A stretch of 64,000 nt of DNA from assembly GCF_014279655.1 (NCBI RefSeq), contig NZ_CP047946.1, forward strand, positions 496,001-560,000, written 5' to 3'. The position numbers and the translations under genes are program-made. Within the stretch, counting starts at the first letter, position 1. Each line of letters begins with the position of its first letter. The notes under the pieces are model-generated. The model was not told where the DNA came from. It searched no databases and saw only the letters and a program-made list of their open reading frames with translations. This document shows, piece by piece, positions 1 through 64,000 of the stretch. This DNA comes from Synechococcus sp. ROS8604 (GTDB lineage Bacteria; Cyanobacteriota; Cyanobacteriia; PCC-6307; Cyanobiaceae).

Positions 1-75
1 GGAGAGATCCAGCATGCGGCGATCAAACGCCTTGAGGCGAATGCGAATCTTTTGCTGAGCGATTGCGGTGGACAT
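1..75 (-). CDS. rpsJ: Ribosomal protein S10, N-terminal part only
   Basis: Only the first 25 codons lie inside the window; the gene runs off the left edge. The reading begins [18 protein letters not shown], the start of S10, a 30S head protein that also works in transcription antitermination as NusE. It is the last visible gene of the str cluster, downstream of tuf. Placing S10 behind tuf instead of at the head of the S10 operon is the usual cyanobacterial order. Two strong hairpins separate it from tuf. Confidence 0.9.
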
Positions 76-133
76 GGAAGCGCGAGAAAGTCCCTAAAAG
101 AGACGGAGAGGATGGATTTTCGAGGTTCGGACA

Positions 134-162
134 GCAAGAGCTCCAGAGGTTGGAGCTCTTGC
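134..162 (-). other. Hairpin between tuf and rpsJ (rpsJ-proximal)
   Basis: A perfect 12-bp inverted repeat, GCAAGAGCTCCA against TGGAGCTCTTGC, surrounds a 5-nt loop. No U-run follows on the minus strand, so this is not a standard intrinsic terminator. It could be an RNA processing site, a pause or stability element, or a binding site for autoregulation. Seen directly; the function is inferred. Confidence 0.7.
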
Positions 163-171
163 ACTCAAGAA

Positions 172-213
172 CTGTAAGGGACGGCCTCAACGCAGTCAGG
201 CTGTCCCTTACAG
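172..213 (-). terminator. Long hairpin just behind tuf, possible partial terminator
   Basis: A 16-bp stem (172-187 with 198-213, one G-U pair) encloses a 10-nt loop. It starts about 15 nt past the tuf stop codon. No U-tract of terminator length follows; the transcript continues with UUCUUG. With the second hairpin at 134-162 it makes a tandem structure before rpsJ, fitting partial termination or mRNA processing that sets tuf and rpsJ levels apart. Confidence 0.55.
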
Positions 214-228
214 GGATTGAGCATTAGG

Positions 229-1428
229 TCATTCGACGATCTTGGAGACCACGCCAGCACCGATGGTGCGACCACCTTCGCGGATCGCGAAGCGCATGCC
301 CAATTCCATGGCAACGGGGCAGATCAACTCACCAGTCATCTGGATGTTGTCACCAGGCATCACCATTTCAACGTTGGAGCCATCTTCCGCTGTGAATGCG
401 GTGATCTGGCCGGTCACGTCCGTGGTACGGATATAGAACTGCGGGCGGTAGCCAGCAAAGAAAGGAGTGTGGCGACCACCTTCTTCTTTCTTGAGAACGT
501 AAACCTGGCCCTCAAACTTGGTGTGAGGAGTGATCGAGCCGGGCTTCACAAGCACCATGCCGCGCTCGATGTCTTCCTTCTGAATGCCGCGAAGCAGAAG
601 CCCCACGTTGTCGCCGGCCATGCCCTCATCGAGCAATTTGCGGAACATCTCCACACCAGTAACGGTGGTTTTGCGGGGCTCTCGAATGCCCACGACTTCG
701 ACTTCTTCGCCAACTTTGACGATGCCGCGTTCGATACGACCCGTTGCGACGGTGCCGCGTCCAGTGATGGAGAACACATCTTCGATGGCCATCAGGAATG
801 GCTTATCGACTTCACGCTCGGGTTCGGGGATGCTTGCATCCACCGCTGCCATCAACTCTTCAATTTTGGCTTCCCATTCTGCTTCGCCTTCAATGGCTTT
901 CAGGCCAGAGACTTGAACAACAGGGATGTCGTCGCCAGGGAAGTCGTAGCTGGACAGCAACTCGCGGATCTCGAGTTCAACGAGTTCGATGATTTCCTCG
1001 TCGTCGACCATGTCGCACTTGTTCAGTGCAACAACCAAGGCGGGAACGCCAACTTGCTTGGCGAGAAGGATGTGCTCCTTGGTTTGGGCCATAGGACCGT
1101 CGGTGGCTGCGCACACAAGGATGGCGCCATCCATCTGAGCAGCACCCGTAATCATGTTCTTCACGTAGTCCGCGTGACCAGGGCAGTCAACGTGGGCGTA
1201 GTGGCGGGTATCGGTTTCGTACTCAACGTGAGCAGTATTGATGGTGATGCCACGCTCGCGCTCCTCAGGAGCACCATCAATGTCGGCATAGTTTTGAATC
1301 TCAGCCTGACCTTTCTTGGCGAGCACATTTGTGATCGCAGCGGTGAGGGTGGTTTTGCCGTGGTCAACGTGGCCAATGGTACCGATGTTGACGTGGGGCT
1401 TGTTCCTTTCGAACTTCTCGCGAGCCAT
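229..1428 (-). CDS. tuf: Translation elongation factor Tu
   Basis: EF-Tu carries aminoacyl-tRNA to the ribosomal A site as a GTP complex. The 399-aa protein has the P-loop GHVDHGKTT at residues 19-27, the DCPGH switch II motif and the NKCD guanine-specificity motif, followed by the two beta-barrel domains. The length is normal for cyanobacteria. The gene begins at ATG, 41 nt after the fusA stop, in the order rpsL-rpsG-fusA-tuf-rpsJ. A longer open frame on the opposite strand is a coding shadow. Confidence 0.98.
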
Positions 1429-1469
1429 TTTGGTAAAGAATCTAGGGTTGAATTAAGGAAGTGTAGAGA

Positions 1470-3545
1470 TCAGGAATTGCCCTGATTCTTGGAGATGATG
1501 GCCTCAGCGACATTGCGAGGAACATCCTCGTAATGACTGAACTCCATCGAGAAAATACCCCGACCCTGGGTCATGGATCGGAGTTCGGTGGCATAGCCGA
1601 ACATCTCGGCCAAGGGCACCTTGGAAGAGACTTTAGACGTTCCGTCGTCGACGGATTGGCCCTCCACCTGTCCCCTGCGGGAGGACAGGTCGCCGATGAC
1701 CGAACCGAGGAAATCCTCGGGGACTTCGACTTCGACCTTCATCATCGGCTCAAGAAGCACAGGGTTGCACTTCTTGACCGCATCCTTGAAGGCCATAGAG
1801 CCAGCAATCTTAAATGCCATCTCCGACGAGTCCACATCGTGGTACGAACCATCAATAATCGTGCATTTGACATCAATCAGGGGATAACCAGCAATCACGC
1901 CTGACTCGCAGGTCTCCTTCATGCCTTGCTCTGCTGGCTTGATGTACTCCTTGGGTACGGTGCCACCAACAACTTTGTTGATGAATTCAAATCCTGATTC
2001 AGGTTCGCCGGGCTCCATTTCGATGACAACGTGACCGTATTGGCCCTTACCACCGGTTTGACGGGAGAACTTCCCTTCCCCTTTCGATGAACCACGAATG
2101 GTTTCTCGATAAGACACCTGAGGAGCGCCGATATTGGCTTCCACCTTGAATTCGCGAAGCATGCGATCCACCAGGATTTCGAGGTGGAGTTCGCCCATGC
2201 CCGCAATCACGGTTTGACCTGTTTCCTGATCGGTACGAACGCGGAAAGTGGGGTCTTCTTCGGCCAATGAAACCAAGGCTTTGGAGAGTTTCTCCATGTC
2301 GCCTTTGGTTTTGGGCTCCACCGCAACGGAGATCACGGGCTCAGGAACGAACAGCGTTTCCAGAACAATCGGATCGTCTGTTGCGCAGAGGGTGTCTCCA
2401 GTGGTTGTGTTCTTGAGGCCCAGAACGGCGCCAAGATCGCCAGCACGCAAGGCATCAACTTCTTCGCGGTCATCGGCTTTAAGCACGACGAGGCGGGAAA
2501 TTCGTTCCTTGGTGTCTTTGGTGGAATTCAACACGTAGCTTCCTTTCTCAAGGACGCCTGAGTACATCCGCACAAAGGTGAGTTTCCCGTAGGGATCAGC
2601 CATCACCTTGAAGGCCAAAGCGCTGAAGGGTGCGTTGTCGTCAGACGGACGAACGGCTTCCTTCCCATTGGGGAGAAGGCCTTGAATGGGTGGCACATCG
2701 ATCGGTGCTGGCAGGTAATCGATAACAGCATCGAGAACCAGTTGCACGCCTTTGTTTTTAAAGGCTGAGCCACAAAGAACAGGAACCAATCCGTGCTTAA
2801 GAACGCCAGTACGAATCCCTTGCTTGAGTTCGGAATTGGAAAGTTCACCTGATTCGAGGAACTTTTCGATCAGTTCTTCATCGGTTTCGGCAACAGTTTC
2901 CATCAGAACATTGCGCCAATTGTCTATCTCCTCTTTCATGTTGGCCGGAACATCGGTGATTTCGATGTCTTGGCCTAAGTCATCCTTATAGATATGCGCC
3001 TTGTTTTCAACGAGGTCGATGATTCCGCTGAGCTCGCCTTCGGCTCCGATTGGAAGCTGAATAGGAACCGCATTGGCTTTGAGGCGATCCTTGATTTGGC
3101 CGTGGACCTTCAAGAAGTCGGCACCCGTGCGGTCCATCTTGTTGACGAACACCATGCGCGGCACGGAATAACGGTCGGCTTGGCGCCACACCGTTTCCGA
3201 TTGCGGTTGGACCCCGCCAACGGCGCAAAAGACTGCGATAACACCATCGAGAACGCGCATGGAGCGTTCCACTTCGATGGTGAAGTCAACGTGTCCAGGG
3301 GTATCAATAATATTGATCCGGTGATCATTCCAGCTGGTGGAAATAGCAGCGGCAGTAATAGTGATCCCACGCTCACGCTCCTGGGCCATCCAGTCGGTTA
3401 CTGCGGCACCGTCATGCACCTCACCAATTTTGTGCACCACACCGGAGTAGAACAGAATCCTCTCAGTGGTGGTTGTTTTACCAGCGTCAATATGGGCTGC
3501 AATACCAATATTTCTGACGCGTTCCAGGGGAAAGTCGCGTGCCAC
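1470..3545 (-). CDS. fusA: Translation elongation factor G
   Basis: EF-G drives ribosomal translocation and, with RRF, ribosome recycling. The 691-aa protein starts [14 protein letters not shown] and shows the GTPase P-loop AHIDAGKTT at residues 17-25, DTPGHVDF and NKMD, then the tRNA-mimic domains III-V. The start codon is GTG at 3545-3543; the family N-terminus fits it exactly and no better ATG exists. It lies in the str cluster between rpsG and tuf. A hairpin sits in the rpsG-fusA gap. Confidence 0.98.
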
Positions 3546-3590
3546 AGGATACTCCGGGGTGGGGCGTTAAAAGCAAATGTGACTCTACAT

Positions 3591-3615
3591 GTCAACCTGA
3601 GTAAATCAGGTTGAC
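3591..3615 (-). other. Hairpin in the rpsG-fusA gap
   Basis: A perfect 10-bp stem, GTCAACCTGA against TCAGGTTGAC, holds a 5-nt loop (GTAAA in plus-strand reading). It begins 6 nt past the rpsG stop. On the minus strand no T-run follows directly, so it may protect or process the mRNA end, or attenuate, and is unlikely to be a full terminator. Confidence 0.6.
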
Positions 3616-3621
3616 TGAAGA

Positions 3622-4092
3622 TCAGTAGCGATAGTGGGCGAAAGCTTTGTTCGCTTCGGCCATCTTGTGGGTTTCTTCCCGCTTTCGGACGGCACTACCA
3701 GCTTCGTTCGCGGCGTCCATTAATTCGCCAGCAAGTTTCTGGGCCATGCTGCGACCGTTACGCGCTCTTGAGAAATTCACGAGCCAACGCAGAGCCATCG
3801 CAGTGCCCCGCTCTTGGCGAACTTCCATCGGAACCTGATAGGTCGCACCACCAACGCGGCGAGCACGAACTTCAACGAGTGGAGTCGCATTCTTGACTGC
3901 CGTTTCGAACAGTTCGACGGGATCACCACCAGTGCGTTCACCGATCAATCCAAAAGCATCAGAAAGAATGCGTTGGGCGGTGGACTTTTTTCCATGCTTC
4001 ATCAACCGAGCCACCATCATCGTGGCGAGGCGATTGTTGAATTGTGGATCCGGAAGGATCGGACGCTTGACTGCTGCGTTACGGCGTGACAT
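3622..4092 (-). CDS. rpsG: Ribosomal protein S7
   Basis: S7 is the primary binder of the 3' major domain of 16S rRNA and lines the E site. The 156-aa sequence starts [16 protein letters not shown] and has the typical [10 protein letters not shown]-type stretch, here [14 protein letters not shown], and the C-terminal [15 protein letters not shown]. Length and start match the family. In Escherichia coli S7 represses its own str operon; whether that holds here cannot be read from the sequence, but hairpins before rpsL and after rpsG are possible targets. Confidence 0.98.
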
Positions 4093-4142
4093 GAACCGTT
4101 AGGTGTGGAGAAACAGAGTGAGAAAAGTGGAAAGAGTGAAGA

Positions 4143-4517
4143 TCACTCTTTGGGCGCTTTGGCGCCGTACTTTGAACGGGATTGACGGCGGTCCTTAACA
4201 CCAGCGGTGTCCAAGGTTCCGCGAATGATGTGGTAACGAACACCAGGAAGATCCTTGACCCTTCCTCCACGGATGAGGACCACAGAGTGCTCTTGGAGAT
4301 TATGGCCAATGCCACCGATGTAAGCAGTGACCTCGAACCCGGACGTGAGGCGTACACGGGCCACTTTGCGTAGAGCCGAATTCGGCTTCTTCGGAGTGGA
4401 GGTATACACGCGGGTGCATACACCCCGTCGCTCCGGGCAAGCCCTAAGCGCAGGAGATTTGGTTTTCGCCTTGAGGGTCTGACGCTCGTGACGGATTAGT
4501 TGCTGGATGGTTGGCAT
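4143..4517 (-). CDS. rpsL: Ribosomal protein S12
   Basis: S12 sits at the decoding centre and controls accuracy; the family carries the streptomycin-resistance positions. The 124-aa protein starts [14 protein letters not shown] and holds the conserved [11 protein letters not shown] and [13 protein letters not shown] segments. The streptomycin-sensitive lysines appear intact ([16 protein letters not shown]). It heads the str cluster. A 7-bp hairpin lies 4 nt before its ATG and would cover the ribosome-binding region. Confidence 0.98.
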
Positions 4518-4521
4518 CGAC

Positions 4522-4548
4522 GGTCGGGATGCGGCCGGAGACCCGACC
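4522..4548 (-). promoter_or_regulatory. Hairpin in the rpsL 5' leader, next to the start codon
   Basis: GGTCGGG (4522-4528) pairs perfectly with CCCGACC (4542-4548) around a 13-nt loop, and only 4 nt separate the hairpin from the rpsL ATG. Folding would hide the ribosome-binding region. This is the place expected for translational feedback of a ribosomal operon. The pairing is seen; regulation is inferred. Confidence 0.5.
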
Positions 4549-4594
4549 TAGTTCGACAATCCGTCACCATACTGGTTCGTCTGACCTTTTCCCC

Positions 4595-4933
4595 TTAGCA
4601 GCGGGAAAAAGCGCTTCCGCAGAGACAGCAACGCACGTTCTCTTGGGGGCTGATCAGAAAGCCACCACCACTCAGATCACCGCGGTAATCAAGGCACAGA
4701 CCCTCTAGAAGATGGAGTTGCTCCTCTGGAGCGTGAAGCGTGACTCCATCGGCTCGTGCCATGGCAATCCCTGCGAGGTGTCCGGGTCGCAGGCGGATCA
4801 CGTGTTGTTCGCAGCTGCCGGATACCAAGTCCAAATGCATCAACCCTGGTGTCCCTGCTACCGCTGCCTGACGACCAAGTTCCGCTGCAGCGGAGGCGCT
4901 GATGGAGAACGTGGCGCCCATAACCATTCGCAT
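4595..4933 (-). CDS. A-type iron-sulfur carrier-like protein (HesB/IscA family)
   Basis: The 112-aa product resembles A-type carriers that bind or pass on Fe-S clusters. The three expected cysteine positions are kept: Cys41 in VSGSCEQH and the C-terminal pair Cys103/Cys105 in CCLCGSAF, matching the CGCGxSF box. The preceding DYRGDLSGGGFLISP fits the loop of the fold. The middle is divergent, so it is a distant member. ATG at 4933 is chosen; ATG at 4927 is also possible. It lies 8 nt behind the glycosidase gene and 77 nt before rpsL, and all point the same way. Confidence 0.7.
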   Translation of the reverse strand: MRMVMGATFSISASAAAELGRQAAVAGTPGLMHLDLVSGSCEQHVIRLRPGHLAGIAMARADGVTLHAPEEQLHLLEGLCLDYRGDLSGGGFLISPQENVRCCLCGSAFSRC

Positions 4934-4941
4934 CAATGAAT

Positions 4942-6666
4942 TCAGTTTGCCAGCACCTTGGATTGATCACTGATCAATCCAAGACCGTTTTGCACGCGAG
5001 GCGTGATGCCCCGGCCGGTCATCACGGTTGTATTGGCGATGAGCATGGTGGTTGAGCCTCCTCCGTCGAGATTGAGCGCGTCCCTCAGCCCCAGTTGACT
5101 CAGCGCCAAACTCGTTTCAATGAGAGTGGGATCGCTGCCATTCGCGCCTTTGACGGCGAGGAGCCAAATCCGCTCGCTGTCTTGCGCCACAACGGTGCGA
5201 GGTGCTGAAACGGCCAGGAAGCCAGGACTAAAGCCCTCCTGACGGCCGTTTAGGACAACCCTGCCCATTTGCAGCAGAAGGGGCCCTCCCCCCATCACTT
5301 GAGGGAGTTCACCTAAGGGGTTTGAGCTGCGCATGTTGATGGTCACTTCATCCCCGATCTGTGCGGGGAGTGCAGCCCCCCCACGCGCCACGATCAGGTC
5401 TCCTTTTAAGGGCAAAGGCACACCGCGAACGAGCGAGGCTTGGTCGTACACCGCATCGACGCGTCCTTCGCTGAGTATCAACGCCTGCTCTTCTCCACTC
5501 AGCGCGCGATACGTTGGCCCCCAGGCTCGGGTGTAGCGACTGAGTCCGCGTTGCACATACCCGCTATTCAGCATCCCGAGAGGCCATCTCCGTCGTCCAA
5601 CCACCGTCATCTCTTGGATCAACTGCAGGCGTCCAAACATCAGCGGGCCGCTGCGCTTCCAGCCAATGGCGCCTCGGTTGAGGATCGGGCCTGAGAGCCA
5701 CTCATTGTTGAGTCGAACAGCGCCAAGGGGGAGTTGGCGAACCCTGTTGAAAAAGCCTCCATTCACTGCCACAAGCGCGTTGGCAGGTTGCGCCAACTGA
5801 TTGAGGTAGCGCAATCCTGGTTGGGCATGGCTGGGGGCAAGCGGGCGTAAAAGGAGATCTGAGCTGTTGTGCTGAACTCCTGCTCGGTACAGCCGAATGG
5901 GTTTGACGCCGACTTGAACGACGCGCTGATCAAGAACCAACCCTTTCTTGATCAGGTCTTGCATCTCTGGGGCAAGCAGCGCGATTTGAAAGGCTTGGCT
6001 CTGTCGCTGTTTTGTCGAAGACTTTGCGGGGGTGATGCCATCCAGCACGACCCGCCATGGGTCTTTCAGGGTCAAGGTGGAAAGCCTGCTGGATTGACCC
6101 AGAAGCTTCAGCCCACTCCTGTCTCGTCGTGTTTTCAAGCCAAGTCTGCGCAGTTGGCTTTCCTGAAGAGGCGTGACCTTCACTTGCAGAAGGAGATCAT
6201 CGCCCTGGCGTTGAACGAGAGCAGGCCCACTGAGGTCCAGCACAAGACGGTTGGCGCTGCTTCCCTTGCCTTGTCTGAGCTTTTTCAGATGGGGTTTGGG
6301 CAGGTCCACCCTCAGCGTGCTCTTGGCTCGGTTCACTTGAACCCCCATCGCGTTCAACCAGGGCAGGGCATCGAGGGCGACTTCATCCCCGATGGTGCGT
6401 TGTTGCAAGCCGCTTAAAGGCCGTTGAAAGCCGTACCAATCAAGAAATTCTTCTCCGACATCCGCTTGGCGCTGGAATCCCATCTGGCCCACAAGCAGAT
6501 CAAGAGGCAACCAGAGCCGCGTGGGACGCGTCGCTCCCTGGCCCTGCCACAGCCACGAGCTCGAGGTGTCGATGCCGCCGATTGTTAGGCGATCTCCACT
6601 GAACTGATCAGTGACGCGAACCTCCGCAATCGGCGCTGGCGGCGGAGGTGGCATTGCTGCATCCAT
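4942..6666 (-). CDS. Phosphodiester glycosidase (NAGPA/DUF2233) family protein
   Basis: The C-terminal half matches the domain of mammalian uncovering enzyme and bacterial exopolysaccharide-associated homologues: VAVNGGFFN in the middle, then MGGGPLLL, and LNLDGGGSTTML near the end, the family signature. The N-terminal 250 residues are an unassigned beta-rich region. The 574-aa protein starts MDAAMPPPPPAP with no signal peptide, and an in-frame stop lies a few codons upstream, although relatives are usually exported. The substrate is unknown. It is divergent from gltB and leads into the IscA-like gene and str cluster. Confidence 0.75.
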   Translation of the reverse strand: MDAAMPPPPPAPIAEVRVTDQFSGDRLTIGGIDTSSSWLWQGQGATRPTRLWLPLDLLVGQMGFQRQADVGEEFLDWYGFQRPLSGLQQRTIGDEVALDALPWLNAMGVQVNRAKSTLRVDLPKPHLKKLRQGKGSSANRLVLDLSGPALVQRQGDDLLLQVKVTPLQESQLRRLGLKTRRDRSGLKLLGQSSRLSTLTLKDPWRVVLDGITPAKSSTKQRQSQAFQIALLAPEMQDLIKKGLVLDQRVVQVGVKPIRLYRAGVQHNSSDLLLRPLAPSHAQPGLRYLNQLAQPANALVAVNGGFFNRVRQLPLGAVRLNNEWLSGPILNRGAIGWKRSGPLMFGRLQLIQEMTVVGRRRWPLGMLNSGYVQRGLSRYTRAWGPTYRALSGEEQALILSEGRVDAVYDQASLVRGVPLPLKGDLIVARGGAALPAQIGDEVTINMRSSNPLGELPQVMGGGPLLLQMGRVVLNGRQEGFSPGFLAVSAPRTVVAQDSERIWLLAVKGANGSDPTLIETSLALSQLGLRDALNLDGGGSTTMLIANTTVMTGRGITPRVQNGLGLISDQSKVLAN

Positions 6667-6768
6667 ATCTCGACGCTAGCTGGGGTGGGCGAATCCTTAG
6701 GATCCGAAATAGCTCAACCAGCTACGGAATGCGAACACCGTTGCTGTTGCACGTCTCGACTGCAGGTT
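6667..6768. promoter_or_regulatory. Divergent gap before gltB
   Basis: This 102-nt gap must hold the start signals of gltB and of the glycosidase gene. I see a 7-bp inverted repeat with a long spacer (TAGCTGG at 6677-6683, CCAGCTA at 6718-6724). I do not see the NtcA pattern GTA-N8-TAC that often precedes nitrogen-assimilation genes. No firm -10/-35 pair is evident. Confidence 0.35.
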
Positions 6769-9700
6769 ATGACCCAACTCACCGGTTCCGATTGGCCCTA
6801 TTGCGACAGCAGTGCACCTGCTGCGATTGCCGCGGAGAAGGACGCCTGTGGTGTTGGTTTTCTTGCACAACTTCAGGGTGAGCGCAGTCATTGGGTGCTT
6901 CAGCAGGCCCTGCGTGGGTTGGGTTGCATGGAGCACAGAGGTGGCTGTGGAGGCGATGGTGATTCCGGAGACGGGGCAGGCGTCCTATGCGAAATCCCTT
7001 GGGATTACGTGAGAGCCATTTGGCCAGAAGCCGTGAACGCCAACGGTCTCGGCATGATGTTTCTGCCAAAAGATCCCAGCCGCCGTGCCGAAGTGCAGCG
7101 ATTCTGCGATCAAGAGGCGCAGGCCCTTGGCCTGATCTCCGTGGGATGGCGTGAGGTTCCGGTCGACTCAGCCGTGCTCGGTCCGCTGGCGCGTGAGACG
7201 GCACCCGTCATCGAACAGTGGTTGGTTCAAAGCGCTGTGGATGCAGATGCCCTGGAATCGTTGCTGTTGCGTCTGCGCCGTCGTGTTGGTGCCAGGGTCC
7301 GGCAGGAATTTGGCGCCGAGGGCGCTCGCGACTTCTATGTCGCGTCCCTGAGTGGCAGGACTGTTGTCTACAAGGGGATGGTCCGCTCCGAGGTTCTCGC
7401 CCAGTACTACGCCGATCTGCGTGACCCTCGCTTTGCTGTGAGTTTTGCGGTGTATCACCGCCGTTTCAGCACCAATACACTTCCCCGCTGGCCGTTGGCA
7501 CAGCCGATGCGCCTCTTAGGTCACAACGGAGAGATCAATACCCTGCTGGGCAATCTCAACTGGGCTAAGGCCTCAGAAGCTGGCCTCGAAGATGTGTGGG
7601 CTGAAGCAGCCGCCGACTTGATACCCGTTGTGAATCCTGACTTCAGCGACTCGGCCAATCTCGATGCCACGCTTGAGCTGATGGTGCGCAGTGGACGGTC
7701 CATCACCGACAGCTTGATCACGTTGGTGCCGGAAGCCTTCCGAAATCAGCCCGACCTTGACAGCCGTCCTGATGTCACGGCGATGTACGAATTCAATGCC
7801 GGGATTCAAGAGCCATGGGATGGCCCGGCGTTGTTGGTGTTTGCCGATGGCAAGCGCGTGGGAGCGACCTTGGATCGCAATGGGCTCAGGCCTGCTCGGT
7901 GGTGCACAACGGCGGATGGCTTCGTCATCATGGGATCTGAGACCGGAGTGGTGGATCTCAGCGGAAAGACAGTGGTTGAAAAAGGGCGTTTAGGTCCAGG
8001 CCAAATGGTGGCCGTTGATCTTGAGCGCGGAGAGCTGTTGACCAATTGGGCGGTGAAGGAAGACGCCGCAAAACGCTTCCCTTATGGCGATTGGTTGAAG
8101 CAGCATCGCCGCTCGGTTTCGGCTCAGCCTTGGACTCAGGACTGCCAAATCAATGAGCTTGATTTGCTGCGTTTGCAGACGGCGATGGGCTTCACCGCAG
8201 AAGATCTTGATCTCGTAATTGAGGACATGGCAGGTCTTGGCAAGGAGCCCACCTACTGCATGGGAGACGACATCCCCTTGGCGGTGCTCTCCGACAAGCC
8301 CCACCTTATGTACGACTATTTCAAGCAGCGCTTTGCGCAAGTGACCAATCCACCGATTGATCCCTTGCGCGAAAAATTGGTGATGAGCTTGGAGATGCAC
8401 TTGGGGCAGAGGCGCCCTGCAGTGAAGCCCCAGGCAGAGGCCGCGGCCTTGATTCACCTCGACACGCCCGTGCTCAATGAGGCGGAGCTGGCCGCTCTGT
8501 CAAACCAAGGACTCGCGGTGCGGTCCCTCTCCACCCAGGTTGTAGTAGATGCGTGTGCCGGGGGACTTCAGTCAGCCGTGGATGCTCTCTGCTTGAAAGC
8601 AGAAGAGGCGGTCCGTAAGGGCGCTCAGGTGTTGGTTCTGTCCGACCGCGTGAATGCTGATGAACAGCCTGCGGAGCTAATGGCCACCACGGTGGCGATG
8701 CCTGCTCTGTTGGCGGTGGGCGCGGTGCACCACCATCTCTTGCGCCAGAAATTGAGACTCCATTGTTCGCTTGTTTCGGAGACCGCTCAGTGTTGGAGCA
8801 CGCATCACATGGCCTGCTTAATCGGTTACGGAGCTAGTGCTGTTTGTCCATGGCTCACCTGGGAGACCACGCGCCATTGGCTCGCCCATCCCAAGACGCA
8901 GAAGCGGATCGAACAAGGCAAGCTGCAAGCCTTGGACCCAGGCAAGGCCCAGGACAATGTGCGCCTGTCTTTGGAGAATGGTCTCCGAAAGATTCTCTCC
9001 AAAATCGGGATTTCGCTCCTGGCGAGCTATCACGGGGCTCAAATTTTTGAGGCCATCGGTCTTGGGGCCGACGTGATTCAAAAGGCTTTTGCCGGGACGA
9101 CGAGCCGAGTGGCTGGAATGACGCTTCAAGAGCTTGCCAATGAGACGCTTTCGCTGCATGCCAAGGCTTTCCCTGAGCTCAATCGCAGCAAGCTTGAGTT
9201 CATGGGTTTTGTGCAATACCGCACCGGTGGTGAGTACCACCTCAATAGTCCTGAGATGTCGAAGGCTCTGCACAGTGCCGTCAAAGCTGGTCCTGGATAC
9301 GACCATTTCTCCACTTACAAAACCCTGTTGGAAAACAGGCCTGTGACCGCCCTTCGCGATTTGCTCGAGTTCAAGCTGGCTGCAACGCCTTTGCCGCTCG
9401 ACCAGGTCGAGAGTGCAGAAAGCCTGTGCACCCGTTTTTGTACGGGTGGCATGAGCCTGGGAGCTCTTTCAAGAGAAGCCCATGAGGTTTTAGCCGTGGC
9501 GATGAACCGTATTGGGGGAAAGAGCAATAGCGGTGAGGGTGGTGAGGACCCGATTCGTTTTCAGGTTCTTGATGATGTGGATGGAGACGGTCGGTCATCG
9601 TCTTTCCCCAGCATCGGTGGGCTGAGAAATGGTGACACCGCCTGCTCAGCAATTAAGCAGATTGCCTCTGGCCGGTTCGGGGTGACAGCGGAATATTTGC

Positions 9701-11367
9701 GCAGCGGGAAGCAGCTTGAGATCAAGGTGGCGCAGGGGGCTAAGCCTGGTGAAGGTGGCCAACTGCCTGGACCAAAGGTGGATGAGTACATCGCTGGGCT
9801 GCGCAATAGCAAGCCTGGTGTGGCATTGATTTCGCCTCCGCCCCACCACGACATCTATTCCATTGAGGATCTCGCCCAGCTCATCCATGATCTCCACCAG
9901 GTGCATCCCAAAGCTCCTGTCAGTGTCAAGTTGGTGGCTGAGATTGGGATCGGTACGATTGCCGCCGGTGTGGCGAAGGCCAATGCCGATGTGATCCAGA
10001 TCTCGGGTCACGATGGCGGCACGGGGGCATCCCCGCTGAGCTCGATCAAGCACGCAGGCAGTCCCTGGGAGCTAGGTCTTACAGAAGTGCATCGGTCTTT
10101 GTTGGAGAACGGATTGCGTGATCGCGTCTTGCTCCGTGCCGATGGCGGTCTCAAGACCGGCTGGGATGTGGTCGTCGCTGCTCTGCTCGGAGCAGAAGAG
10201 TATGGATTTGGGTCTGTGGCGATGATTGCCGAGGGCTGCATCATGGCCCGCGTTTGTCACACCAATAACTGCCCCGTGGGGGTGGCCACTCAGAAAGAAG
10301 CGCTACGCAAACGCTTCACCGGTGTGCCCGAGCACGTCGTGAACTTCTTTTGGTACGTGGCGGAAGAGGTTCGTCAGTTGATGAGTGTCTTGGGAGTTGC
10401 TCGTCTTGAGGATCTGATTGGACGCAGCGATCTGCTTCAGCCCCGTTCCGTTGAGCTTGAGAAGACCAAATGCGTGGATCTCTCCAGCTTGTTGGCTCCC
10501 GTGGGAGACGCCAACGACCGCTCCTGGCTCAAGCACAGCCCTGAAGCCCATGGGAATGGTCCGATTCTTGAAGATGATCTCCTCGCTGATGCCGGCTTCA
10601 TGGCTGCTGTCGAGAACCATGGTTCTCTCAGCCGCGAAATCGAGATCGTTAATACCGATCGCAGTGTTGGTGCACGACTCGCCGGAGAAATGGCGCAACG
10701 TCATGGGAATCGTGGCTTTAAAGGCCAGTTGAATCTGAACTTCCGGGGCGCTGCCGGTCAGAGCTTTGCGGCATTCCTTGTCCAAGGCATGACGATGCGC
10801 CTGGAGGGCGAAGCTAACGACTACGTGGGCAAAGGCATGAACAGTGGTCGGATCACGCTTGTTCCGGATGATGGTGTCGCCAACCCTGGCGATCAGGTGA
10901 TTCTTGGTAACACCTGTTTGTACGGAGCCACGGGTGGTGAGCTTTTTGCCCATGGTCGCGCTGGAGAACGCTTTGGCGTTCGCAACAGCGGAGCGCGTGC
11001 CGTGGTGGAAGGAGCCGGGGACCACTGTTGCGAGTACATGACCGGAGGCGTGATTGTGGTTTTAGGCAGCACAGGTCGCAATGTCGGTGCCGGTATGACC
11101 GGTGGTGTGGCGTTCCTGTTGGATGAAGCGGGCGGTGTCCAGGCCCGCGTGAATCCTGAAATTGTTGAGGTGGTCAGCATCACGACTCCCCAGCAGGAGT
11201 CCTTGCTGCAATCACTCCTTGAGGCTCATCTCAACACCACCGTCAGTGAAAAGGCCAAGGCTTTGCTTGCGGATTGGACCAACGCCAAGTCGTCGTTCAA
11301 GTTGTTGGTGCCCCCCAGTGAGCGGGCAGCGATGGGGCTTGAAGCGCGTGAGGTGGTTGCCGCCTAA
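6769..11367 (+). CDS. gltB: Glutamate synthase large subunit, ferredoxin-dependent type
   Basis: It converts glutamine plus 2-oxoglutarate to two glutamates, the GOGAT half of ammonium assimilation. From ATG at 6769 the protein has 1532 aa: an Ntn-type glutaminase whose catalytic Cys27 (DACGVGF) becomes the N-terminus after propeptide removal, a central and an FMN domain with the 3Fe-4S cysteines 1157, 1163 and 1168 (C-x5-C-x4-C), and a C-terminal GXGXG beta-helix. An in-frame start 28 codons upstream would give an unusual N-terminus. No gltD is beside it, and the cyanobacterial setting favours ferredoxin as donor; this is inference. Some genomes call it gltS or glsF. Confidence 0.93.
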   Translation: MTQLTGSDWPYCDSSAPAAIAAEKDACGVGFLAQLQGERSHWVLQQALRGLGCMEHRGGCGGDGDSGDGAGVLCEIPWDYVRAIWPEAVNANGLGMMFLPKDPSRRAEVQRFCDQEAQALGLISVGWREVPVDSAVLGPLARETAPVIEQWLVQSAVDADALESLLLRLRRRVGARVRQEFGAEGARDFYVASLSGRTVVYKGMVRSEVLAQYYADLRDPRFAVSFAVYHRRFSTNTLPRWPLAQPMRLLGHNGEINTLLGNLNWAKASEAGLEDVWAEAAADLIPVVNPDFSDSANLDATLELMVRSGRSITDSLITLVPEAFRNQPDLDSRPDVTAMYEFNAGIQEPWDGPALLVFADGKRVGATLDRNGLRPARWCTTADGFVIMGSETGVVDLSGKTVVEKGRLGPGQMVAVDLERGELLTNWAVKEDAAKRFPYGDWLKQHRRSVSAQPWTQDCQINELDLLRLQTAMGFTAEDLDLVIEDMAGLGKEPTYCMGDDIPLAVLSDKPHLMYDYFKQRFAQVTNPPIDPLREKLVMSLEMHLGQRRPAVKPQAEAAALIHLDTPVLNEAELAALSNQGLAVRSLSTQVVVDACAGGLQSAVDALCLKAEEAVRKGAQVLVLSDRVNADEQPAELMATTVAMPALLAVGAVHHHLLRQKLRLHCSLVSETAQCWSTHHMACLIGYGASAVCPWLTWETTRHWLAHPKTQKRIEQGKLQALDPGKAQDNVRLSLENGLRKILSKIGISLLASYHGAQIFEAIGLGADVIQKAFAGTTSRVAGMTLQELANETLSLHAKAFPELNRSKLEFMGFVQYRTGGEYHLNSPEMSKALHSAVKAGPGYDHFSTYKTLLENRPVTALRDLLEFKLAATPLPLDQVESAESLCTRFCTGGMSLGALSREAHEVLAVAMNRIGGKSNSGEGGEDPIRFQVLDDVDGDGRSSSFPSIGGLRNGDTACSAIKQIASGRFGVTAEYLRSGKQLEIKVAQGAKPGEGGQLPGPKVDEYIAGLRNSKPGVALISPPPHHDIYSIEDLAQLIHDLHQVHPKAPVSVKLVAEIGIGTIAAGVAKANADVIQISGHDGGTGASPLSSIKHAGSPWELGLTEVHRSLLENGLRDRVLLRADGGLKTGWDVVVAALLGAEEYGFGSVAMIAEGCIMARVCHTNNCPVGVATQKEALRKRFTGVPEHVVNFFWYVAEEVRQLMSVLGVARLEDLIGRSDLLQPRSVELEKTKCVDLSSLLAPVGDANDRSWLKHSPEAHGNGPILEDDLLADAGFMAAVENHGSLSREIEIVNTDRSVGARLAGEMAQRHGNRGFKGQLNLNFRGAAGQSFAAFLVQGMTMRLEGEANDYVGKGMNSGRITLVPDDGVANPGDQVILGNTCLYGATGGELFAHGRAGERFGVRNSGARAVVEGAGDHCCEYMTGGVIVVLGSTGRNVGAGMTGGVAFLLDEAGGVQARVNPEIVEVVSITTPQQESLLQSLLEAHLNTTVSEKAKALLADWTNAKSSFKLLVPPSERAAMGLEAREVVAA

Positions 11368-11382
11368 TTCCTCTGCTTCGCT

Positions 11383-11691
11383 ATGCCCTGGTTTATCAAG
11401 CAGGAAACGTTCACCGCAGCGATGACCTCGTTATCGGCGGCGGAGCGTCGCTTTCATTGCCATGACCATCGCCGTTGGGTTCAAGCTCAACGGCTCGCAG
11501 GGTGTGCCATGGCCAGCGGTTTCCTTGTGGATGATCAACACAAGCCAGGTGGGGGTGGTTTATTGGTCTTCGAGGCCGAAAGCTATGAGGCCGCAAAAGC
11601 GTTCATCGCTGCCGATCCGATGATTGCTCGAAACTTGGTGGACTGGACACTGCACGAATGGAAGCCTGTTGAGGGAGCACTTCAGGCTTGA
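11383..11691 (+). CDS. YciI-like protein
   Basis: The 102-aa product starts MPWFIKQETF and shows the YciI-like ferredoxin-like fold pattern: a HRRWVQ helix, ASGFLVDD, then GGLLVFEAESYEAAKAFIAADP and a C-terminal WTLHEWKPV strand. The family includes small dimeric enzymes and domains of mostly unknown reaction. It starts 15 nt after the gltB stop on the same strand, so it is probably cotranscribed; a link to glutamate synthesis is not established. Confidence 0.75.
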   Translation: MPWFIKQETFTAAMTSLSAAERRFHCHDHRRWVQAQRLAGCAMASGFLVDDQHKPGGGGLLVFEAESYEAAKAFIAADPMIARNLVDWTLHEWKPVEGALQA

Positions 11692-11721
11692 TCTCCAGGC
11701 GCAGCAGTTTTTAAGGGGGGA

Positions 11722-12600
11722 TTAGCGCGGGTGCGTGGCCATCAATCGCTGGACCTCACCGGCGTGGTAGCTACTGCGGGTGAGCGGAGTGCTGACCACC
11801 TGTAAAAAACCCAGCTCTTGTTCTCCCTTGAGGCGGTAGCTCTCGAACTGCTCTGGAGTCACAAACCGGTCCACGCTCAGGTGTTTGGGGCCAGGTGACA
11901 AGTATTGGCCGATGGTGACGATGTCGACCCGGTGCTCGCGTAGGTCGCGAAGCACCTCGATCACTTCCGCGTCGCTCTCGCCAAGGCCCACCATCAATCC
12001 CGACTTGCTGTAAGACCGTGGCCAGCCATCGCGAACCCGTTTGAGAAGTTCCAAGGAGCGCTCATAGACCCCCTGCGGACGCGCTTGGCGATACAGCCGG
12101 GGCACCGTCTCAATGTTGTGATTGAGCACATGGGGTGATGCCTCCATCACCGTGGCTAGCGCATCCCAATTGCCACAGAAATCGGGAATCAGCAGCTCAA
12201 TTGTGGTGAGCGGCGAGTGTTGCTTCACCTGCTTGATGCAAGCCACGAACTGCGACGCCCCTCCGTCTTCCAGGTCGTCGCGGTTCACGGACGTGATCAC
12301 CACATGTTTGAGCCCAAGCCGGGAGACCGCCTCCCCGAGCCGTTGCGGTTCGGTTGGGTCGAGTTCTCGGACGCTCTTGTCGAAGTCGATGTCACAGTAG
12401 GGACAGGCGCGGGTGCAGCCGGGCCCCATGATCAGGAACGTCGCGGTCCCTCCGGCAAAGCATTCGCCGATATTTGGGCAGCTTGCCTCCTGGCAAACGG
12501 TGTTCAGTTTCAGGTCCAGCAGCAGGTCGGCTACCTCGCCAATGCGCTCGCGCTGGGGGGCTTTGACGCGCAACCAGTCAGGTTTCTGAATGGACGTCAT
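11722..12600 (-). CDS. lipA: Lipoyl synthase
   Basis: A radical-SAM enzyme that inserts two sulfurs into octanoyl groups on lipoyl domains of the pyruvate dehydrogenase and glycine cleavage complexes. Both cluster motifs are present: the auxiliary [12 protein letters not shown] (C-x4-C-x5-C) and the radical-SAM CTRACPYC (C-x3-C-x2-C). The 292-aa length is normal. The protein also has the C-terminal RSSYHAGE segment that supplies a serine ligand to the auxiliary cluster. Its start is 18 nt from divergent tRNA-Pro, so the two share one very short promoter region. Confidence 0.95.
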
Positions 12601-12618
12601 CTTTTAAAGTCGCCTCAT

Positions 12619-12692
12619 CGGGATGTAGCGCAGCTTGGTAGCGCACTTCGTTCGGGACGAAGGGGCCGCAGGTTCGAATCCTGTCATCCCGA
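12619..12692 (+). tRNA. tRNA-Pro (anticodon CGG)
   Basis: A full cloverleaf can be drawn: acceptor CGGGATG/CATCCCG, D stem GCGC/GCGC, anticodon stem CTTCG/CGAAG around TTCGGGA, and T arm GCAGG-TTCGAAT-CCTGT. The anticodon CGG reads CCG. CCA is not encoded. It converges with the cbiG-cobJ gene, whose stop codon lies 16 nt away. Confidence 0.95.
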
Positions 12693-12707
12693 CTCTATGA
12701 GTTGTGC

Positions 12708-14603
12708 TCAACTGAGTTCTGCGCCTGGGTAGCCGCGCGGAGTCACCATTCGGCCCCCTTCCATTCTGCTACTGCTGTTGCCGATGACCAAAACGGTCAG
12801 CATGTCAACGGTGTCTACGGGCAAGTTGTCGAGCCGAGAGAACGACAGGTGTTCCTCTTGTCGACCTAATTGCCTTGCGATCACAACAGGTGTGGCGTCG
12901 GGGCGTTGCGTTAGCAGGATGTCCTTGGCACGTTGCAGCTGCCAATCGCGTCCTTTGGAGCGGGGGTTGTAGAGCGCAACGACGAAATTACCGTTGGCAG
13001 CTGCTTTCAGCCGTCGTTCAATCACCTCCCATGGGGTGAGCCGATCGCTCAGGCTCACAGTGCAGAAGTCATGCATCAGCGGTGCTCCAGCTTTTGCCGC
13101 TGCAAGCTGCAGTGCGGAGATTCCTGGATGCACGGCAAAGAGAGGTCGTGCGTCTTCTGGTAGCTCCATCCAGAGCTCAAGAGCGAGCCCTGCCATTCCA
13201 TAAATCCCGCTGTCGCCAGACGACACCAACGCCACGCGCACACCCTGGCAAGCAAGACTCAGCGCTTGCCGGCAGCGGTCTCTCTCCATGGTGAGTTGCC
13301 CATCCAGCCGGATCTGATCCGAACGGCGCAGCGGTTCAAGTAAGTCGAGGTAGAGCCCGTATCCCACCCAGGCAGGACAGCGCTCCAGGGCACTGCGGGC
13401 TTCAGGAGTGAGAAGGGCTAAATCACCTGGTCCACTACCGATCAGATGGAGTTCGCCCCGTTGCGGTGCATGGGCCTCCATGCTCTCGGCAATCGCCACG
13501 GTGACAGCGCCACGTTCAGCCTCGTTGGCGTGGGTGATCCGTTTGCTCAGTTTGAGTCGTCCGTTGTCTCCAGCACTCAGCAATGCCGCCGCTTCTGCAA
13601 CGGATCCGGTTCCCATTTCTGCAGCAACCACCTTGGATGGGGTTGGCACCGGCACCTCACTCAAGGCTGATGCGGTGTGCAATCGGAAGGGCCAATGGTG
13701 AAGCTGTGCGAGCGCTTGGAGCGCCCGTTCATCGCCCTTGCGATCGATGCTGGTGATGCCTGCGACGGCGCTTTCGGCCAGGCCCGCCTCCTCGAGGGCG
13801 CTGCTTACGGCGCGCTCGACAAGGTTCAAACTCGTCTCTCGTTCGCAGCCAATCCCAAGCCAAAGCAGTGGTGGGTGCCACGTGCAAGCCCCTGCATGGG
13901 CGATGGATGTGCTGATCTCCAGCGTTGGTGTGGCACGCGTTGGTAGGGCACTGCCTGTTTCTGCATCGGGGCCGAGAAGTTGGCTGGCTTGCGCTGCCGA
14001 ACTGCTCTGCCACAGCGTGCTCCCCATTGTTTGGATCAGACGGGTTGTCTCGCCACGCGCCTGGGCCTTCATCAGTTGGCTCCAGTTGGCGCCTGTTCCG
14101 CCACGTTTCCATCCCCAACCATGTCCGAATGCATCGCTTGCAAAACGGCCTGAAACCGCACTGTCTCCGGTTAGAACCGCTTCCCCTCCGAGCGCGGCAG
14201 CGACCTCCCTACTCCATTGTTCGGCGCCAGCTTGGTGGCCGCCAAGCAAAGGAACCACCCTTTGCCCCTTGGCATCGAGCACCAGGACGGCAGGGTCGCT
14301 GTCTTTGTCGGTCAGGAGTGGAGCAATCAAACGGGTGACGGCACCTGTGGCTCCGATCACGATCAACACCCCGCCCTCTTGCCAGTGCTGCTGGAGCAAC
14401 ACCGCAGCTGAGTTCACCAGACACGTTCCATCGAGGTCAGGAATGGCAGCGGCAGCGCCAGGGGTGAGCGCTAGTTGATCCGTGAGGCTGCATTGCTGAA
14501 GTCTTTGCAGCAACGGCCAGGCCCTTGAGGACAGCCCTAGGGCCAATCGCCGGGCAGCGGTCGGGGGAGACGAGTCGTTCAGGACAGGAGTTTCGAAGGT
14601 CAA
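12708..14603 (-). CDS. cbiG-cobJ: Fused cobalt-precorrin-5A hydrolase / precorrin-3B C17-methyltransferase
   Basis: Two cobalamin-pathway enzymes in one 631-aa chain. Residues about 40-375 are CbiG-like, which opens the ring lactone after contraction; its C-terminal domain is clear at 247-375 (WLGIGCERETS, GITSIDRKGDE). Residues about 384-625 are CobJ/CbiH, an SAM-dependent C17 methyltransferase with LHLIGSGPGDLALLTPEA, the VSSGDSGIYGMAGL glycine loop and VALYNPRSKGR. The start appears to be TTG at 14603, overlapping the preceding stop as TTGA, so translation is probably coupled. The fusion joins consecutive steps and is known in cyanobacteria. Confidence 0.88.
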   Translation of the reverse strand: MTFETPVLNDSSPPTAARRLALGLSSRAWPLLQRLQQCSLTDQLALTPGAAAAIPDLDGTCLVNSAAVLLQQHWQEGGVLIVIGATGAVTRLIAPLLTDKDSDPAVLVLDAKGQRVVPLLGGHQAGAEQWSREVAAALGGEAVLTGDSAVSGRFASDAFGHGWGWKRGGTGANWSQLMKAQARGETTRLIQTMGSTLWQSSSAAQASQLLGPDAETGSALPTRATPTLEISTSIAHAGACTWHPPLLWLGIGCERETSLNLVERAVSSALEEAGLAESAVAGITSIDRKGDERALQALAQLHHWPFRLHTASALSEVPVPTPSKVVAAEMGTGSVAEAAALLSAGDNGRLKLSKRITHANEAERGAVTVAIAESMEAHAPQRGELHLIGSGPGDLALLTPEARSALERCPAWVGYGLYLDLLEPLRRSDQIRLDGQLTMERDRCRQALSLACQGVRVALVSSGDSGIYGMAGLALELWMELPEDARPLFAVHPGISALQLAAAKAGAPLMHDFCTVSLSDRLTPWEVIERRLKAAANGNFVVALYNPRSKGRDWQLQRAKDILLTQRPDATPVVIARQLGRQEEHLSFSRLDNLPVDTVDMLTVLVIGNSSSRMEGGRMVTPRGYPGAELS

Positions 14604-16060
14604 CGCTGGGTGCCATCGGCGTTCAATAGCTCCCGGGCTGATCCTCCCAGGGTGCTGGTTGGAGCAATTCGTTCCGGTTCCGGGTTGGCGAGCTTGCTTG
14701 GTTTCTTTGTTGTGTCAGCTCCTTTCTCTGGCATGGCTGTGACGGCCATCTCTTCGTTTGGCAATGACGCTGCTTTCTCTGTGCCTGTGTTCAGAGCCTC
14801 GGGCTTGGCGAGTTCTCCTTCAACAGCCTCGCTATCTACAGCGATTGCATCTTTGCCTTGTTCACCTTCCCCTAAGGCCTTTTCTGCTACTGGCCCGATC
14901 TCCTCCGTTTTGTTATCTCCATCCTTCTCTTCCAAGCCTTTTTCTCCTGAGTCGTTCTCGTCCAAGTCCCTTCCTTCTACGGCCTGTTGGCTCAATGCCT
15001 GTGGCTTCAATCCCTGTGGCTTTGCCGCTCCGTTCTCGCCCCCTTGCGCTTGAGGGATGTTTTCTTCGCTGACAAGTTCTTGCCTTGCGCTTGGGTCTTC
15101 AGGCTTGGTTTCACTCAGCAAACGCGCTAGCTCGCTGTCATTCAGGCTTGATTGCAACCAAATTGGTTTGGGGTTCTGCCGCTTAGGGACCACTCTCAAT
15201 TGGTTGTTGAACATCGGCTCGAGCGATTCACCGATCCCATTCAGCAACTCCATCTGAACAGTGTTGATCCCTTTGCGGTTGTCGATTCCCTGGAGCCAAA
15301 GGGCATCCTGCTGGTCCACGACAAAACTGTCCTCGTTAACCGTGATGCGTAGGCGCCAGCGAGCGTCTCCAGCTCGGAGGTTTTGCAGCGGCGCATTCCA
15401 TACCAACCAATCGAGCAGCAAAGGGCTGTCCCCCCCGAGCTCAGCCGGACTCACTATCGCCAGCCAAGGGGCATCGCGTTTTGGCTGCGTGCCCATCAGC
15501 GGGCGCAGCTGATCTACAGCCCAATGCAAGCTGGCGCCAGGAGTTTTGACGGCTTCTCCCCAGGGATAAGCGGCATAGGCCGTGAACCTGTGGCTCCCTG
15601 GACTAAGGGACGGGAGTTCAAGCGTTATGCGGTTTCCATTCCGTTCACTGATGCGAATGGGTGCTTGTTCATCAATTTGAATCGCGACGTGGGCTCCGAG
15701 ACCGAGTTCTCGGTCGTTCGCGAGGGGCCAATCCTCGATTTTTAATTCCAGGTTGAGGGGACCGCCCTTGAGCTGGCTCCCATCCAAGGGACTGATGAGT
15801 GAAAGCTGGGGATGATGCTTCGCTAAGGCTTGATGGAGCTGCTGAACCGCACCAGGTGGTTCCACTTCTCGAAGACGGCCTGATGGGTTTTGGGTCGGAA
15901 GATTCTTGCCTTGATTAGGAGCGGATTTGGAGTTGGGCTGATTGGCCCAAGGCAACGACGGAATGGCCAGCACGGGTTGTCCCGTTCCAAAGAGGAGGAT
16001 CAGGGCGAAGAGTGCTGCGAACCATCGGATGCTTGCTTGTCGCCGGCCCGATTTATCCAT
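14600..16060 (-). CDS. Secreted or membrane-anchored protein of unknown function
   Basis: I do not recognise a family with confidence. From ATG at 16060 the protein has 486 aa: a basic N-terminus, a hydrophobic stretch FAALFALILLFGTG and AIPSLPWA that look like a signal peptide or anchor, then about 220 residues with beta-strand patterns (LSLISPLDGSQLKGGPLN, ITLELPSLSPGSHRF) like an Ig-type fold. The last 150 residues are an acidic and lysine-rich low-complexity tail. Starts at 16084 and 16099 are also open. It overlaps cbiG-cobJ by 4 nt, yet nothing in it suggests cobalamin work. Confidence 0.6.
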   Translation of the reverse strand: MDKSGRRQASIRWFAALFALILLFGTGQPVLAIPSLPWANQPNSKSAPNQGKNLPTQNPSGRLREVEPPGAVQQLHQALAKHHPQLSLISPLDGSQLKGGPLNLELKIEDWPLANDRELGLGAHVAIQIDEQAPIRISERNGNRITLELPSLSPGSHRFTAYAAYPWGEAVKTPGASLHWAVDQLRPLMGTQPKRDAPWLAIVSPAELGGDSPLLLDWLVWNAPLQNLRAGDARWRLRITVNEDSFVVDQQDALWLQGIDNRKGINTVQMELLNGIGESLEPMFNNQLRVVPKRQNPKPIWLQSSLNDSELARLLSETKPEDPSARQELVSEENIPQAQGGENGAAKPQGLKPQALSQQAVEGRDLDENDSGEKGLEEKDGDNKTEEIGPVAEKALGEGEQGKDAIAVDSEAVEGELAKPEALNTGTEKAASLPNEEMAVTAMPEKGADTTKKPSKLANPEPERIAPTSTLGGSARELLNADGTQR

Positions 16061-16099
16061 GGAGCGGAGAGGATGTGCCGACATTCTGAATGGCCCCAC

Positions 16100-16465
16100 T
16101 TCTCAGGCCCAGGGCGCTGACTGAGTATTAATTAGCGAAAGAAAATAAGCAGGTTGTTGATAGTTTTGTGTCTTGATTGGGTGGTTCTCGCTGACACTAC
16201 CTGCAAACCAGACCCCAGTTGCAGACTGGATCACCGCCGGATTGAACCTTTGTAACTCGATGAGGGTTAAGGCCCTCTCGCGACTCTATGCTCAAATCAG
16301 CGGTCCCCTCTTTGGGGCCCAAAGCACCAGTGATAGACAGGGTTTTCCTGGCTTGAACTGGCGCCCGGCTACAGCTTTCGGGCTATGGCCGGGGCCCCGG
16401 CGAACTGTCCGGTTCTCCGGAGGGGTGGCCCTCCACCTCGATCCCGTCCCTCGAGGAACGACTCG
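16100..16465 (+). promoter_or_regulatory. psaA promoter and long structured leader
   Basis: The first half (about 16120-16200) is AT-rich and likely carries promoters. From 16300 on there are hairpins: CCCC-TCTTT-GGGG near 16305-16318, the perfect 14-nt palindrome GCCGGGGCCCCGGC at 16388-16401, and GGAGGG-GTGG-CCCTCC at 16419-16434. A Shine-Dalgarno-like GAGGAA lies 7 nt before the psaA ATG at 16466. The pattern suits a long 5' UTR with post-transcriptional control. Promoter positions are not resolved. Confidence 0.5.
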
Positions 16466-18769
16466 ATGACCATCAGCCCACCAGAGCGTGGGAGCACCGC
16501 GAAGAGCCAAGTCGAAAAGGTTGACAATCCAGCAACCTTTGAATTGTTCGGCAAGCCCGGACATTTCGACCGAGCTCTCGCGAAAGGCCCCAAGACCACA
16601 ACATGGGTCTGGAACCTCCACGCAAACGCTCACGATTTCGATAGCCACACGAGTGACCTTGAAGAGGTTTCTCGGAAGATCTTTAGTGCTCACTTCGGCC
16701 ATTTGGCCGTGATCTTCATCTGGCTAAGCGGCGCTTTCTTCCACGGAGCGCGCTTTTCCAACTTCTCCGGCTGGCTCGCCGATCCCACCCACGTGAAGCC
16801 AAGTGCTCAGGTGGTGTGGCCCGTGTTTGGCCAGGAGATTCTCAACGGTGATATGGGTGCCGGTTTCCAAGGCATTCAGATCACATCTGGCCTCTTTCAC
16901 GTCTGGCGTGCATGGGGCATCACCAACGAGACCCAGCTGATGTCGCTAGCCATCGGCGCTCTGGTGATGGCCGGTCTCATGCTGAATGCCGGTGTTTTCC
17001 ACTATCACAAGGCAGCTCCCAAGCTCGAGTGGTTCCAGAACGTTGAGTCGATGCTCAACCACCACTTGGCAGGTTTGCTTGGTCTCGGTTCCCTTTCCTG
17101 GACCGGGCACCTTCTGCATGTGTCTCTGCCGACCACCAAGTTGATGGATGCCATCGACGCCGGCCAGCCGCTGGTGCTCAATGGCAAAACCATTGCTTCT
17201 GTCGCAGACATTCCACTGCCACACGAATTCTTTAATCAGGATTTGATCGCGCAGCTCTATCCAGGATTCGGTGCCGGTATTGGCGCCTTCTTCTCTGGTG
17301 ATTGGGCTGCATACAGCGACTTCCTGACCTTTAAAGGTGGAATTAATCCAGTGACTGGAAGCATGTGGATGAGCGATATCGCTCATCACCACCTAGCCAT
17401 CGCGGTGTTGTTCATCGTGGCTGGTCACATGTACCGCACGAACTGGGGCATCGGGCACTCCATCAAGGAGATCCTCGAAGGTCAGAAGGGTGATCCCCTT
17501 CTATTCCCTGCAACCAATGGGCACGACGGACTCTTTGAGTTCATGACGACCTCTTGGCATGCTCAGTTGGGAGTCAATCTGGCCATGCTCGGTTCGCTGA
17601 GTATCATCGTGGCCCAGCACATGTATGCGATGCCCCCGTATCCATACATGGCGATTGACTATCCGACGCAGATCGGACTGTTCACCCACCACATGTGGAT
17701 CGGTGGCTTCCTAATCGTTGGCGCTGCTGCTCACGCAGCCATCGCCATGATCCGCGATTACGACCCTGCCAAGCATGTGGACAACGTGCTCGATCGCGTG
17801 CTCAAAGCTCGCGATGCCCTGATCAGCCACCTGAACTGGGTGTGCATCTGGTTGGGCTTCCATAGCTTTGGCCTCTACATCCACAACGACACCATGCGTG
17901 CTCTGGGCCGTCCCCAGGACATGTTTAGTGATTCAGCGATTCAGCTGAAGCCTGTGTTCGCTCAATGGATTCAGGGTTTGCATGCCGGAGCTGCCGGTAG
18001 CACCGCTCCCAACGCACTTGCTGGCGTGAGTGAGGTGTTCAACGGCTCCACGATTGCCGTTGGTGGCAAGGTTGCTGCAGCAGCGATTCCTCTTGGGACC
18101 GCTGACTTCATGGTGCACCACATCCACGCATTCACGATTCACGTGACTGTGTTGATCCTTCTCAAAGGTGTGCTCTATGCCCGTAGCTCCCGCCTCGTTC
18201 CAGATAAAGCAAACCTTGGCTTCCGCTTCCCTTGCGATGGACCTGGCCGAGGTGGCACCTGTCAGGTGTCTGCTTGGGACCATGTGTTCCTAGGCCTGTT
18301 CTGGATGTACAACTCCCTCTCCATCGTGATTTTCCACTTCAGCTGGAAGATGCAAAGCGATGTTTGGGGAACCGTGAATGCTGATGGCAGTGTCCAACAC
18401 ATCACGAATGGCAATTTCGCCAACAGTGCAATCACTATTAATGGCTGGCTGCGTGACTTCCTGTGGGCCCAGGCCGCGCAGGTGATCAACAGCTACGGCT
18501 CGAACACCAGTGCCTATGGCCTGATGTTCCTTGGTGCTCACTTCGTCTGGGCCTTCAGCTTGATGTTCTTGTTCAGTGGCCGCGGCTACTGGCAGGAATT
18601 GATTGAGTCCATCGTTTGGGCTCACAACAAACTGAAGGTGGCGCCTGCCATCCAGCCCCGTGCACTGTCAATCACCCAGGGCCGTGCCGTGGGTGTCGCT
18701 CATTACCTCTTGGGCGGCATCGCAACCACATGGGCCTTCTTCCACGCCCACATCCTTGTGGTCGGCTGA
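16466..18769 (+). CDS. psaA: Photosystem I P700 apoprotein A1
   Basis: One half of the photosystem I core heterodimer, a thylakoid protein binding P700, antenna chlorophylls and half of the FX cluster. From ATG at 16466 it has 767 aa beginning [14 protein letters not shown], matching family N-termini; the frame is open 27 codons further up but that stretch is GC-palindromic leader. The FX site [12 protein letters not shown] is present with both cysteines, and the eleven-helix His-rich core is intact. psaB follows after 22 nt, so the two are cotranscribed and made in equal amounts. Confidence 0.98.
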
Positions 18770-18791
18770 CCTCACCTGACCTTTCCCTCTA

Positions 18792-21008
18792 ATGGCAACG
18801 AAATTTCCTTCGTTTAGCCAGGGTCTGGCACAGGACCCGACAACCCGCCGCATCTGGTACGGGATCGCCACGGCTCACGACTTCGAGAGCCATGACGGAA
18901 TGACGGAGGAGAAGCTTTACCAAAAGCTCTTCTCCACCCATTTCGGGCATCTCGCCATCATCGGCCTCTGGGTTTCGGGAAACCTGTTCCATATCGCCTG
19001 GCAGGGCAACTTCGAGCAGTGGGTCGCCGACCCTCTGCACGTGCGCCCAATCGCTCACGCAATTTGGGATCCCCACTTCGGTCAAGGCGCGATTGATGCC
19101 TTTACCCAAGCGGGTGCTTCCTCCCCTGTGAATATTGCCTACTCAGGCCTCTATCACTGGTTTTACACGATCGGCATGACCACGAATGCCGAGCTGTATC
19201 AAGGATCCATCTTCATGATGATCCTGTCAGCTTGGGCTCTGTTCGCTGGTTGGCTGCACCTGCAGCCCAAGTTCCGTCCGTCTCTTGCTTGGTTTAAAAA
19301 CGCGGAATCCCGCCTGAACCACCATCTGGCTGTTCTGTTTGGATTCAGTTCCATCGCATGGACCGGTCACCTGGTTCACGTGGCCATTCCTGAGTCCCGT
19401 GGTCAGCACGTTGGTTGGGACAACTTCCTCAACGTGATGCCTCACCCAGCTGGCTTGGGTCCGTTTTTCACCGGCAATTGGGGTGTTTATGCCCAGAACC
19501 CTGACACCACTGGTCAGGTTTTTGGTACCGCTGAAGGATCAGGCACTGCGATCCTCACCTTCCTCGGTGGCTTCCACCCTCAGACCGAAGCTCTCTGGCT
19601 AACAGACATCGCCCATCACCATTTGGCCATCGGCGTGATCTTCGTGATCGCCGGCCACATGTATCGGACGAATTTCGGAATCGGTCATTCCATCCGCGAG
19701 ATCCTTGAAGCCCACAACCCACCAACCGGAACTCCCGGAAACCTGGGTGCTGGTCACAAAGGTCTTTACGACACCATCAACAACAGCCTGCACTTCCAGC
19801 TTGGTCTTGCTCTTGCCTCTCTTGGCGTGATCACCAGCTTGGTTGCACAGCACATGTATGCGATGCCGTCGTATGCCTTCATCGCGAAGGACTACACAAC
19901 CCAGGCAGCGCTATATACCCATCACCAGTACATCGCCATCTTCTTGATGTGTGGTGCCTTCGCTCACGGTGCGATCTTCTTCATTCGTGATTACGACCCC
20001 GAAGCCAATAAGGACAATGTCCTGGCTCGGATGCTCGAGCACAAAGAAGCGATCATCAGTCACCTGAGTTGGGTCTCCCTTTTCCTGGGCTTCCATACCC
20101 TCGGCCTCTACGTCCATAACGACGTGGTTGTGGCGTTTGGCACCCCTGAGAAGCAGATCTTGGTTGAGCCTGTCTTTGCACAGTTCGTCCAGGCTGCTTC
20201 CGGTAAAGCGATTTACGGCTTCGATGTTCTTCTCGCTAACGCGGGTGGAGCTGCTGCCAATGCCAACGCGGCCTACATGGGCGGTTGGATGGATGCCATC
20301 AACGGTGTTCGTGGCAGCAACGACTTGTTCCTGCCGATTGGCCCCGGTGACTTCCTTGTTCACCACGCCATCGCTCTAGGTCTCCACACCACCACCCTGA
20401 TCCTTGTGAAGGGTGCTCTGGATGCACGTGGATCCAAGTTGATGCCTGACAAGAAGGACTTCGGTTACTCCTTCCCCTGCGACGGTCCTGGCCGTGGCGG
20501 TACCTGTGACATCTCTGCCTGGGATGCGTTCTATCTCGCCGTCTTCTGGGCTCTGAACACAGTGGGTTGGGTCACCTTCTACTGGCACTGGAAGCACCTT
20601 GCGATTTGGCAGGGCAACGTGGCTCAGTTCAACGAGTCCAGCACCTACCTCATGGGCTGGTTCCGCGACTACCTATGGCTGAACAGTTCTCAGCTGATCA
20701 ATGGCTACAACCCATTTGGCAGCAACAACCTGGCTGTTTGGTCTTGGATGTTCTTGTTCGGTCACCTGGTTTGGGCGACAGGATTCATGTTCCTGATCTC
20801 CTGGCGTGGTTATTGGCAGGAGCTGATTGAGACCATCGTTTGGGCTCATCAGCGCACTCCTCTCGCCAACCTTGTTGGCTGGCGTGACAAGCCTGTGGCT
20901 CTCTCCATCGTCCAGGCCCGTGTTGTGGGTCTTGCTCACTTCACGATCGGGTACATCCTGACGTACGCCGCCTTCTTGATCGCTTCCACGTCTGGCAAGT
21001 TTGGCTGA
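18792..21008 (+). CDS. psaB: Photosystem I P700 apoprotein A2
   Basis: Partner of PsaA in the photosystem I core. The 738-aa protein starts [16 protein letters not shown], has the FX motif [12 protein letters not shown] with two cluster cysteines, and ends with the conserved last helices ([19 protein letters not shown]). It is second in the psaAB operon and followed by an intrinsic terminator about 47 nt past the stop. Confidence 0.98.
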
Positions 21009-21055
21009 TTCAGTCCCAACCTCTGCCTGACTAACGAGCCGTTTCTCAGAGATTC

Positions 21056-21084
21056 ACCCGTCCGGTTTACCGGGCGGGTTTTTT
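21056..21084 (+). terminator. Intrinsic terminator of psaAB
   Basis: ACCCGTCCGG pairs with CCGGGCGGGT (10 bp, one G-U) around the loop TTTA and is followed by six T residues. This is a textbook rho-independent terminator and the end of the psaAB transcript. Confidence 0.92.
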
Positions 21085-21153
21085 ATGGGACGGGTGAGGG
21101 TATCGTCCGTCCAGCTACAAACAGATCAGAAGCTATTGATTGTTTGTTTGGCT

Positions 21154-22107
21154 TTAATTGCCGCCGCTAAAGGCAATGTCCAGCGTGCGTAGATAGGTGT
21201 GCAGGCCGGCATCTTGAATCGGCAGCACGTAGGCATCGGCTCCAGACTCGTTGTGGTGAGAATGCCAATAGCCAGGTGGTGTCACGAAAGCGGCTCCAGG
21301 CACCCAATCTTCCCGATGCCCATGGATGATCATCCCGTTGTCATCCAGCTTCGTGCCGATCATGGTGTAGCAGCCGGGTTGGCAATCCACAGCGAAATCA
21401 AGGGCGATGGATTGGTGGCGATGGGGGCGCTGAATCTGGCCGGCAGGCAAGATTCCGAGCATGGCCCAAAGCGTATGGGTGATCGTTCGCGTTTGTGGGA
21501 AATGGCTATTGCCCAGCAATACGCTGACGCGGTTGGCGCGAGCACCGGTAGGGCTGTTCGCAATCGATTCAAGATGCCGTTTGCTGTCCCGATGGCTGTA
21601 AAAGCTTGGCTCAAAGCGAGCTTGGATTGGCTCTACTCCGAGGTAACGCAGGAGCGGAGCATCATGCACCCAATACAAACCTGCTTTTTCGTGACTGGTG
21701 TGGATTGCGTCCCCTCCTGCAGGCAGCACCAAAAGGTCACCTTTTGACCATTGGAATGTTTGCCCACAGGCTTGGGTCTCCCCTTCTCCACGCGTGACGA
21801 AAAACAGCTGACTTGTCGCAACAGCACTGGTGCGTTGATCACCACAGTCGAGACGCACAAAATTGGCGCAAAGAGCAGGACCGGTGGCAGGGCCAGTGCA
21901 GCCGAGCTCTTCACTCAGGTCTAAAGGAAGAACCTCACAGCCGGATTGATCGAAAAAACCCGGCGAAAACGACCGATAGGGAACCGATGAGATCAGTCCG
22001 ATCTGTTGGGGGTTTGCGGCGGAGCGGTAATCAAAAAAACGGGCTTGCTCAGATGAGGCCTGATGCAATGTGGGAATTACCAAGGAGCCGGCCTCAACGA
22101 AACGCAT
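21154..22107 (-). CDS. Bicupin protein, gentisate 1,2-dioxygenase-like
   Basis: The 317-aa protein shows two cupin barrels. The first is around residues 97-135 (SQLFFVTRGEGE, GDLLVLPAGG); the second around 220-295 has metal-ligand-like HRH at 229-231 (QIQRPHRHQSIALD), followed by GAAFVTPPGYWHSHHN. Members related to gentisate dioxygenase use Fe(II) to cleave aromatic rings, but the first barrel lacks a clear HxH, and no aromatic degradation genes are nearby. The substrate is unknown. It converges with psaAB and follows the desaturase gene on the same strand. Confidence 0.65.
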   Translation of the reverse strand: MRFVEAGSLVIPTLHQASSEQARFFDYRSAANPQQIGLISSVPYRSFSPGFFDQSGCEVLPLDLSEELGCTGPATGPALCANFVRLDCGDQRTSAVATSQLFFVTRGEGETQACGQTFQWSKGDLLVLPAGGDAIHTSHEKAGLYWVHDAPLLRYLGVEPIQARFEPSFYSHRDSKRHLESIANSPTGARANRVSVLLGNSHFPQTRTITHTLWAMLGILPAGQIQRPHRHQSIALDFAVDCQPGCYTMIGTKLDDNGMIIHGHREDWVPGAAFVTPPGYWHSHHNESGADAYVLPIQDAGLHTYLRTLDIAFSGGN

Positions 22108-22209
22108 ACCTTATCGATCAATGGGACAGGGATTGTATGAGTGGCCTCATTCTCAGAAGTCAGCCTTGAGCCGGCTGCCTGACAGCACAGCATGAATTTT
22201 TAGCTCTGC

Positions 22210-23346
22210 TCAGGCGAAAGGTGAAACAAGCTCGGCACGTTCTCTATCCCAAAGGATGAGAGAGAAGCAATCACCAATTTGAGATAAATAAAGCCTATGA
22301 ACATCCTCTGCTAGGTGAATATTTGCTTCATGGCATTCTTTTAATCGATAGTTTGGAATTCGTTCTGAAAGGTGATGGATGTGGTGGTAGGCAATATCGG
22401 CAGTAAACCAATTCAAAACAGCAGGCATTTGTAGGAAGGAAGATCCAGAGAGAGCACCGCGGAAATAGCTCCAATTGTCTTCATTGCTTGTGTAGGAGTC
22501 TGGGAAATTATGTTGAATAAAAAAGACCGCAATCATTACTGCAGCACTGCAACTCATGACCAAGGCATAAAGAATCCAAAAATGTGCGTAGCCAATCGAG
22601 CTGCCAATCCACCACCACAAAAGGCCAACAACGGCTGTGTTGGCGACCATGTCGACACATTCACCGCTGGTGTAGAAGAAGCTCGATTTGTAGTTTGAGC
22701 AAATTTGTTTTGGAGATTCCCAGGCCCCAGTGCGTACCATCTTGATGGTGCTTTTGATGGAATGACCGATGAATTCAAAGAAGCTCAAAAGCAAGGCAAG
22801 TCTTGGCTTGATGATGAGATAAAAGAAACCACCTGGGAATAACAGCAATGGATGGCGCAAGATGCGATAAAGCCACTGCGAACGCGGAGATCTCGCTTCA
22901 TATTGTTCGCGCGTGATGAGAGCAGATGGTCCGCGATAGCGGTCCCAATTTCCATTGTGTTTGTGATGAAAGGCGTGCCCCCTTGACCAGGGATGTTGCG
23001 GCATGCCGTGAATCAAGCTCAATCCGAAGGCCGCAATTCGATTCGACCGCTTGGAACGGAACAGACTTTGATGTCCGCAGTCATGCATCAGGGAGAAGCT
23101 GCGACTGAGCAGCAGAACCATCAACACCAGGAGCAAGGGTGTCATCACAATGGCTGTGATGTTGAACGATGTTGTGACCGCAGCCATCGCGATCGCTACA
23201 GCGATGATGGGAATCACGGTGTTGAAGATCTGCCAGCTCGCGATGCGGTCATCACTGGCCATAAACGGAGCGAGTTGGAAGTCGATCCGTTTGGGGTAAT
23301 TGCTAGGCGCCATGTCTTGGCTAATTGTCTTTGCGGTCGTTGTCAT
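22210..23346 (-). CDS. Membrane fatty acid desaturase family protein
   Basis: The 378-aa protein has the three di-iron histidine boxes of acyl-lipid desaturases: HDCGH at 88-92, HAFHH at 124-128 and HHIHH at 321-325, with hydrophobic hairpins at 41-80 and about 245-285. It likely adds double bonds to membrane lipids; regiospecificity cannot be told. ATG at 23346 is preferred because GGAAG lies just before it; the frame is open 21 codons more. Base composition is visibly richer in A/T than in its neighbours, especially over 22240-22800, a possible sign of transfer. Confidence 0.82.
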   Translation of the reverse strand: MTTTAKTISQDMAPSNYPKRIDFQLAPFMASDDRIASWQIFNTVIPIIAVAIAMAAVTTSFNITAIVMTPLLLVLMVLLLSRSFSLMHDCGHQSLFRSKRSNRIAAFGLSLIHGMPQHPWSRGHAFHHKHNGNWDRYRGPSALITREQYEARSPRSQWLYRILRHPLLLFPGGFFYLIIKPRLALLLSFFEFIGHSIKSTIKMVRTGAWESPKQICSNYKSSFFYTSGECVDMVANTAVVGLLWWWIGSSIGYAHFWILYALVMSCSAAVMIAVFFIQHNFPDSYTSNEDNWSYFRGALSGSSFLQMPAVLNWFTADIAYHHIHHLSERIPNYRLKECHEANIHLAEDVHRLYLSQIGDCFSLILWDRERAELVSPFA

Positions 23347-23417
23347 GCAGCTTCCACGTGGGTTGCCGCGATCGGCTTGATCAGAGAACCTATCTCTTTT
23401 TTGCTCCAACCGGTTTG

Positions 23418-26400
23418 TTAATTGCCTTGCGTGTGCTGAATTTGTGCTCTCTGCCTCCAGCCTTTGAGGCTCAAATAAACGGCTGGAACAACGAACAGAG
23501 AGAGCAGTGTGGAGATCAGCAAGCCGCTGAAGACCACCGTGCCGATACTGATCCGACTCGCTGATCCCGTTCCGCTGGCGAGCAGCAAGGGCAGAAACCC
23601 TGCCAAGGAGGTAATGGCTGTCAAAACAATGGGCCGCATGCGCTCTTCTGCGGCGTCGGTGATGGCCTCTCGAAGAGGTAGGCCTGCGCGGAGCCTCTGA
23701 TTGGCAAATTCCACAATCAGAATTCCGTTCTTTGCTGCCAAACTGACGAGAACGAGAAGGCCCATCTGGCCGTAAACATCAAGCGGCAGCCCACGCAGTT
23801 TGATTCCGATCAGAGCACCGAGGAGTGCAAGAGGCACTGACAGCAAAATCACTAGGGGGTCGAGAAAACTCTCGAACAAACCAGCGAGCAAGAGGTAAAC
23901 CACCACCACGCTCAAACCAAAGAAGGCCCAAGTGACGCCTTCGGCCACCCTTTCTTCTTCTGCCAGGCCTGTAAAAGCAAGACCAATGTTGCCCCCTCCA
24001 ATTTGTTCGCCTGTGGCTTCAAGGATGTTGATGGCTTGTCCGCTACTCGTTCCTTTCGCCGGCACGGCGCTGACCCGGATGGATCGGTTGAGGGCGTAAT
24101 GACCAATCGAGCCGGTCCCCTCAACTTTTTCAAGTCGGGCCACGCTTTCAGCGCTGACAAGCTCCCCATCACGGTTTCGGAGCATGAGGGATTCAATGTC
24201 CTCTGGGCGATTGCGGTCGCTGCCCTCCATCTGAATCCAAATGCTGCGAATCTCTCCGTCGGCATAGGTGTCATCGAGATAGCGTCCGCCGATGGACATG
24301 CCAATCGAATTCAGGGTTTCTCTGTACGGGAGATTCAGTGCTGCCATTTGATCGCGGTCTAAAACAAGGCGCCATCTCGGGGCACTGGCGTCAAAACGCG
24401 TGCTGACCCGTTCAAATTTCCCCGTTTCCTTGGCTCGTGCAATAAAGGCCGTGGCGACCTGTTCGAATTGGAGCAGGCTCAGTTGGCCAGCGCTGCGGTC
24501 TAGCAGCTCAATATTCAAAGCTGAATCACCGCTAAACCCACGCACGGTTGGCGGTGTAATCAGCACAACCTTGGCATCGCTGATCGAGCGGTTCAGGGCT
24601 TTTTGCAGTCGACGCTTGATGGCTTGATCGCTTTGCTCTGCTCCGCCTCTCTCCTGTAATGGCTTCAATCTCAGGTAAAAAGAACCCTTGTCTTCCCCGC
24701 TTTGCCCAAACGAACTGCCTGCGTAGAAGTTCCCTGACCGGATCAGGGGCTCCTGCTCAATGACAGCGCGAATGGCCTCCATGCTTGCCACGCTTCGTTC
24801 CAAGCTGGCGCCTTCCGACAAGGTGAAATACCCCCGAATTTGGCCCTGGTCTTCGTTGGGGATAAAGGCTGTCGGCGTGTTGCTGAGGGCGACTCCCGTG
24901 AGCATCAAGCTGATGATGAGGACGAGGCCCACCCAATTGGGGCGAATCAACAGCTTGCGCAGGGTTCTCGAGTAGTGCGCTTCAGTGCCCTGCATGGCCT
25001 TGCGGAGACGATCGCTGAGTCGTCTGATCACGCCTGGCAAGCGCCCATTCCCTGGGGTGAGGACCCTTGCTGATGCCATCGGTGTGAACGTGAGGGCATT
25101 CAGAGTGGAAAAAACAATGGCAGCCGTAATCGTCAAGGCAATGGGTTCGTAGAGGCGACCAATCGACCCTGGAATCAGCAGAACAGGAACGAACACCGCC
25201 ACAAGAACCAAGGATGTGGCCACAATTGCCCCGGCCAATTCCTGCATCGCTGTTTCAGCTGCCTTTAGGGGTGGGTCCCCTTTCTCAATGCGATCGGCAA
25301 TTTCCTCGCTCACAACAATGGCATCGTCCACAACAATGCCTGTTGCAAGAATCAGCCCGAACAGAATCAAACTGTTGATATCTGAACCGCTGAGGCGGAT
25401 CACCAACAAGCTGCCTACCAAGGAAATGGGTACGGCGATTCCTGGCACCATGGCTAATCGCCATCGCCCCAGGAAAAGCACCAAAACAACTAAAACGAGC
25501 AGGACTGCATCGCGGAGAGTCGCAATGGTGCGGTCGAGATTGGCCTGGATGGTGTCGGCCGAATCGACGATGGTTTGCATCGTGATGCCGGGCGGAAATC
25601 CAGATTCGAGTTTTGCGAGATTGCTGCGGATGCTTCGGCTGAGAGCAAGGGCGTTCACTCCATCTCTTTGATAAATCCCTACAGCAACGGAGCGTTCTCC
25701 CTGAAGATTGATCGCAGCTCTTCCATAACTGCGTTGTCCAAGGCTGACGCGGCCGACATCTTTGAGTCGAATCAGTCCCCCATTGCCCAATCGTTTGATC
25801 ACCAGGTTTTCCAGTTCGTCCTGGCTGCGCAAGCGACCGTCGGCTTCGATAGGAAGGCTGAGCAGTTGTCCTATTGGAGCCGGTGCGCTGCCGAGAGCGC
25901 CGATCGCTGCCAGAACGTTTTGCTCAATGAGCGCTGTGCTCACATCCGTAATCGTGAGATTGGCTTGCTCCAGCTTTTGAGGATCCATCCACAGGCGATA
26001 GGCCAATTCGCTGCTTCCGAACACACGAATGTCGCCCACTCCTCCAACGGATCTGAGCGATTCTCTGAGCGACTGTTCCAGCCAGCCTGGGAGAAAGGTG
26101 GGGACGTAGAGATCTTGAGGATGGCTAAAGCCCAGGATCATCAGTAAGTCGCTAGAGGAGCGATTCACGCTGAGCCCCTGGCGAGTAACGGCTTGCGGCA
26201 ATCGGCGCAGCGCCAAATTCACTTCGTTTTGGACCTTGATCGCGTTGAGTTGAGGGTTGCCTTTCTTAAAGCGAAGACTGATCCTTGATTGCCCTTCACT
26301 GCTGGTGGACTGAATGCTGTCGAGATCACTGAGACCGTTGAGCTGTTGCTCCAGCACGGTTGTGACGCTCTGTTCCACTACATCAGGAGATGCAGCGGGG

Positions 26401-26555
26401 AAGCGTGCTGTCACGTTGACCTGGGTTGGGGCCAATTGGGGTAAGTCTTCCAGGCCCAAGCCAGACAGCGACACAAGTCCTGCCAGCAGGACGAGCAGGC
26501 TGCAGACAACGGTGAGGACAGGCCGCCGCAGAAACGGCTGGGAGATGGACCGCAA
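23418..26555 (-). CDS. RND-family efflux transporter, inner-membrane subunit
   Basis: The 1045-aa protein is an AcrB/HAE1-type proton-driven pump. It has the N-terminal helix region (FLRRPVLTVVCSLLVLLAGL), two large periplasmic loops, the TM4 segment ATGIVVDDAIVVSEEIAD with the paired aspartates of proton relay, and the C-terminal AAEERMRPIVLTAITSLAG motif. No membrane-fusion protein or TolC-like gene is adjacent, so partners must be encoded elsewhere. The start looks to be TTG at 26555, only 40 nt from the psaL hairpin, leaving little room for a promoter. Confidence 0.88.
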   Translation of the reverse strand: MRSISQPFLRRPVLTVVCSLLVLLAGLVSLSGLGLEDLPQLAPTQVNVTARFPAASPDVVEQSVTTVLEQQLNGLSDLDSIQSTSSEGQSRISLRFKKGNPQLNAIKVQNEVNLALRRLPQAVTRQGLSVNRSSSDLLMILGFSHPQDLYVPTFLPGWLEQSLRESLRSVGGVGDIRVFGSSELAYRLWMDPQKLEQANLTITDVSTALIEQNVLAAIGALGSAPAPIGQLLSLPIEADGRLRSQDELENLVIKRLGNGGLIRLKDVGRVSLGQRSYGRAAINLQGERSVAVGIYQRDGVNALALSRSIRSNLAKLESGFPPGITMQTIVDSADTIQANLDRTIATLRDAVLLVLVVLVLFLGRWRLAMVPGIAVPISLVGSLLVIRLSGSDINSLILFGLILATGIVVDDAIVVSEEIADRIEKGDPPLKAAETAMQELAGAIVATSLVLVAVFVPVLLIPGSIGRLYEPIALTITAAIVFSTLNALTFTPMASARVLTPGNGRLPGVIRRLSDRLRKAMQGTEAHYSRTLRKLLIRPNWVGLVLIISLMLTGVALSNTPTAFIPNEDQGQIRGYFTLSEGASLERSVASMEAIRAVIEQEPLIRSGNFYAGSSFGQSGEDKGSFYLRLKPLQERGGAEQSDQAIKRRLQKALNRSISDAKVVLITPPTVRGFSGDSALNIELLDRSAGQLSLLQFEQVATAFIARAKETGKFERVSTRFDASAPRWRLVLDRDQMAALNLPYRETLNSIGMSIGGRYLDDTYADGEIRSIWIQMEGSDRNRPEDIESLMLRNRDGELVSAESVARLEKVEGTGSIGHYALNRSIRVSAVPAKGTSSGQAINILEATGEQIGGGNIGLAFTGLAEEERVAEGVTWAFFGLSVVVVYLLLAGLFESFLDPLVILLSVPLALLGALIGIKLRGLPLDVYGQMGLLVLVSLAAKNGILIVEFANQRLRAGLPLREAITDAAEERMRPIVLTAITSLAGFLPLLLASGTGSASRISIGTVVFSGLLISTLLSLFVVPAVYLSLKGWRQRAQIQHTQGN

Positions 26556-26595
26556 GGCGGCAACTGCTGCAAAACCAGATTGATCCTGGCAGTTG

Positions 26596-26635
26596 AAAGC
26601 CCCGGTTGAGCGAGTTTTCGCTCAACCGGGGCTTT
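26596..26635 (-). terminator. Strong hairpin behind psaL
   Basis: A perfect 18-bp stem begins AAAGCCCCGGTTGAGCGA and closes over a 4-nt loop. The arm ends in TTT on both strands, so it could stop transcription either way. It lies 31 nt past the psaL stop and 40 nt before the RND start. Most likely the psaI-psaL terminator. Confidence 0.85.
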
Positions 26636-26666
26636 GGTGGTCTGTGGACGCCTGGGTTGGCGAGGC

Positions 26667-27158
26667 TTAGCCCACGCTCCAGACTCCACCCGCGATATCA
26701 ACCAGTGGTGCGACCAAGGCCGTTCCTGTGAGGAACCATGCAAAGGCAGCTCCACCACATCCGCCAAGCCAGAATCCGCTAGCAAATTCAGCCCAGCCTG
26801 CTTTGGTGAACAGATCAGCAGGAGGATTGTCGATCGTGGCGTCAGCGGGCTGGACGTTGGGTCCATTTCCTGCGCTGCCGTAGATCGACATACAGATGGT
26901 CAAGATTGAAACCAATCCAATCGTGGCCAAGAGCCCCGCTGTGGTCGCGTAGTCCGTTGAGCGCATCGGCCCACACACCGTGAAGGGTCCATAGAGGAAG
27001 AATCCATGGGCCATGCCAATTTCAAGACCACGGCGGTTGGGAGATAAAGCCGGGCGATAGGCGGGCAAGGCATTGAGGAAGGCCTTGCTGAAGTAGCTGC
27101 TATTTACAGGTGTGGACAGGTTGCCGACGGTGGGATCGGCGACGGGGGTCACTGTCAT
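26667..27158 (-). CDS. psaL: Photosystem I subunit XI
   Basis: PsaL holds photosystem I trimers together in cyanobacteria. The 163-aa protein starts [18 protein letters not shown], contains the conserved [14 protein letters not shown] segment and three hydrophobic helices, and ends in [10 protein letters not shown]. It follows psaI by 57 nt in a two-gene transcript and is closed by a strong hairpin. Confidence 0.97.
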
Positions 27159-27215
27159 GGAAGGAAAGGCGAGTTGGTTGCGATGTGCAGAGGTGATCTG
27201 GGGGGTCTCCGCCGA

Positions 27216-27332
27216 TCAGTCAGTGGCTTCGATCACATTGAAAAGCAGAGCCATAGCCACGGCTGGTCCCATGATTCCCACAAGGGGGACAAACACCGAG
27301 GGCATCCAGGCAGCGACGAATTCTCCGGTCAT
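27216..27332 (-). CDS. psaI: Photosystem I subunit VIII
   Basis: A 38-aa single-helix subunit beside PsaL that stabilises the trimer region. The translation starts MTGEFVAAWMPSVFVPLVG and ends FNVIEATD with a TGA stop; the hydrophobic middle forms one membrane span. It is short enough to be missed by automatic gene calls. It precedes psaL in the same direction, the usual order in this group. Confidence 0.93.
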   Translation of the reverse strand: MTGEFVAAWMPSVFVPLVGIMGPAVAMALLFNVIEATD

Positions 27333-27443
27333 GGCGACGCCAAAAGGTCCTTATTTACTGTATAGAAAGCCCTTGATGCGGTCCGTCCTCAATCGGGACG
27401 GCGACATAAAAGTTCAATCCTTCGTCTTCGCGATTTCTTTCCG
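27333..27443. promoter_or_regulatory. Divergent promoter region between psaI and a HEAT-like gene
   Basis: The 111-nt gap serves two divergent transcripts. A short palindrome CCGTCC-N7-GGACGG lies at 27383-27401, a candidate operator. AT-rich TATACAGTAAATAA on the psaI side (around 27353-27366) may include a -10 element. Neither is certain. Confidence 0.35.
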
Positions 27444-27935
27444 ATGAATCAGCTCATTGCCGGTGGCGCTGCGTTTGTTTTGGTTCTTGTTTTGTGGGGA
27501 TTCGGGCGGCGTCCCTCCAAAACAATCCTGAGCAGTACAGATGCGGGCATGGTTGCGGCCATCAACCGAGCGCAACTTGGGCTTGTGGATGGAGGCTCGG
27601 ACGACGGGTCGCCTGCGTCTGAGCCGATTGGCGATGACGCAAGCGCAGAGCCGCTCTGGCAGAGACCTTGCTCAGAAGCTCAAGCGATGGCCTTAAGAAA
27701 GCAATTGCTGCATGCTTTTAACCACGGTCATCCTGATGAGCGCTTGCGGGCCATTCAAATCGCCTGTGAATGGGGGCATCGCTCCACCGTGCCCCTGCTC
27801 AGGAGGGGGCTGCGAGATGTGGACGCTCGCATCGTGCAGCTATCAGCTGCCGCAATCGAACCTCATCGTGGCGGCCCTGCCCCTGCCCCTGCTCAATCTG
27901 TACGGCCCCCGCGCAACGTGGCGCGGATGCGATAA
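27444..27935 (+). CDS. Small membrane-anchored HEAT-repeat-like protein
   Basis: A 163-aa protein with an N-terminal membrane span (AAFVLVLVLWGFG), a low-complexity linker, then a helical part whose pattern (PDERLRAIQIACEWGHRSTVPLLRRGLRDVDARIVQLSAAAI) looks like one to two HEAT repeats, a protein-docking module. No specific function is known. It is divergent from psaI, and its last 43 nt overlap the 3' end of the convergent glycosyltransferase gene. Confidence 0.6.
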   Translation: MNQLIAGGAAFVLVLVLWGFGRRPSKTILSSTDAGMVAAINRAQLGLVDGGSDDGSPASEPIGDDASAEPLWQRPCSEAQAMALRKQLLHAFNHGHPDERLRAIQIACEWGHRSTVPLLRRGLRDVDARIVQLSAAAIEPHRGGPAPAPAQSVRPPRNVARMR

Positions 27936-28897
27936 ATCGGTCTCCCTTGGCTTTCGTGATAGGTGCGAATGAGCAGCTCTGCCAACAGTCCAAAGCAGAA
28001 CAATTGAATGCCTGCCAACCCCAAAACCACCGCCAGCGTCAGCAGGGGACGGTTGCCAATATCTGCTCCTTGAAGCTTGATCAGCAGGAGGTAGCTGCTG
28101 GAAATCACGCTCAACGCAATCGCAATCAATCCGGCGAATCCAAAGACATACATCGGACGCGTGAGGAATCGCTTCATAAACCACACGGTGAGGAGGTCCA
28201 TGAGCACCCGGAAGGTGCGATCAATGCCATATTTACTGCTGCCGTACTGCCTTGCCCGATGATTCACTTTCACCTCGGTGATCCGTGCGCCTTCGATGAA
28301 AGCCAATGCGGGCAGGAAGCGATGAAGCTCTCCATACAGGCGCATGTCCGAGAGAACGGCCCGGTCGTAGGCCTTCAGTGAGCAGCCGTAGTCATGGAGC
28401 TTCACGCCTGTGACCCTGCCGATCAGTCGGTTGGCGATGCGCGAGGGCAACTTGCGCTGGAGTTCGGCATCCTGGCGTTGGTGACGCCAGCCGCTCACGA
28501 GGTCATAGCCCTCCCGCAGCTTCGCCAGGAGCAAGGGGATGTCGGCTGGATCATTCTGTAAGTCGCCGTCCAAGCTGACGATGACCCGGCCACGGGCCAC
28601 GTCAAAACCAGCGGCCATCGCAGCGGTTTGACCGTAGTTTTTGCGCAGGAGCACGCCAACGAGCTCTGGGACCTCCTGACTCACCTGCGCGAGCACGGCT
28701 GCGGTCTGATCAGACGACCCATCATTCACGAGAACCAGCTCGAAGCGCTCGCCTGCGGGCCGCAGGGATGCGAGAAGTTGCTCGACAAGTTCGGGCAGGC
28801 TCTCCTCTTCGTTGTAGAGCGGCACCACTACGGATACGTCGAGACTGCTCTCCCCGTTTGCGGATGCGTTTGAGGGTGCTGCTGGGCTCAGAGACAT
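27893..28897 (-). CDS. Family 2 glycosyltransferase, polyprenyl-phosphate sugar type
   Basis: The 334-aa protein (from ATG 28897) has a GT-A fold: VSVVVPLYNEEESLPELV at the start, VLVNDGSSDQT, and the metal-binding VSLDGDLQNDP. Two membrane helices follow near the C-terminus (VFGFAGLIAIALSVIS, LAVVLGLAGIQLFCF). This layout is that of DPM1/GtrB/ArnC enzymes that load a sugar on undecaprenyl phosphate for glycan or lipid modification. ATG at 28969 would overlap the upstream NlpC gene and adds no conserved residues. The 3' end overlaps the convergent HEAT-like gene. Confidence 0.85.
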   Translation of the reverse strand: MSLSPAAPSNASANGESSLDVSVVVPLYNEEESLPELVEQLLASLRPAGERFELVLVNDGSSDQTAAVLAQVSQEVPELVGVLLRKNYGQTAAMAAGFDVARGRVIVSLDGDLQNDPADIPLLLAKLREGYDLVSGWRHQRQDAELQRKLPSRIANRLIGRVTGVKLHDYGCSLKAYDRAVLSDMRLYGELHRFLPALAFIEGARITEVKVNHRARQYGSSKYGIDRTFRVLMDLLTVWFMKRFLTRPMYVFGFAGLIAIALSVISSSYLLLIKLQGADIGNRPLLTLAVVLGLAGIQLFCFGLLAELLIRTYHESQGRPIYRIRATLRGGRTD

Positions 28898-28946
28898 CCA
28901 GATGTGGAGCGATCCGAGCAACTTAATCCGGCATCGAGGGATCTCT

Positions 28947-29684
28947 TCAAGGAAGCGTGGAGCCGTCATGGCAGCGCGTCACCCTGCCGGCTCCGCGAAG
29001 TTCGGATCGGTAGTGGCAGGCCACTGGGTGTTGGTCAGAGGGGTGGATGCTGTCGATGCCAATCCCGTTGCGCCCGTGCTCCTGCCCCGAACTATGCATG
29101 TAGCGACCTTGTCCGAGGTGGATGGCCACATGGGTGCAACGCTGTGCCGTGCCAAAAAACAACAAATCTCCAGGGCGCAGCAGTTGAGCATTCCCGGGGC
29201 GGACTGCCACGGGGCTGCAGAACCGTTCCTGTTGGTAAGCATCCCGAGGTAACCAGATGCTTTGGCTGGCAAAGGCGGTTTGTACAAGGCCTGAACAGTC
29301 GAGATCAGGACCGACGGTCCCCCCCCATAGATAGTGATTTGGGATCTGAGCAGCGTCCTTCAGCCAACGAAGCACAAATGGAAGACGCTTTTGGATGCTC
29401 TCTGCATCGAGGAGGCGAGGACGCCAGTTGCTGCGCGCTACGGCCTGACCCTTGAGGTCATCGATGGCCATCCAACAGGGGTATCCATCCTCAAGCAAAG
29501 CTGTTTTGACGCGATGGGCGCTCGCAAGCGGATCGGCCAGAACTCGAAACCCTCTGCCAGCGCACGCTTGCGTCGCTAAGCCGCTGCCATGACTGCGCGC
29601 ATACCCTTGAACATCCACATTCAATGTCCAACAGCTTCCTTTGCTCAGCTGTGCGGGAGTGAGGGCTGTGCCTAGGGTCGGCAT
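28947..29684 (-). CDS. NlpC/P60 family peptidoglycan peptidase
   Basis: The 245-aa protein ends in an NlpC/P60 domain, a cysteine peptidase cleaving peptide stems of peptidoglycan. Cys130 lies in DLDCSGLVQ and His185 in CTHVAIHLG, with PGDLLFFG between and a polar residue region YMHSSG. The N-terminal 85 residues look like the SH3-like half found in cyanobacterial members (GFRVLADPLASAHRV, GYPCWMAIDDL). No signal peptide is obvious. Its ATG is at 29684-29682, almost touching the start of the divergent serine hydrolase. Confidence 0.83.
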   Translation of the reverse strand: MPTLGTALTPAQLSKGSCWTLNVDVQGYARSHGSGLATQACAGRGFRVLADPLASAHRVKTALLEDGYPCWMAIDDLKGQAVARSNWRPRLLDAESIQKRLPFVLRWLKDAAQIPNHYLWGGTVGPDLDCSGLVQTAFASQSIWLPRDAYQQERFCSPVAVRPGNAQLLRPGDLLFFGTAQRCTHVAIHLGQGRYMHSSGQEHGRNGIGIDSIHPSDQHPVACHYRSELRGAGRVTRCHDGSTLP

Positions 29685-30592
29685 TGACTGATGCCTGTGC
29701 TATGGCGTTCTACCGTGCCGAGCCGGCGATGCAGGATTACCTCGTCGGCTTGATCGATCGATTCGCTGAGCAGGGCCGCCCTGGATTGCACGAGCAGATT
29801 GCCGTGAATTGGGTGCGTTACGACCAAGCCAATCTGACGACGGGGAGCGGATTTGGTGCTGCCTGGGCTGATCAGAAACCGCTCTATCCAGCGAGCGTTG
29901 TGAAATTGGTTTATGCCGTTGGGGTTGAGGCTTGGCTGCAAAAGGGTCTCCTTCTGGAAACGGCGGAGTTACGGCGTGCCGTCAACGACATGATCGCTCT
30001 GTCCAGCAACGATGCCACTGGATTGGTGATGGACTATCTAACGGGCACCTCCAGTGGGCCAGACCTGCAGGGCGAAGCATGGGTGAGCTGGCAGCGTCAG
30101 CGTCAATTGGTGAATGAGTGGTTGTTGGATTTTGGCTGGGCTGAGTTTGAACGGGTGAACTGCTGCCAGAAAACCTGGGGGGATGGGCCCTATGGGAGGG
30201 AACAGAGGTTTTATGGCGAGAACAACAGCAACCGCAATGCCTTAACAACTGCCGCCGTCTCTCGGTTGTTAGAGGCGGTGATGACCGACGGCCTGCTCTC
30301 CCCTCCGGCTTGTCAGCGGCTGCGTTCAGCGCTCGCACGCTCTTTAGATCAGGGCGACAGGAGCGCTGATCCTGAAAATCAGGTGGATGGTTTTCTTGGC
30401 GAAGGCCTACCAGAGAACAGCAGGCTATGGAGCAAAGCCGGATGGATGAGTCAGGCCAGGCATGACGCCGCTTGGTGGACTGATCCTGAGGGCATAGCCC
30501 AGATGCTGGTGGTGTTCAGCGTGGGTCCTGAACGTGCCAATGACAACCAGTTTTTGCCGGGGATTGCGAGGGAGTTGGCTGCTTTTCGCTAG
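29684..30592 (+). CDS. Serine hydrolase, class A beta-lactamase-like
   Basis: The 302-aa protein has the penicillin-binding fold signatures: Ser71-x-x-Lys74 in YPASVVKLVY, an SxN-like box in IALSSNDATG, and a KTG-like KAG in LWSKAGWMSQ. Such proteins act on D-Ala peptides or lactams, or on small esters; the activity here is not known. A TTG start at 29684 or ATG at 29702 are both possible; ATG is the safer choice. It diverges from the NlpC/P60 gene with no more than 17 nt between starts, and both may act on the cell wall. Confidence 0.72.
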   Translation: MTDACAMAFYRAEPAMQDYLVGLIDRFAEQGRPGLHEQIAVNWVRYDQANLTTGSGFGAAWADQKPLYPASVVKLVYAVGVEAWLQKGLLLETAELRRAVNDMIALSSNDATGLVMDYLTGTSSGPDLQGEAWVSWQRQRQLVNEWLLDFGWAEFERVNCCQKTWGDGPYGREQRFYGENNSNRNALTTAAVSRLLEAVMTDGLLSPPACQRLRSALARSLDQGDRSADPENQVDGFLGEGLPENSRLWSKAGWMSQARHDAAWWTDPEGIAQMLVVFSVGPERANDNQFLPGIARELAAFR

Positions 30593-31100
30593 GTTTTTTA
30601 AGTCATTATTTGCCTAGATCCGTAGCTCTTGCCTTAGTAAGAAAGAGTGCTGTTGTTGCAGCTTTTAGTTGATATGTGCATCTTTTGAGGTGCTATGGCT
30701 TTGCATTAATTTTGTTTTGATCTCTTGCTTGCCAAGCGCTCATTTGGGTCGATGAAGGTTTTTATTCGACTGGTGATCTAAAAATTAAGTCTTTGATGAA
30801 TCGCAGAGATGTTTGCGGCATGGCAGTGAATCAGGTTGATGCGTGCTAATGGTTATTGCGTAGTCTTGAGGAAAGATTGTCTTTTAGTCCTATTTGCTTG
30901 GGCCTTGGTATGGAGGTTTTGGCTGAACGTTGCCGAATCCTGAAAATCTTTAGAGGCCCTTTAAGGAATTTGAATGACACTTGTTTTTGATCAGAGTGAG
31001 GAATCAATCATGAAGGTGTGAAGTATTTCGTGAGCAATCTCTATGGGTTCCATGTTTGCATTCACAGTCAAGTGAAGTAACAACAGAGAATTGTTTGAAA
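30593..31100. other. AT-rich stretch with no gene
   Basis: About 508 nt with many TTTT, TTAA and AAAT runs, clearly richer in A/T than the rest of the window. All open frames are tiny (for example 9 and 17 codons) and without recognisable sites. It ends at tRNA-Ser. It may be a decayed insertion, a small RNA locus, or a long promoter region. I see no direct repeats of tRNA-Ser, but did not search exhaustively. Confidence 0.6.
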
Positions 31101-31189
31101 CGGAGAGGGAGGGATTCGAACCCTCGACAGAAGTTGCCTCCTGTAACTCCTTAGCAGGGAGCCGCTTTCAACCACTCAGCCACCTCTCC
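31101..31189 (-). tRNA. tRNA-Ser (anticodon GCT)
   Basis: A class II tRNA with acceptor GGAGAGG/CCTCTCC, anticodon loop CTGCTAA (GCT, reading AGC/AGT), a long variable arm as expected for serine, and T loop GGTTCGAATCC. CCA is not encoded. It lies 38 nt past the alr stop on the same strand. Confidence 0.95.
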
Positions 31190-31227
31190 AGCAGCAACAT
31201 CATCTTACCAAGAGGTGTGCCAAATGC

Positions 31228-32409
31228 TCAAATCGCTAAGCGCGGCAAGCGATGTTTGAAACTGCAGAGCACTTCCCAGGGGATTGAATCCGCAAGTTCC
31301 GCCCAGGATCTAGGGCTGATGGTTTGTTCTTCATCACGGCCCAGCAGAGTCACAACATCACCGCTGTCCAAGCCCTGGTGATCCGTTGCATCGAGGATCA
31401 GCTGATCCATGGTGATGGCTCCTACTTGAGGCAGCGAGTGGCCAGCATGTAGGGCGTGGATGCGTCCTGAAAGGCAGCGGCTCACTCCATCGGCATAGCC
31501 GATGCTGACAACGGCCAGACGACTGGGTCGCTGAGTGACAAAGCGGTGCCCATAGCTGACCCCAACCCCTGCAGGGACTTCGCGGATCAGGCTCACTTTG
31601 GCCTTAACGCTCAGCGCAGGCTCCAGGTTGAGAATCCCATCGAGATGTTCGCTGGGGCAGTGACCGTAGAGAGCGAGTCCCACGCGCACAAGGTCGTGGT
31701 GAAGGCGCGAATCCCGCAGGGTCCCCGCTGAGTTGGCGAGATGCCGCTTCAAGGTTGGGCTTCGCAGTTCGCGTGTGATGCTTTCGAAGCGTTCTTCCTG
31801 GAGCGTGGTGACCTGGGCTGCCTGCCCGTCGCGTTCTCCATCCGCTAGGGCTAGGTGGCTGTAAATGCCACAAAGGTGGAGTTGATCCAGCTGTTGGATG
31901 GCGTGGGCCAGCCGGTTGCCCTCTTTCCAGTCACAGCCCAGGCGGGTCATCCCCGTGTCCAGCTTGAGTTGCACGGGGAAACGTCGCCCACTTCTATCTG
32001 CCAGGTTTTGACAGAGCAAGGCCTCACGCATACTGCTGAGGGTGGGCATCAGCCGCCATTGCAGGCAGGCTCTGAGGTCATCGGGCTGGGAGAGATGCCC
32101 CAACACCAGCACCGGCTGATCAAGCCCTGCATTCCGAAGGTCGATTCCCTCCTGGAGTGTGGCGACACCAAAGCTCGTGGCACCACCACGAACAGAGGCT
32201 TTGGCCACGGTTTCTGCTCCGTGGCCATAGCCGTCGGCTTTGACGACAGCCATGAGATCACAGGAAGGACCAAGGTGGCGTTTTAGAGCACGGGCATTCG
32301 CTTCGATGGCAGAGTCCGACACCTCCAGCCAGGCGCGCTGGCGTGGGTTGGTCTCCGTTGGATCCTGAACCCAGGGAGAGTTTTGGTTGTCGGCGATCTG
32401 ATCTCGCAT
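31228..32409 (-). CDS. alr: Alanine racemase
   Basis: A PLP enzyme that makes D-alanine for peptidoglycan. The 393-aa protein has the PLP lysine in LMAVVKADGYGHGAE, the SIGYADGVSR segment and the catalytic tyrosine region VGVSYGHRFV. Length is normal for the family. It is monocistronic or followed by tRNA-Ser on the same strand, and divergent from the HNH gene. Confidence 0.95.
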   Translation of the reverse strand: MRDQIADNQNSPWVQDPTETNPRQRAWLEVSDSAIEANARALKRHLGPSCDLMAVVKADGYGHGAETVAKASVRGGATSFGVATLQEGIDLRNAGLDQPVLVLGHLSQPDDLRACLQWRLMPTLSSMREALLCQNLADRSGRRFPVQLKLDTGMTRLGCDWKEGNRLAHAIQQLDQLHLCGIYSHLALADGERDGQAAQVTTLQEERFESITRELRSPTLKRHLANSAGTLRDSRLHHDLVRVGLALYGHCPSEHLDGILNLEPALSVKAKVSLIREVPAGVGVSYGHRFVTQRPSRLAVVSIGYADGVSRCLSGRIHALHAGHSLPQVGAITMDQLILDATDHQGLDSGDVVTLLGRDEEQTISPRSWAELADSIPWEVLCSFKHRLPRLAI

Positions 32410-32482
32410 GCGAGCAGGGTAGTGAAGATCACAGAGACGTCCCTGTGATTCTCGATAACATTCTTATAACTGGAGGGTTGGA

Positions 32483-32983
32483 ATGGGCCAAGTTCTGGTT
32501 CTCAACGCCTCCTATGAACCCCTGAACATCACAACTTGGCGGCGAGCCATGGTGATGTTGATGAAAGGAAAAGCGGAAGGATTGGAGCACGACGAAAGCA
32601 AGTTGATCCGTCAAGGCACCCATCTGCCGACGGTGATTCGTCTTGTTCAGTTCGTAAGGGTGCCTTTTCGCCAACTTCCTTTGACGCGTCGAAACGTGTT
32701 TCAGAGGGACAACCATTGCTGTCAGTACTGCGGCTCGCGCACGGAGCAGCTCTCGATCGATCACGTCATTCCCCGCAGCCGCGGTGGTGGGGATAGTTGG
32801 GACAACATCACCACCGCTTGCTTGAGCTGCAATGTTCGCAAGGGCAGCCGAACGCCTGAGGAGGCGGGGATGCCCCTCACTCGTGTGCCAAGTCGTCCTC
32901 ATAGCAGTCTCAGCTTTGAAGCCGTACGCCAGATCGACTCTGGTCGCTATCTCGAATGGGCCAAGTATGTGATTGGTGCTTAA
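32483..32983 (+). CDS. HNH endonuclease-fold protein
   Basis: The 166-aa protein starts MGQVLVLNASYEPLN and carries an HNH module with zinc cysteines C80-x2-C83 and C113-x2-C116, the active His94 in SIDHVIPRSRGG, and DNITTACLSCN. This family of stand-alone HNH proteins is widespread in cyanobacteria and other bacteria as a chromosomal gene and is not part of a phage or intron here. The target is unknown. The stop lies 11 nt from the convergent prfA stop. Confidence 0.85.
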   Translation: MGQVLVLNASYEPLNITTWRRAMVMLMKGKAEGLEHDESKLIRQGTHLPTVIRLVQFVRVPFRQLPLTRRNVFQRDNHCCQYCGSRTEQLSIDHVIPRSRGGGDSWDNITTACLSCNVRKGSRTPEEAGMPLTRVPSRPHSSLSFEAVRQIDSGRYLEWAKYVIGA

Positions 32984-32994
32984 TCGATCTCTGT

Positions 32995-34089
32995 TCAATC
33001 AGCCTGTTCGCTGAGGTCGGCGAGTTTGCCTCGCTGTTCTTCGGCGATGCAGGCATCGATGACATCATCCATTTGACCCTCCAGAACGGGATCAAGGCTG
33101 AAGTTGCGTCCGAGCCGGTGATCTGTCATCCGGTTGTCTTTGGCGTTGTAAGTGCGGATTTTTTCACTGCGATCCCCCGTGCCCACTTGGGCGCGCCTAG
33201 CTGATCGTTCGCTGGCATTGGCCTCAGCAAGTTGGCGTTCGTAGAGCTTGGCGCGCAGAATCTCAAGGGCGCGTTCGCGGTTTTGCATTTGCGAGCGCTC
33301 TTGGGTGCAAAACACCCTGATGCCGGTTGGTTTGTGCATCAGGTCAACCGCCGTCTCGACTTTGTTGACGTTTTGGCCGCCGGCGCCGCCCGACCTGGCG
33401 GTGCTGATGTCCAGGTCGCGAGGGTCGATCTCCACTTCAACCGGATCAGCCTCTGGCATCACGGCAACCGTGGCCGTCGAGGTGTGAACCCGTCCTTGGG
33501 ATTCTGTGGAGGGCACCCTTTGCACCCGATGCACGCCGGCTTCAAATTTCAGTTCGCTGAAGACGGCATCCCCCTTCACCGAAAGAATCAATTCTTTGTA
33601 GCCACCTAAATCAGCTTCGTTCGCGCTGACCGGTTTCACACTCCATCCCCGTCGATTGCTGAAGCGCTCATACATGCGCGCTAAGTCTCCAGCCCAAAGA
33701 CAGGCTTCATCTCCACCTGCCCCAGCACGGATTTCCAGCATCACGCTGCGCTCGTCTCTGGGATCCTTTGGCAACAAAGCCAGGGTGATCCTTTGAATCA
33801 GATCGGCATGGTGGCGATCGAGTTCTTGAAGCTCTTGTTGGGCCAACTCTTCCATGGCTGCATCGCCACGGCTTTCTTTCAGCAGGCTTTTGGCTTGAAC
33901 TTGCTCGGCTTCTACCTTCTGAAGGCTGGTGTAATCGAGAACCAGAGGTTCAAGCCGTGAACGCTCACGGGCAATGGTTTCTAGCCGCTGTGGGTCAGCG
34001 GCCACATCGGGATCTGCCAGCTGTCGCTCCAAATTGTGGAAGCTGCTGGTTGCCGCTTCCAAGCGACTGATCAGAGTTGTTGTGTCCAT
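32995..34089 (-). CDS. prfA: Peptide chain release factor 1
   Basis: RF1 reads UAA and UAG and releases the peptide. The 364-aa protein has GGQ in [16 protein letters not shown], the PxT-type codon reader in [15 protein letters not shown], and the family [12 protein letters not shown] segment. It is the last gene of the long minus-strand ribosomal run but is set off from rpmE by an intrinsic terminator, so it probably also has its own promoter. Confidence 0.97.
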
Positions 34090-34109
34090 CCCCTCAGGGA
34101 GCAGTAATC

Positions 34110-34148
34110 AAAAAACCCCCAAGCGCAGACAGGTTCTGCGAGAGGAGG
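34110..34148 (-). terminator. Intrinsic terminator behind rpmE
   Basis: On the minus strand a stem CGCAGA/TCTGCG with a 5-nt loop sits inside an outer CCTCC/GGGGG pairing separated by a 3 x 3 internal loop, followed by six T residues. It is 42 nt past the rpmE stop and 21 nt before prfA, and likely ends the large ribosomal transcript. Confidence 0.75.
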
Positions 34149-34190
34149 CTGGGCTCACGAGTTCCGGGAACTGATGGGCGTTATGAGCGC

Positions 34191-34457
34191 TCAGGACTCT
34201 TTAGAAGGCTCGTCTTTGGCGTCCTTTGTCTCGGAGGTGGTGTTATTAACACTGCCCATGCCGTATTTGCGCATGAATCGATCCACACGGCCTTCGGTGT
34301 CGAGAATCTTCTGCGTGCCTGTAAAGAATGGATGGTTTCCACTCCAGACATCGACATTGATTTCAGGCTGGGTGGAGCCGGTGGTCATGACAACTTCACC
34401 GTTGCAAATCACCTTTGCATCCGGATACCAGGTTGGGTGAATGTCGGGCTTAGGCAT
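34191..34457 (-). CDS. rpmE: Ribosomal protein L31, zinc-free type
   Basis: L31 bridges the two subunits. The 88-aa protein starts MPKPDIHPTWYPDAKV and has the family GNHPFFTG and VDRFMRKYG segments. Only one cysteine (VICNGE) remains of the four zinc ligands of the C+ form, so it is the zinc-independent kind. The C-terminal 20 residues are a charged extension. Confidence 0.95.
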   Translation of the reverse strand: MPKPDIHPTWYPDAKVICNGEVVMTTGSTQPEINVDVWSGNHPFFTGTQKILDTEGRVDRFMRKYGMGSVNNTTSETKDAKDEPSKES

Positions 34458-34488
34458 GGGAACAAAAAAATGGGTGATCTGGTGAAAA

Positions 34489-34896
34489 TCAGCGCTTGGA
34501 GAACTGAGGCGCTTTACGTGCCTTCTTCAGTCCGTACTTGCGACGTTCCTTCGCACGAGGATCTCGGCTGAGATGACCTTCGGTTTTCAGTGGCTTGCGG
34601 TTATCGACCGAGAGTTCGCAGAGTGCTCGTGCAGCTCCTTGCTTGATGGCATCCGCCTGACCTGTCAGGCCACCACCGCGCACGTTCACAAGAACGTCGT
34701 ACTCGGTGCTGAGTCCCAGGGTCTGAAGAGGGGCTTTCACCGCAGCCAAGTAGGCGGGGTTGTAATTCAGATAGTTGTCGCCAGGGCGCCCGTTAATGGT
34801 GATCGTGCCATTGCCGGGAACCAAGCGAACACGGGCGACAGAGGTCTTGCGGCGACCTGTGCCCCAATAAACGACGGCGTTGTTTGAGCTACTCAT
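34489..34896 (-). CDS. rpsI: Ribosomal protein S9
   Basis: S9 reaches the P-site tRNA with its C-terminal tail. The 135-aa protein has [33 protein letters not shown] and the basic end [12 protein letters not shown] that touches tRNA. Its ATG overlaps the rplM stop as ATGA, which suggests coupled translation. Confidence 0.97.
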
Positions 34897-35345
34897 TGTG
34901 CGGAAGCGGCAGGGTCGAGCTGGAGGGTCTTGGGTTGCTGGGCGGCATGGGGATGCTCGGTGCCCTTGTAAACCTTGAGTTTGCGGAACAACTGGCGGCC
35001 CAGGGCGTTGTGGGGAAGCATCCCTTTGATCGCTTTCTCAACGATGCGCTCTGGAAGACGCTCCTGGAGGTGCTCGAAGGTTTCCACCTTCATGCCACCT
35101 GGACGGCCTGAGTGACGGCGATACAGCTTCTGCTGGGGTTTCTTGCCTGAAACTCGGATTTTGTCCGCATTCACCACGATGACAAAATCGCCAGTGTCGA
35201 GGTGAGGAGTGAAGCTGGCTTTGTTTTTTCCACGCAGCACAGCAGCCACTTCAGTCGCTAGGCGACCGAGGGTTTGATTCTCTGCGTCAACCAGATACCA
35301 CTGGCGGTCGATCGAATCAATGGAGGGAACGGAGGTCTTGTTCAT
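34893..35345 (-). CDS. rplM: Ribosomal protein L13
   Basis: An early 50S assembly protein. The 150-aa sequence has [32 protein letters not shown] and the [16 protein letters not shown] signature. It starts about 169 nt after truA; this gap has a 10-bp hairpin, perhaps part of an L13 leader. rpsI follows with overlap. Confidence 0.97.
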
Positions 35346-35404
35346 CGCGCCGGCATGCCGGTTCTCGTATACCCCGTCGCAAGCGGCGGAGCTGGGCAGG
35401 GAGC

Positions 35405-35428
35405 ATCAGATCACTTGAGTGATCTGAT
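35405..35428 (-). promoter_or_regulatory. Hairpin in the truA-rplM gap
   Basis: ATCAGATCAC pairs perfectly with GTGATCTGAT around the loop TTGA. It lies 60 nt before the rplM start and 87 nt past the truA stop. No T-run follows, so attenuation, leader control of L13-S9 synthesis or mRNA processing are possible. The structure is seen; the role is inferred. Confidence 0.55.
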
Positions 35429-35514
35429 CAAAGCTCAAAGATCGAGTTTACCTTGTCACTGGTCTTGGTTTTTGATTCCTAGACCGGGGCAGCGGGCTTC
35501 CTCAGGCAATGGGC

Positions 35515-36414
35515 TTATTGGTTTTGCGGCCAAGGCGGAGGATCCGGAGGAGGATCGCACGTCGCCAAAGCAAACCGCGGTTGGCAATCGTACCAGCCAC
35601 CTTTGCTGAATAGATCCTCCGGGTATCCAGCTCTCAGCAGGCAGAGGCCATGGGGTGGGGCGGCTTCTCGCACTTCGTCTCGACGACGTTTCCGCCAGCG
35701 CTGTTCAAATCTTTGTGGGGTGAGGCGGTGTTCGCCGACGGAGATGAGTTGCCCCATCAGGAGTCGAACCATTCCATAGAGGAAGCCGCTGGCCTGAATC
35801 TCCACGCATAAGAGATCGCCGTCTCGTTCAATGTTGACGTCTTGGATGGTTGTCCTTGAGTGAGATCGGCGGCTGCCTGCGCGTTGAAAGGCAGCGAAAT
35901 CATGCTCTCCTTTCAATGCAGAGAGCGCGTGCGCCATCGCTTGCTCATCGAGTCGCCTCTGGTAGCGATGCCAACTCCAGGGAGCCAAAAATAAATTGGG
36001 CCTGCGGCCGTTATAAATCGTGTATCGGTAGCGCCGATAGATGGCCGAATAGCAAGCATGCCAACTCAGAGGGCGCTCGATGGCTTCGCGCACACGGATG
36101 CTCCCAGGCAGGCGCCCATTCAGTGCTGGTGCCCAGCGACTCGCTGGTATCGGGCCACTGCAGTCAAAGTGGACAACTTGGCCTGAAGCATGAACACCGG
36201 CATCGGTTCGCCCCGCGGCGATGGCCTTCACGGGTCGGTGTGGATCGAGGGCTGCAATGGCTTTTTCCAGAACGGCCTGCACGCTCTGACCCCGTCCTTG
36301 GGTCTGACGCTGCCAACCACAAAAAAAAGATCCCTCGTACTGCAAGCTGATCGCAATTCTCTGAAGAATTGGACTTTCAGCCTCAGACGAGGGATTTGGG
36401 GCCACAGGCAACAC
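35515..36414 (-). CDS. truA: tRNA pseudouridine(38-40) synthase
   Basis: TruA modifies U38-U40 in the anticodon stem. The 299-aa protein has [12 protein letters not shown], the catalytic aspartate in [18 protein letters not shown] and the [13 protein letters not shown] segment. It lies between rplQ and rplM, the usual position in cyanobacteria, and all genes point the same way. Confidence 0.96.
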
Positions 36415-36440
36415 GGATGAAGCTGTGTTGATTGGGTGAA

Positions 36441-36791
36441 TCAGACCAGCTCAATAATGGCCATCTCAGCGTTGTCGCCACGCCGAGGCACCGTGCGGGT
36501 GATGCGGGTGTATCCGCCGTTCCGATCCCCGTAGCGTGTTGGTGCCTTGTCGAAGAGGGCGTGGACCAACTGCTTGTCGTAGACATAGCCCAGAACGCGA
36601 CGCCTTGAGGCGAGACTTCCGTTCTTGGCCAACGTGATCATCCTCTCGGCTTCATCACGCAGAGCCTTGGCTCTCGCTTTGGTTGTCGTCACCCGGCCTT
36701 CGCGGATGAGCTGTGTTGTGAGTCCGCGAAGCAACGCCTTGCGTTGGTCAGCCGGGCGGCCCAGCAGGGGAACTCGACATTGGTGGCGCAT
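36441..36791 (-). CDS. rplQ: Ribosomal protein L17
   Basis: A 50S protein near the exit tunnel. The 116-aa sequence starts [20 protein letters not shown] and shows the conserved [18 protein letters not shown] and [12 protein letters not shown]. It directly follows rpoA (31 nt), as in the alpha operon. Confidence 0.97.
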
Positions 36792-36822
36792 GGTTCTAAG
36801 AGAAAACTGAGGGAAGTAGGGG

Positions 36823-37761
36823 TCAGACGCTAGTGCGACTTTGGGGGATCGAAATGCCGATGCGCTCGAGGGCTTCGATCACTTCATCAGCTGACTTCGA
36901 GCCAAAGTTTTTGATCTCAAGAAGATCTTCGTAACTGAAACCCATCAGGTCAGAGACTGAATTCACCTGGGCGCGCTTAAGACAGTTGTAAGCCCGAACA
37001 GAAAGATTAAGCTCTTCGAGGGGGATTTGAGCTTCGGCAGAAGGCTCAGGCTCTAGCCCTGGCTCTTCCACCATGGTGACGGTGGCAAGAGGCTGGAACA
37101 GCTCAATGAGCTGATTGGCAGCCTGGGCAATCGCATCATCCGGGGTCATCGATCCATCGGTCACGACTTCCATGCGGAGTCGTTCGCGGGCAGATCCACC
37201 TTCGGCAACAGCGGTTTCATCCGTCGAGAAATTCACGCGATGAACAGGCATAAACACAGCATCGATCTGAAGTAGATCAATGGCGCTCGTGTCTTCGTTA
37301 TGGCGATCAACAGGGCGATAGCCGACGCCGCGCTCAACATGAACTTCCAGTTCAAGGTTGTGCCCTTCGCTGACAGTGGCGATCGGACGCTCACCATCCA
37401 CCACTTGCACTTGGGATGAGAACTGCAGGTCCTTGGCTTTTACGGTTGCAGGTCCCGAGACGATCAGACGGCCGATTTCCAGTTCGTCTGTACGACTATT
37501 AACCGTGAGCTGCTTGCAGTTGAGGAGAATGTCGAGCACGTCTTCGCGCACACCTGGAATGGTGGCGTATTCGTGATTAACTCCAGCAATGCGGACAGCG
37601 GTAACGGCTGTGCCCTCGAGGTTGCCCATGAGCATCCGTCGGAGGGAGTTCCCGAGAGTCGTTGCTTGACCACGCTCGAGGGGACCGATGAGAAAAACAC
37701 CGGTCTGCGAGCGATCATCTGTGATCTGATGCTCGATACGGTCGATCTGGTATTGCAACAC
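36823..37761 (-). CDS. rpoA: RNA polymerase alpha subunit
   Basis: The alpha dimer nucleates polymerase assembly and its C-terminal domain contacts UP elements and regulators. The 312-aa protein has the N-terminal domain ([17 protein letters not shown], about 1-225), a short acidic proline-rich linker, and the C-terminal domain with [19 protein letters not shown] and [13 protein letters not shown]. It sits between rpsK and rplQ. Confidence 0.98.
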
Positions 37762-37811
37762 GGGCTGAAGCGGAGAGAGTGAAGTGGGCCTGGGCTAATT
37801 CGCTGAGATCT

Positions 37812-38204
37812 TCAGACACGACGCCGCTTGGAGCGGCGGCACCCGTTGTGAGGTAGGGGAGTGACATCGCGGATCAGGGTGATCTCCAAGCCAGCAACTT
37901 GAAGAGCGCGTATGGCTGTTTCCCGTCCGGAACCAGGTCCACGGACAAGGACTTCAATTTGACGCATGCCTTGCTCGAGAGCGCGGCGAGCGGCAGCTTC
38001 TGCTGCGGTCTGTGCAGCAAACGGGGTGCCCTTGCGAGCCCCTTTAAACCCACTGGCTCCAGCAGACGACCAGGAGATAACTTCTCCTGTGGTGTCTGTA
38101 ATGGACACGATCGTGTTGTTGAACGTGCTTTGAATGTGGGCAACTCCGTTGGGGACGTTGCGTTTGGCCTTTTTGGGGCCTGATTTCTTTGCGGGCTTGG
38201 CCAT
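37812..38204 (-). CDS. rpsK: Ribosomal protein S11
   Basis: A 30S platform protein near the Shine-Dalgarno helix. The 130-aa sequence has [37 protein letters not shown] and the C-terminal [18 protein letters not shown], all diagnostic. It follows rpsM by 66 nt and precedes rpoA. Confidence 0.98.
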
Positions 38205-38270
38205 GGGCTAGAGCCTGAGGGGGGTAGGGCTGTAATGAATGAAGAGAGAGACCGATTGAATCGGGCAGGC

Positions 38271-38636
38271 TTATTTCTTCTTGCCGGCCACGGTCTTCCT
38301 GGCGCCACGGCGGGTGCGGGCGTTGGTGCGGGTGCGTTGACCGCGCACGGGAAGGCTCATTCGATGACGACGCCCACGCAGGCAACCAATGTCTTGCAGG
38401 CGCTTGAGGGCCATGCCCTCTTGACGCCGTAGATCTCCCTCGATTGTGAAGGACTCAGTGGCGTTGCGCAGTTTCTGCACATCATTGTCCTCGAGATCCT
38501 TCACGCGGATGTCAGGGTTGACTCCGGCTTTGGTGAGGATGGTCTTGGCCCGAGTTGAGCCGATTCCGTAGATGTAAGTAAGTGCGACTTCGATCCGCTT
38601 GTCGCGGGGAATGTCAACACCAGCAATCCTTGCCAC
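38271..38636 (-). CDS. rpsM: Ribosomal protein S13
   Basis: S13 forms bridges to the 50S subunit. The 121-aa protein starts [17 protein letters not shown], has [14 protein letters not shown] and the C-terminal [19 protein letters not shown]. It follows rpmJ as in the bacterial alpha operon. Confidence 0.98.
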
Positions 38637-38710
38637 TGAGCAAATAATCGAGGGGGAACAGTTGCCGCCTGTTGGCAGCGAATGATGCGGTCAGAGTATG
38701 GAGCGAGGGA

Positions 38711-38824
38711 TCATCCCTGGCGCTGCTTGTGCTTAGGGTTTGGGCAGATCACCATCACCCGGCCGTGGCGACGAATCACCCGGCACTTTTCACACATTTT
38801 CTTGACCGAGGCGCGCACCTTCAT
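38711..38824 (-). CDS. rpmJ: Ribosomal protein L36
   Basis: A 37-aa zinc protein of the 50S subunit. It begins [19 protein letters not shown] and ends with [11 protein letters not shown]; the C-x2-C and C-x4-H zinc ligands are intact, unlike the cysteine-poor L31 of this genome. It is too short for many gene finders. Its place between adk and rpsM is standard. Confidence 0.95.
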
Positions 38825-38871
38825 GGGGTGTGGCTCTCCAAAATTCCAAACAAGGAATTTACCACAGCGAC

Positions 38872-39423
38872 CTAGGCAAGAACACCTTCGATGCGCTCAG
38901 TGATCGCTTCGATGCTGCCATGGGCTTCCACCGATTGCAGCAGACCCCGCTGTCGGTAATGCTCAATCAGAGGCTCGGTTTTGTCTGCATAAACCACGAG
39001 TCGATTGCGGATTACGGCTTCGTTGTCGTCGTCTCGCCCCCTCGACAACAAGCGTTCGATCAGGACGGCGTCATCCAGCTCAAGAAGCACGACGGCTTCG
39101 ATGGGTTGGTTGAGTTCCTTGAGGAGCGGATCGAGCGCTTCAGCCTGGGCAACATTGCGTGGGAATCCATCCAACAACCATCCCTCACCATTCAGGGCTC
39201 CAAGCTGGGCTTTCACGATGGCGAGTACGAGCGAGTCGCTCACCAGCTCTCCACGATTCATCACGGTTTCGGCTTCTTTGCCCAGTTCGGTTCCCGCCGA
39301 CACTTCCGCGCGAAGAAGATCACCAGTGGAGAGGTGACGTAAGCCATGACGATCACATAACAGTGCCGCTTGGGTTCCTTTTCCAGCGCCGGGAGGACCT
39401 AAGAAAAGCAGTCGTTGTTTCAT
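38872..39423 (-). CDS. adk: Adenylate kinase
   Basis: It interconverts ATP and AMP with 2 ADP. The 183-aa protein has the P-loop [10 protein letters not shown] at the start, [19 protein letters not shown] and a short LID ([19 protein letters not shown]), so it is the short cyanobacterial form without the zinc-binding LID. It lies between secY and rpmJ in the spc-like order. Confidence 0.97.
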
Positions 39424-39453
39424 GGAAATTGGGTTGACTGGATTGTGAATGCC

Positions 39454-40773
39454 TTATTGGCGAACAAGTCCTTCGTAGCGCTGGGAGATCACGTAGGTCT
39501 GAACTTGTTTGGCGGTGTCGATCGCGACACCAACGAGGATTAGAAGTGAGGTGGCACCAAGTCCTTGGAAGGTTGTGACTCCCGTGGCCCTCTCAACGGC
39601 TGAGGGAATAATGGCCACAGCGCCAAGGAAAAGTCCGCCAAGAAGGGTCAATCTATTTTTAACTCCCTCCAGATAGGCAGCTGTTGCACTACCGGGCCTC
39701 ACTCCTGGGATGGCAACTCCGCCTCGTTTGAGGTTGGTGGCAATGTCACTCGGATTGAGAGAGAGCGATGAATAGAAATAGGCGAATCCCAAAATCAGGG
39801 AGAAGAACACGAGCGCGTAAGGCCATGGATTGGCTGCGCCGGGATTTAAGGCGCTTGCCGCTCGAATCAGGATTGGATTATTGGTGACGTTCGCGATCGT
39901 GATCGGCAAAAAGATCAGCGCTGACGCGAAAATAATTGGCATCACGCCACCGGCATTGAGCTTGAGGGGGAGATAGCTCTGACGACTTGGGAGGAGCGCT
40001 GTCCCCCCTACCTGGCGCTTGGCACTGACGATGGGTAAGCGTCTAGCGCCTTCCTGAACAAAGATGATCCCAACAATGGTAATCAGGAAAACCAAAACCA
40101 GGACAATGATCCCCACAACATCTCCACGGTCTCCGGTCTGAGCCTTCTCAATCGTTGACCCCAAGGCCTTCGGGAGAGTGGCGACAATATTCAAAAAGAT
40201 CACAAGGGAGGCCCCTTGTCCGATGCCTCGTTCCGTGATCACTTCACTGAGCCACATCACGATCATCGAGCCTGTCACCAAGGCCAGCGCTGTTTGGACG
40301 ACAAAGACGACGTCGCTTAATCCTTCAACGGCGTATTGGCGAAGAATCATCGCAAAAATGACGCTTTGCACCGTTCCCCATCCCAGCGCCACGTAGCGGG
40401 TGATTTGGGCGATTTTTCGCCGACCAGCCTCGCCTTCGTTTTTCTGTAGGTCCTCGAGTTGGGGGAGCGACGCTGTGAGCAGTTGGATGATGATCGAGGC
40501 GTTAATGAAAGGCAGGATGCCTAGGGCAAACACGCCAAGGGTGGAGACTCCTCCTCCAGTGAAAATGTCAAGGAAGCCAATGAGTGTTCCTCCCTGCTCA
40601 ATAAATTGCTCAAAGGCAACGCGATCGATCCCAGGCATGGGGATGTAGATCCCCAGCCTGACAAGCATGAGCAACCCCAAGGTTGTGAGAACCCGGCCGC
40701 GCAGCTCAGGGTTCTGCACCAACTGGGTAATCACTTCAGTGGCGCTGGGGTTGCGTCCCCGACTGACAAGCAT
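39454..40773 (-). CDS. secY: Preprotein translocase subunit SecY
   Basis: The central pore of the Sec translocase in plasma and thylakoid membranes. The 439-aa protein has ten predicted membrane helices, the plug region GGGVSTLGVFALGILPFI and the cytoplasmic loop FVQEGARRLPI. rplO precedes it by 109 nt, more than other gaps in the cluster. Confidence 0.97.
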   Translation of the reverse strand: MLVSRGRNPSATEVITQLVQNPELRGRVLTTLGLLMLVRLGIYIPMPGIDRVAFEQFIEQGGTLIGFLDIFTGGGVSTLGVFALGILPFINASIIIQLLTASLPQLEDLQKNEGEAGRRKIAQITRYVALGWGTVQSVIFAMILRQYAVEGLSDVVFVVQTALALVTGSMIVMWLSEVITERGIGQGASLVIFLNIVATLPKALGSTIEKAQTGDRGDVVGIIVLVLVFLITIVGIIFVQEGARRLPIVSAKRQVGGTALLPSRQSYLPLKLNAGGVMPIIFASALIFLPITIANVTNNPILIRAASALNPGAANPWPYALVFFSLILGFAYFYSSLSLNPSDIATNLKRGGVAIPGVRPGSATAAYLEGVKNRLTLLGGLFLGAVAIIPSAVERATGVTTFQGLGATSLLILVGVAIDTAKQVQTYVISQRYEGLVRQ

Positions 40774-40882
40774 GGAGAAGGAAGAAAAGAATGGGGCTGA
40801 TGCAGCAAAGCCGCCCCCGGACCGGAATCCAGTGGGACGGCTCAGACCTTAGATCTGCGCGGAGCAGATCGTATGGGCGAGA

Positions 40883-41335
40883 TCAGTCGAGAACCTCGCA
40901 GGTCCCACCGGCGGCTTCGATTTTGGCGCGAGCAGAGGCCGTAAAGGCTGCTGCCTGAACGGTGAGCTTGGCTTTCAATTCACCGTTGCCAAGAATCTTG
41001 AGGGGACTCTTAGGGCTAGTGACAATGCCATCTTTTACGAGCGAGTCGAGATTGACGGTGCTGCCAGCCTTGATGTCGTTCAGTGCACTCACGTTCAGAA
41101 CGGTGAATGACTTTGGATTGATCAGGGTGAAGTGCTTGAGCTTCGGCACCCGGCGATAAAGCGGCATCTGGCCGCCTTCAAATCCAGGACGGGTGGGACG
41201 GCCTGAGCGGGACTTTTGTCCGCGCATACCGAAACCGCAACTAGCACCCTGACCGGCTGCAATACCACGGCCCTTACGCAATTTGCGCCGACGAGCACCT
41301 TTGTTGGGTTTGAGAGAGTCGAGTCTGAGAGTCAT
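40883..41335 (-). CDS. rplO: Ribosomal protein L15
   Basis: A late-assembly 50S protein. The 150-aa sequence has the glycine/arginine-rich N-terminus [42 protein letters not shown] and a globular C-terminus. No rpmD (L30) lies before it, as usual in cyanobacteria. Confidence 0.97.
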
Positions 41336-41343
41336 GGGGGAAA

Positions 41344-41997
41344 TCAGGAGTAGATCTGCTCGAGGGAGATCCCCCGTTCCTTGGCTGTCTCCTTGTGGGT
41401 GCGGAGAAGTTGCAGGGCCACCATGGCAGCCCGAGCGTTATTAAGAGGGGTTTTGCTTCCTAGGCGTTTCGCCAAGACATTTTTAATGCCTGCGAGTTCG
41501 AGGACCGTGCGGATGGATCCACCGGCAATTACACCGGTACCAGGTGCGGCGGGACGAATGAGAACACTCGCTGCGCCGTCACGACCATTCGACAGGGTCG
41601 GGATCGAGTTGTGGCGGGTCAGAGGCACTTTTACCAAATGCTTTTTGCCATCAGCGACTCCCTTGCGTACCGCACCGATGACATCGCCGGCCTTGCCGAC
41701 ACCAACGCCGACCTGACCGCGCTCGTTGCCGACAACAACGATGGCGCGAAAGCTCATCTTTTTGCCACCCTTCACGGTTTTGGAGACCCTTCGGATCTGC
41801 ACAACGCGCTCTTGCCATTCGGAATCACGTTCTTGGCCACGGCGACGGTCGCCGCGACCGCCGCGACGGTCACCGCGGCCGCCTCCGCCTCCGCGGCGCT
41901 GTTCCTGTTGTTGGCCTTGACCTTCAGCTGCTGCCGGAACGTCAGAAGCCGATGGCACGTCGTTGGAGGTGGTCTGGTTGTTGGGTTCGGTCGTCAT
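41344..41997 (-). CDS. rpsE: Ribosomal protein S5 with long N-terminal tail
   Basis: S5 shapes the mRNA entry and decoding accuracy. From ATG 41997 it has 217 aa: a tail of about 55 residues rich in Gly, Arg, Asp and Gln (including [17 protein letters not shown]), then the usual S5 core ([40 protein letters not shown]). The tail is typical of cyanobacterial S5 but long. A frame extended upstream would overlap rplR and adds no homology. Confidence 0.94.
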
Positions 41998-42010
41998 AGT
42001 GAGAGCAGGA

Positions 42011-42379
42011 TCAGAACTGAAGGCCCGCTTCCCGGGCGGCATCGGCCAGAGCTTTCACTCGGCCGTGGTACAGGTTGCCGCCTCGATCGAAGACAACTTG
42101 TTGGATGCCTTTGGCGATGGCACGTTTGGCCACTAAGTCGCCAACGGCACCGGAGGCATCACAGCTGCTGCCATCAGCTTTGAGGCTGGATCGCAGATCT
42201 TTGTCGAGCGTTGACGCAGAACACAAGGTGCTCTGCGCATCGTCGTCGATCAACTGAGCGTAGATGTGACTGTTGGAGCGAAACACGGCCAGTCTGGGAC
42301 GATCGGCAGTGCCACTGAGATGGCGACGCAGACGCCTGTGGCGTTTCTGGGTCTGCTGTTTGCGGGAGAGGGTCGACAT
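42011..42379 (-). CDS. rplR: Ribosomal protein L18
   Basis: L18 binds 5S rRNA. The 122-aa protein has [32 protein letters not shown] and the end [25 protein letters not shown]. It lies between rplF and rpsE. Confidence 0.97.
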
Positions 42380-42412
42380 GGTGGGTAAAGCTGAAGGGTG
42401 TCTGGCAGGGAA

Positions 42413-42952
42413 TTACTTCTTGCCCGACTTGCCTGCCTTACGCAGGATGCGCTCGCCCGCATATTTAATTCCTTTGCCTTTGTAAGGCTCGGGAGGACGG
42501 ATGGCGCGGATCTTGGCGGCTTCATTGCCAACCAATTCCTTGTCGGTGCCTGAAACGGTGACGTTGGTGTTGCCTTCCACCGCGAAGGTGATGCCTTCAG
42601 GGGGCACCATTTCAACGGGGTGGCTGTAGCCAGCGCTCACCACAAGGGTTTTGCCTTTGACCTGGGCTCTGGAGCCCACGCCAACGATCTCCAGCTTTTT
42701 GGAGTAGCCCTGACTCACTCCGATCACCATGTTGGCGACGAGAGTTCTGCACAGACCGTGGCGTTCACGGGAACTGCGTTTTGTGCTGGTGGGTGCCACC
42801 ACGATGGAGTTATCCACCTGGTTAACACTCACACCAACGGGAAGGGTGCGTTTGAGCTCTCCCTTGGGCCCCTTCACAGTGACGGCGAGGCCATCGAGTG
42901 TGACATTCACCTTGTCGGGAATGGGGATTGGACTTTTACCAATACGTGACAT
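42413..42952 (-). CDS. rplF: Ribosomal protein L6
   Basis: L6 lies near the factor-binding site. The 179-aa protein begins [17 protein letters not shown] and shows the two repeated L6 domains, with the C-terminal [19 protein letters not shown] signature. It precedes rplR in the spc order. Confidence 0.97.
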
Positions 42953-42967
42953 GGTTCAGGTTCCGGG

Positions 42968-43369
42968 TCAATAGACGTAGCAGAGCACTTCGCCGCCCAC
43001 GCCTTGCTTGCGGGCGTCGCGGTCGCTCATCACACCCTTGGAGGTGGAGATGATGGCTACCCCTAGTCCTCCGAGGACCTTGGGCAGGCCGCGCGTGTTT
43101 TTGTAAATGCGAAGGCCAGGTTTGCTGACCCGTTGCATGGAGCGAATGGTGGGTTGGCGGTGTTTGCCGCTGTACTTGAGCTCCAGCACCAATTCGGTGC
43201 GGACACCCTCGCCTTGCTCGCTGATTTCAGCGATGAATCCCTCTTGTTGCAGCACTTTGGCAATGCTGCGGGACATGCGAGATGCTGGAACTTTTGTGGA
43301 CTCGTGACGTTTTTCACTCGCATTGCGGATGCGAGTGAGCATGTCGGAAATTGGGTCGTGATTAGCCAT
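42968..43369 (-). CDS. rpsH: Ribosomal protein S8
   Basis: S8 organises the central 16S domain and represses the spc operon in E. coli. From ATG 43369 it has 133 aa starting [18 protein letters not shown] and ending with [33 protein letters not shown]. An ORF start 25 codons upstream would run into rplE and is rejected. No rpsN (S14) lies between rplE and rpsH. Confidence 0.96.
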
Positions 43370-43388
43370 AGTGGTTTCCGAGGGGGGC

Positions 43389-43928
43389 TCAGTTGCTGCG
43401 GAATGGCATTCCCATCTCGCGGAGGAGGGCCCGGCCCTCTTCATCCGTGCGGGCAGACGTCACGATTGTGATGTCCATGCCTCTGATGGCGTCGATCTTG
43501 TCGAAAGAGATCTCAGGGAAAATGATTTGCTCTCTAACTCCCACGGTGTAATTCCCACGGCCATCGAAGCTTTTCGGGCTAACGCCTCGAAAATCCCGAA
43601 TGCGGGGCAGCGCCAAGTTGATGAAGCGTTCTAGAAACGCGTACATGCGATCACCCCGGAGGGTGACAGCACATCCAATCGGCATTCCCTGGCGGATTTT
43701 GAAAGCTGCAATGGCTTTCTTGGCTCTGGTGATGACAACTTTTTGGCCTGTGATTTGGGCCAATTCGTTCACCGAAGCCTCGAGAGACTTTGCATTGGTG
43801 GCTGCTTCGCCGAGTCCGCGGTTAACGGTGACTTTCAGCACCTTGGGAACTTCATGAATGTTGGAGAGACTCAAATCTTTCAGCAATTTTGGCTGAATGG
43901 TCTCCCGATAGCGCTGTTTTAGTGACAT
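43389..43928 (-). CDS. rplE: Ribosomal protein L5
   Basis: L5 binds 5S rRNA and contacts P-site tRNA. The 179-aa protein has [21 protein letters not shown]-type N-terminus, [17 protein letters not shown] and the end [19 protein letters not shown]. It follows rplX by 49 nt. Confidence 0.97.
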
Positions 43929-43977
43929 GGCTGGGGGAAAGGACTTCTGGGCTTGGTCAGAAGAGCGATTGAGGTGA

Positions 43978-44334
43978 TCAGTCGATCACTTCGCCTGTTT
44001 TCTTAAGGCGGCGCTTTTTGCTGCCGTCTTTTTCGGTAATCAGTTCAATGCGACTGGCAACCTTTTTGGTTGTGGAATAGAACATCACATTGGAAGCATG
44101 CAGGGATGCTTCTTCAGTGACAATTCGTCCAGTTTCACCTTCCTGGGTGGGCTTGACGTGACGGGTTCTCATATTGAGTCCCTCCACGATCACCCGGTTT
44201 TCGTTGGGCAAAGTGCGCAGGACTTCTCCTGTTTTGCCTTTGTCTTTGCCGGCAATCACCTGAACGGTGTCACCTTTACGAAGGCGCATCTTGATGCGCT
44301 CAGCTGGGGCTGATTTGGATGTTGCGGTAGCCAT
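43978..44334 (-). CDS. rplX: Ribosomal protein L24
   Basis: An initiator of 50S assembly. The 118-aa protein holds the KOW motif [20 protein letters not shown] and [12 protein letters not shown]. It starts directly after rplN (1 nt spacing), a sign of coupled translation. Confidence 0.97.
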
Positions 44335-44335
44335 T

Positions 44336-44701
44336 TCAGATCACCTCCGGAGCGAGGGACACGATTTTGGTGAAACTGCGTTCACGCAATTCACGGGCAA
44401 CAGGTCCAAAGACGCGAGTGCCTTTTGGATTTTTGTCGTCGTTGATGATCACGGCTGCGTTGTCATCAAAACGAATGGAATTACCTGTATCGCGACGCAT
44501 GGTGGCTTTGGTCCGAACCACAACGGCTTTTACGATGTCGGATTTTTTGACACCCATGTTGGGCATCGCATCCTTCACGGTGGCCACGATCACATCACCA
44601 ACGTGTGCGTAACGGCGATTGGTGCCGAGAACGCGAATGCATTGGATCCGTTTGGCGCCACTGTTATCAGCAACCGTGAGGAATGTTTCCTGCTGAATCA
44701 T
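44336..44701 (-). CDS. rplN: Ribosomal protein L14
   Basis: L14 forms an intersubunit bridge. The 121-aa sequence starts [20 protein letters not shown] and has [14 protein letters not shown] and [23 protein letters not shown]. Its start overlaps the rpsQ stop by 4 nt. Confidence 0.98.
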
Positions 44702-44964
44702 TTGGACACCTCCTCAGCTTTAGGGCTTTGACTGAGGACTTCAGCAATGGCCCAGCGCTTGTGGCGGCTGAGTGGACGTGTCTCGGTAATTCGGACACGG
44801 TCACCAACGCGACAGGCGTTGTCTTCATCGTGGGCTTTGTAGCGGGTGGTGCGGCTGACCGTCTTTTGATAGATGGGGTGGGGGAAGCGGTTCTCCACCG
44901 CCACAACCACCGTTTTGTCCATCTTGTCGCTGACGACGGTGCCGACCCTTTCTTTGAGTGCCAT
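44698..44964 (-). CDS. rpsQ: Ribosomal protein S17
   Basis: A primary 16S binder. The 88-aa OB-fold protein starts [21 protein letters not shown]-type and has [19 protein letters not shown], the signature. It follows rpmC by 19 nt and overlaps rplN. Confidence 0.97.
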
Positions 44965-44983
44965 GGAAGGTTCTCCTTAAGGA

Positions 44984-45193
44984 TCAGGAAGCAGCGGAGC
45001 GCTTGCGCTCCGATTGCACCGTCAGCAACTGAGCCAGTTTGAGACGGCTCTCCTTGAAGCGGTGCGTGTTGCCCAGCTGGCGGGTGGCCTGCTGGAATCG
45101 GAGTTCGAACAACTCGCGGCGGAGGCCGTCAATTTGTTCGGTGACATCTGCGTCAGACAATTGGCGCAGATCTGTTGCTGTAGGACGTGCCAT
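44984..45193 (-). CDS. rpmC: Ribosomal protein L29
   Basis: A 69-aa helical hairpin protein at the tunnel exit where trigger factor and SRP bind. It has [35 protein letters not shown] and a basic end. It starts 2 nt after rplP. Confidence 0.96.
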
Positions 45194-45195
45194 GG

Positions 45196-45660
45196 TCAGG
45201 ACTCCACGGTTGAAGTAGCAGCCTTGGTGCCGGCTGGCTGTTCCTGTTCATCGAGTGCGATGAACTTTGTTTTGATCGGGAGCTTGTATTGCGCTAGGCG
45301 CATGGCTTCCTTCGCAATCTCAGGGGTGATTTCTTCACCGCCCATCTCGAACAGAATCCTTCCGGGCTTGATCACCGCAACCCAGAATTCTGGGTTGCCT
45401 TTACCAGAACCCATACGGGTTTCGGCGGGGCGCATGGTGACGGGCTTGTCCGGAAAGATTCGAATCCAGATTTTTCCACCACGTTTGACGTAGCGGGTCA
45501 TGGCACGTCGGCTGGCTTCGATTTGACGCGAAGTGATCCAGCCGCACTCTTGGGCTTGCAAGGCAAACTCACCAAAGGCAATGGTGTTACCTCTGGTGGC
45601 GACACCGCGCATGCGGCCTCGCTGTTGTTTGCGGAATTTGACTCTTTTGGGACTCAGCAT
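45196..45660 (-). CDS. rplP: Ribosomal protein L16
   Basis: L16 positions the A-site tRNA. The 154-aa protein has [39 protein letters not shown] and [18 protein letters not shown], all diagnostic. It follows rpsC. Confidence 0.98.
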
Positions 45661-45676
45661 GGTTTAGGCCTCCGGT

Positions 45677-46408
45677 TCAACCCTCGTTTGAGCGGTCTTC
45701 GAACTGTTGGGGCCTACGACCGGCCCGACGGCGGGGATTGGCTCCCACCGGGATCTGCTGTTGGGAGTCGTCGCTCAAAACTTCTCCCTTGAAGACCCAA
45801 ACCTTGATGCCCAGAACGCCATAGGTCGTGCTGGCCACTTTGGTGGCGTAATCAATTTCGGCGCGAAGGGTGTGCAAGGGCACACGTCCTTCCCGCGTCC
45901 ATTCAGTACGAGCGATTTCTGCGCCATTGAGACGGCCGCTGACTTGGATTTTTAGGCCAAGGACGCCGGCTCGTTGAGCGCGCTGAACGGCCATGCGGAT
46001 GGTGCGGCGGAAGGCCACGCGTTTCTCGAGTTGCTGAGCGATGTACTCAGCAAGAAGAAATGCGTCAGCGTCCACGCGCTCGACTTCAACCACGTTGATT
46101 CGAACCTGACGGCTCGAGTCACCTACGGTTTTTTGAATGCCGCTGCGAAGATCTTCGATTCCGCTGCCTTGACGGCCAACCAGCACACCGGGGCGTGCAG
46201 TTTTGAGCTCAACCTCAAGTTGATCAGCCTTGCGGGCGATCAGCACATCGCTGATGCCAGCAGAGCCGTATTTCTTGTGGATGAATTTGCGAATTCGATC
46301 GTCCTCTTGCAGGAGGGCGGGATAATTTTTGCTGGATGCGTACCAGCGTGACCGGTGCTCCTGGGTGATCCCCAGGCGTAAGCCGGTTGGATGGATTTTG
46401 TGTCCCAT
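45677..46408 (-). CDS. rpsC: Ribosomal protein S3
   Basis: S3 lines the mRNA entry tunnel and has helicase function with S4 and S5. The 243-aa protein starts [18 protein letters not shown], contains the KH domain ([17 protein letters not shown]) and the [20 protein letters not shown]-terminal signature. It follows rplV. Confidence 0.98.
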
Positions 46409-46429
46409 TCAGACGGTGTGCTCGGGGGG

Positions 46430-46795
46430 TCAGGAGTCGGTCTGAGCTGCCACAGCAATGCTGATGTGGCAGGTCTGTTTTTTGATCGCGTAGGCGCGAC
46501 CTTGAGCGCGGGGCCGATACCGCTTCATGGATGGACCCATGTCAGCGGTGGCCTGGGAAATGATCAGGGTTGCTGGGTCAAGTCCGAGGTTGTGCTCAGC
46601 ATTGGCTACAGCGGAACGAAGCACTTTCGTGATCGGACCGGTGGAGCGGTAGGGCATGAACTCGAGCATGATCAGCGCGTCGCGGTAAGTGCGACCACGG
46701 ATTTGATCCAGAACACGGCGCACCTTGGATACGGAGCCGCGGATAAAGCGGCCGTGCGCTTGGGCAGTGGTTGCCGTTGGGGATGACGTTGTCAT
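46430..46795 (-). CDS. rplV: Ribosomal protein L22
   Basis: L22 reaches into the peptide tunnel. From ATG 46795 it has 121 aa, beginning [17 protein letters not shown], with [16 protein letters not shown] and [19 protein letters not shown] longer frame would overlap rpsS by 62 nt and is unlikely. Confidence 0.95.
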
Positions 46796-46799
46796 GGTC

Positions 46800-47075
46800 T
46801 CAGCGGCCTCCTTTCTTGTCTTTGATGTGGCCCTTAAAGGTGCGTGTGGGTGCGAATTCACCCAACTTGTGCCCCACCATTTGCTCAGTCACGAAGACTG
46901 GAACGTGGGTTCTGCCGTTGTGAACGGCGATGGTATGGCCGATCATCATCGGCAAAATTGTGGAGGCCCTGGACCACGTCTTGATCACTGACTTGTCGTC
47001 AGCGGCGTTTTGCTTTTCAACCTTGCGAAGAAGGCTGTCAGCAATAAATGGGCCTTTTTTGAGAGAACGTCCCAT
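46800..47075 (-). CDS. rpsS: Ribosomal protein S19
   Basis: S19 works with S13 in the 30S head. The 91-aa protein starts [19 protein letters not shown] and has [19 protein letters not shown] and [14 protein letters not shown]. It follows rplB. Confidence 0.98.
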
Positions 47076-47110
47076 GGCGGATTAAGCGAACTGCAAAGCG
47101 GTGAGTGACA

Positions 47111-47974
47111 TCAGGAATCGCGTCCGCCACGGCTCCGCTTGGACGTCTTGCGACGTTTCCGGAGGACGAACTTGTTGCTGGGCTTATTCCGCTTGCGGGT
47201 TTTTAGGCCCAAAGCGGGTTTGCCCCATGGAGTGACAGGTCCCGAGCGCCCGATAGGAGCACGGCCTTCACCACCACCATGAGGGTGATCGCAAGGGTTC
47301 ATCACGCTGCCTCGGACCTGGGGACGACGCCCCAGCCAACGACGGCGACCAGCCTTGCCCAAGCTGGTGTTGCGAATTTCGGCGTTGCCGACTTCGCCAA
47401 GAGTGGCGAAGCACTCACGCCTCACGAGGCGCACCTCGGTGGAGGGGAGCTTGAGGGCGACGTAATCACCCTCCTTGGCCATCACCTGAGCACTCGCACC
47501 TGCGGTACGAACCATCTGACCACCGCGACCGGCATAAAGCTCGACGCAATGAACACTGGAACCGAGTGGGACGGCTGAGAGCGGCATGGCATTGCCGATC
47601 TCGATCGGTGCATCCGTGCCTGAAACCACCGTTTGGCCGATGCTGATCCCAGCTGGGGCCAGGATGTAGCGCTTCTCACCATCGGCGTAAAAGAGCAGGG
47701 CCAACCGCGCATTGCGGTGGGGGTCGTAGTGAATCGCGGCCACTTTGGCGGTAACACCATGCTTGTTGCGACGGAAGTCGACCAAGCGATAGAGGCGTTT
47801 GTGACCACCACCGCGATGGCGGCAGGTGATAACACCGCGATTGTTGCGTCCTTTGCGGCGGTGTTTGGAGACCACCAAGGAGCGTTCCGGCTTGCGGCCG
47901 GTGACTTCACTGAAGTCTGTGACCACCCGGGTTCTGGTACCGGGGGTGTAAGGGCGGAAAGTACGAATTGCCAT
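47111..47974 (-). CDS. rplB: Ribosomal protein L2
   Basis: L2 is needed for subunit joining and peptidyl transfer. The 287-aa protein has [32 protein letters not shown] and the conserved histidine loop [20 protein letters not shown]. It follows rplW by 15 nt. Confidence 0.98.
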
Positions 47975-47989
47975 GACGATTCAGCCCCC

Positions 47990-48292
47990 TCAGGACTCAG
48001 GGAAGAGTTGGATGGAGTTGCCCTCGGCCAGGCGCACCACGGCTTTCTTCACTTGAGCGCGCTTACCGGCAAAACGGCCGATACGACGACTCCTGCGAGG
48101 AGGATTCATGGTGCTAATGCCCGTGACCTTGACATCGAAGAGCTGCTCGATTGCAGCTTTGATGTCGGGCTTGGCGGCGCGATGGTCCACCTCAAACGTG
48201 TATTGGTTTTGTTCCAATGCACGGGTAGCCTTTTCAGTGATCAGCGGGCGGCGGATCACATCGGCCAGACGTCCGGTGAAGCGCTCAGTCAT
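47990..48292 (-). CDS. rplW: Ribosomal protein L23
   Basis: L23 lies at the tunnel exit and docks trigger factor. From ATG 48292 it has 100 aa: [37 protein letters not shown] and [16 protein letters not shown]. The start overlaps the rplD stop by 8 nt. A further upstream start lies inside rplD and is rejected. Confidence 0.95.
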
Positions 48293-48920
48293 CGCCGTAG
48301 ACCTCCTGAATCTTTGCGAGAGCGTCCTCGCCCACAACCAGTTTGTTGGCGTGGAGCAGATCGAAGACGTTGAGTTGGTCGGCTGCGATCAGCTTCACGG
48401 TCTCCAAGTTCCGAATGGAGCGTTGCACCGCTTCGGAAGGATTGGTGAGGATGATCAAAACCTTGCTCGTGGCAGAAACGTCAAGTCTCCCCAGAGCATC
48501 GATGATCTCTTTGGTCTTTGGAGTCGTCAGCGTGGTGGCGAAATCCTTCACCACCACGAGATCCTCAATACGCGCCATGAGGGCGGTACGAAGGGCTGAA
48601 CGACGTTCCTTACGGTTCATCGCAAGGTTGTAGGACCGGGGCTTCGGTCCAAAAATGATGCCGCCACCTGGACGCAGTGGAGTGCGAACAGATCCCTGGC
48701 GTGCGCGGCCCGTACCTTTTTGTTTGTAGGGCTTGCGTCCACCACCTCTCACCTCTGATCGGGTCAGGGTGCTTGCGGTGCCTTGGCGGCTATGAGCCTG
48801 CTGACGCAGCACTGCGCGATGCATCAGGTCAAGGGCACTGGTTTCTTTGGCAACCTTCAAGTCAAGGCTTGCCTTGCCAGCTTCTTTCCCTTGCCAATCG
48901 CGAACGATGCAGTTAGCCAT
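48285..48920 (-). CDS. rplD: Ribosomal protein L4
   Basis: L4 reaches into the tunnel and in E. coli regulates the S10 operon. The 211-aa protein starts [16 protein letters not shown] and has the [20 protein letters not shown] loop and [13 protein letters not shown]. Its ATG overlaps the rplC stop as ATGA. Confidence 0.97.
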
Positions 48921-49576
48921 CACTTACCTCCTTTAGCGGGCTTGGCGGCCACCCGGTTTGCGGGACGGATGTTCAGCAATGAACCTGGTTTCCCGGGAAC
49001 AGAACCTTTCACCACAAGAAGATTGCGATCGCTGTCAATTTTCAGGATCGTCAAACCACGGGTGGTGATTTTTTTGCCGCCGTAGCGACCGGACATCCGC
49101 TTGCCTGGATAGATCCTGCCTGGCGTTGTGCCGGCACCGATCGAACCGGGTTGGCGATGATTTTTGGAGCCGTGCGTCATAGGACCACGACTGAAACCAT
49201 GGCGCTTTTGCAGACCAGCAAAGCCACGACCCATGGTGTCGCCACTGACGTCTACTTTTTGACCAGCCGCGAAATCACCCACGGTGATGGCGCCACCCAC
49301 CTGAATCCCGTCGAGATCGTCGACGCGGTATTCACAGAGGTGGCGAAGGAGATCTTCGCCGGATTTGGCGAGATGGCCTTTCGCAGGCTTATTGATCAGC
49401 TTTTCGCGAATGTCGCCAAAGCCGATCTGTACGGCTTGGTAGCCGTCAGTGTCTGAACTTTTGAGCTGGGTGATGCGGCAAGGACCCGCTTCGATCAATG
49501 TGACCGGAACGGCTTTTCCTTGCTCATCGAAGAATTGGGACATGCCCAATTTCTTCCCAAGAATGCCGATAGACAT
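48920..49576 (-). CDS. rplC: Ribosomal protein L3
   Basis: L3 approaches the peptidyl transferase centre. The 218-aa protein starts [20 protein letters not shown] and has [20 protein letters not shown], including the RHGF glutamine/histidine loop. It is the first gene of the long ribosomal run; the 389-nt gap upstream must hold the main promoter. rpsJ is not in front of it but in the str cluster. Confidence 0.97.
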
Positions 49577-49965
49577 GGAGATAAGAACGCCAGCGTGAAC
49601 AACCGCTTATTCGCAAAGGAATGAAGAGGCCTAAAAGGGCGCTGATCGTATTAACGCAGTCATGACCGTCATCCTCTCGCCAATGGCGAACAAGAAGGCG
49701 GATTGGGGCTAGCGAGCGAATCAGCTGGCTGAGACTTTCCGTGCAATGGTTTGCTCGGTGAGTTTCTCGGCAGTACAACCAATGAATTGGTGAGGCTGCT
49801 CTGGCCTAGGGATCCGGCGCAAACGCCGAACCTGCTCTGCGATCTGGAGGCCCGGCTAGCGGACGGGCACAGTTCAACAGTGCAAATAAAGACACTACAG
49901 CATGGCGATCAAGCCACTGACTGGTGGCGTTTAACTGCCAGAATCCTGTTATTCGATCCAAATTC
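49577..49965. promoter_or_regulatory. Divergent region between rplC and ndhN
   Basis: A 389-nt gap with no convincing gene. It should hold the promoter and leader of the ribosomal super-cluster on the minus strand and that of ndhN on the plus strand. A TAATAC hexamer occurs on the minus strand near 49650 without a well-spaced -35 box. Short open frames on both strands start at rare codons and run into neighbours. Confidence 0.4.
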
Positions 49966-50427
49966 ATGCCGCTGCTGCTGTCTGGTCGTGGTTTCCGCCG
50001 TGAGCTGGAGTCGGCAGGTTGCATGGCTGTGTTTGCGCCCCTCGAAGGTGGTGCTGAAACGCGTTTATTGCGCCGATTGCGCGGAGCTGGATATCGCACG
50101 CAGCTTTCCTCTGCCCGCGGTCTGGGCGATCCAGAGGTGTTTTTATTCCAAAAACATGGAATTCGTCCGCCCCACCTCGGGCATCAAAGCGTTGGCCGCG
50201 GTGCCGCTGTGGGGGAGGTTCAGGAGGTGATGCCACTCCTTGGTGAAGCGATGTTGGGGACGAAGCCGGTTGCGTTATGGCTGCTTGAAGGCCAAGTCCT
50301 ATCGCGCTCAGAATTGTCAGCCCTGTGTGATTTGTGTTGTCGAGAGCCTCGTTTGAAAGTGGTGGTGGAAATGGGAGGCGCGCGAAGCCTTCGTTGGCAA
50401 CCCATGAATGAGCTTCTGAACAACTGA
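49966..50427 (+). CDS. ndhN: NAD(P)H-quinone oxidoreductase subunit N
   Basis: A subunit specific to the photosynthetic NDH-1 complex, which carries cyclic electron flow and respiration in thylakoids. From ATG 49966 the protein has 153 aa starting [15 protein letters not shown], with [37 protein letters not shown] and [13 protein letters not shown], as in NdhN. An in-frame start 14 codons upstream adds no homology. ldpA follows 8 nt later. Confidence 0.95.
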
Positions 50428-50435
50428 ATTCCACC

Positions 50436-51467
50436 GTGACCACTGCTCTGCAGAGAGTGGATCCCGGTGAGCTCGCTCTGGCGAATGGATCCTGGGTCAA
50501 GTTGATCTGCGGAGCCAGCAACCAAGATTTGGCCACGATCGGAGATCTTTGCGCGCTCTTCGCTGTTGCAGGCGTTCACTGCGTGGATGTGGCTGCAGAC
50601 GCTGCCGTTGTGCGTGCTGCTCGTGAGGGCCTCGACTGGGCCTGGGAGCGCACCAGACGACGCCCCTGGTTGATGGTGAGTGTGAGTGACGGACATGATG
50701 CCCATTTCCGCAAGGCGGTTTTTGATCCAGACCTGTGCCCCCCAGATTGCTCACGGCCTTGTGAGCGCGTGTGTCCAGCCGATGCCATCCGGGCAGGTGT
50801 CGGCGTTGATGAACGGCTTTGCTACGGGTGCGGTCGCTGTTGGCCGGCATGCCCGCCCCAAATCATTCAATCCTTGGATCGTCGGGTGGGCCTGCATGAC
50901 TTGGCTTCCCTTCTTCAATCCTTGCGTCCCGATGCTTTGGAAATACATACGGCGCCAGGGCGCATGCCTGCTTTTCAGGCAACATTGGAACAGGTTCGTC
51001 TTGCGGATGTCCCCCTGAGGCGGCTGTCAGTCAGTTGTGGACTGGAAGGCCATCACGTCACGGTGGAGTCGCTTTCCAGAGAACTGTGGCAGCGCCATCA
51101 AGCCTTGCGTGCGCACCAACAACGCCCGCTTTGGCAGCTTGATGGTCGTCCCATGAGCGGTGATCTTGGGGTTGGGACGGCCCGCGCCGCCGTTGGTTTG
51201 TGGGAGCGGCTTCAGCCCTTGGCGCCGCCTGGTCCCTTGCAGTTGGCTGGTGGGACCAATACAGCAACGGTTGGATTGCTGCCATCCCAAGGGGGAGCGA
51301 TGGGACCTGCTGGTGTTGCTTTTGGTGGGGTGGCGAGGGCGCTGGTGCAGCCCTTTTTTCAAGCGGCGCAAGACCGGGGATGTCGTTTGCGCGACTGGCC
51401 GGATGGCTGGGCTCAGTCTCTGCAAGCTGCTCGCCTGTTGATTGCTCCCTGGTTGCGGCGTAGCTGA
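50436..51467 (+). CDS. ldpA: Light-dependent-period protein LdpA, iron-sulfur
   Basis: LdpA is known in Synechococcus elongatus as a redox-sensing protein that adjusts circadian period to light. The 343-aa protein carries two ferredoxin-like [4Fe-4S] motifs: Cys101, 105, 109 and 113 (CPPDCSRPCERVC) and Cys129, 132, 135 and 139 (CYGCGRCWPAC). The N-terminal part (VKLICGASNQDLATIGDLC) matches the family. The start is GTG. It is cotranscribed with ndhN, placing a redox sensor behind a subunit of the plastoquinone-reducing complex. Confidence 0.9.
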   Translation: MTTALQRVDPGELALANGSWVKLICGASNQDLATIGDLCALFAVAGVHCVDVAADAAVVRAAREGLDWAWERTRRRPWLMVSVSDGHDAHFRKAVFDPDLCPPDCSRPCERVCPADAIRAGVGVDERLCYGCGRCWPACPPQIIQSLDRRVGLHDLASLLQSLRPDALEIHTAPGRMPAFQATLEQVRLADVPLRRLSVSCGLEGHHVTVESLSRELWQRHQALRAHQQRPLWQLDGRPMSGDLGVGTARAAVGLWERLQPLAPPGPLQLAGGTNTATVGLLPSQGGAMGPAGVAFGGVARALVQPFFQAAQDRGCRLRDWPDGWAQSLQAARLLIAPWLRRS

Positions 51468-51533
51468 TCGCACTCCAACCTCCTGTTCCTCTTGCTATGA
51501 CTGTTTTCGGTCCGATTGCTGGCCGGCTGAGCC

Positions 51534-53165
51534 ATGACGACCGAGCGCATTACCGACGACTTAAACCGACTCGTTTCTTTGCTTCCAGCAGAGCTTCAAG
51601 CCTCGTTGGCTTCCCCGGAGTCCAGAGACCAACTGCTCGAGGTGGTACTCGACCTTGGACGTGTTCCAGAAGCTCGATATTCAGGTGGGTCCACCCCCCT
51701 TGGAAGCAGCACCATTACGCGCGCCGATCTGCAGGCGATGGTGGAACGTCTCGGCCAGTTTGGCTCTGATAACAGGGCGGGCATTGAGCGAACCTTGCAT
51801 CGGATCAGTGCCATCCGTAACCGCCGAGGGGAGGTGGTGGGTTTGACCTGCCGCGTTGGTCGCGCGGTGTTCGGGACGGTGGCGATGGTGCGCGATCTTC
51901 TCGATAGCGGTGAGTCCTTGCTTCTGATGGGCCGGCCCGGGGTCGGGAAGACAACGGCTTTGCGCGAGATCGCTCGCGTTCTCTCCGATGATCTGGGGAA
52001 GCGTGTTGTGGTGATCGACACCAGCAATGAAATAGCGGGAGATGGCGATATCCCCCACCCTGCGATTGGTCGAGCGCGGCGCATGCAGGTGGCACGCCCA
52101 GAGCTTCAGCATCACGTGATGATCGAGGCCGTGGAAAACCACATGCCTGAGGTGATCGTGATTGACGAAATCGGCACCGAGTTGGAAGCGCGTGCAGCCC
52201 GCACGATCGCGGAACGGGGGGTGACTTTGGTGGCGACAGCGCACGGCAATGCCCTGTCCAACCTGATCAAAAATCCAACCCTGTGCGATCTCATTGGTGG
52301 CATTGAATCCGTCACCCTGGGCGACGATGAGGCGCGTCGTCGTCGCAGTCAGAAAACGGTGCTTGAGCGGGCGGCGGAACCGACGTTCTCAATGGCCGTT
52401 GAGATACATAGTCGTAGTTGCTGGGCCGTGTATCGAGAGGTGGGACGAGCGGTTGATACCTTGCTGCGCGGGCATGTCCCCAGCCCTGAAGAGCGGAAGA
52501 TGGCTTCCGATGGACGCGTTCTGCGCGTTGAACCCCAGGTGTCTCCCTCGCCCTTGCGTCGCCCTTTCTTGGCGCCGGTCCCGCTTCCAGATCCCGTTGA
52601 TCCAAACCCACATCAACCCGTGGAGATGAGGGCTGCACCGTCAGCGTTAAAAGAGGCTCAGGCGCCGTCAACGCTGCTTCAGGTTCTCTGTTGTGGCCTG
52701 AGCGAGCAACGGCTGGATGAAGCGGTTCGCCGACATGACTGGGCTGTGCAAGCGGTGGATGATCTCGTGCAGGCCGATGTGGTGCTGAGCGTTCGCCAAG
52801 GACTTGGCCGTCAACCTGAGCTGCGTCGTCAAGCGAGAGACGCAGGCGTTCCCATCTTGGTGATCAAATCCGACACCCTCCCTCAAGTGGAGAGGGCCTT
52901 GGAGCGTTTGTTGATGCGCCGTGATCATGGAGTGAGCGATCGAGACTCTGCGGACTCTGGTGATCAGTCCGATGCCTCTGCTGCTCTTGAGGAATGCCGT
53001 CGGGCCGTTGAGCAGGTGGTGGTTCCGCAAGGCCGTCCCGTGGAGCTGCTTCCCCGCAACGACGATGTGCGCCAAATGCAGGCAGAGCTCGTTACGCGCT
53101 ACCGCCTTCGTAGCGATGTGTATGGCACCAGTGGTCAGCGGCGACTGAGAGTGTTTCCACCTTGA
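51534..53165 (+). CDS. AAA-type ATPase with R3H-like C-terminus (Ycf45/SpoIIIAA-related)
   Basis: The 543-aa protein is related to plastid Ycf45 and the SpoIIIAA ATPase domain. Walker A GRPGVGKTT is at 133-141, Walker B-like VIVIDEIGTELEA and sensor ATAHGN follow. Residues about 340-385 are a proline-rich linker. The C-terminal 60 residues (485-543) align with the R3H domain, single-strand nucleic-acid binding, but the motif R-x3-H reads R513-QMQ-A517, so the key histidine is missing. The role in cyanobacteria is not settled. Confidence 0.85.
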   Translation: MTTERITDDLNRLVSLLPAELQASLASPESRDQLLEVVLDLGRVPEARYSGGSTPLGSSTITRADLQAMVERLGQFGSDNRAGIERTLHRISAIRNRRGEVVGLTCRVGRAVFGTVAMVRDLLDSGESLLLMGRPGVGKTTALREIARVLSDDLGKRVVVIDTSNEIAGDGDIPHPAIGRARRMQVARPELQHHVMIEAVENHMPEVIVIDEIGTELEARAARTIAERGVTLVATAHGNALSNLIKNPTLCDLIGGIESVTLGDDEARRRRSQKTVLERAAEPTFSMAVEIHSRSCWAVYREVGRAVDTLLRGHVPSPEERKMASDGRVLRVEPQVSPSPLRRPFLAPVPLPDPVDPNPHQPVEMRAAPSALKEAQAPSTLLQVLCCGLSEQRLDEAVRRHDWAVQAVDDLVQADVVLSVRQGLGRQPELRRQARDAGVPILVIKSDTLPQVERALERLLMRRDHGVSDRDSADSGDQSDASAALEECRRAVEQVVVPQGRPVELLPRNDDVRQMQAELVTRYRLRSDVYGTSGQRRLRVFPP

Positions 53166-53239
53166 ATCAGGGATTCGTTGTGAGAGGTGGATTGACGAAG
53201 GTCACTATGTTGTGGGTAACTATGTATGCACTAGCAGGG

Positions 53240-53256
53240 ACCACCAGTTTGGTGGT
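53240..53256 (+). other. Short hairpin between the ATPase gene and tRNA-Gln
   Basis: ACCACC pairs with GGTGGT around AGTTT, 16 nt before the tRNA. No T-run follows. It may mark the tRNA 5' processing region or stabilise the upstream mRNA end. TTGACG near 53192 could be a -35 box for the tRNA, but the spacing to a TAACTA hexamer is long. Confidence 0.35.
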
Positions 53257-53272
53257 GCTGAGCTGGGGTTAA

Positions 53273-53344
53273 TGGGCCGTCGCCAAGCGGTAAGGCAGCG
53301 GGTTTTGGTCTCGCCATTCCTAGGTTCGAATCCTAGCGGCCCAG
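53273..53344 (+). tRNA. tRNA-Gln (anticodon TTG)
   Basis: The cloverleaf has acceptor TGGGCCG/CGGCCCA, anticodon stem GCGGG/CTCGC around TTTTGGT (anticodon TTG, reading CAA/CAG), and T arm CTAGG-TTCGAAT-CCTAG. CCA is not encoded. The HAD hydrolase gene starts 16 nt past its 3' end. Confidence 0.95.
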
Positions 53345-53360
53345 TTTTTCCGGATTCCCG

Positions 53361-54125
53361 GTGTCACTACAGCCTCTCCTCGTTTTCGATTTCGACGGGG
53401 TGATCCTCGATGGGATGGACGAATATTGGTCGAGTTCCCGAGTAGCTTGCCGATCCTTGCTCCAGGGGGTGCTCCTGCCGGAGCACACACCGAACATTTT
53501 CCGTCAGTTGCGTCCATGGGTGCACCACGGCTGGGAGATGGTCCTGATCGCTGCCTTGCTTCAAGAGTCCGATGGACCGTTGCAGCGTCTTGGTGCTGAT
53601 GCTTTTGCCGCTGATTATGACCAGCAGCTCCAAGCCGGTCTCCATCGGTTTGGATGGAATCCATCGCTGCTTCAAGACTCCCTGGAACGCGTTCGTCGTC
53701 AGGCCGTGTCTGCTGATCGTTCCGGCTGGGTGGCATTGCATCAGCCGTTTGAGGGAGTGCCGGAGCGTTTGTCGCGCTTGGAGGAAGAGGGGGTGGCTTG
53801 GTCTGTGCTCACCACAAAAGGGCGTGATTTCACGGCCGAGTTGCTTGATGCTTTTCAGCTTCGACCCGTAAGGCTTGATGGCAGAGAGTCCGGGCCAAAG
53901 CCTGAGGTGTTGGTGCGATTGCGCCGTGAATGGGCGCTGAGGGGGTTTGTGGAAGATCGGCGGGCCACCCTTGAAGCGGTATTGGGGACTCCAGGGCTAG
54001 AGGGGCTGCAGTGCTTTTTGGCCGATTGGGGATACCTGCGTCCGGCGGACCGAGAGGGGTTGCCGGAAGGGCTTGATTTGCTTTCGGCCAGCCAATTTGC
54101 AGCCCCCTTGGCGATCTGGCCCTGA
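53361..54125 (+). CDS. HAD-family hydrolase
   Basis: A 254-aa phosphatase-like protein. Motif I is VFDFDGVILD with nucleophile Asp10 and acid Asp12; motif II threonine lies in WSVLTTKG; motif III/IV is GFVEDRRATLEAV, with Glu-Asp in place of the usual Asp-Asp. The helical cap occupies residues 18-95. The substrate cannot be told. Start is GTG at 53361, and no Shine-Dalgarno fits between it and tRNA-Gln, so the mRNA is probably released by tRNA processing and may be leaderless. recA follows after 153 nt. Confidence 0.75.
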   Translation: MSLQPLLVFDFDGVILDGMDEYWSSSRVACRSLLQGVLLPEHTPNIFRQLRPWVHHGWEMVLIAALLQESDGPLQRLGADAFAADYDQQLQAGLHRFGWNPSLLQDSLERVRRQAVSADRSGWVALHQPFEGVPERLSRLEEEGVAWSVLTTKGRDFTAELLDAFQLRPVRLDGRESGPKPEVLVRLRREWALRGFVEDRRATLEAVLGTPGLEGLQCFLADWGYLRPADREGLPEGLDLLSASQFAAPLAIWP

Positions 54126-54133
54126 TTCGATAA

Positions 54134-54147
54134 CGTACATGTGTACT
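54134..54147. promoter_or_regulatory. LexA-type SOS box upstream of recA
   Basis: The site CGTACATGTGTACT reads AGTACACATGTACG on the other strand, which fits the pattern RGTAC-N3-DGTWCB described for cyanobacterial LexA (recalled, not searched). It lies 132 nt before the recA ATG. A damage-controlled recA is thus likely, although some cyanobacterial LexA proteins do not regulate SOS. Confidence 0.6.
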
Positions 54148-54278
54148 AGGTGAGACAAGTGGCGTTGGTTGGGGCACTGGATGATCTGTCCAGTGTTGAG
54201 TCGACTTCAGTTTGCGGGTCTTCCGCCGGCTGAATCGGCGACCTGCGGCACCTGTTTGCTCCTTAACTGTTCATTGCT

Positions 54279-55427
54279 ATGCCAGCCGACGTGAAAGCCG
54301 CTCAGTCCTCCCAAGGCAATCCCCGTCCAGGGGAAAAGGACAAGGCCTTGGACCTTGTGCTCGGTCAAATCGAGCGAAATTTTGGGAAGGGTTCGATCAT
54401 GCGTTTGGGAGATGCCTCCCGAATGCGGGTGGAAACCATCTCCACGGGGGCTCTCACTCTGGATCTAGCCCTTGGTGGTGGGTACCCCAAGGGGCGAGTG
54501 GTGGAGGTTTATGGACCTGAAAGTTCAGGAAAAACCACGCTCACGCTTCATGCCATCGCTGAGGTGCAAAAGCGTGGAGGGGTGGCGGCCTTCGTCGATG
54601 CTGAGCACGCCCTTGATCCTGTCTATGCGGCTTCTCTCGGCGTTGACATCGAAAATCTGCTGGTCTCCCAGCCGGATACGGGTGAGATGGCGCTTGAGAT
54701 CGTCGATCAGTTGGTTCGCTCTGCTGCGGTCGACATTGTGGTGGTCGACTCGGTTGCCGCGCTGACACCTCGCGCTGAGATTGAGGGGGAAATGGGGGAT
54801 TTGGCTGTTGGAGCGCAAGCGCGCCTGATGAGCCAAGCCATGCGCAAGATCACTGGCAACATTGGCAAGTCAGGTTGCACCGTGATCTTCCTGAACCAGC
54901 TTCGCTTGAAGATCGGAGTGACCTACGGCAATCCCGAAACCACCACTGGTGGCAATGCACTGAAGTTTTACGCCTCGGTAAGACTTGATATTCGCCGGAT
55001 CCAAACTCTGAAGCGCGGCACTGAGGAGTACGGCATTCGGGCGAAGGTCAAGGTGGCGAAAAACAAGGTGGCACCTCCGTTTCGCATTGCTGAGTTCGAT
55101 ATTTTGTTTGGGCGTGGGATCAGCACGCTCGGATGTGTTCTCGATTTGGCCGAGGAAACGGGTGTGGTGACGCGCAAAGGGGCCTGGTACAGCTACGAGG
55201 GCGACAACATTGGCCAAGGTCGTGACAACACCATCGGCTGGCTCGAGCAAAACCCTGACGCCAAGGAGGCCATCGAAGTGCTTGTGCGTCAGAAGTTGAC
55301 CGAAGGATCGGAAGTGACGGCGAATTCGATGCGTCCTTTGGCTGCTGCGGCCCGCTCAGCTGCAGCCAAGCCTGCGGCGAAACCGGCTGACACGGATAAA
55401 AAGTCCGCTGTTGATGGGGCTGCTTAA
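54279..55427 (+). CDS. recA: Recombinase RecA
   Basis: RecA carries out homologous strand exchange and induces LexA self-cleavage. The 382-aa protein has Walker [10 protein letters not shown] at 79-87, the loop segments [14 protein letters not shown] and [16 protein letters not shown], and a C-terminal tail rich in Ala and Lys. The stop codon overlaps that of the convergent DUF1815 gene in TTAA, leaving no terminator between them. Confidence 0.98.
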
Positions 55428-55774
55428 CGGCTGACGGTTTCGGGAGTGCTGCCCGTGGTGGCGCGCTCCTGAATGGTGATAGCGATGCGTTGAAGCTCCT
55501 GAATGGCTTCAGCGCCCTCAAATTTCACGAGTTCTCGTCCATTGCGGGATTCAACCCAGCTGATCCCGAAGTCGGAGACAAGAAAACGCACGAGGTGTTG
55601 ATCACCGAGTTCGGCTACGAACGATGCGCCATGGCCGTCATGGCCTTGGCCGTCATCGCAGCCGTAGCAGGTGGCGACAATCCCTTGCTTTTGAAGACTT
55701 GAAGCAAGGGCATGAAGGCTCATGACCAAGTCTTGGACGACGGTGCGGTACTGATCGGCAAGGCGTAAAAACAT
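55424..55774 (-). CDS. DUF1815 family protein
   Basis: A 116-aa cyanobacterial protein starting [20 protein letters not shown], with [13 protein letters not shown] (two close cysteines) and [21 protein letters not shown]. The family is nearly limited to cyanobacteria and has no known role. It is convergent with recA with overlapping stops. A GTG directly before the ATG is also possible. Confidence 0.8.
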
Positions 55775-55865
55775 CACGGGTTCAGGAAACCTTTAGGAAC
55801 TCTAAAGGTTTTGAACGGGGGCTTTTGCTGAGCGCCTTCTGGTTGGGCGGCTTTCGGCTGAAGCG

Positions 55866-56105
55866 TTAGGGCATGTCTGCCAGGGTCCACCAGCCCGCCG
55901 CCGGTCCGATGAAGCGCACCACGATCCAAAACACCACCAGCCCCCCAATGCCGATCCAGGCTCCCCGGGTTGTGAGGGCAACAAATTGCTGGGATTGGCT
56001 GCGGGTTAACGGCAACCAAGCAACGATTCGCTCACTGTCCTTGGGGTCAGATTTGCGTTGCTTGGGAGGTAGTCCCTGGCTGTTGCGACGTCGAGCTTCT
56101 CCCAT
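55866..56105 (-). CDS. DUF2839 family small membrane protein
   Basis: A 79-aa protein starting MGEARRRNSQGLPPKQR, which is the family opening, followed by a charged stretch and one or two membrane segments (GAWIGIGGLVVFWIVVRFIG) and a short tail AGWWTLADMP. The function is unknown; members are cyanobacterial. A start 9 codons upstream is possible. It precedes DUF1815 on the same strand with a 91-nt gap. Confidence 0.75.
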   Translation of the reverse strand: MGEARRRNSQGLPPKQRKSDPKDSERIVAWLPLTRSQSQQFVALTTRGAWIGIGGLVVFWIVVRFIGPAAGWWTLADMP

Positions 56106-56146
56106 CGAGGCAGGCTGATTGGCAGATATCAAGACTAGAGAGGGTG

Positions 56147-57601
56147 TCAGTCCGGCAACAGCCGCTGGAGGGGAGACCAGGGTTCGAGGGCGCGCAGGAC
56201 CTGCTTGCCCCAGCTCCGTGCACGGACCCTCCCATCCAAAATGGCTAGCCGTCCGCCGCTCTGCCTTAAGGGCGCGATCGCTGGAACCAGCTTTGCTAGC
56301 GCTTCCGGCAGAAGTAAGTCACGGAACCAATCCCTTCCAAGCTTTTTCAACGATTCCACCCGAGCAGCCGTGAGCGGATCTTCCAAGCTGGAGACAGGAA
56401 GCAGGGCAACGATGAGCTGATCCAGAGCCGGTAGCTGGTTCTGATGGTTCATCCACCACGACCAACTGCAGCAGATCACTCCGTTGGCTTCCGGTGCTGT
56501 GCCTTGATGAATCACTCTGCTGCCAAATTCTCCAGCGAGTTCGCTGGTGAGTTTTTGCCTTAGCCCTGGATCGTCCAGGAGAACCAGGGTCAGTCCGCGA
56601 CGCCCAAGAATCAAGCGCCGACATTGATCGAGAAGATGCTCCGCATAGATCGCCGTATTCGGCAACGGTTGCCGTCTGGGGGCGAACAACTGCAGCGGTT
56701 CCGTGTGCATTCGATCGTGGAGTTGGATGTCCACCACGGCCCCTGACTCTGGCGTCCGTTCAGCGGTATGCCTGGGCCGCTCCAGGGATACACCATCCGT
56801 TTGCAGAAGAATCGAAGGGTGTTGTTCCAGCAGAGAACGAAGCGTTTGCAGCGGTTCTAGGGGTTGAAGCGTCCAAGTCCATTGCAGCAGGTTGTGGTCG
56901 AGATGCGCCCAGCTGGCCCATTGCGAACTCTGGAGCGTTAACAACTCAGTCCAGGGCTCTGGTGAAGACCCAAGCAAACCGATCAAGTCGCGCAGGCTCA
57001 CCAATGCGCTGCTTGGCATGGGCAGCTCGCAACTGGATCGGCTGGAGGCGGCGAACAATTGGCGGCTGAGGCGCTCGTGGAGGTCGAGGAGTGCAGGACC
57101 CGCTGCTGGGTAGGCCTGACGCAACCGATCCCAATCCTGGGTTGCGATGGTGAGCCCCATCGCTTGGCGCAGGTGGTGCGCCAACGATTCCGCTTCAGGA
57201 ATGATCAACTGATGCGAAGGTTTGAAGCCGCCTTGGCGGTGAACGTTGACCAGTTCGGCCGGAGAGAGCAGCCAGAGTTGTGGGCCGGGGGGAGCAGAGC
57301 TGCCACTCCAACAGGCAAGCCTTAGGCCACCCTGGCGAAGACGGGGCAGTTCCACTTGAAGGAAGCGTTGCCGTTGGCGTTCATCGAGCACCAGCACACA
57401 GTCTTCGGAATGCAGGCAAAGAGGAACGAGCAACCCCAGCCACCAGCGATCCCGCTCACCCGCAGATAACCGGATGCGGGTGCGATCTTGTCTGCGCAAG
57501 CTGCGACCGATCAGACGGCTAAGCGTCAGATGGTGCTCCCATGGCATCTCCTCGAGATGGAGAAGTTGCTTGAGCTGCTGATGGGCTTGGACTTCCAGCA
57601 T
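56147..57601 (-). CDS. DinG-like protein without helicase motifs
   Basis: The 484-aa protein aligns in order with DinG/XPD-type superfamily 2 helicases, but every catalytic site is altered. At the Walker A position (about 42-52) it reads RIRLSAGERDR with no GKT; at the DEAH position (131-140) QLIIPEAESL; the motif VI region (438-451) LVPAIAPLRQSGGR lacks the QGxGRxxR pattern. The C-terminus (DPLTAARVESLKKLGRDWFRD, LAILDGRVRARSWGKQ) keeps DinG-like spacing. The frame is intact and codon use normal, so it looks maintained as a non-enzymatic DNA-repair or binding protein. The assignment is by eye. Confidence 0.6.
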   Translation of the reverse strand: MLEVQAHQQLKQLLHLEEMPWEHHLTLSRLIGRSLRRQDRTRIRLSAGERDRWWLGLLVPLCLHSEDCVLVLDERQRQRFLQVELPRLRQGGLRLACWSGSSAPPGPQLWLLSPAELVNVHRQGGFKPSHQLIIPEAESLAHHLRQAMGLTIATQDWDRLRQAYPAAGPALLDLHERLSRQLFAASSRSSCELPMPSSALVSLRDLIGLLGSSPEPWTELLTLQSSQWASWAHLDHNLLQWTWTLQPLEPLQTLRSLLEQHPSILLQTDGVSLERPRHTAERTPESGAVVDIQLHDRMHTEPLQLFAPRRQPLPNTAIYAEHLLDQCRRLILGRRGLTLVLLDDPGLRQKLTSELAGEFGSRVIHQGTAPEANGVICCSWSWWMNHQNQLPALDQLIVALLPVSSLEDPLTAARVESLKKLGRDWFRDLLLPEALAKLVPAIAPLRQSGGRLAILDGRVRARSWGKQVLRALEPWSPLQRLLPD

Positions 57602-57667
57602 CCAAGGAGCCTAAGCAGTGCCCTGAATGGGTTTGGTTCATGCGGATCGATCGATCAACATGGGTGA

Positions 57668-58564
57668 ATGAGCGAAATCGATCCGATGGATCAGGGGCAA
57701 GCGGTGCAGCCGTGGTGGATCCAGCGCGTCGGCGTGGTGGGGATGGGCTTGATCGGTGGCTCGATCGCCCTTGACCTCAGCCAACAAGGGGTTGAGGTGC
57801 AAGGCCTGGTTCACCGTGAAGTCACCGCTGAACGGGCCCGCAGCAGAGGGCTTGCTCCACTGGTGAGCACGGATCCCAGCTGTCTTCAAGATTGCGACCT
57901 GGTGATCCTGGCCCTCCCCTTGGCCTTGTTGCTGGCACCGGAAGAGAGCCTGCTGAAGGCCCTCCCCGAGCAGGCGGTGGTCACTGATGTGGGCTCTGTG
58001 AAGGCAGAGGTCCTGGCGGTTTGGCGCGATCTTCATCCGCGCTTTGTGGGGAGTCATCCCATGGCGGGAACGGCTCAAGCGGGGGTTGATTCTGGTTTTC
58101 CAGGACTTTTTTGTGGCCGTCCTTGGGTGTCAACACCTGAGTCTGCGACGGATCCAGTGGCCCTTGAGCTGATCCACCAGTTGGCCTTGCGGCTCGGTAG
58201 TCATTGGCTGACAGCTGATGCGGCCCGTCATGACCAAGCCGTGGCGCTGATCTCCCATCTCCCCGTCATCGTGAGTGCTGCTTTATTGCGGGCGGTAGGA
58301 GAAGAACGGGATCCTGCTGTGCTGGATCTGGCGAGGACCTTGGCGTCGAGCGGTTTTGCCGATACGAGCCGAGTGGGGGGTGGCAACCCGGCTCTCGGGA
58401 CTGCCATGACGGCGCACAACACGCAGGCGGTGCTTCGCTCCTTAGCGGCTTATCGCTGGAGTTTGGAGCAGCTGGAAGAAGCGATTCTTGAGGGGCATTG
58501 GGCTCAGCTCGAGAAAGAGCTGGAAAAAACGCAGTCGCTACGACCGCAGTTCCTTTCTGAGTAG
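57668..58564 (+). CDS. tyrA: Prephenate/arogenate dehydrogenase
   Basis: The last or next to last step of tyrosine synthesis; cyanobacterial forms usually act on arogenate with NADP. The 298-aa protein has the Rossmann glycine motif GVVGMGLIGGSIALDL, VTDVGSVKAEVL, the SHPMAGTAQAGVD catalytic histidine region and ISHLPVIVSAALL. The C-terminal ACT domain of some bacterial forms is absent. It converges with crtD with only 9 nt between stops. Confidence 0.92.
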   Translation: MSEIDPMDQGQAVQPWWIQRVGVVGMGLIGGSIALDLSQQGVEVQGLVHREVTAERARSRGLAPLVSTDPSCLQDCDLVILALPLALLLAPEESLLKALPEQAVVTDVGSVKAEVLAVWRDLHPRFVGSHPMAGTAQAGVDSGFPGLFCGRPWVSTPESATDPVALELIHQLALRLGSHWLTADAARHDQAVALISHLPVIVSAALLRAVGEERDPAVLDLARTLASSGFADTSRVGGGNPALGTAMTAHNTQAVLRSLAAYRWSLEQLEEAILEGHWAQLEKELEKTQSLRPQFLSE

Positions 58565-58573
58565 CGGAGGGTT

Positions 58574-60103
58574 TCAACTGTTGAGCTCAAGGGTTTGGCC
58601 GCGTTGAGCGAGCAATTGTCTGCAGGCCATGAAGGCAGACAGGGTGACCCCTGCTGTTCCCTCACCTGGATGAATGGAATCTCCACAGAGCCAGAGCCCA
58701 GGCATTGGCGTGCGGCTCGCCAGGCCAAAAGGTCCGAAACGGCTGGGAGATTGCCCCAAACCGCCGACGATGCCGTTGGGCCGACCGGTCCAGCGCAGAA
58801 AGCCCCTCGGTGTTGCCAGCTCCTGATGAAGCCAGGTGTGATCTGACAAGCCCAAGGCGGCTTCCACCTCGTTGCGGATCTTGGTTTGACAGGCCTTTTT
58901 TTTGCTTTGGTACTCCGTTTCTGAGCCCGAGAACCAACCCTTAGGGGTTGTAAACACGCTGGCAATCACAGTGGCTTGCCCTTTCGGCGCTCGGCCATCT
59001 CCCTCTCGGCTGATCGAGATAAACATTGAGCCAGGATCGCTTGCATCCCGTTGGTAATGGCCTGGACAGTCGTTTGGCAGATAGGCCCTGTCGATGGCGC
59101 CATAAAATACCAGTGCCCCACTGGGGGCCTCGAGCTCGGTGAGGTGTTGGCGATAGGGCGCTGGCATCGGCCTCTTGTCAGCGCTGTGTTCAGGAGCGAT
59201 CAGCTCAGGGAGGCATTGAGGCGGGAGGGTGCTGATGACGTCGCCAGCGTCAAAGATCTGCTTTTTCCGGTCTGGTCCTTCAACGCGAAGTTGCCAGCCT
59301 GACCCATCTGAGTTTTGCTGCAATTGCTGGACGCGGTGACGCAGAAGCATGGTTCCTCCATCGCGCTTCAACCCAGATGCCAGCAGTTCACTGAGCACTT
59401 GCATGGATCCGTGAAGGTGCCATAGGCCCAGAGGGGCTTGGGTCATTTGCAACACCGTCGCTCCGTAAAGCGCTGCGGTCTGATCGGCGGGCTGTTGGGA
59501 GTAAAGCCGGAGTTGTAGATCGAGAAAGCGCCGCAGGCGTTGATCACTGCCGCAGCCAGACAGCGTTAAAAGGTCTTTGACTGTGCAGAGACTCAGAGGG
59601 GCGCTGAGCAGATTGCCTGGATTGATCGCTGCCAGTGTTTGCTTGAAATCCCAGCCATTGCGAATCGGTAAGACCGGGTCGGAAGCCGCAAAGAGCCAAT
59701 TGCTTTGGTGAAGAAAGCTGCAGAGCTGCCAGAACCTTTCGCTGCCTGGAAATTGTTGTTGCCGTTCCTGCTTCCAGCGCAGGGGGTCGTGCCAAAGGTG
59801 CACGGGGGGAGATCCATCGGCCAGGTCGACGACGCAGCCTGGATCCAGTAGTTCTGCCTCTGGTAAGGGCAGATCCAGATGTTGAAAGATGCGGGCATGG
59901 CTGCCACCAGGTTCGAGCCCTGCCACTTGGGTGGCACCAACATCAAAGGTGTACGCCCCTCGACGGAAGGTGCCTGCACAGCCCCCCGGCTGATAATGCG
60001 CTTCTAAAAGGGTGACCGAAACACCGTCGCGTGCCAGCAGTGCCGCTGCCGTGAGTCCAGCGATGCCACCGCCGACCACGATCACGTCGTCGCGTTTTTG
60101 CAT
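58574..60103 (-). CDS. crtD: Carotenoid desaturase of CrtD type
   Basis: A 509-aa FAD enzyme of the phytoene-desaturase/CrtISO family. The N-terminal FAD motif is VVGGGIAGLTAAALLARDG, followed by GGCAGTFRRGAYTFDVGATQ and VAGLEPGGSHARIF, which I associate with cyanobacterial CrtD (C-3',4' desaturase for myxol-type carotenoids). The C-terminal GLWLCGDSIHPGEGTAG is the second FAD contact. The real substrate in marine Synechococcus is not certain, since these strains are not known for myxoxanthophyll. Confidence 0.8.
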   Translation of the reverse strand: MQKRDDVIVVGGGIAGLTAAALLARDGVSVTLLEAHYQPGGCAGTFRRGAYTFDVGATQVAGLEPGGSHARIFQHLDLPLPEAELLDPGCVVDLADGSPPVHLWHDPLRWKQERQQQFPGSERFWQLCSFLHQSNWLFAASDPVLPIRNGWDFKQTLAAINPGNLLSAPLSLCTVKDLLTLSGCGSDQRLRRFLDLQLRLYSQQPADQTAALYGATVLQMTQAPLGLWHLHGSMQVLSELLASGLKRDGGTMLLRHRVQQLQQNSDGSGWQLRVEGPDRKKQIFDAGDVISTLPPQCLPELIAPEHSADKRPMPAPYRQHLTELEAPSGALVFYGAIDRAYLPNDCPGHYQRDASDPGSMFISISREGDGRAPKGQATVIASVFTTPKGWFSGSETEYQSKKKACQTKIRNEVEAALGLSDHTWLHQELATPRGFLRWTGRPNGIVGGLGQSPSRFGPFGLASRTPMPGLWLCGDSIHPGEGTAGVTLSAFMACRQLLAQRGQTLELNS

Positions 60104-60139
60104 CAGGCCATGCTGACAGTTGCGTTAGGGAGATCGTGA

Positions 60140-61012
60140 ATGCGAAGGCAACTGCTGGAGGCGTTGCAAAACGATTGTGGTCAGCTCCAGGGCTGTGAGT
60201 GCAAGACCCTGGAGCCTGCTTGCAGTGCCTCCACCTGGCGTGCTGACTTATCGGATGGGCGATCTCTCTTCCTGAAGCTGGCGTCACCAGCCATGCTCCA
60301 CGTGGAAGCCCGGGGGCTCCGCTCCCTCAAGCATTGGGCTGACCCTGAGCTGCTGTTGATCCCTGATCCGCTTGGAGTGGTCCCGGTGGGAGAGCGAGCG
60401 GCGATGATTTTGCCCTGGCTTGAGTCCGGGCGAGGGGATCAACATCAGCTAGGGCGAGGGTTAGCCCTCCTTCATCGAGCATCTGCTGAAGCTGGGTTGG
60501 ATCGATTTGGTTGGGATGAAGAGGGCTTTATTGGCTTGGGGCCGCAACCAGCTGGTTGGTTGCCGTCTTGGGGTGATGCGTTTGTGAGCTTGCGACTGAT
60601 CCCCCAGCTTCAGTTGGCATCCAACTGGGGATTGGCTCTGGATCCACTCGAACCGTTGCTTGCAGCCACAAGGGTTTGGTTGGATCAACATCAGCCCGAG
60701 CCCTGCCTCGTGCATGGCGATCTGTGGGGAGGAAACGCGTCAGTGCTCGTTGATGGACGGGGAGCCTTGATCGACCCGGCCTGTTGGTGGGCTGATCGGG
60801 AGGTGGATCTGGCGATGACTCACCTGTTTGGTGGATTCAGTGCCCGCTTTTACGAGGGCTATCAACAGGAATGGCCGCTAGATCCCAAACATGACGATCG
60901 GATTGTCGTTTACAACCTCTATCACCTGTTGAATCACGCCAATCTGTTTGGAGGTGGCTACCAAAAAAAATCCCTCACAGCAATCGATGCCATGAGGTCA
61001 ATGTTGTTGTGA
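60140..61012 (+). CDS. Fructosamine kinase family protein
   Basis: A 290-aa kinase-fold protein related to fructosamine-3-kinase and ketosamine kinases, which phosphorylate sugars bound to amines so that the adduct breaks down. It has the catalytic loop LVHGDLWGGNASV (about 190-202), the metal site GALIDPACWWADREVD and the phosphate-loop-side SLFLKLAS lysine. It diverges from crtD with 36 nt between starts. Bacterial function is mostly untested. Confidence 0.85.
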   Translation: MRRQLLEALQNDCGQLQGCECKTLEPACSASTWRADLSDGRSLFLKLASPAMLHVEARGLRSLKHWADPELLLIPDPLGVVPVGERAAMILPWLESGRGDQHQLGRGLALLHRASAEAGLDRFGWDEEGFIGLGPQPAGWLPSWGDAFVSLRLIPQLQLASNWGLALDPLEPLLAATRVWLDQHQPEPCLVHGDLWGGNASVLVDGRGALIDPACWWADREVDLAMTHLFGGFSARFYEGYQQEWPLDPKHDDRIVVYNLYHLLNHANLFGGGYQKKSLTAIDAMRSMLL

Positions 61013-61036
61013 TTGAGAGAGAAAATCCGCTCCGTT

Positions 61037-61423
61037 TTAGCCGAGGTATTCGCTACGTAGGGTCTGAACGCGATTCACCAAAGCGGTGCGCTTTTCACTG
61101 GTGGTGAGATTTTTCCAGCTCCATTGGCCCACCACCACAACGCCGAGAAGCTCTAGGAGCCCTGGGACGACAGGAAGAAGATTGATGGTGTCGAGAATGC
61201 CCTTAATCAGAATTTGGGCAACGATGACAGCTGCAAAAATTCCAACCACTTTGCCAATACGACCGGCTTGGCTCCAATCCACCTTGTCTAAGGTCTCGTT
61301 GACTTTTCCGAGAATTTCGCTGTAGCGCTCAGAAAAGTTGGCGGTTTCAGTGTTGGTGGATGATTCGCTGGTGTTAGCGGTCCAAGTTGACTCACTCGCC
61401 GGGGTGGTGGACTCCTCGCTCAT
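61037..61423 (-). CDS. CAAD-domain membrane protein, CURT1-like
   Basis: A 128-aa protein with an acidic Ser/Thr-rich N-terminus (about 1-28), an amphipathic helix (YSEILGKVNETLDKVDW), two membrane segments (VVGIFAAVIVAQILIKGIL and LLELLGVVVVGQW) and a short basic helix. This is the CAAD layout, known in cyanobacterial aminoacyl-tRNA synthetases as a membrane anchor and related to plastid CURT1 proteins that curve thylakoids. A role in thylakoid shape is inferred. It is divergent from the JAMM gene. Confidence 0.85.
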   Translation of the reverse strand: MSEESTTPASESTWTANTSESSTNTETANFSERYSEILGKVNETLDKVDWSQAGRIGKVVGIFAAVIVAQILIKGILDTINLLPVVPGLLELLGVVVVGQWSWKNLTTSEKRTALVNRVQTLRSEYLG

Positions 61424-61437
61424 GGAACTAATGCTTA

Positions 61438-61977
61438 GTGCAGATTTTGGCTGAGATTATCGGTCTTTTTTCACAAGCGCCATCCCAGTTGATCATTGGT
61501 GCTGAATGCCTAATGGTTCTCCGTCACGATCTTCTGGCTCCCGCACCTGCAGAAGGCTGTGCTCTGTTGCTCGGAGAGGAGCATGGCTTGGCGGATTCAG
61601 CCGCGGATGATTGGTGCGTGCAGTTGATCTGGCCTTGCCGAAACATGGTGGGTCGTCAAGAAAAAGATCGTTTTGAGCTCGACCCCCGTGAGCAAATTGC
61701 CGCGCAACGTTGGGCGCGGTCGCGCTCATTAAAAGTGCTTGGGAGTGCCCATTCCCATCCGGGAGCTTCGGTGGTGCCTAGTCGAAGAGATCGTCTTTGG
61801 GCTGGGAGCTCAGGATTGATGCTGATCATGGGAAACAACCATGCCCTTGCGGCTTGGTGGCTGGAGGTCGAGGCTCCCCATTGCGCTCCCGCCGAGGTTC
61901 AGCCTCTGCCGATTCGGGTCATGGGGGAGACTCCTCTGACGTCCCTTCCAGGAGATCCTGGGATTCGCCATGACTGA
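61438..61977 (+). CDS. JAMM/MPN metalloprotease-domain protein
   Basis: The product has the JAB1/MPN+ zinc site: Glu39 in PAEGCALLLG and His105-Ser-His107-Pro with Ser115 and Asp118 (HSHPGASVVPSRRD). Relatives cut isopeptide or C-terminal tails, and bacterial ones process ubiquitin-like sulfur carriers. GTG at 61438 gives 179 aa; TTG at 61489 (162 aa) or ATG at 61510 (155 aa) are alternatives, and the residues between them still look family-like. The stop overlaps the downstream E1-like start by 8 nt, so both are one unit. Confidence 0.8.
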   Translation: MQILAEIIGLFSQAPSQLIIGAECLMVLRHDLLAPAPAEGCALLLGEEHGLADSAADDWCVQLIWPCRNMVGRQEKDRFELDPREQIAAQRWARSRSLKVLGSAHSHPGASVVPSRRDRLWAGSSGLMLIMGNNHALAAWWLEVEAPHCAPAEVQPLPIRVMGETPLTSLPGDPGIRHD

Positions 61978-63133
61978 AGCGGGGGGTGCTCCTCAGCTAA
62001 GTGGAGAGGAGAAGACCAGATATGCCCGCCATATCACCCTCCCCGAAGTGGGCATTGCCGGACAGCAACGCTTAAAAGCAGGCTCGGTGTTGTGCATTGG
62101 TGCTGGTGGCCTGGGTTCGCCGCTCCTGCTTTATTTGGCGGCGGCAGGGGTGGGTCGCATCGGGGTTGTGGATGATGACCTTGTTGAGCCCTCCAACCTG
62201 CAACGTCAGGTGATCCATGGCACGGGAACGGTGGGCCAGGCCAAAACGTCATCAGCGGGTTCTCGAATAAAAGATCTCAATCCCTTTTGTCGGGTGGAAG
62301 AGCATGGTGTCCGCTTGTCGGCGAGCAATGCGCTGGAGCTGGTTTCTGCGTACGACGTGGTGGTAGACGGAACGGATAATTTCGCCAGTCGCTATTTGAT
62401 TAATGACGCCTGCGTCTTGACCAAGCGACCGTTCGTGTATGGCTCGGTCCAGCGCTTTGAAGGGCAAGTGAGTGTGTTCAATCTTGGGAGTGAATCACCG
62501 GATTATCGAGACCTGGTCCCGGAGCCGCCGCCGCAAGGGCTCGTCCCCTCCTGCGCTGATGGAGGAGTGATGGGTGTGATGCCTGGCTTGATTGGCCTGA
62601 TTCAGGCCGCTGAGGTCATCAAGCTGATCACCGGAATTGGGACCCCCCTTGATGGTCGGTTGCTCTTAGTGGATGGCTTGTCGATGCGGTTTCGCGAGCT
62701 CACCTTGCGAAGAAGGCCAAGTCGCGCCCCCGTCGAAAAGCTGATTGACTACCAAGCGTTCTGCACGGCCGGAGGTTCGATCTCCGGGGAGAGATCGAAT
62801 CTGATGAAAAGCATTTCTGTGGTTGCGCTCAAAGCCCTGTTGGATCAGAACCAAGACTTGGCGTTGATCGATGTGCGCAATCCAGCAGAAGTTGAGGTTG
62901 CTGTGATCGCTGGCTCCGAATTGATCCCGTTGTCCACGCTTGAGAGTGATGAGGTGATCGAACGCATCCAGGCCATCGCGGCGAGCCGAACGGTTTATGT
63001 GCACTGCAAACTGGGAGGACGTTCGGCTAAGGCGGTAGAGCTTCTTGCCAGCCACGGCATCGATGCGGTCAACGTGGAAGGCGGGATTGATGCCTGGTCA
63101 GAGCAGATTGACCCTTCCGTTCCGCGCTATTGA
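61970..63133 (+). CDS. moeB: E1-like adenylyltransferase fused to rhodanese (MoeB/ThiF/MoeZ type)
   Basis: The 387-aa protein adenylates the C-terminus of a small sulfur carrier and hands over sulfur. Residues 1-255 are the ThiF/MoeB domain with GAGGLGSPLLLYLAAAGVG, DDDLVEPSNLQRQ and the crossover Cys195 (PSCADGG). Residues about 280-387 are a rhodanese domain with active Cys346 in HCKLGGRS. The zinc-binding C-x2-C before the crossover loop is replaced by Asp178-Tyr-Arg-Asp181, as in other cyanobacterial forms I recall. It may serve MoaD, ThiS or a CysO-like carrier. Confidence 0.88.
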   Translation: MTEAGGAPQLSGEEKTRYARHITLPEVGIAGQQRLKAGSVLCIGAGGLGSPLLLYLAAAGVGRIGVVDDDLVEPSNLQRQVIHGTGTVGQAKTSSAGSRIKDLNPFCRVEEHGVRLSASNALELVSAYDVVVDGTDNFASRYLINDACVLTKRPFVYGSVQRFEGQVSVFNLGSESPDYRDLVPEPPPQGLVPSCADGGVMGVMPGLIGLIQAAEVIKLITGIGTPLDGRLLLVDGLSMRFRELTLRRRPSRAPVEKLIDYQAFCTAGGSISGERSNLMKSISVVALKALLDQNQDLALIDVRNPAEVEVAVIAGSELIPLSTLESDEVIERIQAIAASRTVYVHCKLGGRSAKAVELLASHGIDAVNVEGGIDAWSEQIDPSVPRY

Positions 63134-63139
63134 GCGCGA

Positions 63140-64000
63140 TTAGTAATCGACACCGCGCTTGAGATCAACGCCCTGCTCGGCGTAGTGCTTGTGGCACACC
63201 ATCTCTGAATGGACGCTTGCAAGGTCGAAATAGGCCGGCTGGTGTTTGCACCGGCCGGTAATAATCACCTCCGTCTCTGTGGGCTTACGGAGCAAGGCCT
63301 GAACGATGGGTTCAACCGGTAGAAGCTCGAGATCCACTGTGGGGTTCAACTCATCGAGAATCACGGTTTTGTAGAGCCCACTTGCGATCGCAGCTCTGGC
63401 GATTTCCCAGGCGCGTTCTGCTTCTACGTAGTCGATGGGTTGTTGCTGGCCACGCCAAACGATGGCATCACGCCCTGAGCGAAGGTGATCGACCAAATGG
63501 GGATAACTCTCACGCAAGGCTGCGATCGCGGCGTCTTCTGTATACCCACTTCCTCCTTTAAGCCATTGCAGGATCAGTACGCGATGGCTTTTGTCCTGGC
63601 TGATTCCTCTGCCGATCGCTTGCAGAGCTTTTCCGAGGGCACTGGTGGATTTCCCTTTTCCTTCACCGGTGTAGATCTCGATGCCGCCTGCCGTGACAAA
63701 CGACAGCGCTGCGTTGTTGTCCACCTCTGGGCGTCGGTGCGCGCGCATTTCAGAGTGAAGATCTGCAATTTCCACTAATGGGCGTGGAGCTCCACGCCCG
63801 GTGACGATGATTTCCATGCCTTCCGGTCGGCTCTTCAGCGACCGAATCACATCTTCGGTTTCGAGTAAGCCGAGATCCAGCACTGGATTGAGTTCATCGA
63901 GAACGACGACGGAGTACAAAGCGCTTGCAATGGCTCCTTTGGCGATGTCCCAGCCCCGTTGAGCTTCCTGTCGGTCGAAGCGTTTCACCTCATCCACACT
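63140..64000 (-). CDS. cobO: Cob(I)alamin adenosyltransferase with tandem CobO domains, partial
   Basis: CobO adenosylates cob(I)yrinate or cobalamin using ATP. The window ends inside the gene; 286 codons are visible and the frame is open at the edge. The C-terminal CobO domain is complete, with the P-loop GEGKGKSTS (about 112-120), LILQWLKGG, VVILDELN-type VILDELNPT and ITGRCKHQP. The piece before it repeats the last third of the same domain (VVVLDELNPVLD, IIVTGRGAPRP), so the whole is a duplication. The N-terminal P-loop lies outside the window. Confidence 0.85.
   Translation of the reverse strand, partial: SVDEVKRFDRQEAQRGWDIAKGAIASALYSVVVLDELNPVLDLGLLETEDVIRSLKSRPEGMEIIVTGRGAPRPLVEIADLHSEMRAHRRPEVDNNAALSFVTAGGIEIYTGEGKGKSTSALGKALQAIGRGISQDKSHRVLILQWLKGGSGYTEDAAIAALRESYPHLVDHLRSGRDAIVWRGQQQPIDYVEAERAWEIARAAIASGLYKTVILDELNPTVDLELLPVEPIVQALLRKPTETEVIITGRCKHQPAYFDLASVHSEMVCHKHYAEQGVDLKRGVDY

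Follow-up and report, generated by a model that had tools for sequence, protein, structure and literature searches.

BoxA, an element of nascent rRNA, is bound by NusB together with NusE, the latter being ribosomal protein S10, the product of rpsJ. The use of such an element to control the gene of a Nus factor has been described in E. coli: according to excerpts of Baniulyte et al. 2017 (PMC5725501), NusB/E at a boxA before suhB represses translation, Rho-dependent termination following, and a putative gamma-proteobacterial boxA is reported before rpsJ in three genera. In the cyanobacterial 16S-23S spacer, boxA is given as GAACCTTGAAAA in PMC8461337, the conserved domain after it being CTGCATA, and PMC9769826 names that sequence the antitermination box A of marine picocyanobacteria. 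PMC13289151 states that Rho is missing from cyanobacteria.

The locus analysed here is the gap between the tuf and rpsJ genes in a stretch of 64,000 nt (64 kb) of the Synechococcus sp. ROS8604 genome, called the window below. It resembles the suhB type of autoregulation, as far as the excerpts describe it, in that a boxA matching the boxA of the host rRNA lies upstream of a Nus-factor gene, here that of NusE/S10. Unlike the suhB and gamma-proteobacterial cases in the same excerpts, it belongs to another phylum, its boxA consensus is of the GAACCTTGAAAA type and not GYTCTTTAANA, it is placed behind tuf and does not open an operon, nearly all gaps have a hairpin following tuf, and the site recurs in 24 of the 32 other families sampled. 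Cyanobacteria being reported without Rho, the Rho step of suhB should also be missing, and the autoregulation that we propose is deduced from sequence. The 12-nt boxA is of the same type as in the boxB-boxA arrangement of the 16S-23S spacer (PMC8461337, in part). Autogenous control around the S10 gene, here a proposal, recalls the E. coli S10 operon leader bound by L4 (PMC10931766), but effector, structure and gene order differ from what the extracts of that source describe. The kind of control is already known and rpsJ cases have been predicted in gamma-proteobacteria; what sets the cyanobacterial case apart is its phylum, consensus and operon position, the hairpin that goes with it, and the lack of Rho reported for cyanobacteria. 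Among the open-access matches listed, none reported a boxA before a cyanobacterial rpsJ or an S10/NusE autoregulation.

The gap covers window positions 76-228 (153 nt) and both flanking genes are on the minus strand. Taken with its flanking codons (75-231, minus strand), it folds at -61.8 kcal/mol against -38.3 kcal/mol for shuffled sequences, and 0/200 shuffles folded as well. The preliminary description had reported two strong hairpins without U-tract in a gap of about 150 nt read in one transcript. Size and single direction agree with our measurement, both hairpins are real by their fold energies and z-scores (Table 1), and the lack of U-tracts was confirmed by an intrinsic-terminator scan, which found no terminator-like site in the gap of this genome: neither hairpin 1 nor hairpin 2 is a GC-rich hairpin followed by a U-tract. 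The two stems had been given as 12 and 16 bp. The former is indeed perfect; the latter is unbroken only if the plus strand is folded, hairpin 1 consisting on the transcribed strand of an 11-bp and a 4-bp stem, 1x1 mismatches and, outermost, a clamp of 5-6 bp. Similarly, the interval 134-213 proposed for the pair contains hairpin 2 but truncates hairpin 1 and omits both boxA and hairpin 3. No promoter-like site was found by a promoter scan of window positions 1-1600, and an Rfam search of positions 1-2000 returned two sub-threshold snoRNA scores only, both outside the gap. When positions 1-400 were compared with the 2.88-Mb genome (DNA search, E <= 0.001), only the segment itself and its own inverted repeat matched.

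Table 1. Features of the tuf-rpsJ region, in window coordinates
Feature	Position	Strand	Description
rpsJ (ribosomal protein S10 = NusE), 5' part	1..75, ATG 75-73	-	translation; TIGR01049 rpsJ_bact, 151.3 bits
hairpin 3, small stem separating boxA from rpsJ start	90..104	-	-5.8 kcal/mol, z -3.1
boxA GAACCTCGAAAA, putative NusB-S10 binding site	117..128	-	41 nt before rpsJ; 17.1 bits
hairpin 2	134..162	-	12-bp perfect stem, 5-nt loop, -21.1 kcal/mol, z -6.5; boxB-like position, optional
hairpin 1	164..221	-	starts 7 nt past tuf stop codon; -30.5 kcal/mol, z -6.4
tuf (EF-Tu), upstream gene	229..1428	-	399-aa ORF; TIGR00485, 747.8 bits

In the gaps of relatives, a block GAACCTCGACAAT or GAACCTTGAAAAY is kept shortly ahead of rpsJ while the hairpins vary. 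We took this block to be the boxA of the cyanobacterial 16S-23S spacer. The copy in our gap, GAACCTCGAAAA, is of the same motif type as the boxA of the genome's own 16S leaders and 16S-23S spacers, whose rrn copies read GAACCTGGACAA and GAACCTTGACAA, and S10 is encoded directly beside it, as judged by model match. The pattern GAACCTNGANAA has 8 matches in the genome, 2 in 16S leaders, 2 in 16S-23S spacers, 1 in the tuf-rpsJ gap and 3 within ORFs, the last being a 95-aa ORF that occurs twice and one 342-aa ORF named LysR-like by reading. As a reversed control of GAACCTNGANAA also gives 8 genome matches, the evidence for boxA rests on the positions of the matches and on the matrix test described below, by which the gap site is the single match of at least 11 bits on either strand of the 64-kb window. 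A looser boxA pattern, run in 30 genomes, was set aside as too degenerate. The putative partner is widespread, NusB (TIGR01951) being found in 97/97 genomes searched, of which 96 above cut-off, our own genome included.

The 12-position matrix was built solely from 43 boxA sites of rrn operons (21 from leaders and 22 from spacers), which had been collected with a pattern whose design drew on the gap block and on the cyanobacterial spacer boxA. These sites came from 24 of the 26 genomes with rrn regions, the 16S landmark not being found, and so no site obtained, in the 2 other loci; 2 of the 45 rrn matches were discarded as spurious. From 259 loci we obtained 250 tuf-rpsJ gaps, 244 of them distinct. 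The 9 loci dropped without a gap comprised 6 of family f22, 1 of family f32 and 2 at contig ends. With a cut-off of 11 bits, which was our own choice, the sense strand matched in 178 of the 244 distinct gaps and the antisense strand in 0/244, while shuffled gaps matched in 24/4880 cases (17/4880 in a repeat run). Lowering the cut-off to 8 bits lets 3/244 antisense gaps also pass. Raising it to 14.8 bits leaves 164/244 gaps and 4 shuffles, and at 15.6 bits, approximately the weakest rrn score, there remain 112/244 gaps and 0 shuffles. In the 162 loci available at greater length, 118 sense matches fell in the 22 kb of gap sequence versus 7 sense matches in the other 512 kb or so, and 10 antisense matches were counted over the whole 535 kb. 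Conservation extends beyond the matrix to positions +13 and +15, with 1.35 and 1.11 bits (39 sites of families other than that of the window); the bases touching the motif are conserved to a lesser degree, and those farther out mostly carry less than 0.5 bits. A separate observation concerns the rrn operons: in 17 of the 21 16S leaders, a second block lies a few nt past boxA, AGTTTAGGAACT in the window's family and AGTTTGAAAG-like elsewhere, and this block may be what corresponds to boxC in cyanobacteria.

A boxA of the rrn type thus precedes rpsJ, on the sense strand only, in most of the cyanobacterial families sampled. It was detected in all 29 members of the window's genus, in 99/114 gaps of the window's family and in at least one gap of 24/32 other families (39/58 loci). 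Among loci from named records, 45 of the 78 parsed (out of 80) carry it, among them Calothrix, Dolichospermum, Microcoleus, Rivularia and Snowella. It is absent or unrecognisable in 8/32 families, namely f4 (0/5), f8 (0/1), f13 (0/3), f16 (0/6) and f19, f22, f28 and f29 (0/1 each); the f8 gap has a weak GAACCTATCCAA that lies below cut-off. Families f4, f13, f16 and f22 had been sampled more on purpose after these misses, and no new f22 gap was parsed. In 6/7 loci of f22, S10 was not found within about 900 nt downstream of tuf, and gene order or spacing may differ in this family. Similarly, 0/7 gaps pass in the Prochlorococcus-like genus g18, and many named Prochlorococcus records also fall below the cut-off. 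The rrn boxA is present in f4, f13, f16, f22, f28 and g18, so that the loss concerns the rpsJ site. Several of the failing Prochlorococcus gaps have TTAACCTCAATCA or TTAACCTTTGATAAT blocks, and Prochlorococcus-like gaps in which no boxA scores often have in common TTAACCTCAATCAYYTA or TTAACCTTTGATAATCTA, followed by a hairpin nearer rpsJ. Both sets of blocks are perhaps decayed or altered boxA.

We consider it rather probable that the tuf-rpsJ gap carries an S10 feedback site, at which S10-NusB bound to boxA represses the translation of rpsJ. The preliminary description had hesitated between a processing or partial-stop element and a feedback site, and the feedback part of that reading is backed independently by the boxA beside the hairpins, which had gone unnoticed. 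The boxA itself is observed; the binding of S10-NusB to it and the repression of rpsJ are what we infer. In such a circuit, S10 made beyond the needs of 30S assembly and rRNA transcription would bind, as S10-NusB, to the rpsJ boxA and would block the loading of ribosomes onto rpsJ. As cyanobacteria are reported to be without Rho, the circuit could not end in the Rho step known from E. coli suhB, and repression would then have to act on translation only, or through pausing. The predicted structure is compatible with an accessible site: when gaps are folded alone, the mean unpaired probability is 0.58 for boxA vs 0.39 for the rest of the gap, higher in 158/178 gaps, and boxA is predicted to be more unpaired than GC-matched stretches in 153/178.

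The distance between the end of boxA and the rpsJ ATG ranges from 6 to 149 nt, with a median of 41 nt over the 178 sites. In the other families (39 sites), the median is 19 nt and the distance is at most 35 nt in 34/39, which would place boxA near or within the footprint of the 30S subunit. In the window's family (99 sites), the median is 43 nt, and a small hairpin often lies between boxA and the start codon; there the feedback would need a loop to RNA polymerase or an effect on the hairpin. A stem comparable to hairpin 3 is found in 81 of the 125 boxA-to-start spacers of at least 30 nt, as compared with 41-46 in shuffles. Several points tell against the feedback proposal. A control site for S10 would be expected to face steady selection, and yet the site is missing in 8/32 families and in g18, although several of these lineages retain an rrn boxA; only 112/244 gaps pass at about the weakest rrn score; a distance of 35 nt or less to the AUG is rare in the window's family (5/99), and over all distinct sites it is seen in only 63/178; and the conserved blocks that lie past boxA in rrn operons are almost entirely lacking.

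The same motif type being common to rrn leaders and spacers, and boxA being placed after tuf and ahead of rpsJ, one could suppose that it loads NusB-S10 with other Nus factors on RNA polymerase and favours processivity through rpsJ, as a positive antitermination of the rRNA type. Several features make this unlikely. BoxA lies downstream of hairpin 1, so antitermination at hairpin 1 is impossible; rpsJ is a short ORF; and Rho, which would have to be antagonised, is reported absent from cyanobacteria (PMC13289151, in part). Moreover, the elements that accompany the rrn boxA are nearly all missing from the gaps. The block trailing boxA in 17/21 rrn leaders occurs at 0/39 gap sites of the other families and 1/99 of the window's family. 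CTGCATA, which follows boxA in 22/22 spacers, occurs at only 1/138 tuf-rpsJ sites (0/39 and 1/99, respectively). The tuf-rpsJ gaps nearly all lack the conserved downstream rrn blocks expected of a full rrn-type antitermination element, and the full rrn complex may not form at rpsJ.

The feedback proposal leaves a separate role to the hairpins, of which the tuf-proximal hairpin 1 is the better conserved. Its covariation was examined in 29 genus members (28 distinct rows). Changes on both sides were found in 8/12 pairs, and the covariation score was 0.358 vs 0.212 in shuffled alignments, a value reached by 0/500 shuffles; once the pairing partners are slid, the score is at most 0.144. The number of further pair types (14 vs 14.6 in shuffles) showed no excess. 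Covariation, suggested as a check in the preliminary description, is thus borne out for hairpin 1 by score and double changes and not by the count of pair types. Within 90 nt downstream of tuf, 172/178 distinct gaps with boxA (52-54 in shuffles) and 62/66 distinct gaps without it (12-15 in shuffles) contain a strong hairpin, which starts at a median of 17 nt after tuf in the former vs 48 nt in the latter. Under a loose rule, a U-tract stands behind the strong hairpin in 33/172 boxA gaps and 11/62 other gaps.

Hairpin 2, located 5 nt upstream of boxA, behaves otherwise. Among 9 close relatives, double changes occur in 3/12 pairs and the covariation score is 0.255 vs 0.141. In 64/178 gaps (14-25 in shuffles), a hairpin ends no more than 8 nt from boxA; the likeness to the spacer boxB-boxA, where a hairpin stands a few nt upstream in 13/22 cases, is to this extent occasional. 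Hairpin 2 is local to some lineages. Its reading as an obligatory boxB was rejected on the count of 64/178, and the back-to-back pair does not stand as a conserved unit, the hairpin adjoining boxA being optional.

Hairpin 1 could plausibly have a processing or a 3'-end-protecting role. It would probably cap the 3' end of the tuf message or be a processing point there, and in the minority of gaps with a U-tract a partial termination might take place. If hairpin 1 separates the tuf message in this manner, the output of EF-Tu would be independent of the repression of rpsJ. One may then ask whether the hairpins alone matter. On this view, hairpin 1 would be a leaky terminator, or a stem for processing and stabilisation, by which the ratio of EF-Tu to S10 is set, and boxA would be a bystander or a mark for processing. 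The covariation of hairpin 1 within the genus and the presence of a strong hairpin in nearly all gaps, with or without boxA, albeit with a later start in the latter, are in line with this explanation. It is nevertheless improbable, because boxA is better conserved in sequence than the bases around it and is retained where the hairpins change, and because a U-tract follows just 33/172 strong hairpins in boxA gaps. Finally, that the conserved block is a promoter element, with TTGACA as the -35 box, or a ribosome-binding sequence seems hardly credible: some copies do read CCTTGACAAT, but many read TTGAAAA or TCGACA, the same block lies inside rrn leaders and spacers, its end is no more than 35 nt from the AUG in 34/39 sites of other families, too close for a -35 box, and window positions 1-1600 are without a promoter-like site, so that the promoter reading was rejected on the position of the block and the promoter scan.

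Extended to most cyanobacteria, the proposed S10 feedback would take the form of a loop free of Rho, in which free S10 and NusB are shared by the rrn boxA and the rpsJ boxA while the tuf hairpin shields the synthesis of EF-Tu. We put forward this extension tentatively, as a scheme whose chances are a little below even. Whenever rRNA synthesis slows, S10-NusB would shift to the rpsJ boxA and S10 would be shut off. Such a shared use of S10 would tie a factor of rRNA transcription to the output of ribosomal protein. If the feedback is true, control through boxA works without Rho and reaches beyond the gamma-proteobacterial cases, and the gap would offer an easy way into the question of how S10, EF-Tu and rRNA are kept in proportion in cyanobacteria.

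Two further observations were made around the hairpins. The 3' arm of hairpin 1 and its tail (window 171-181, minus strand) contain the invariant bases UCCnnUAnnnU in 29/29 genus members, and these are possibly a cleavage site. An E. coli-type boxA (CUUUAACA), noticed by eye in the same tail, was dropped, the cyanobacterial rrn boxA being of another type. In one gap of family f23, a hairpin of 20 bp lies 8 nt ahead of boxA and has GAACCTGG in its arm; its stem may conceal a second sequence resembling boxA.
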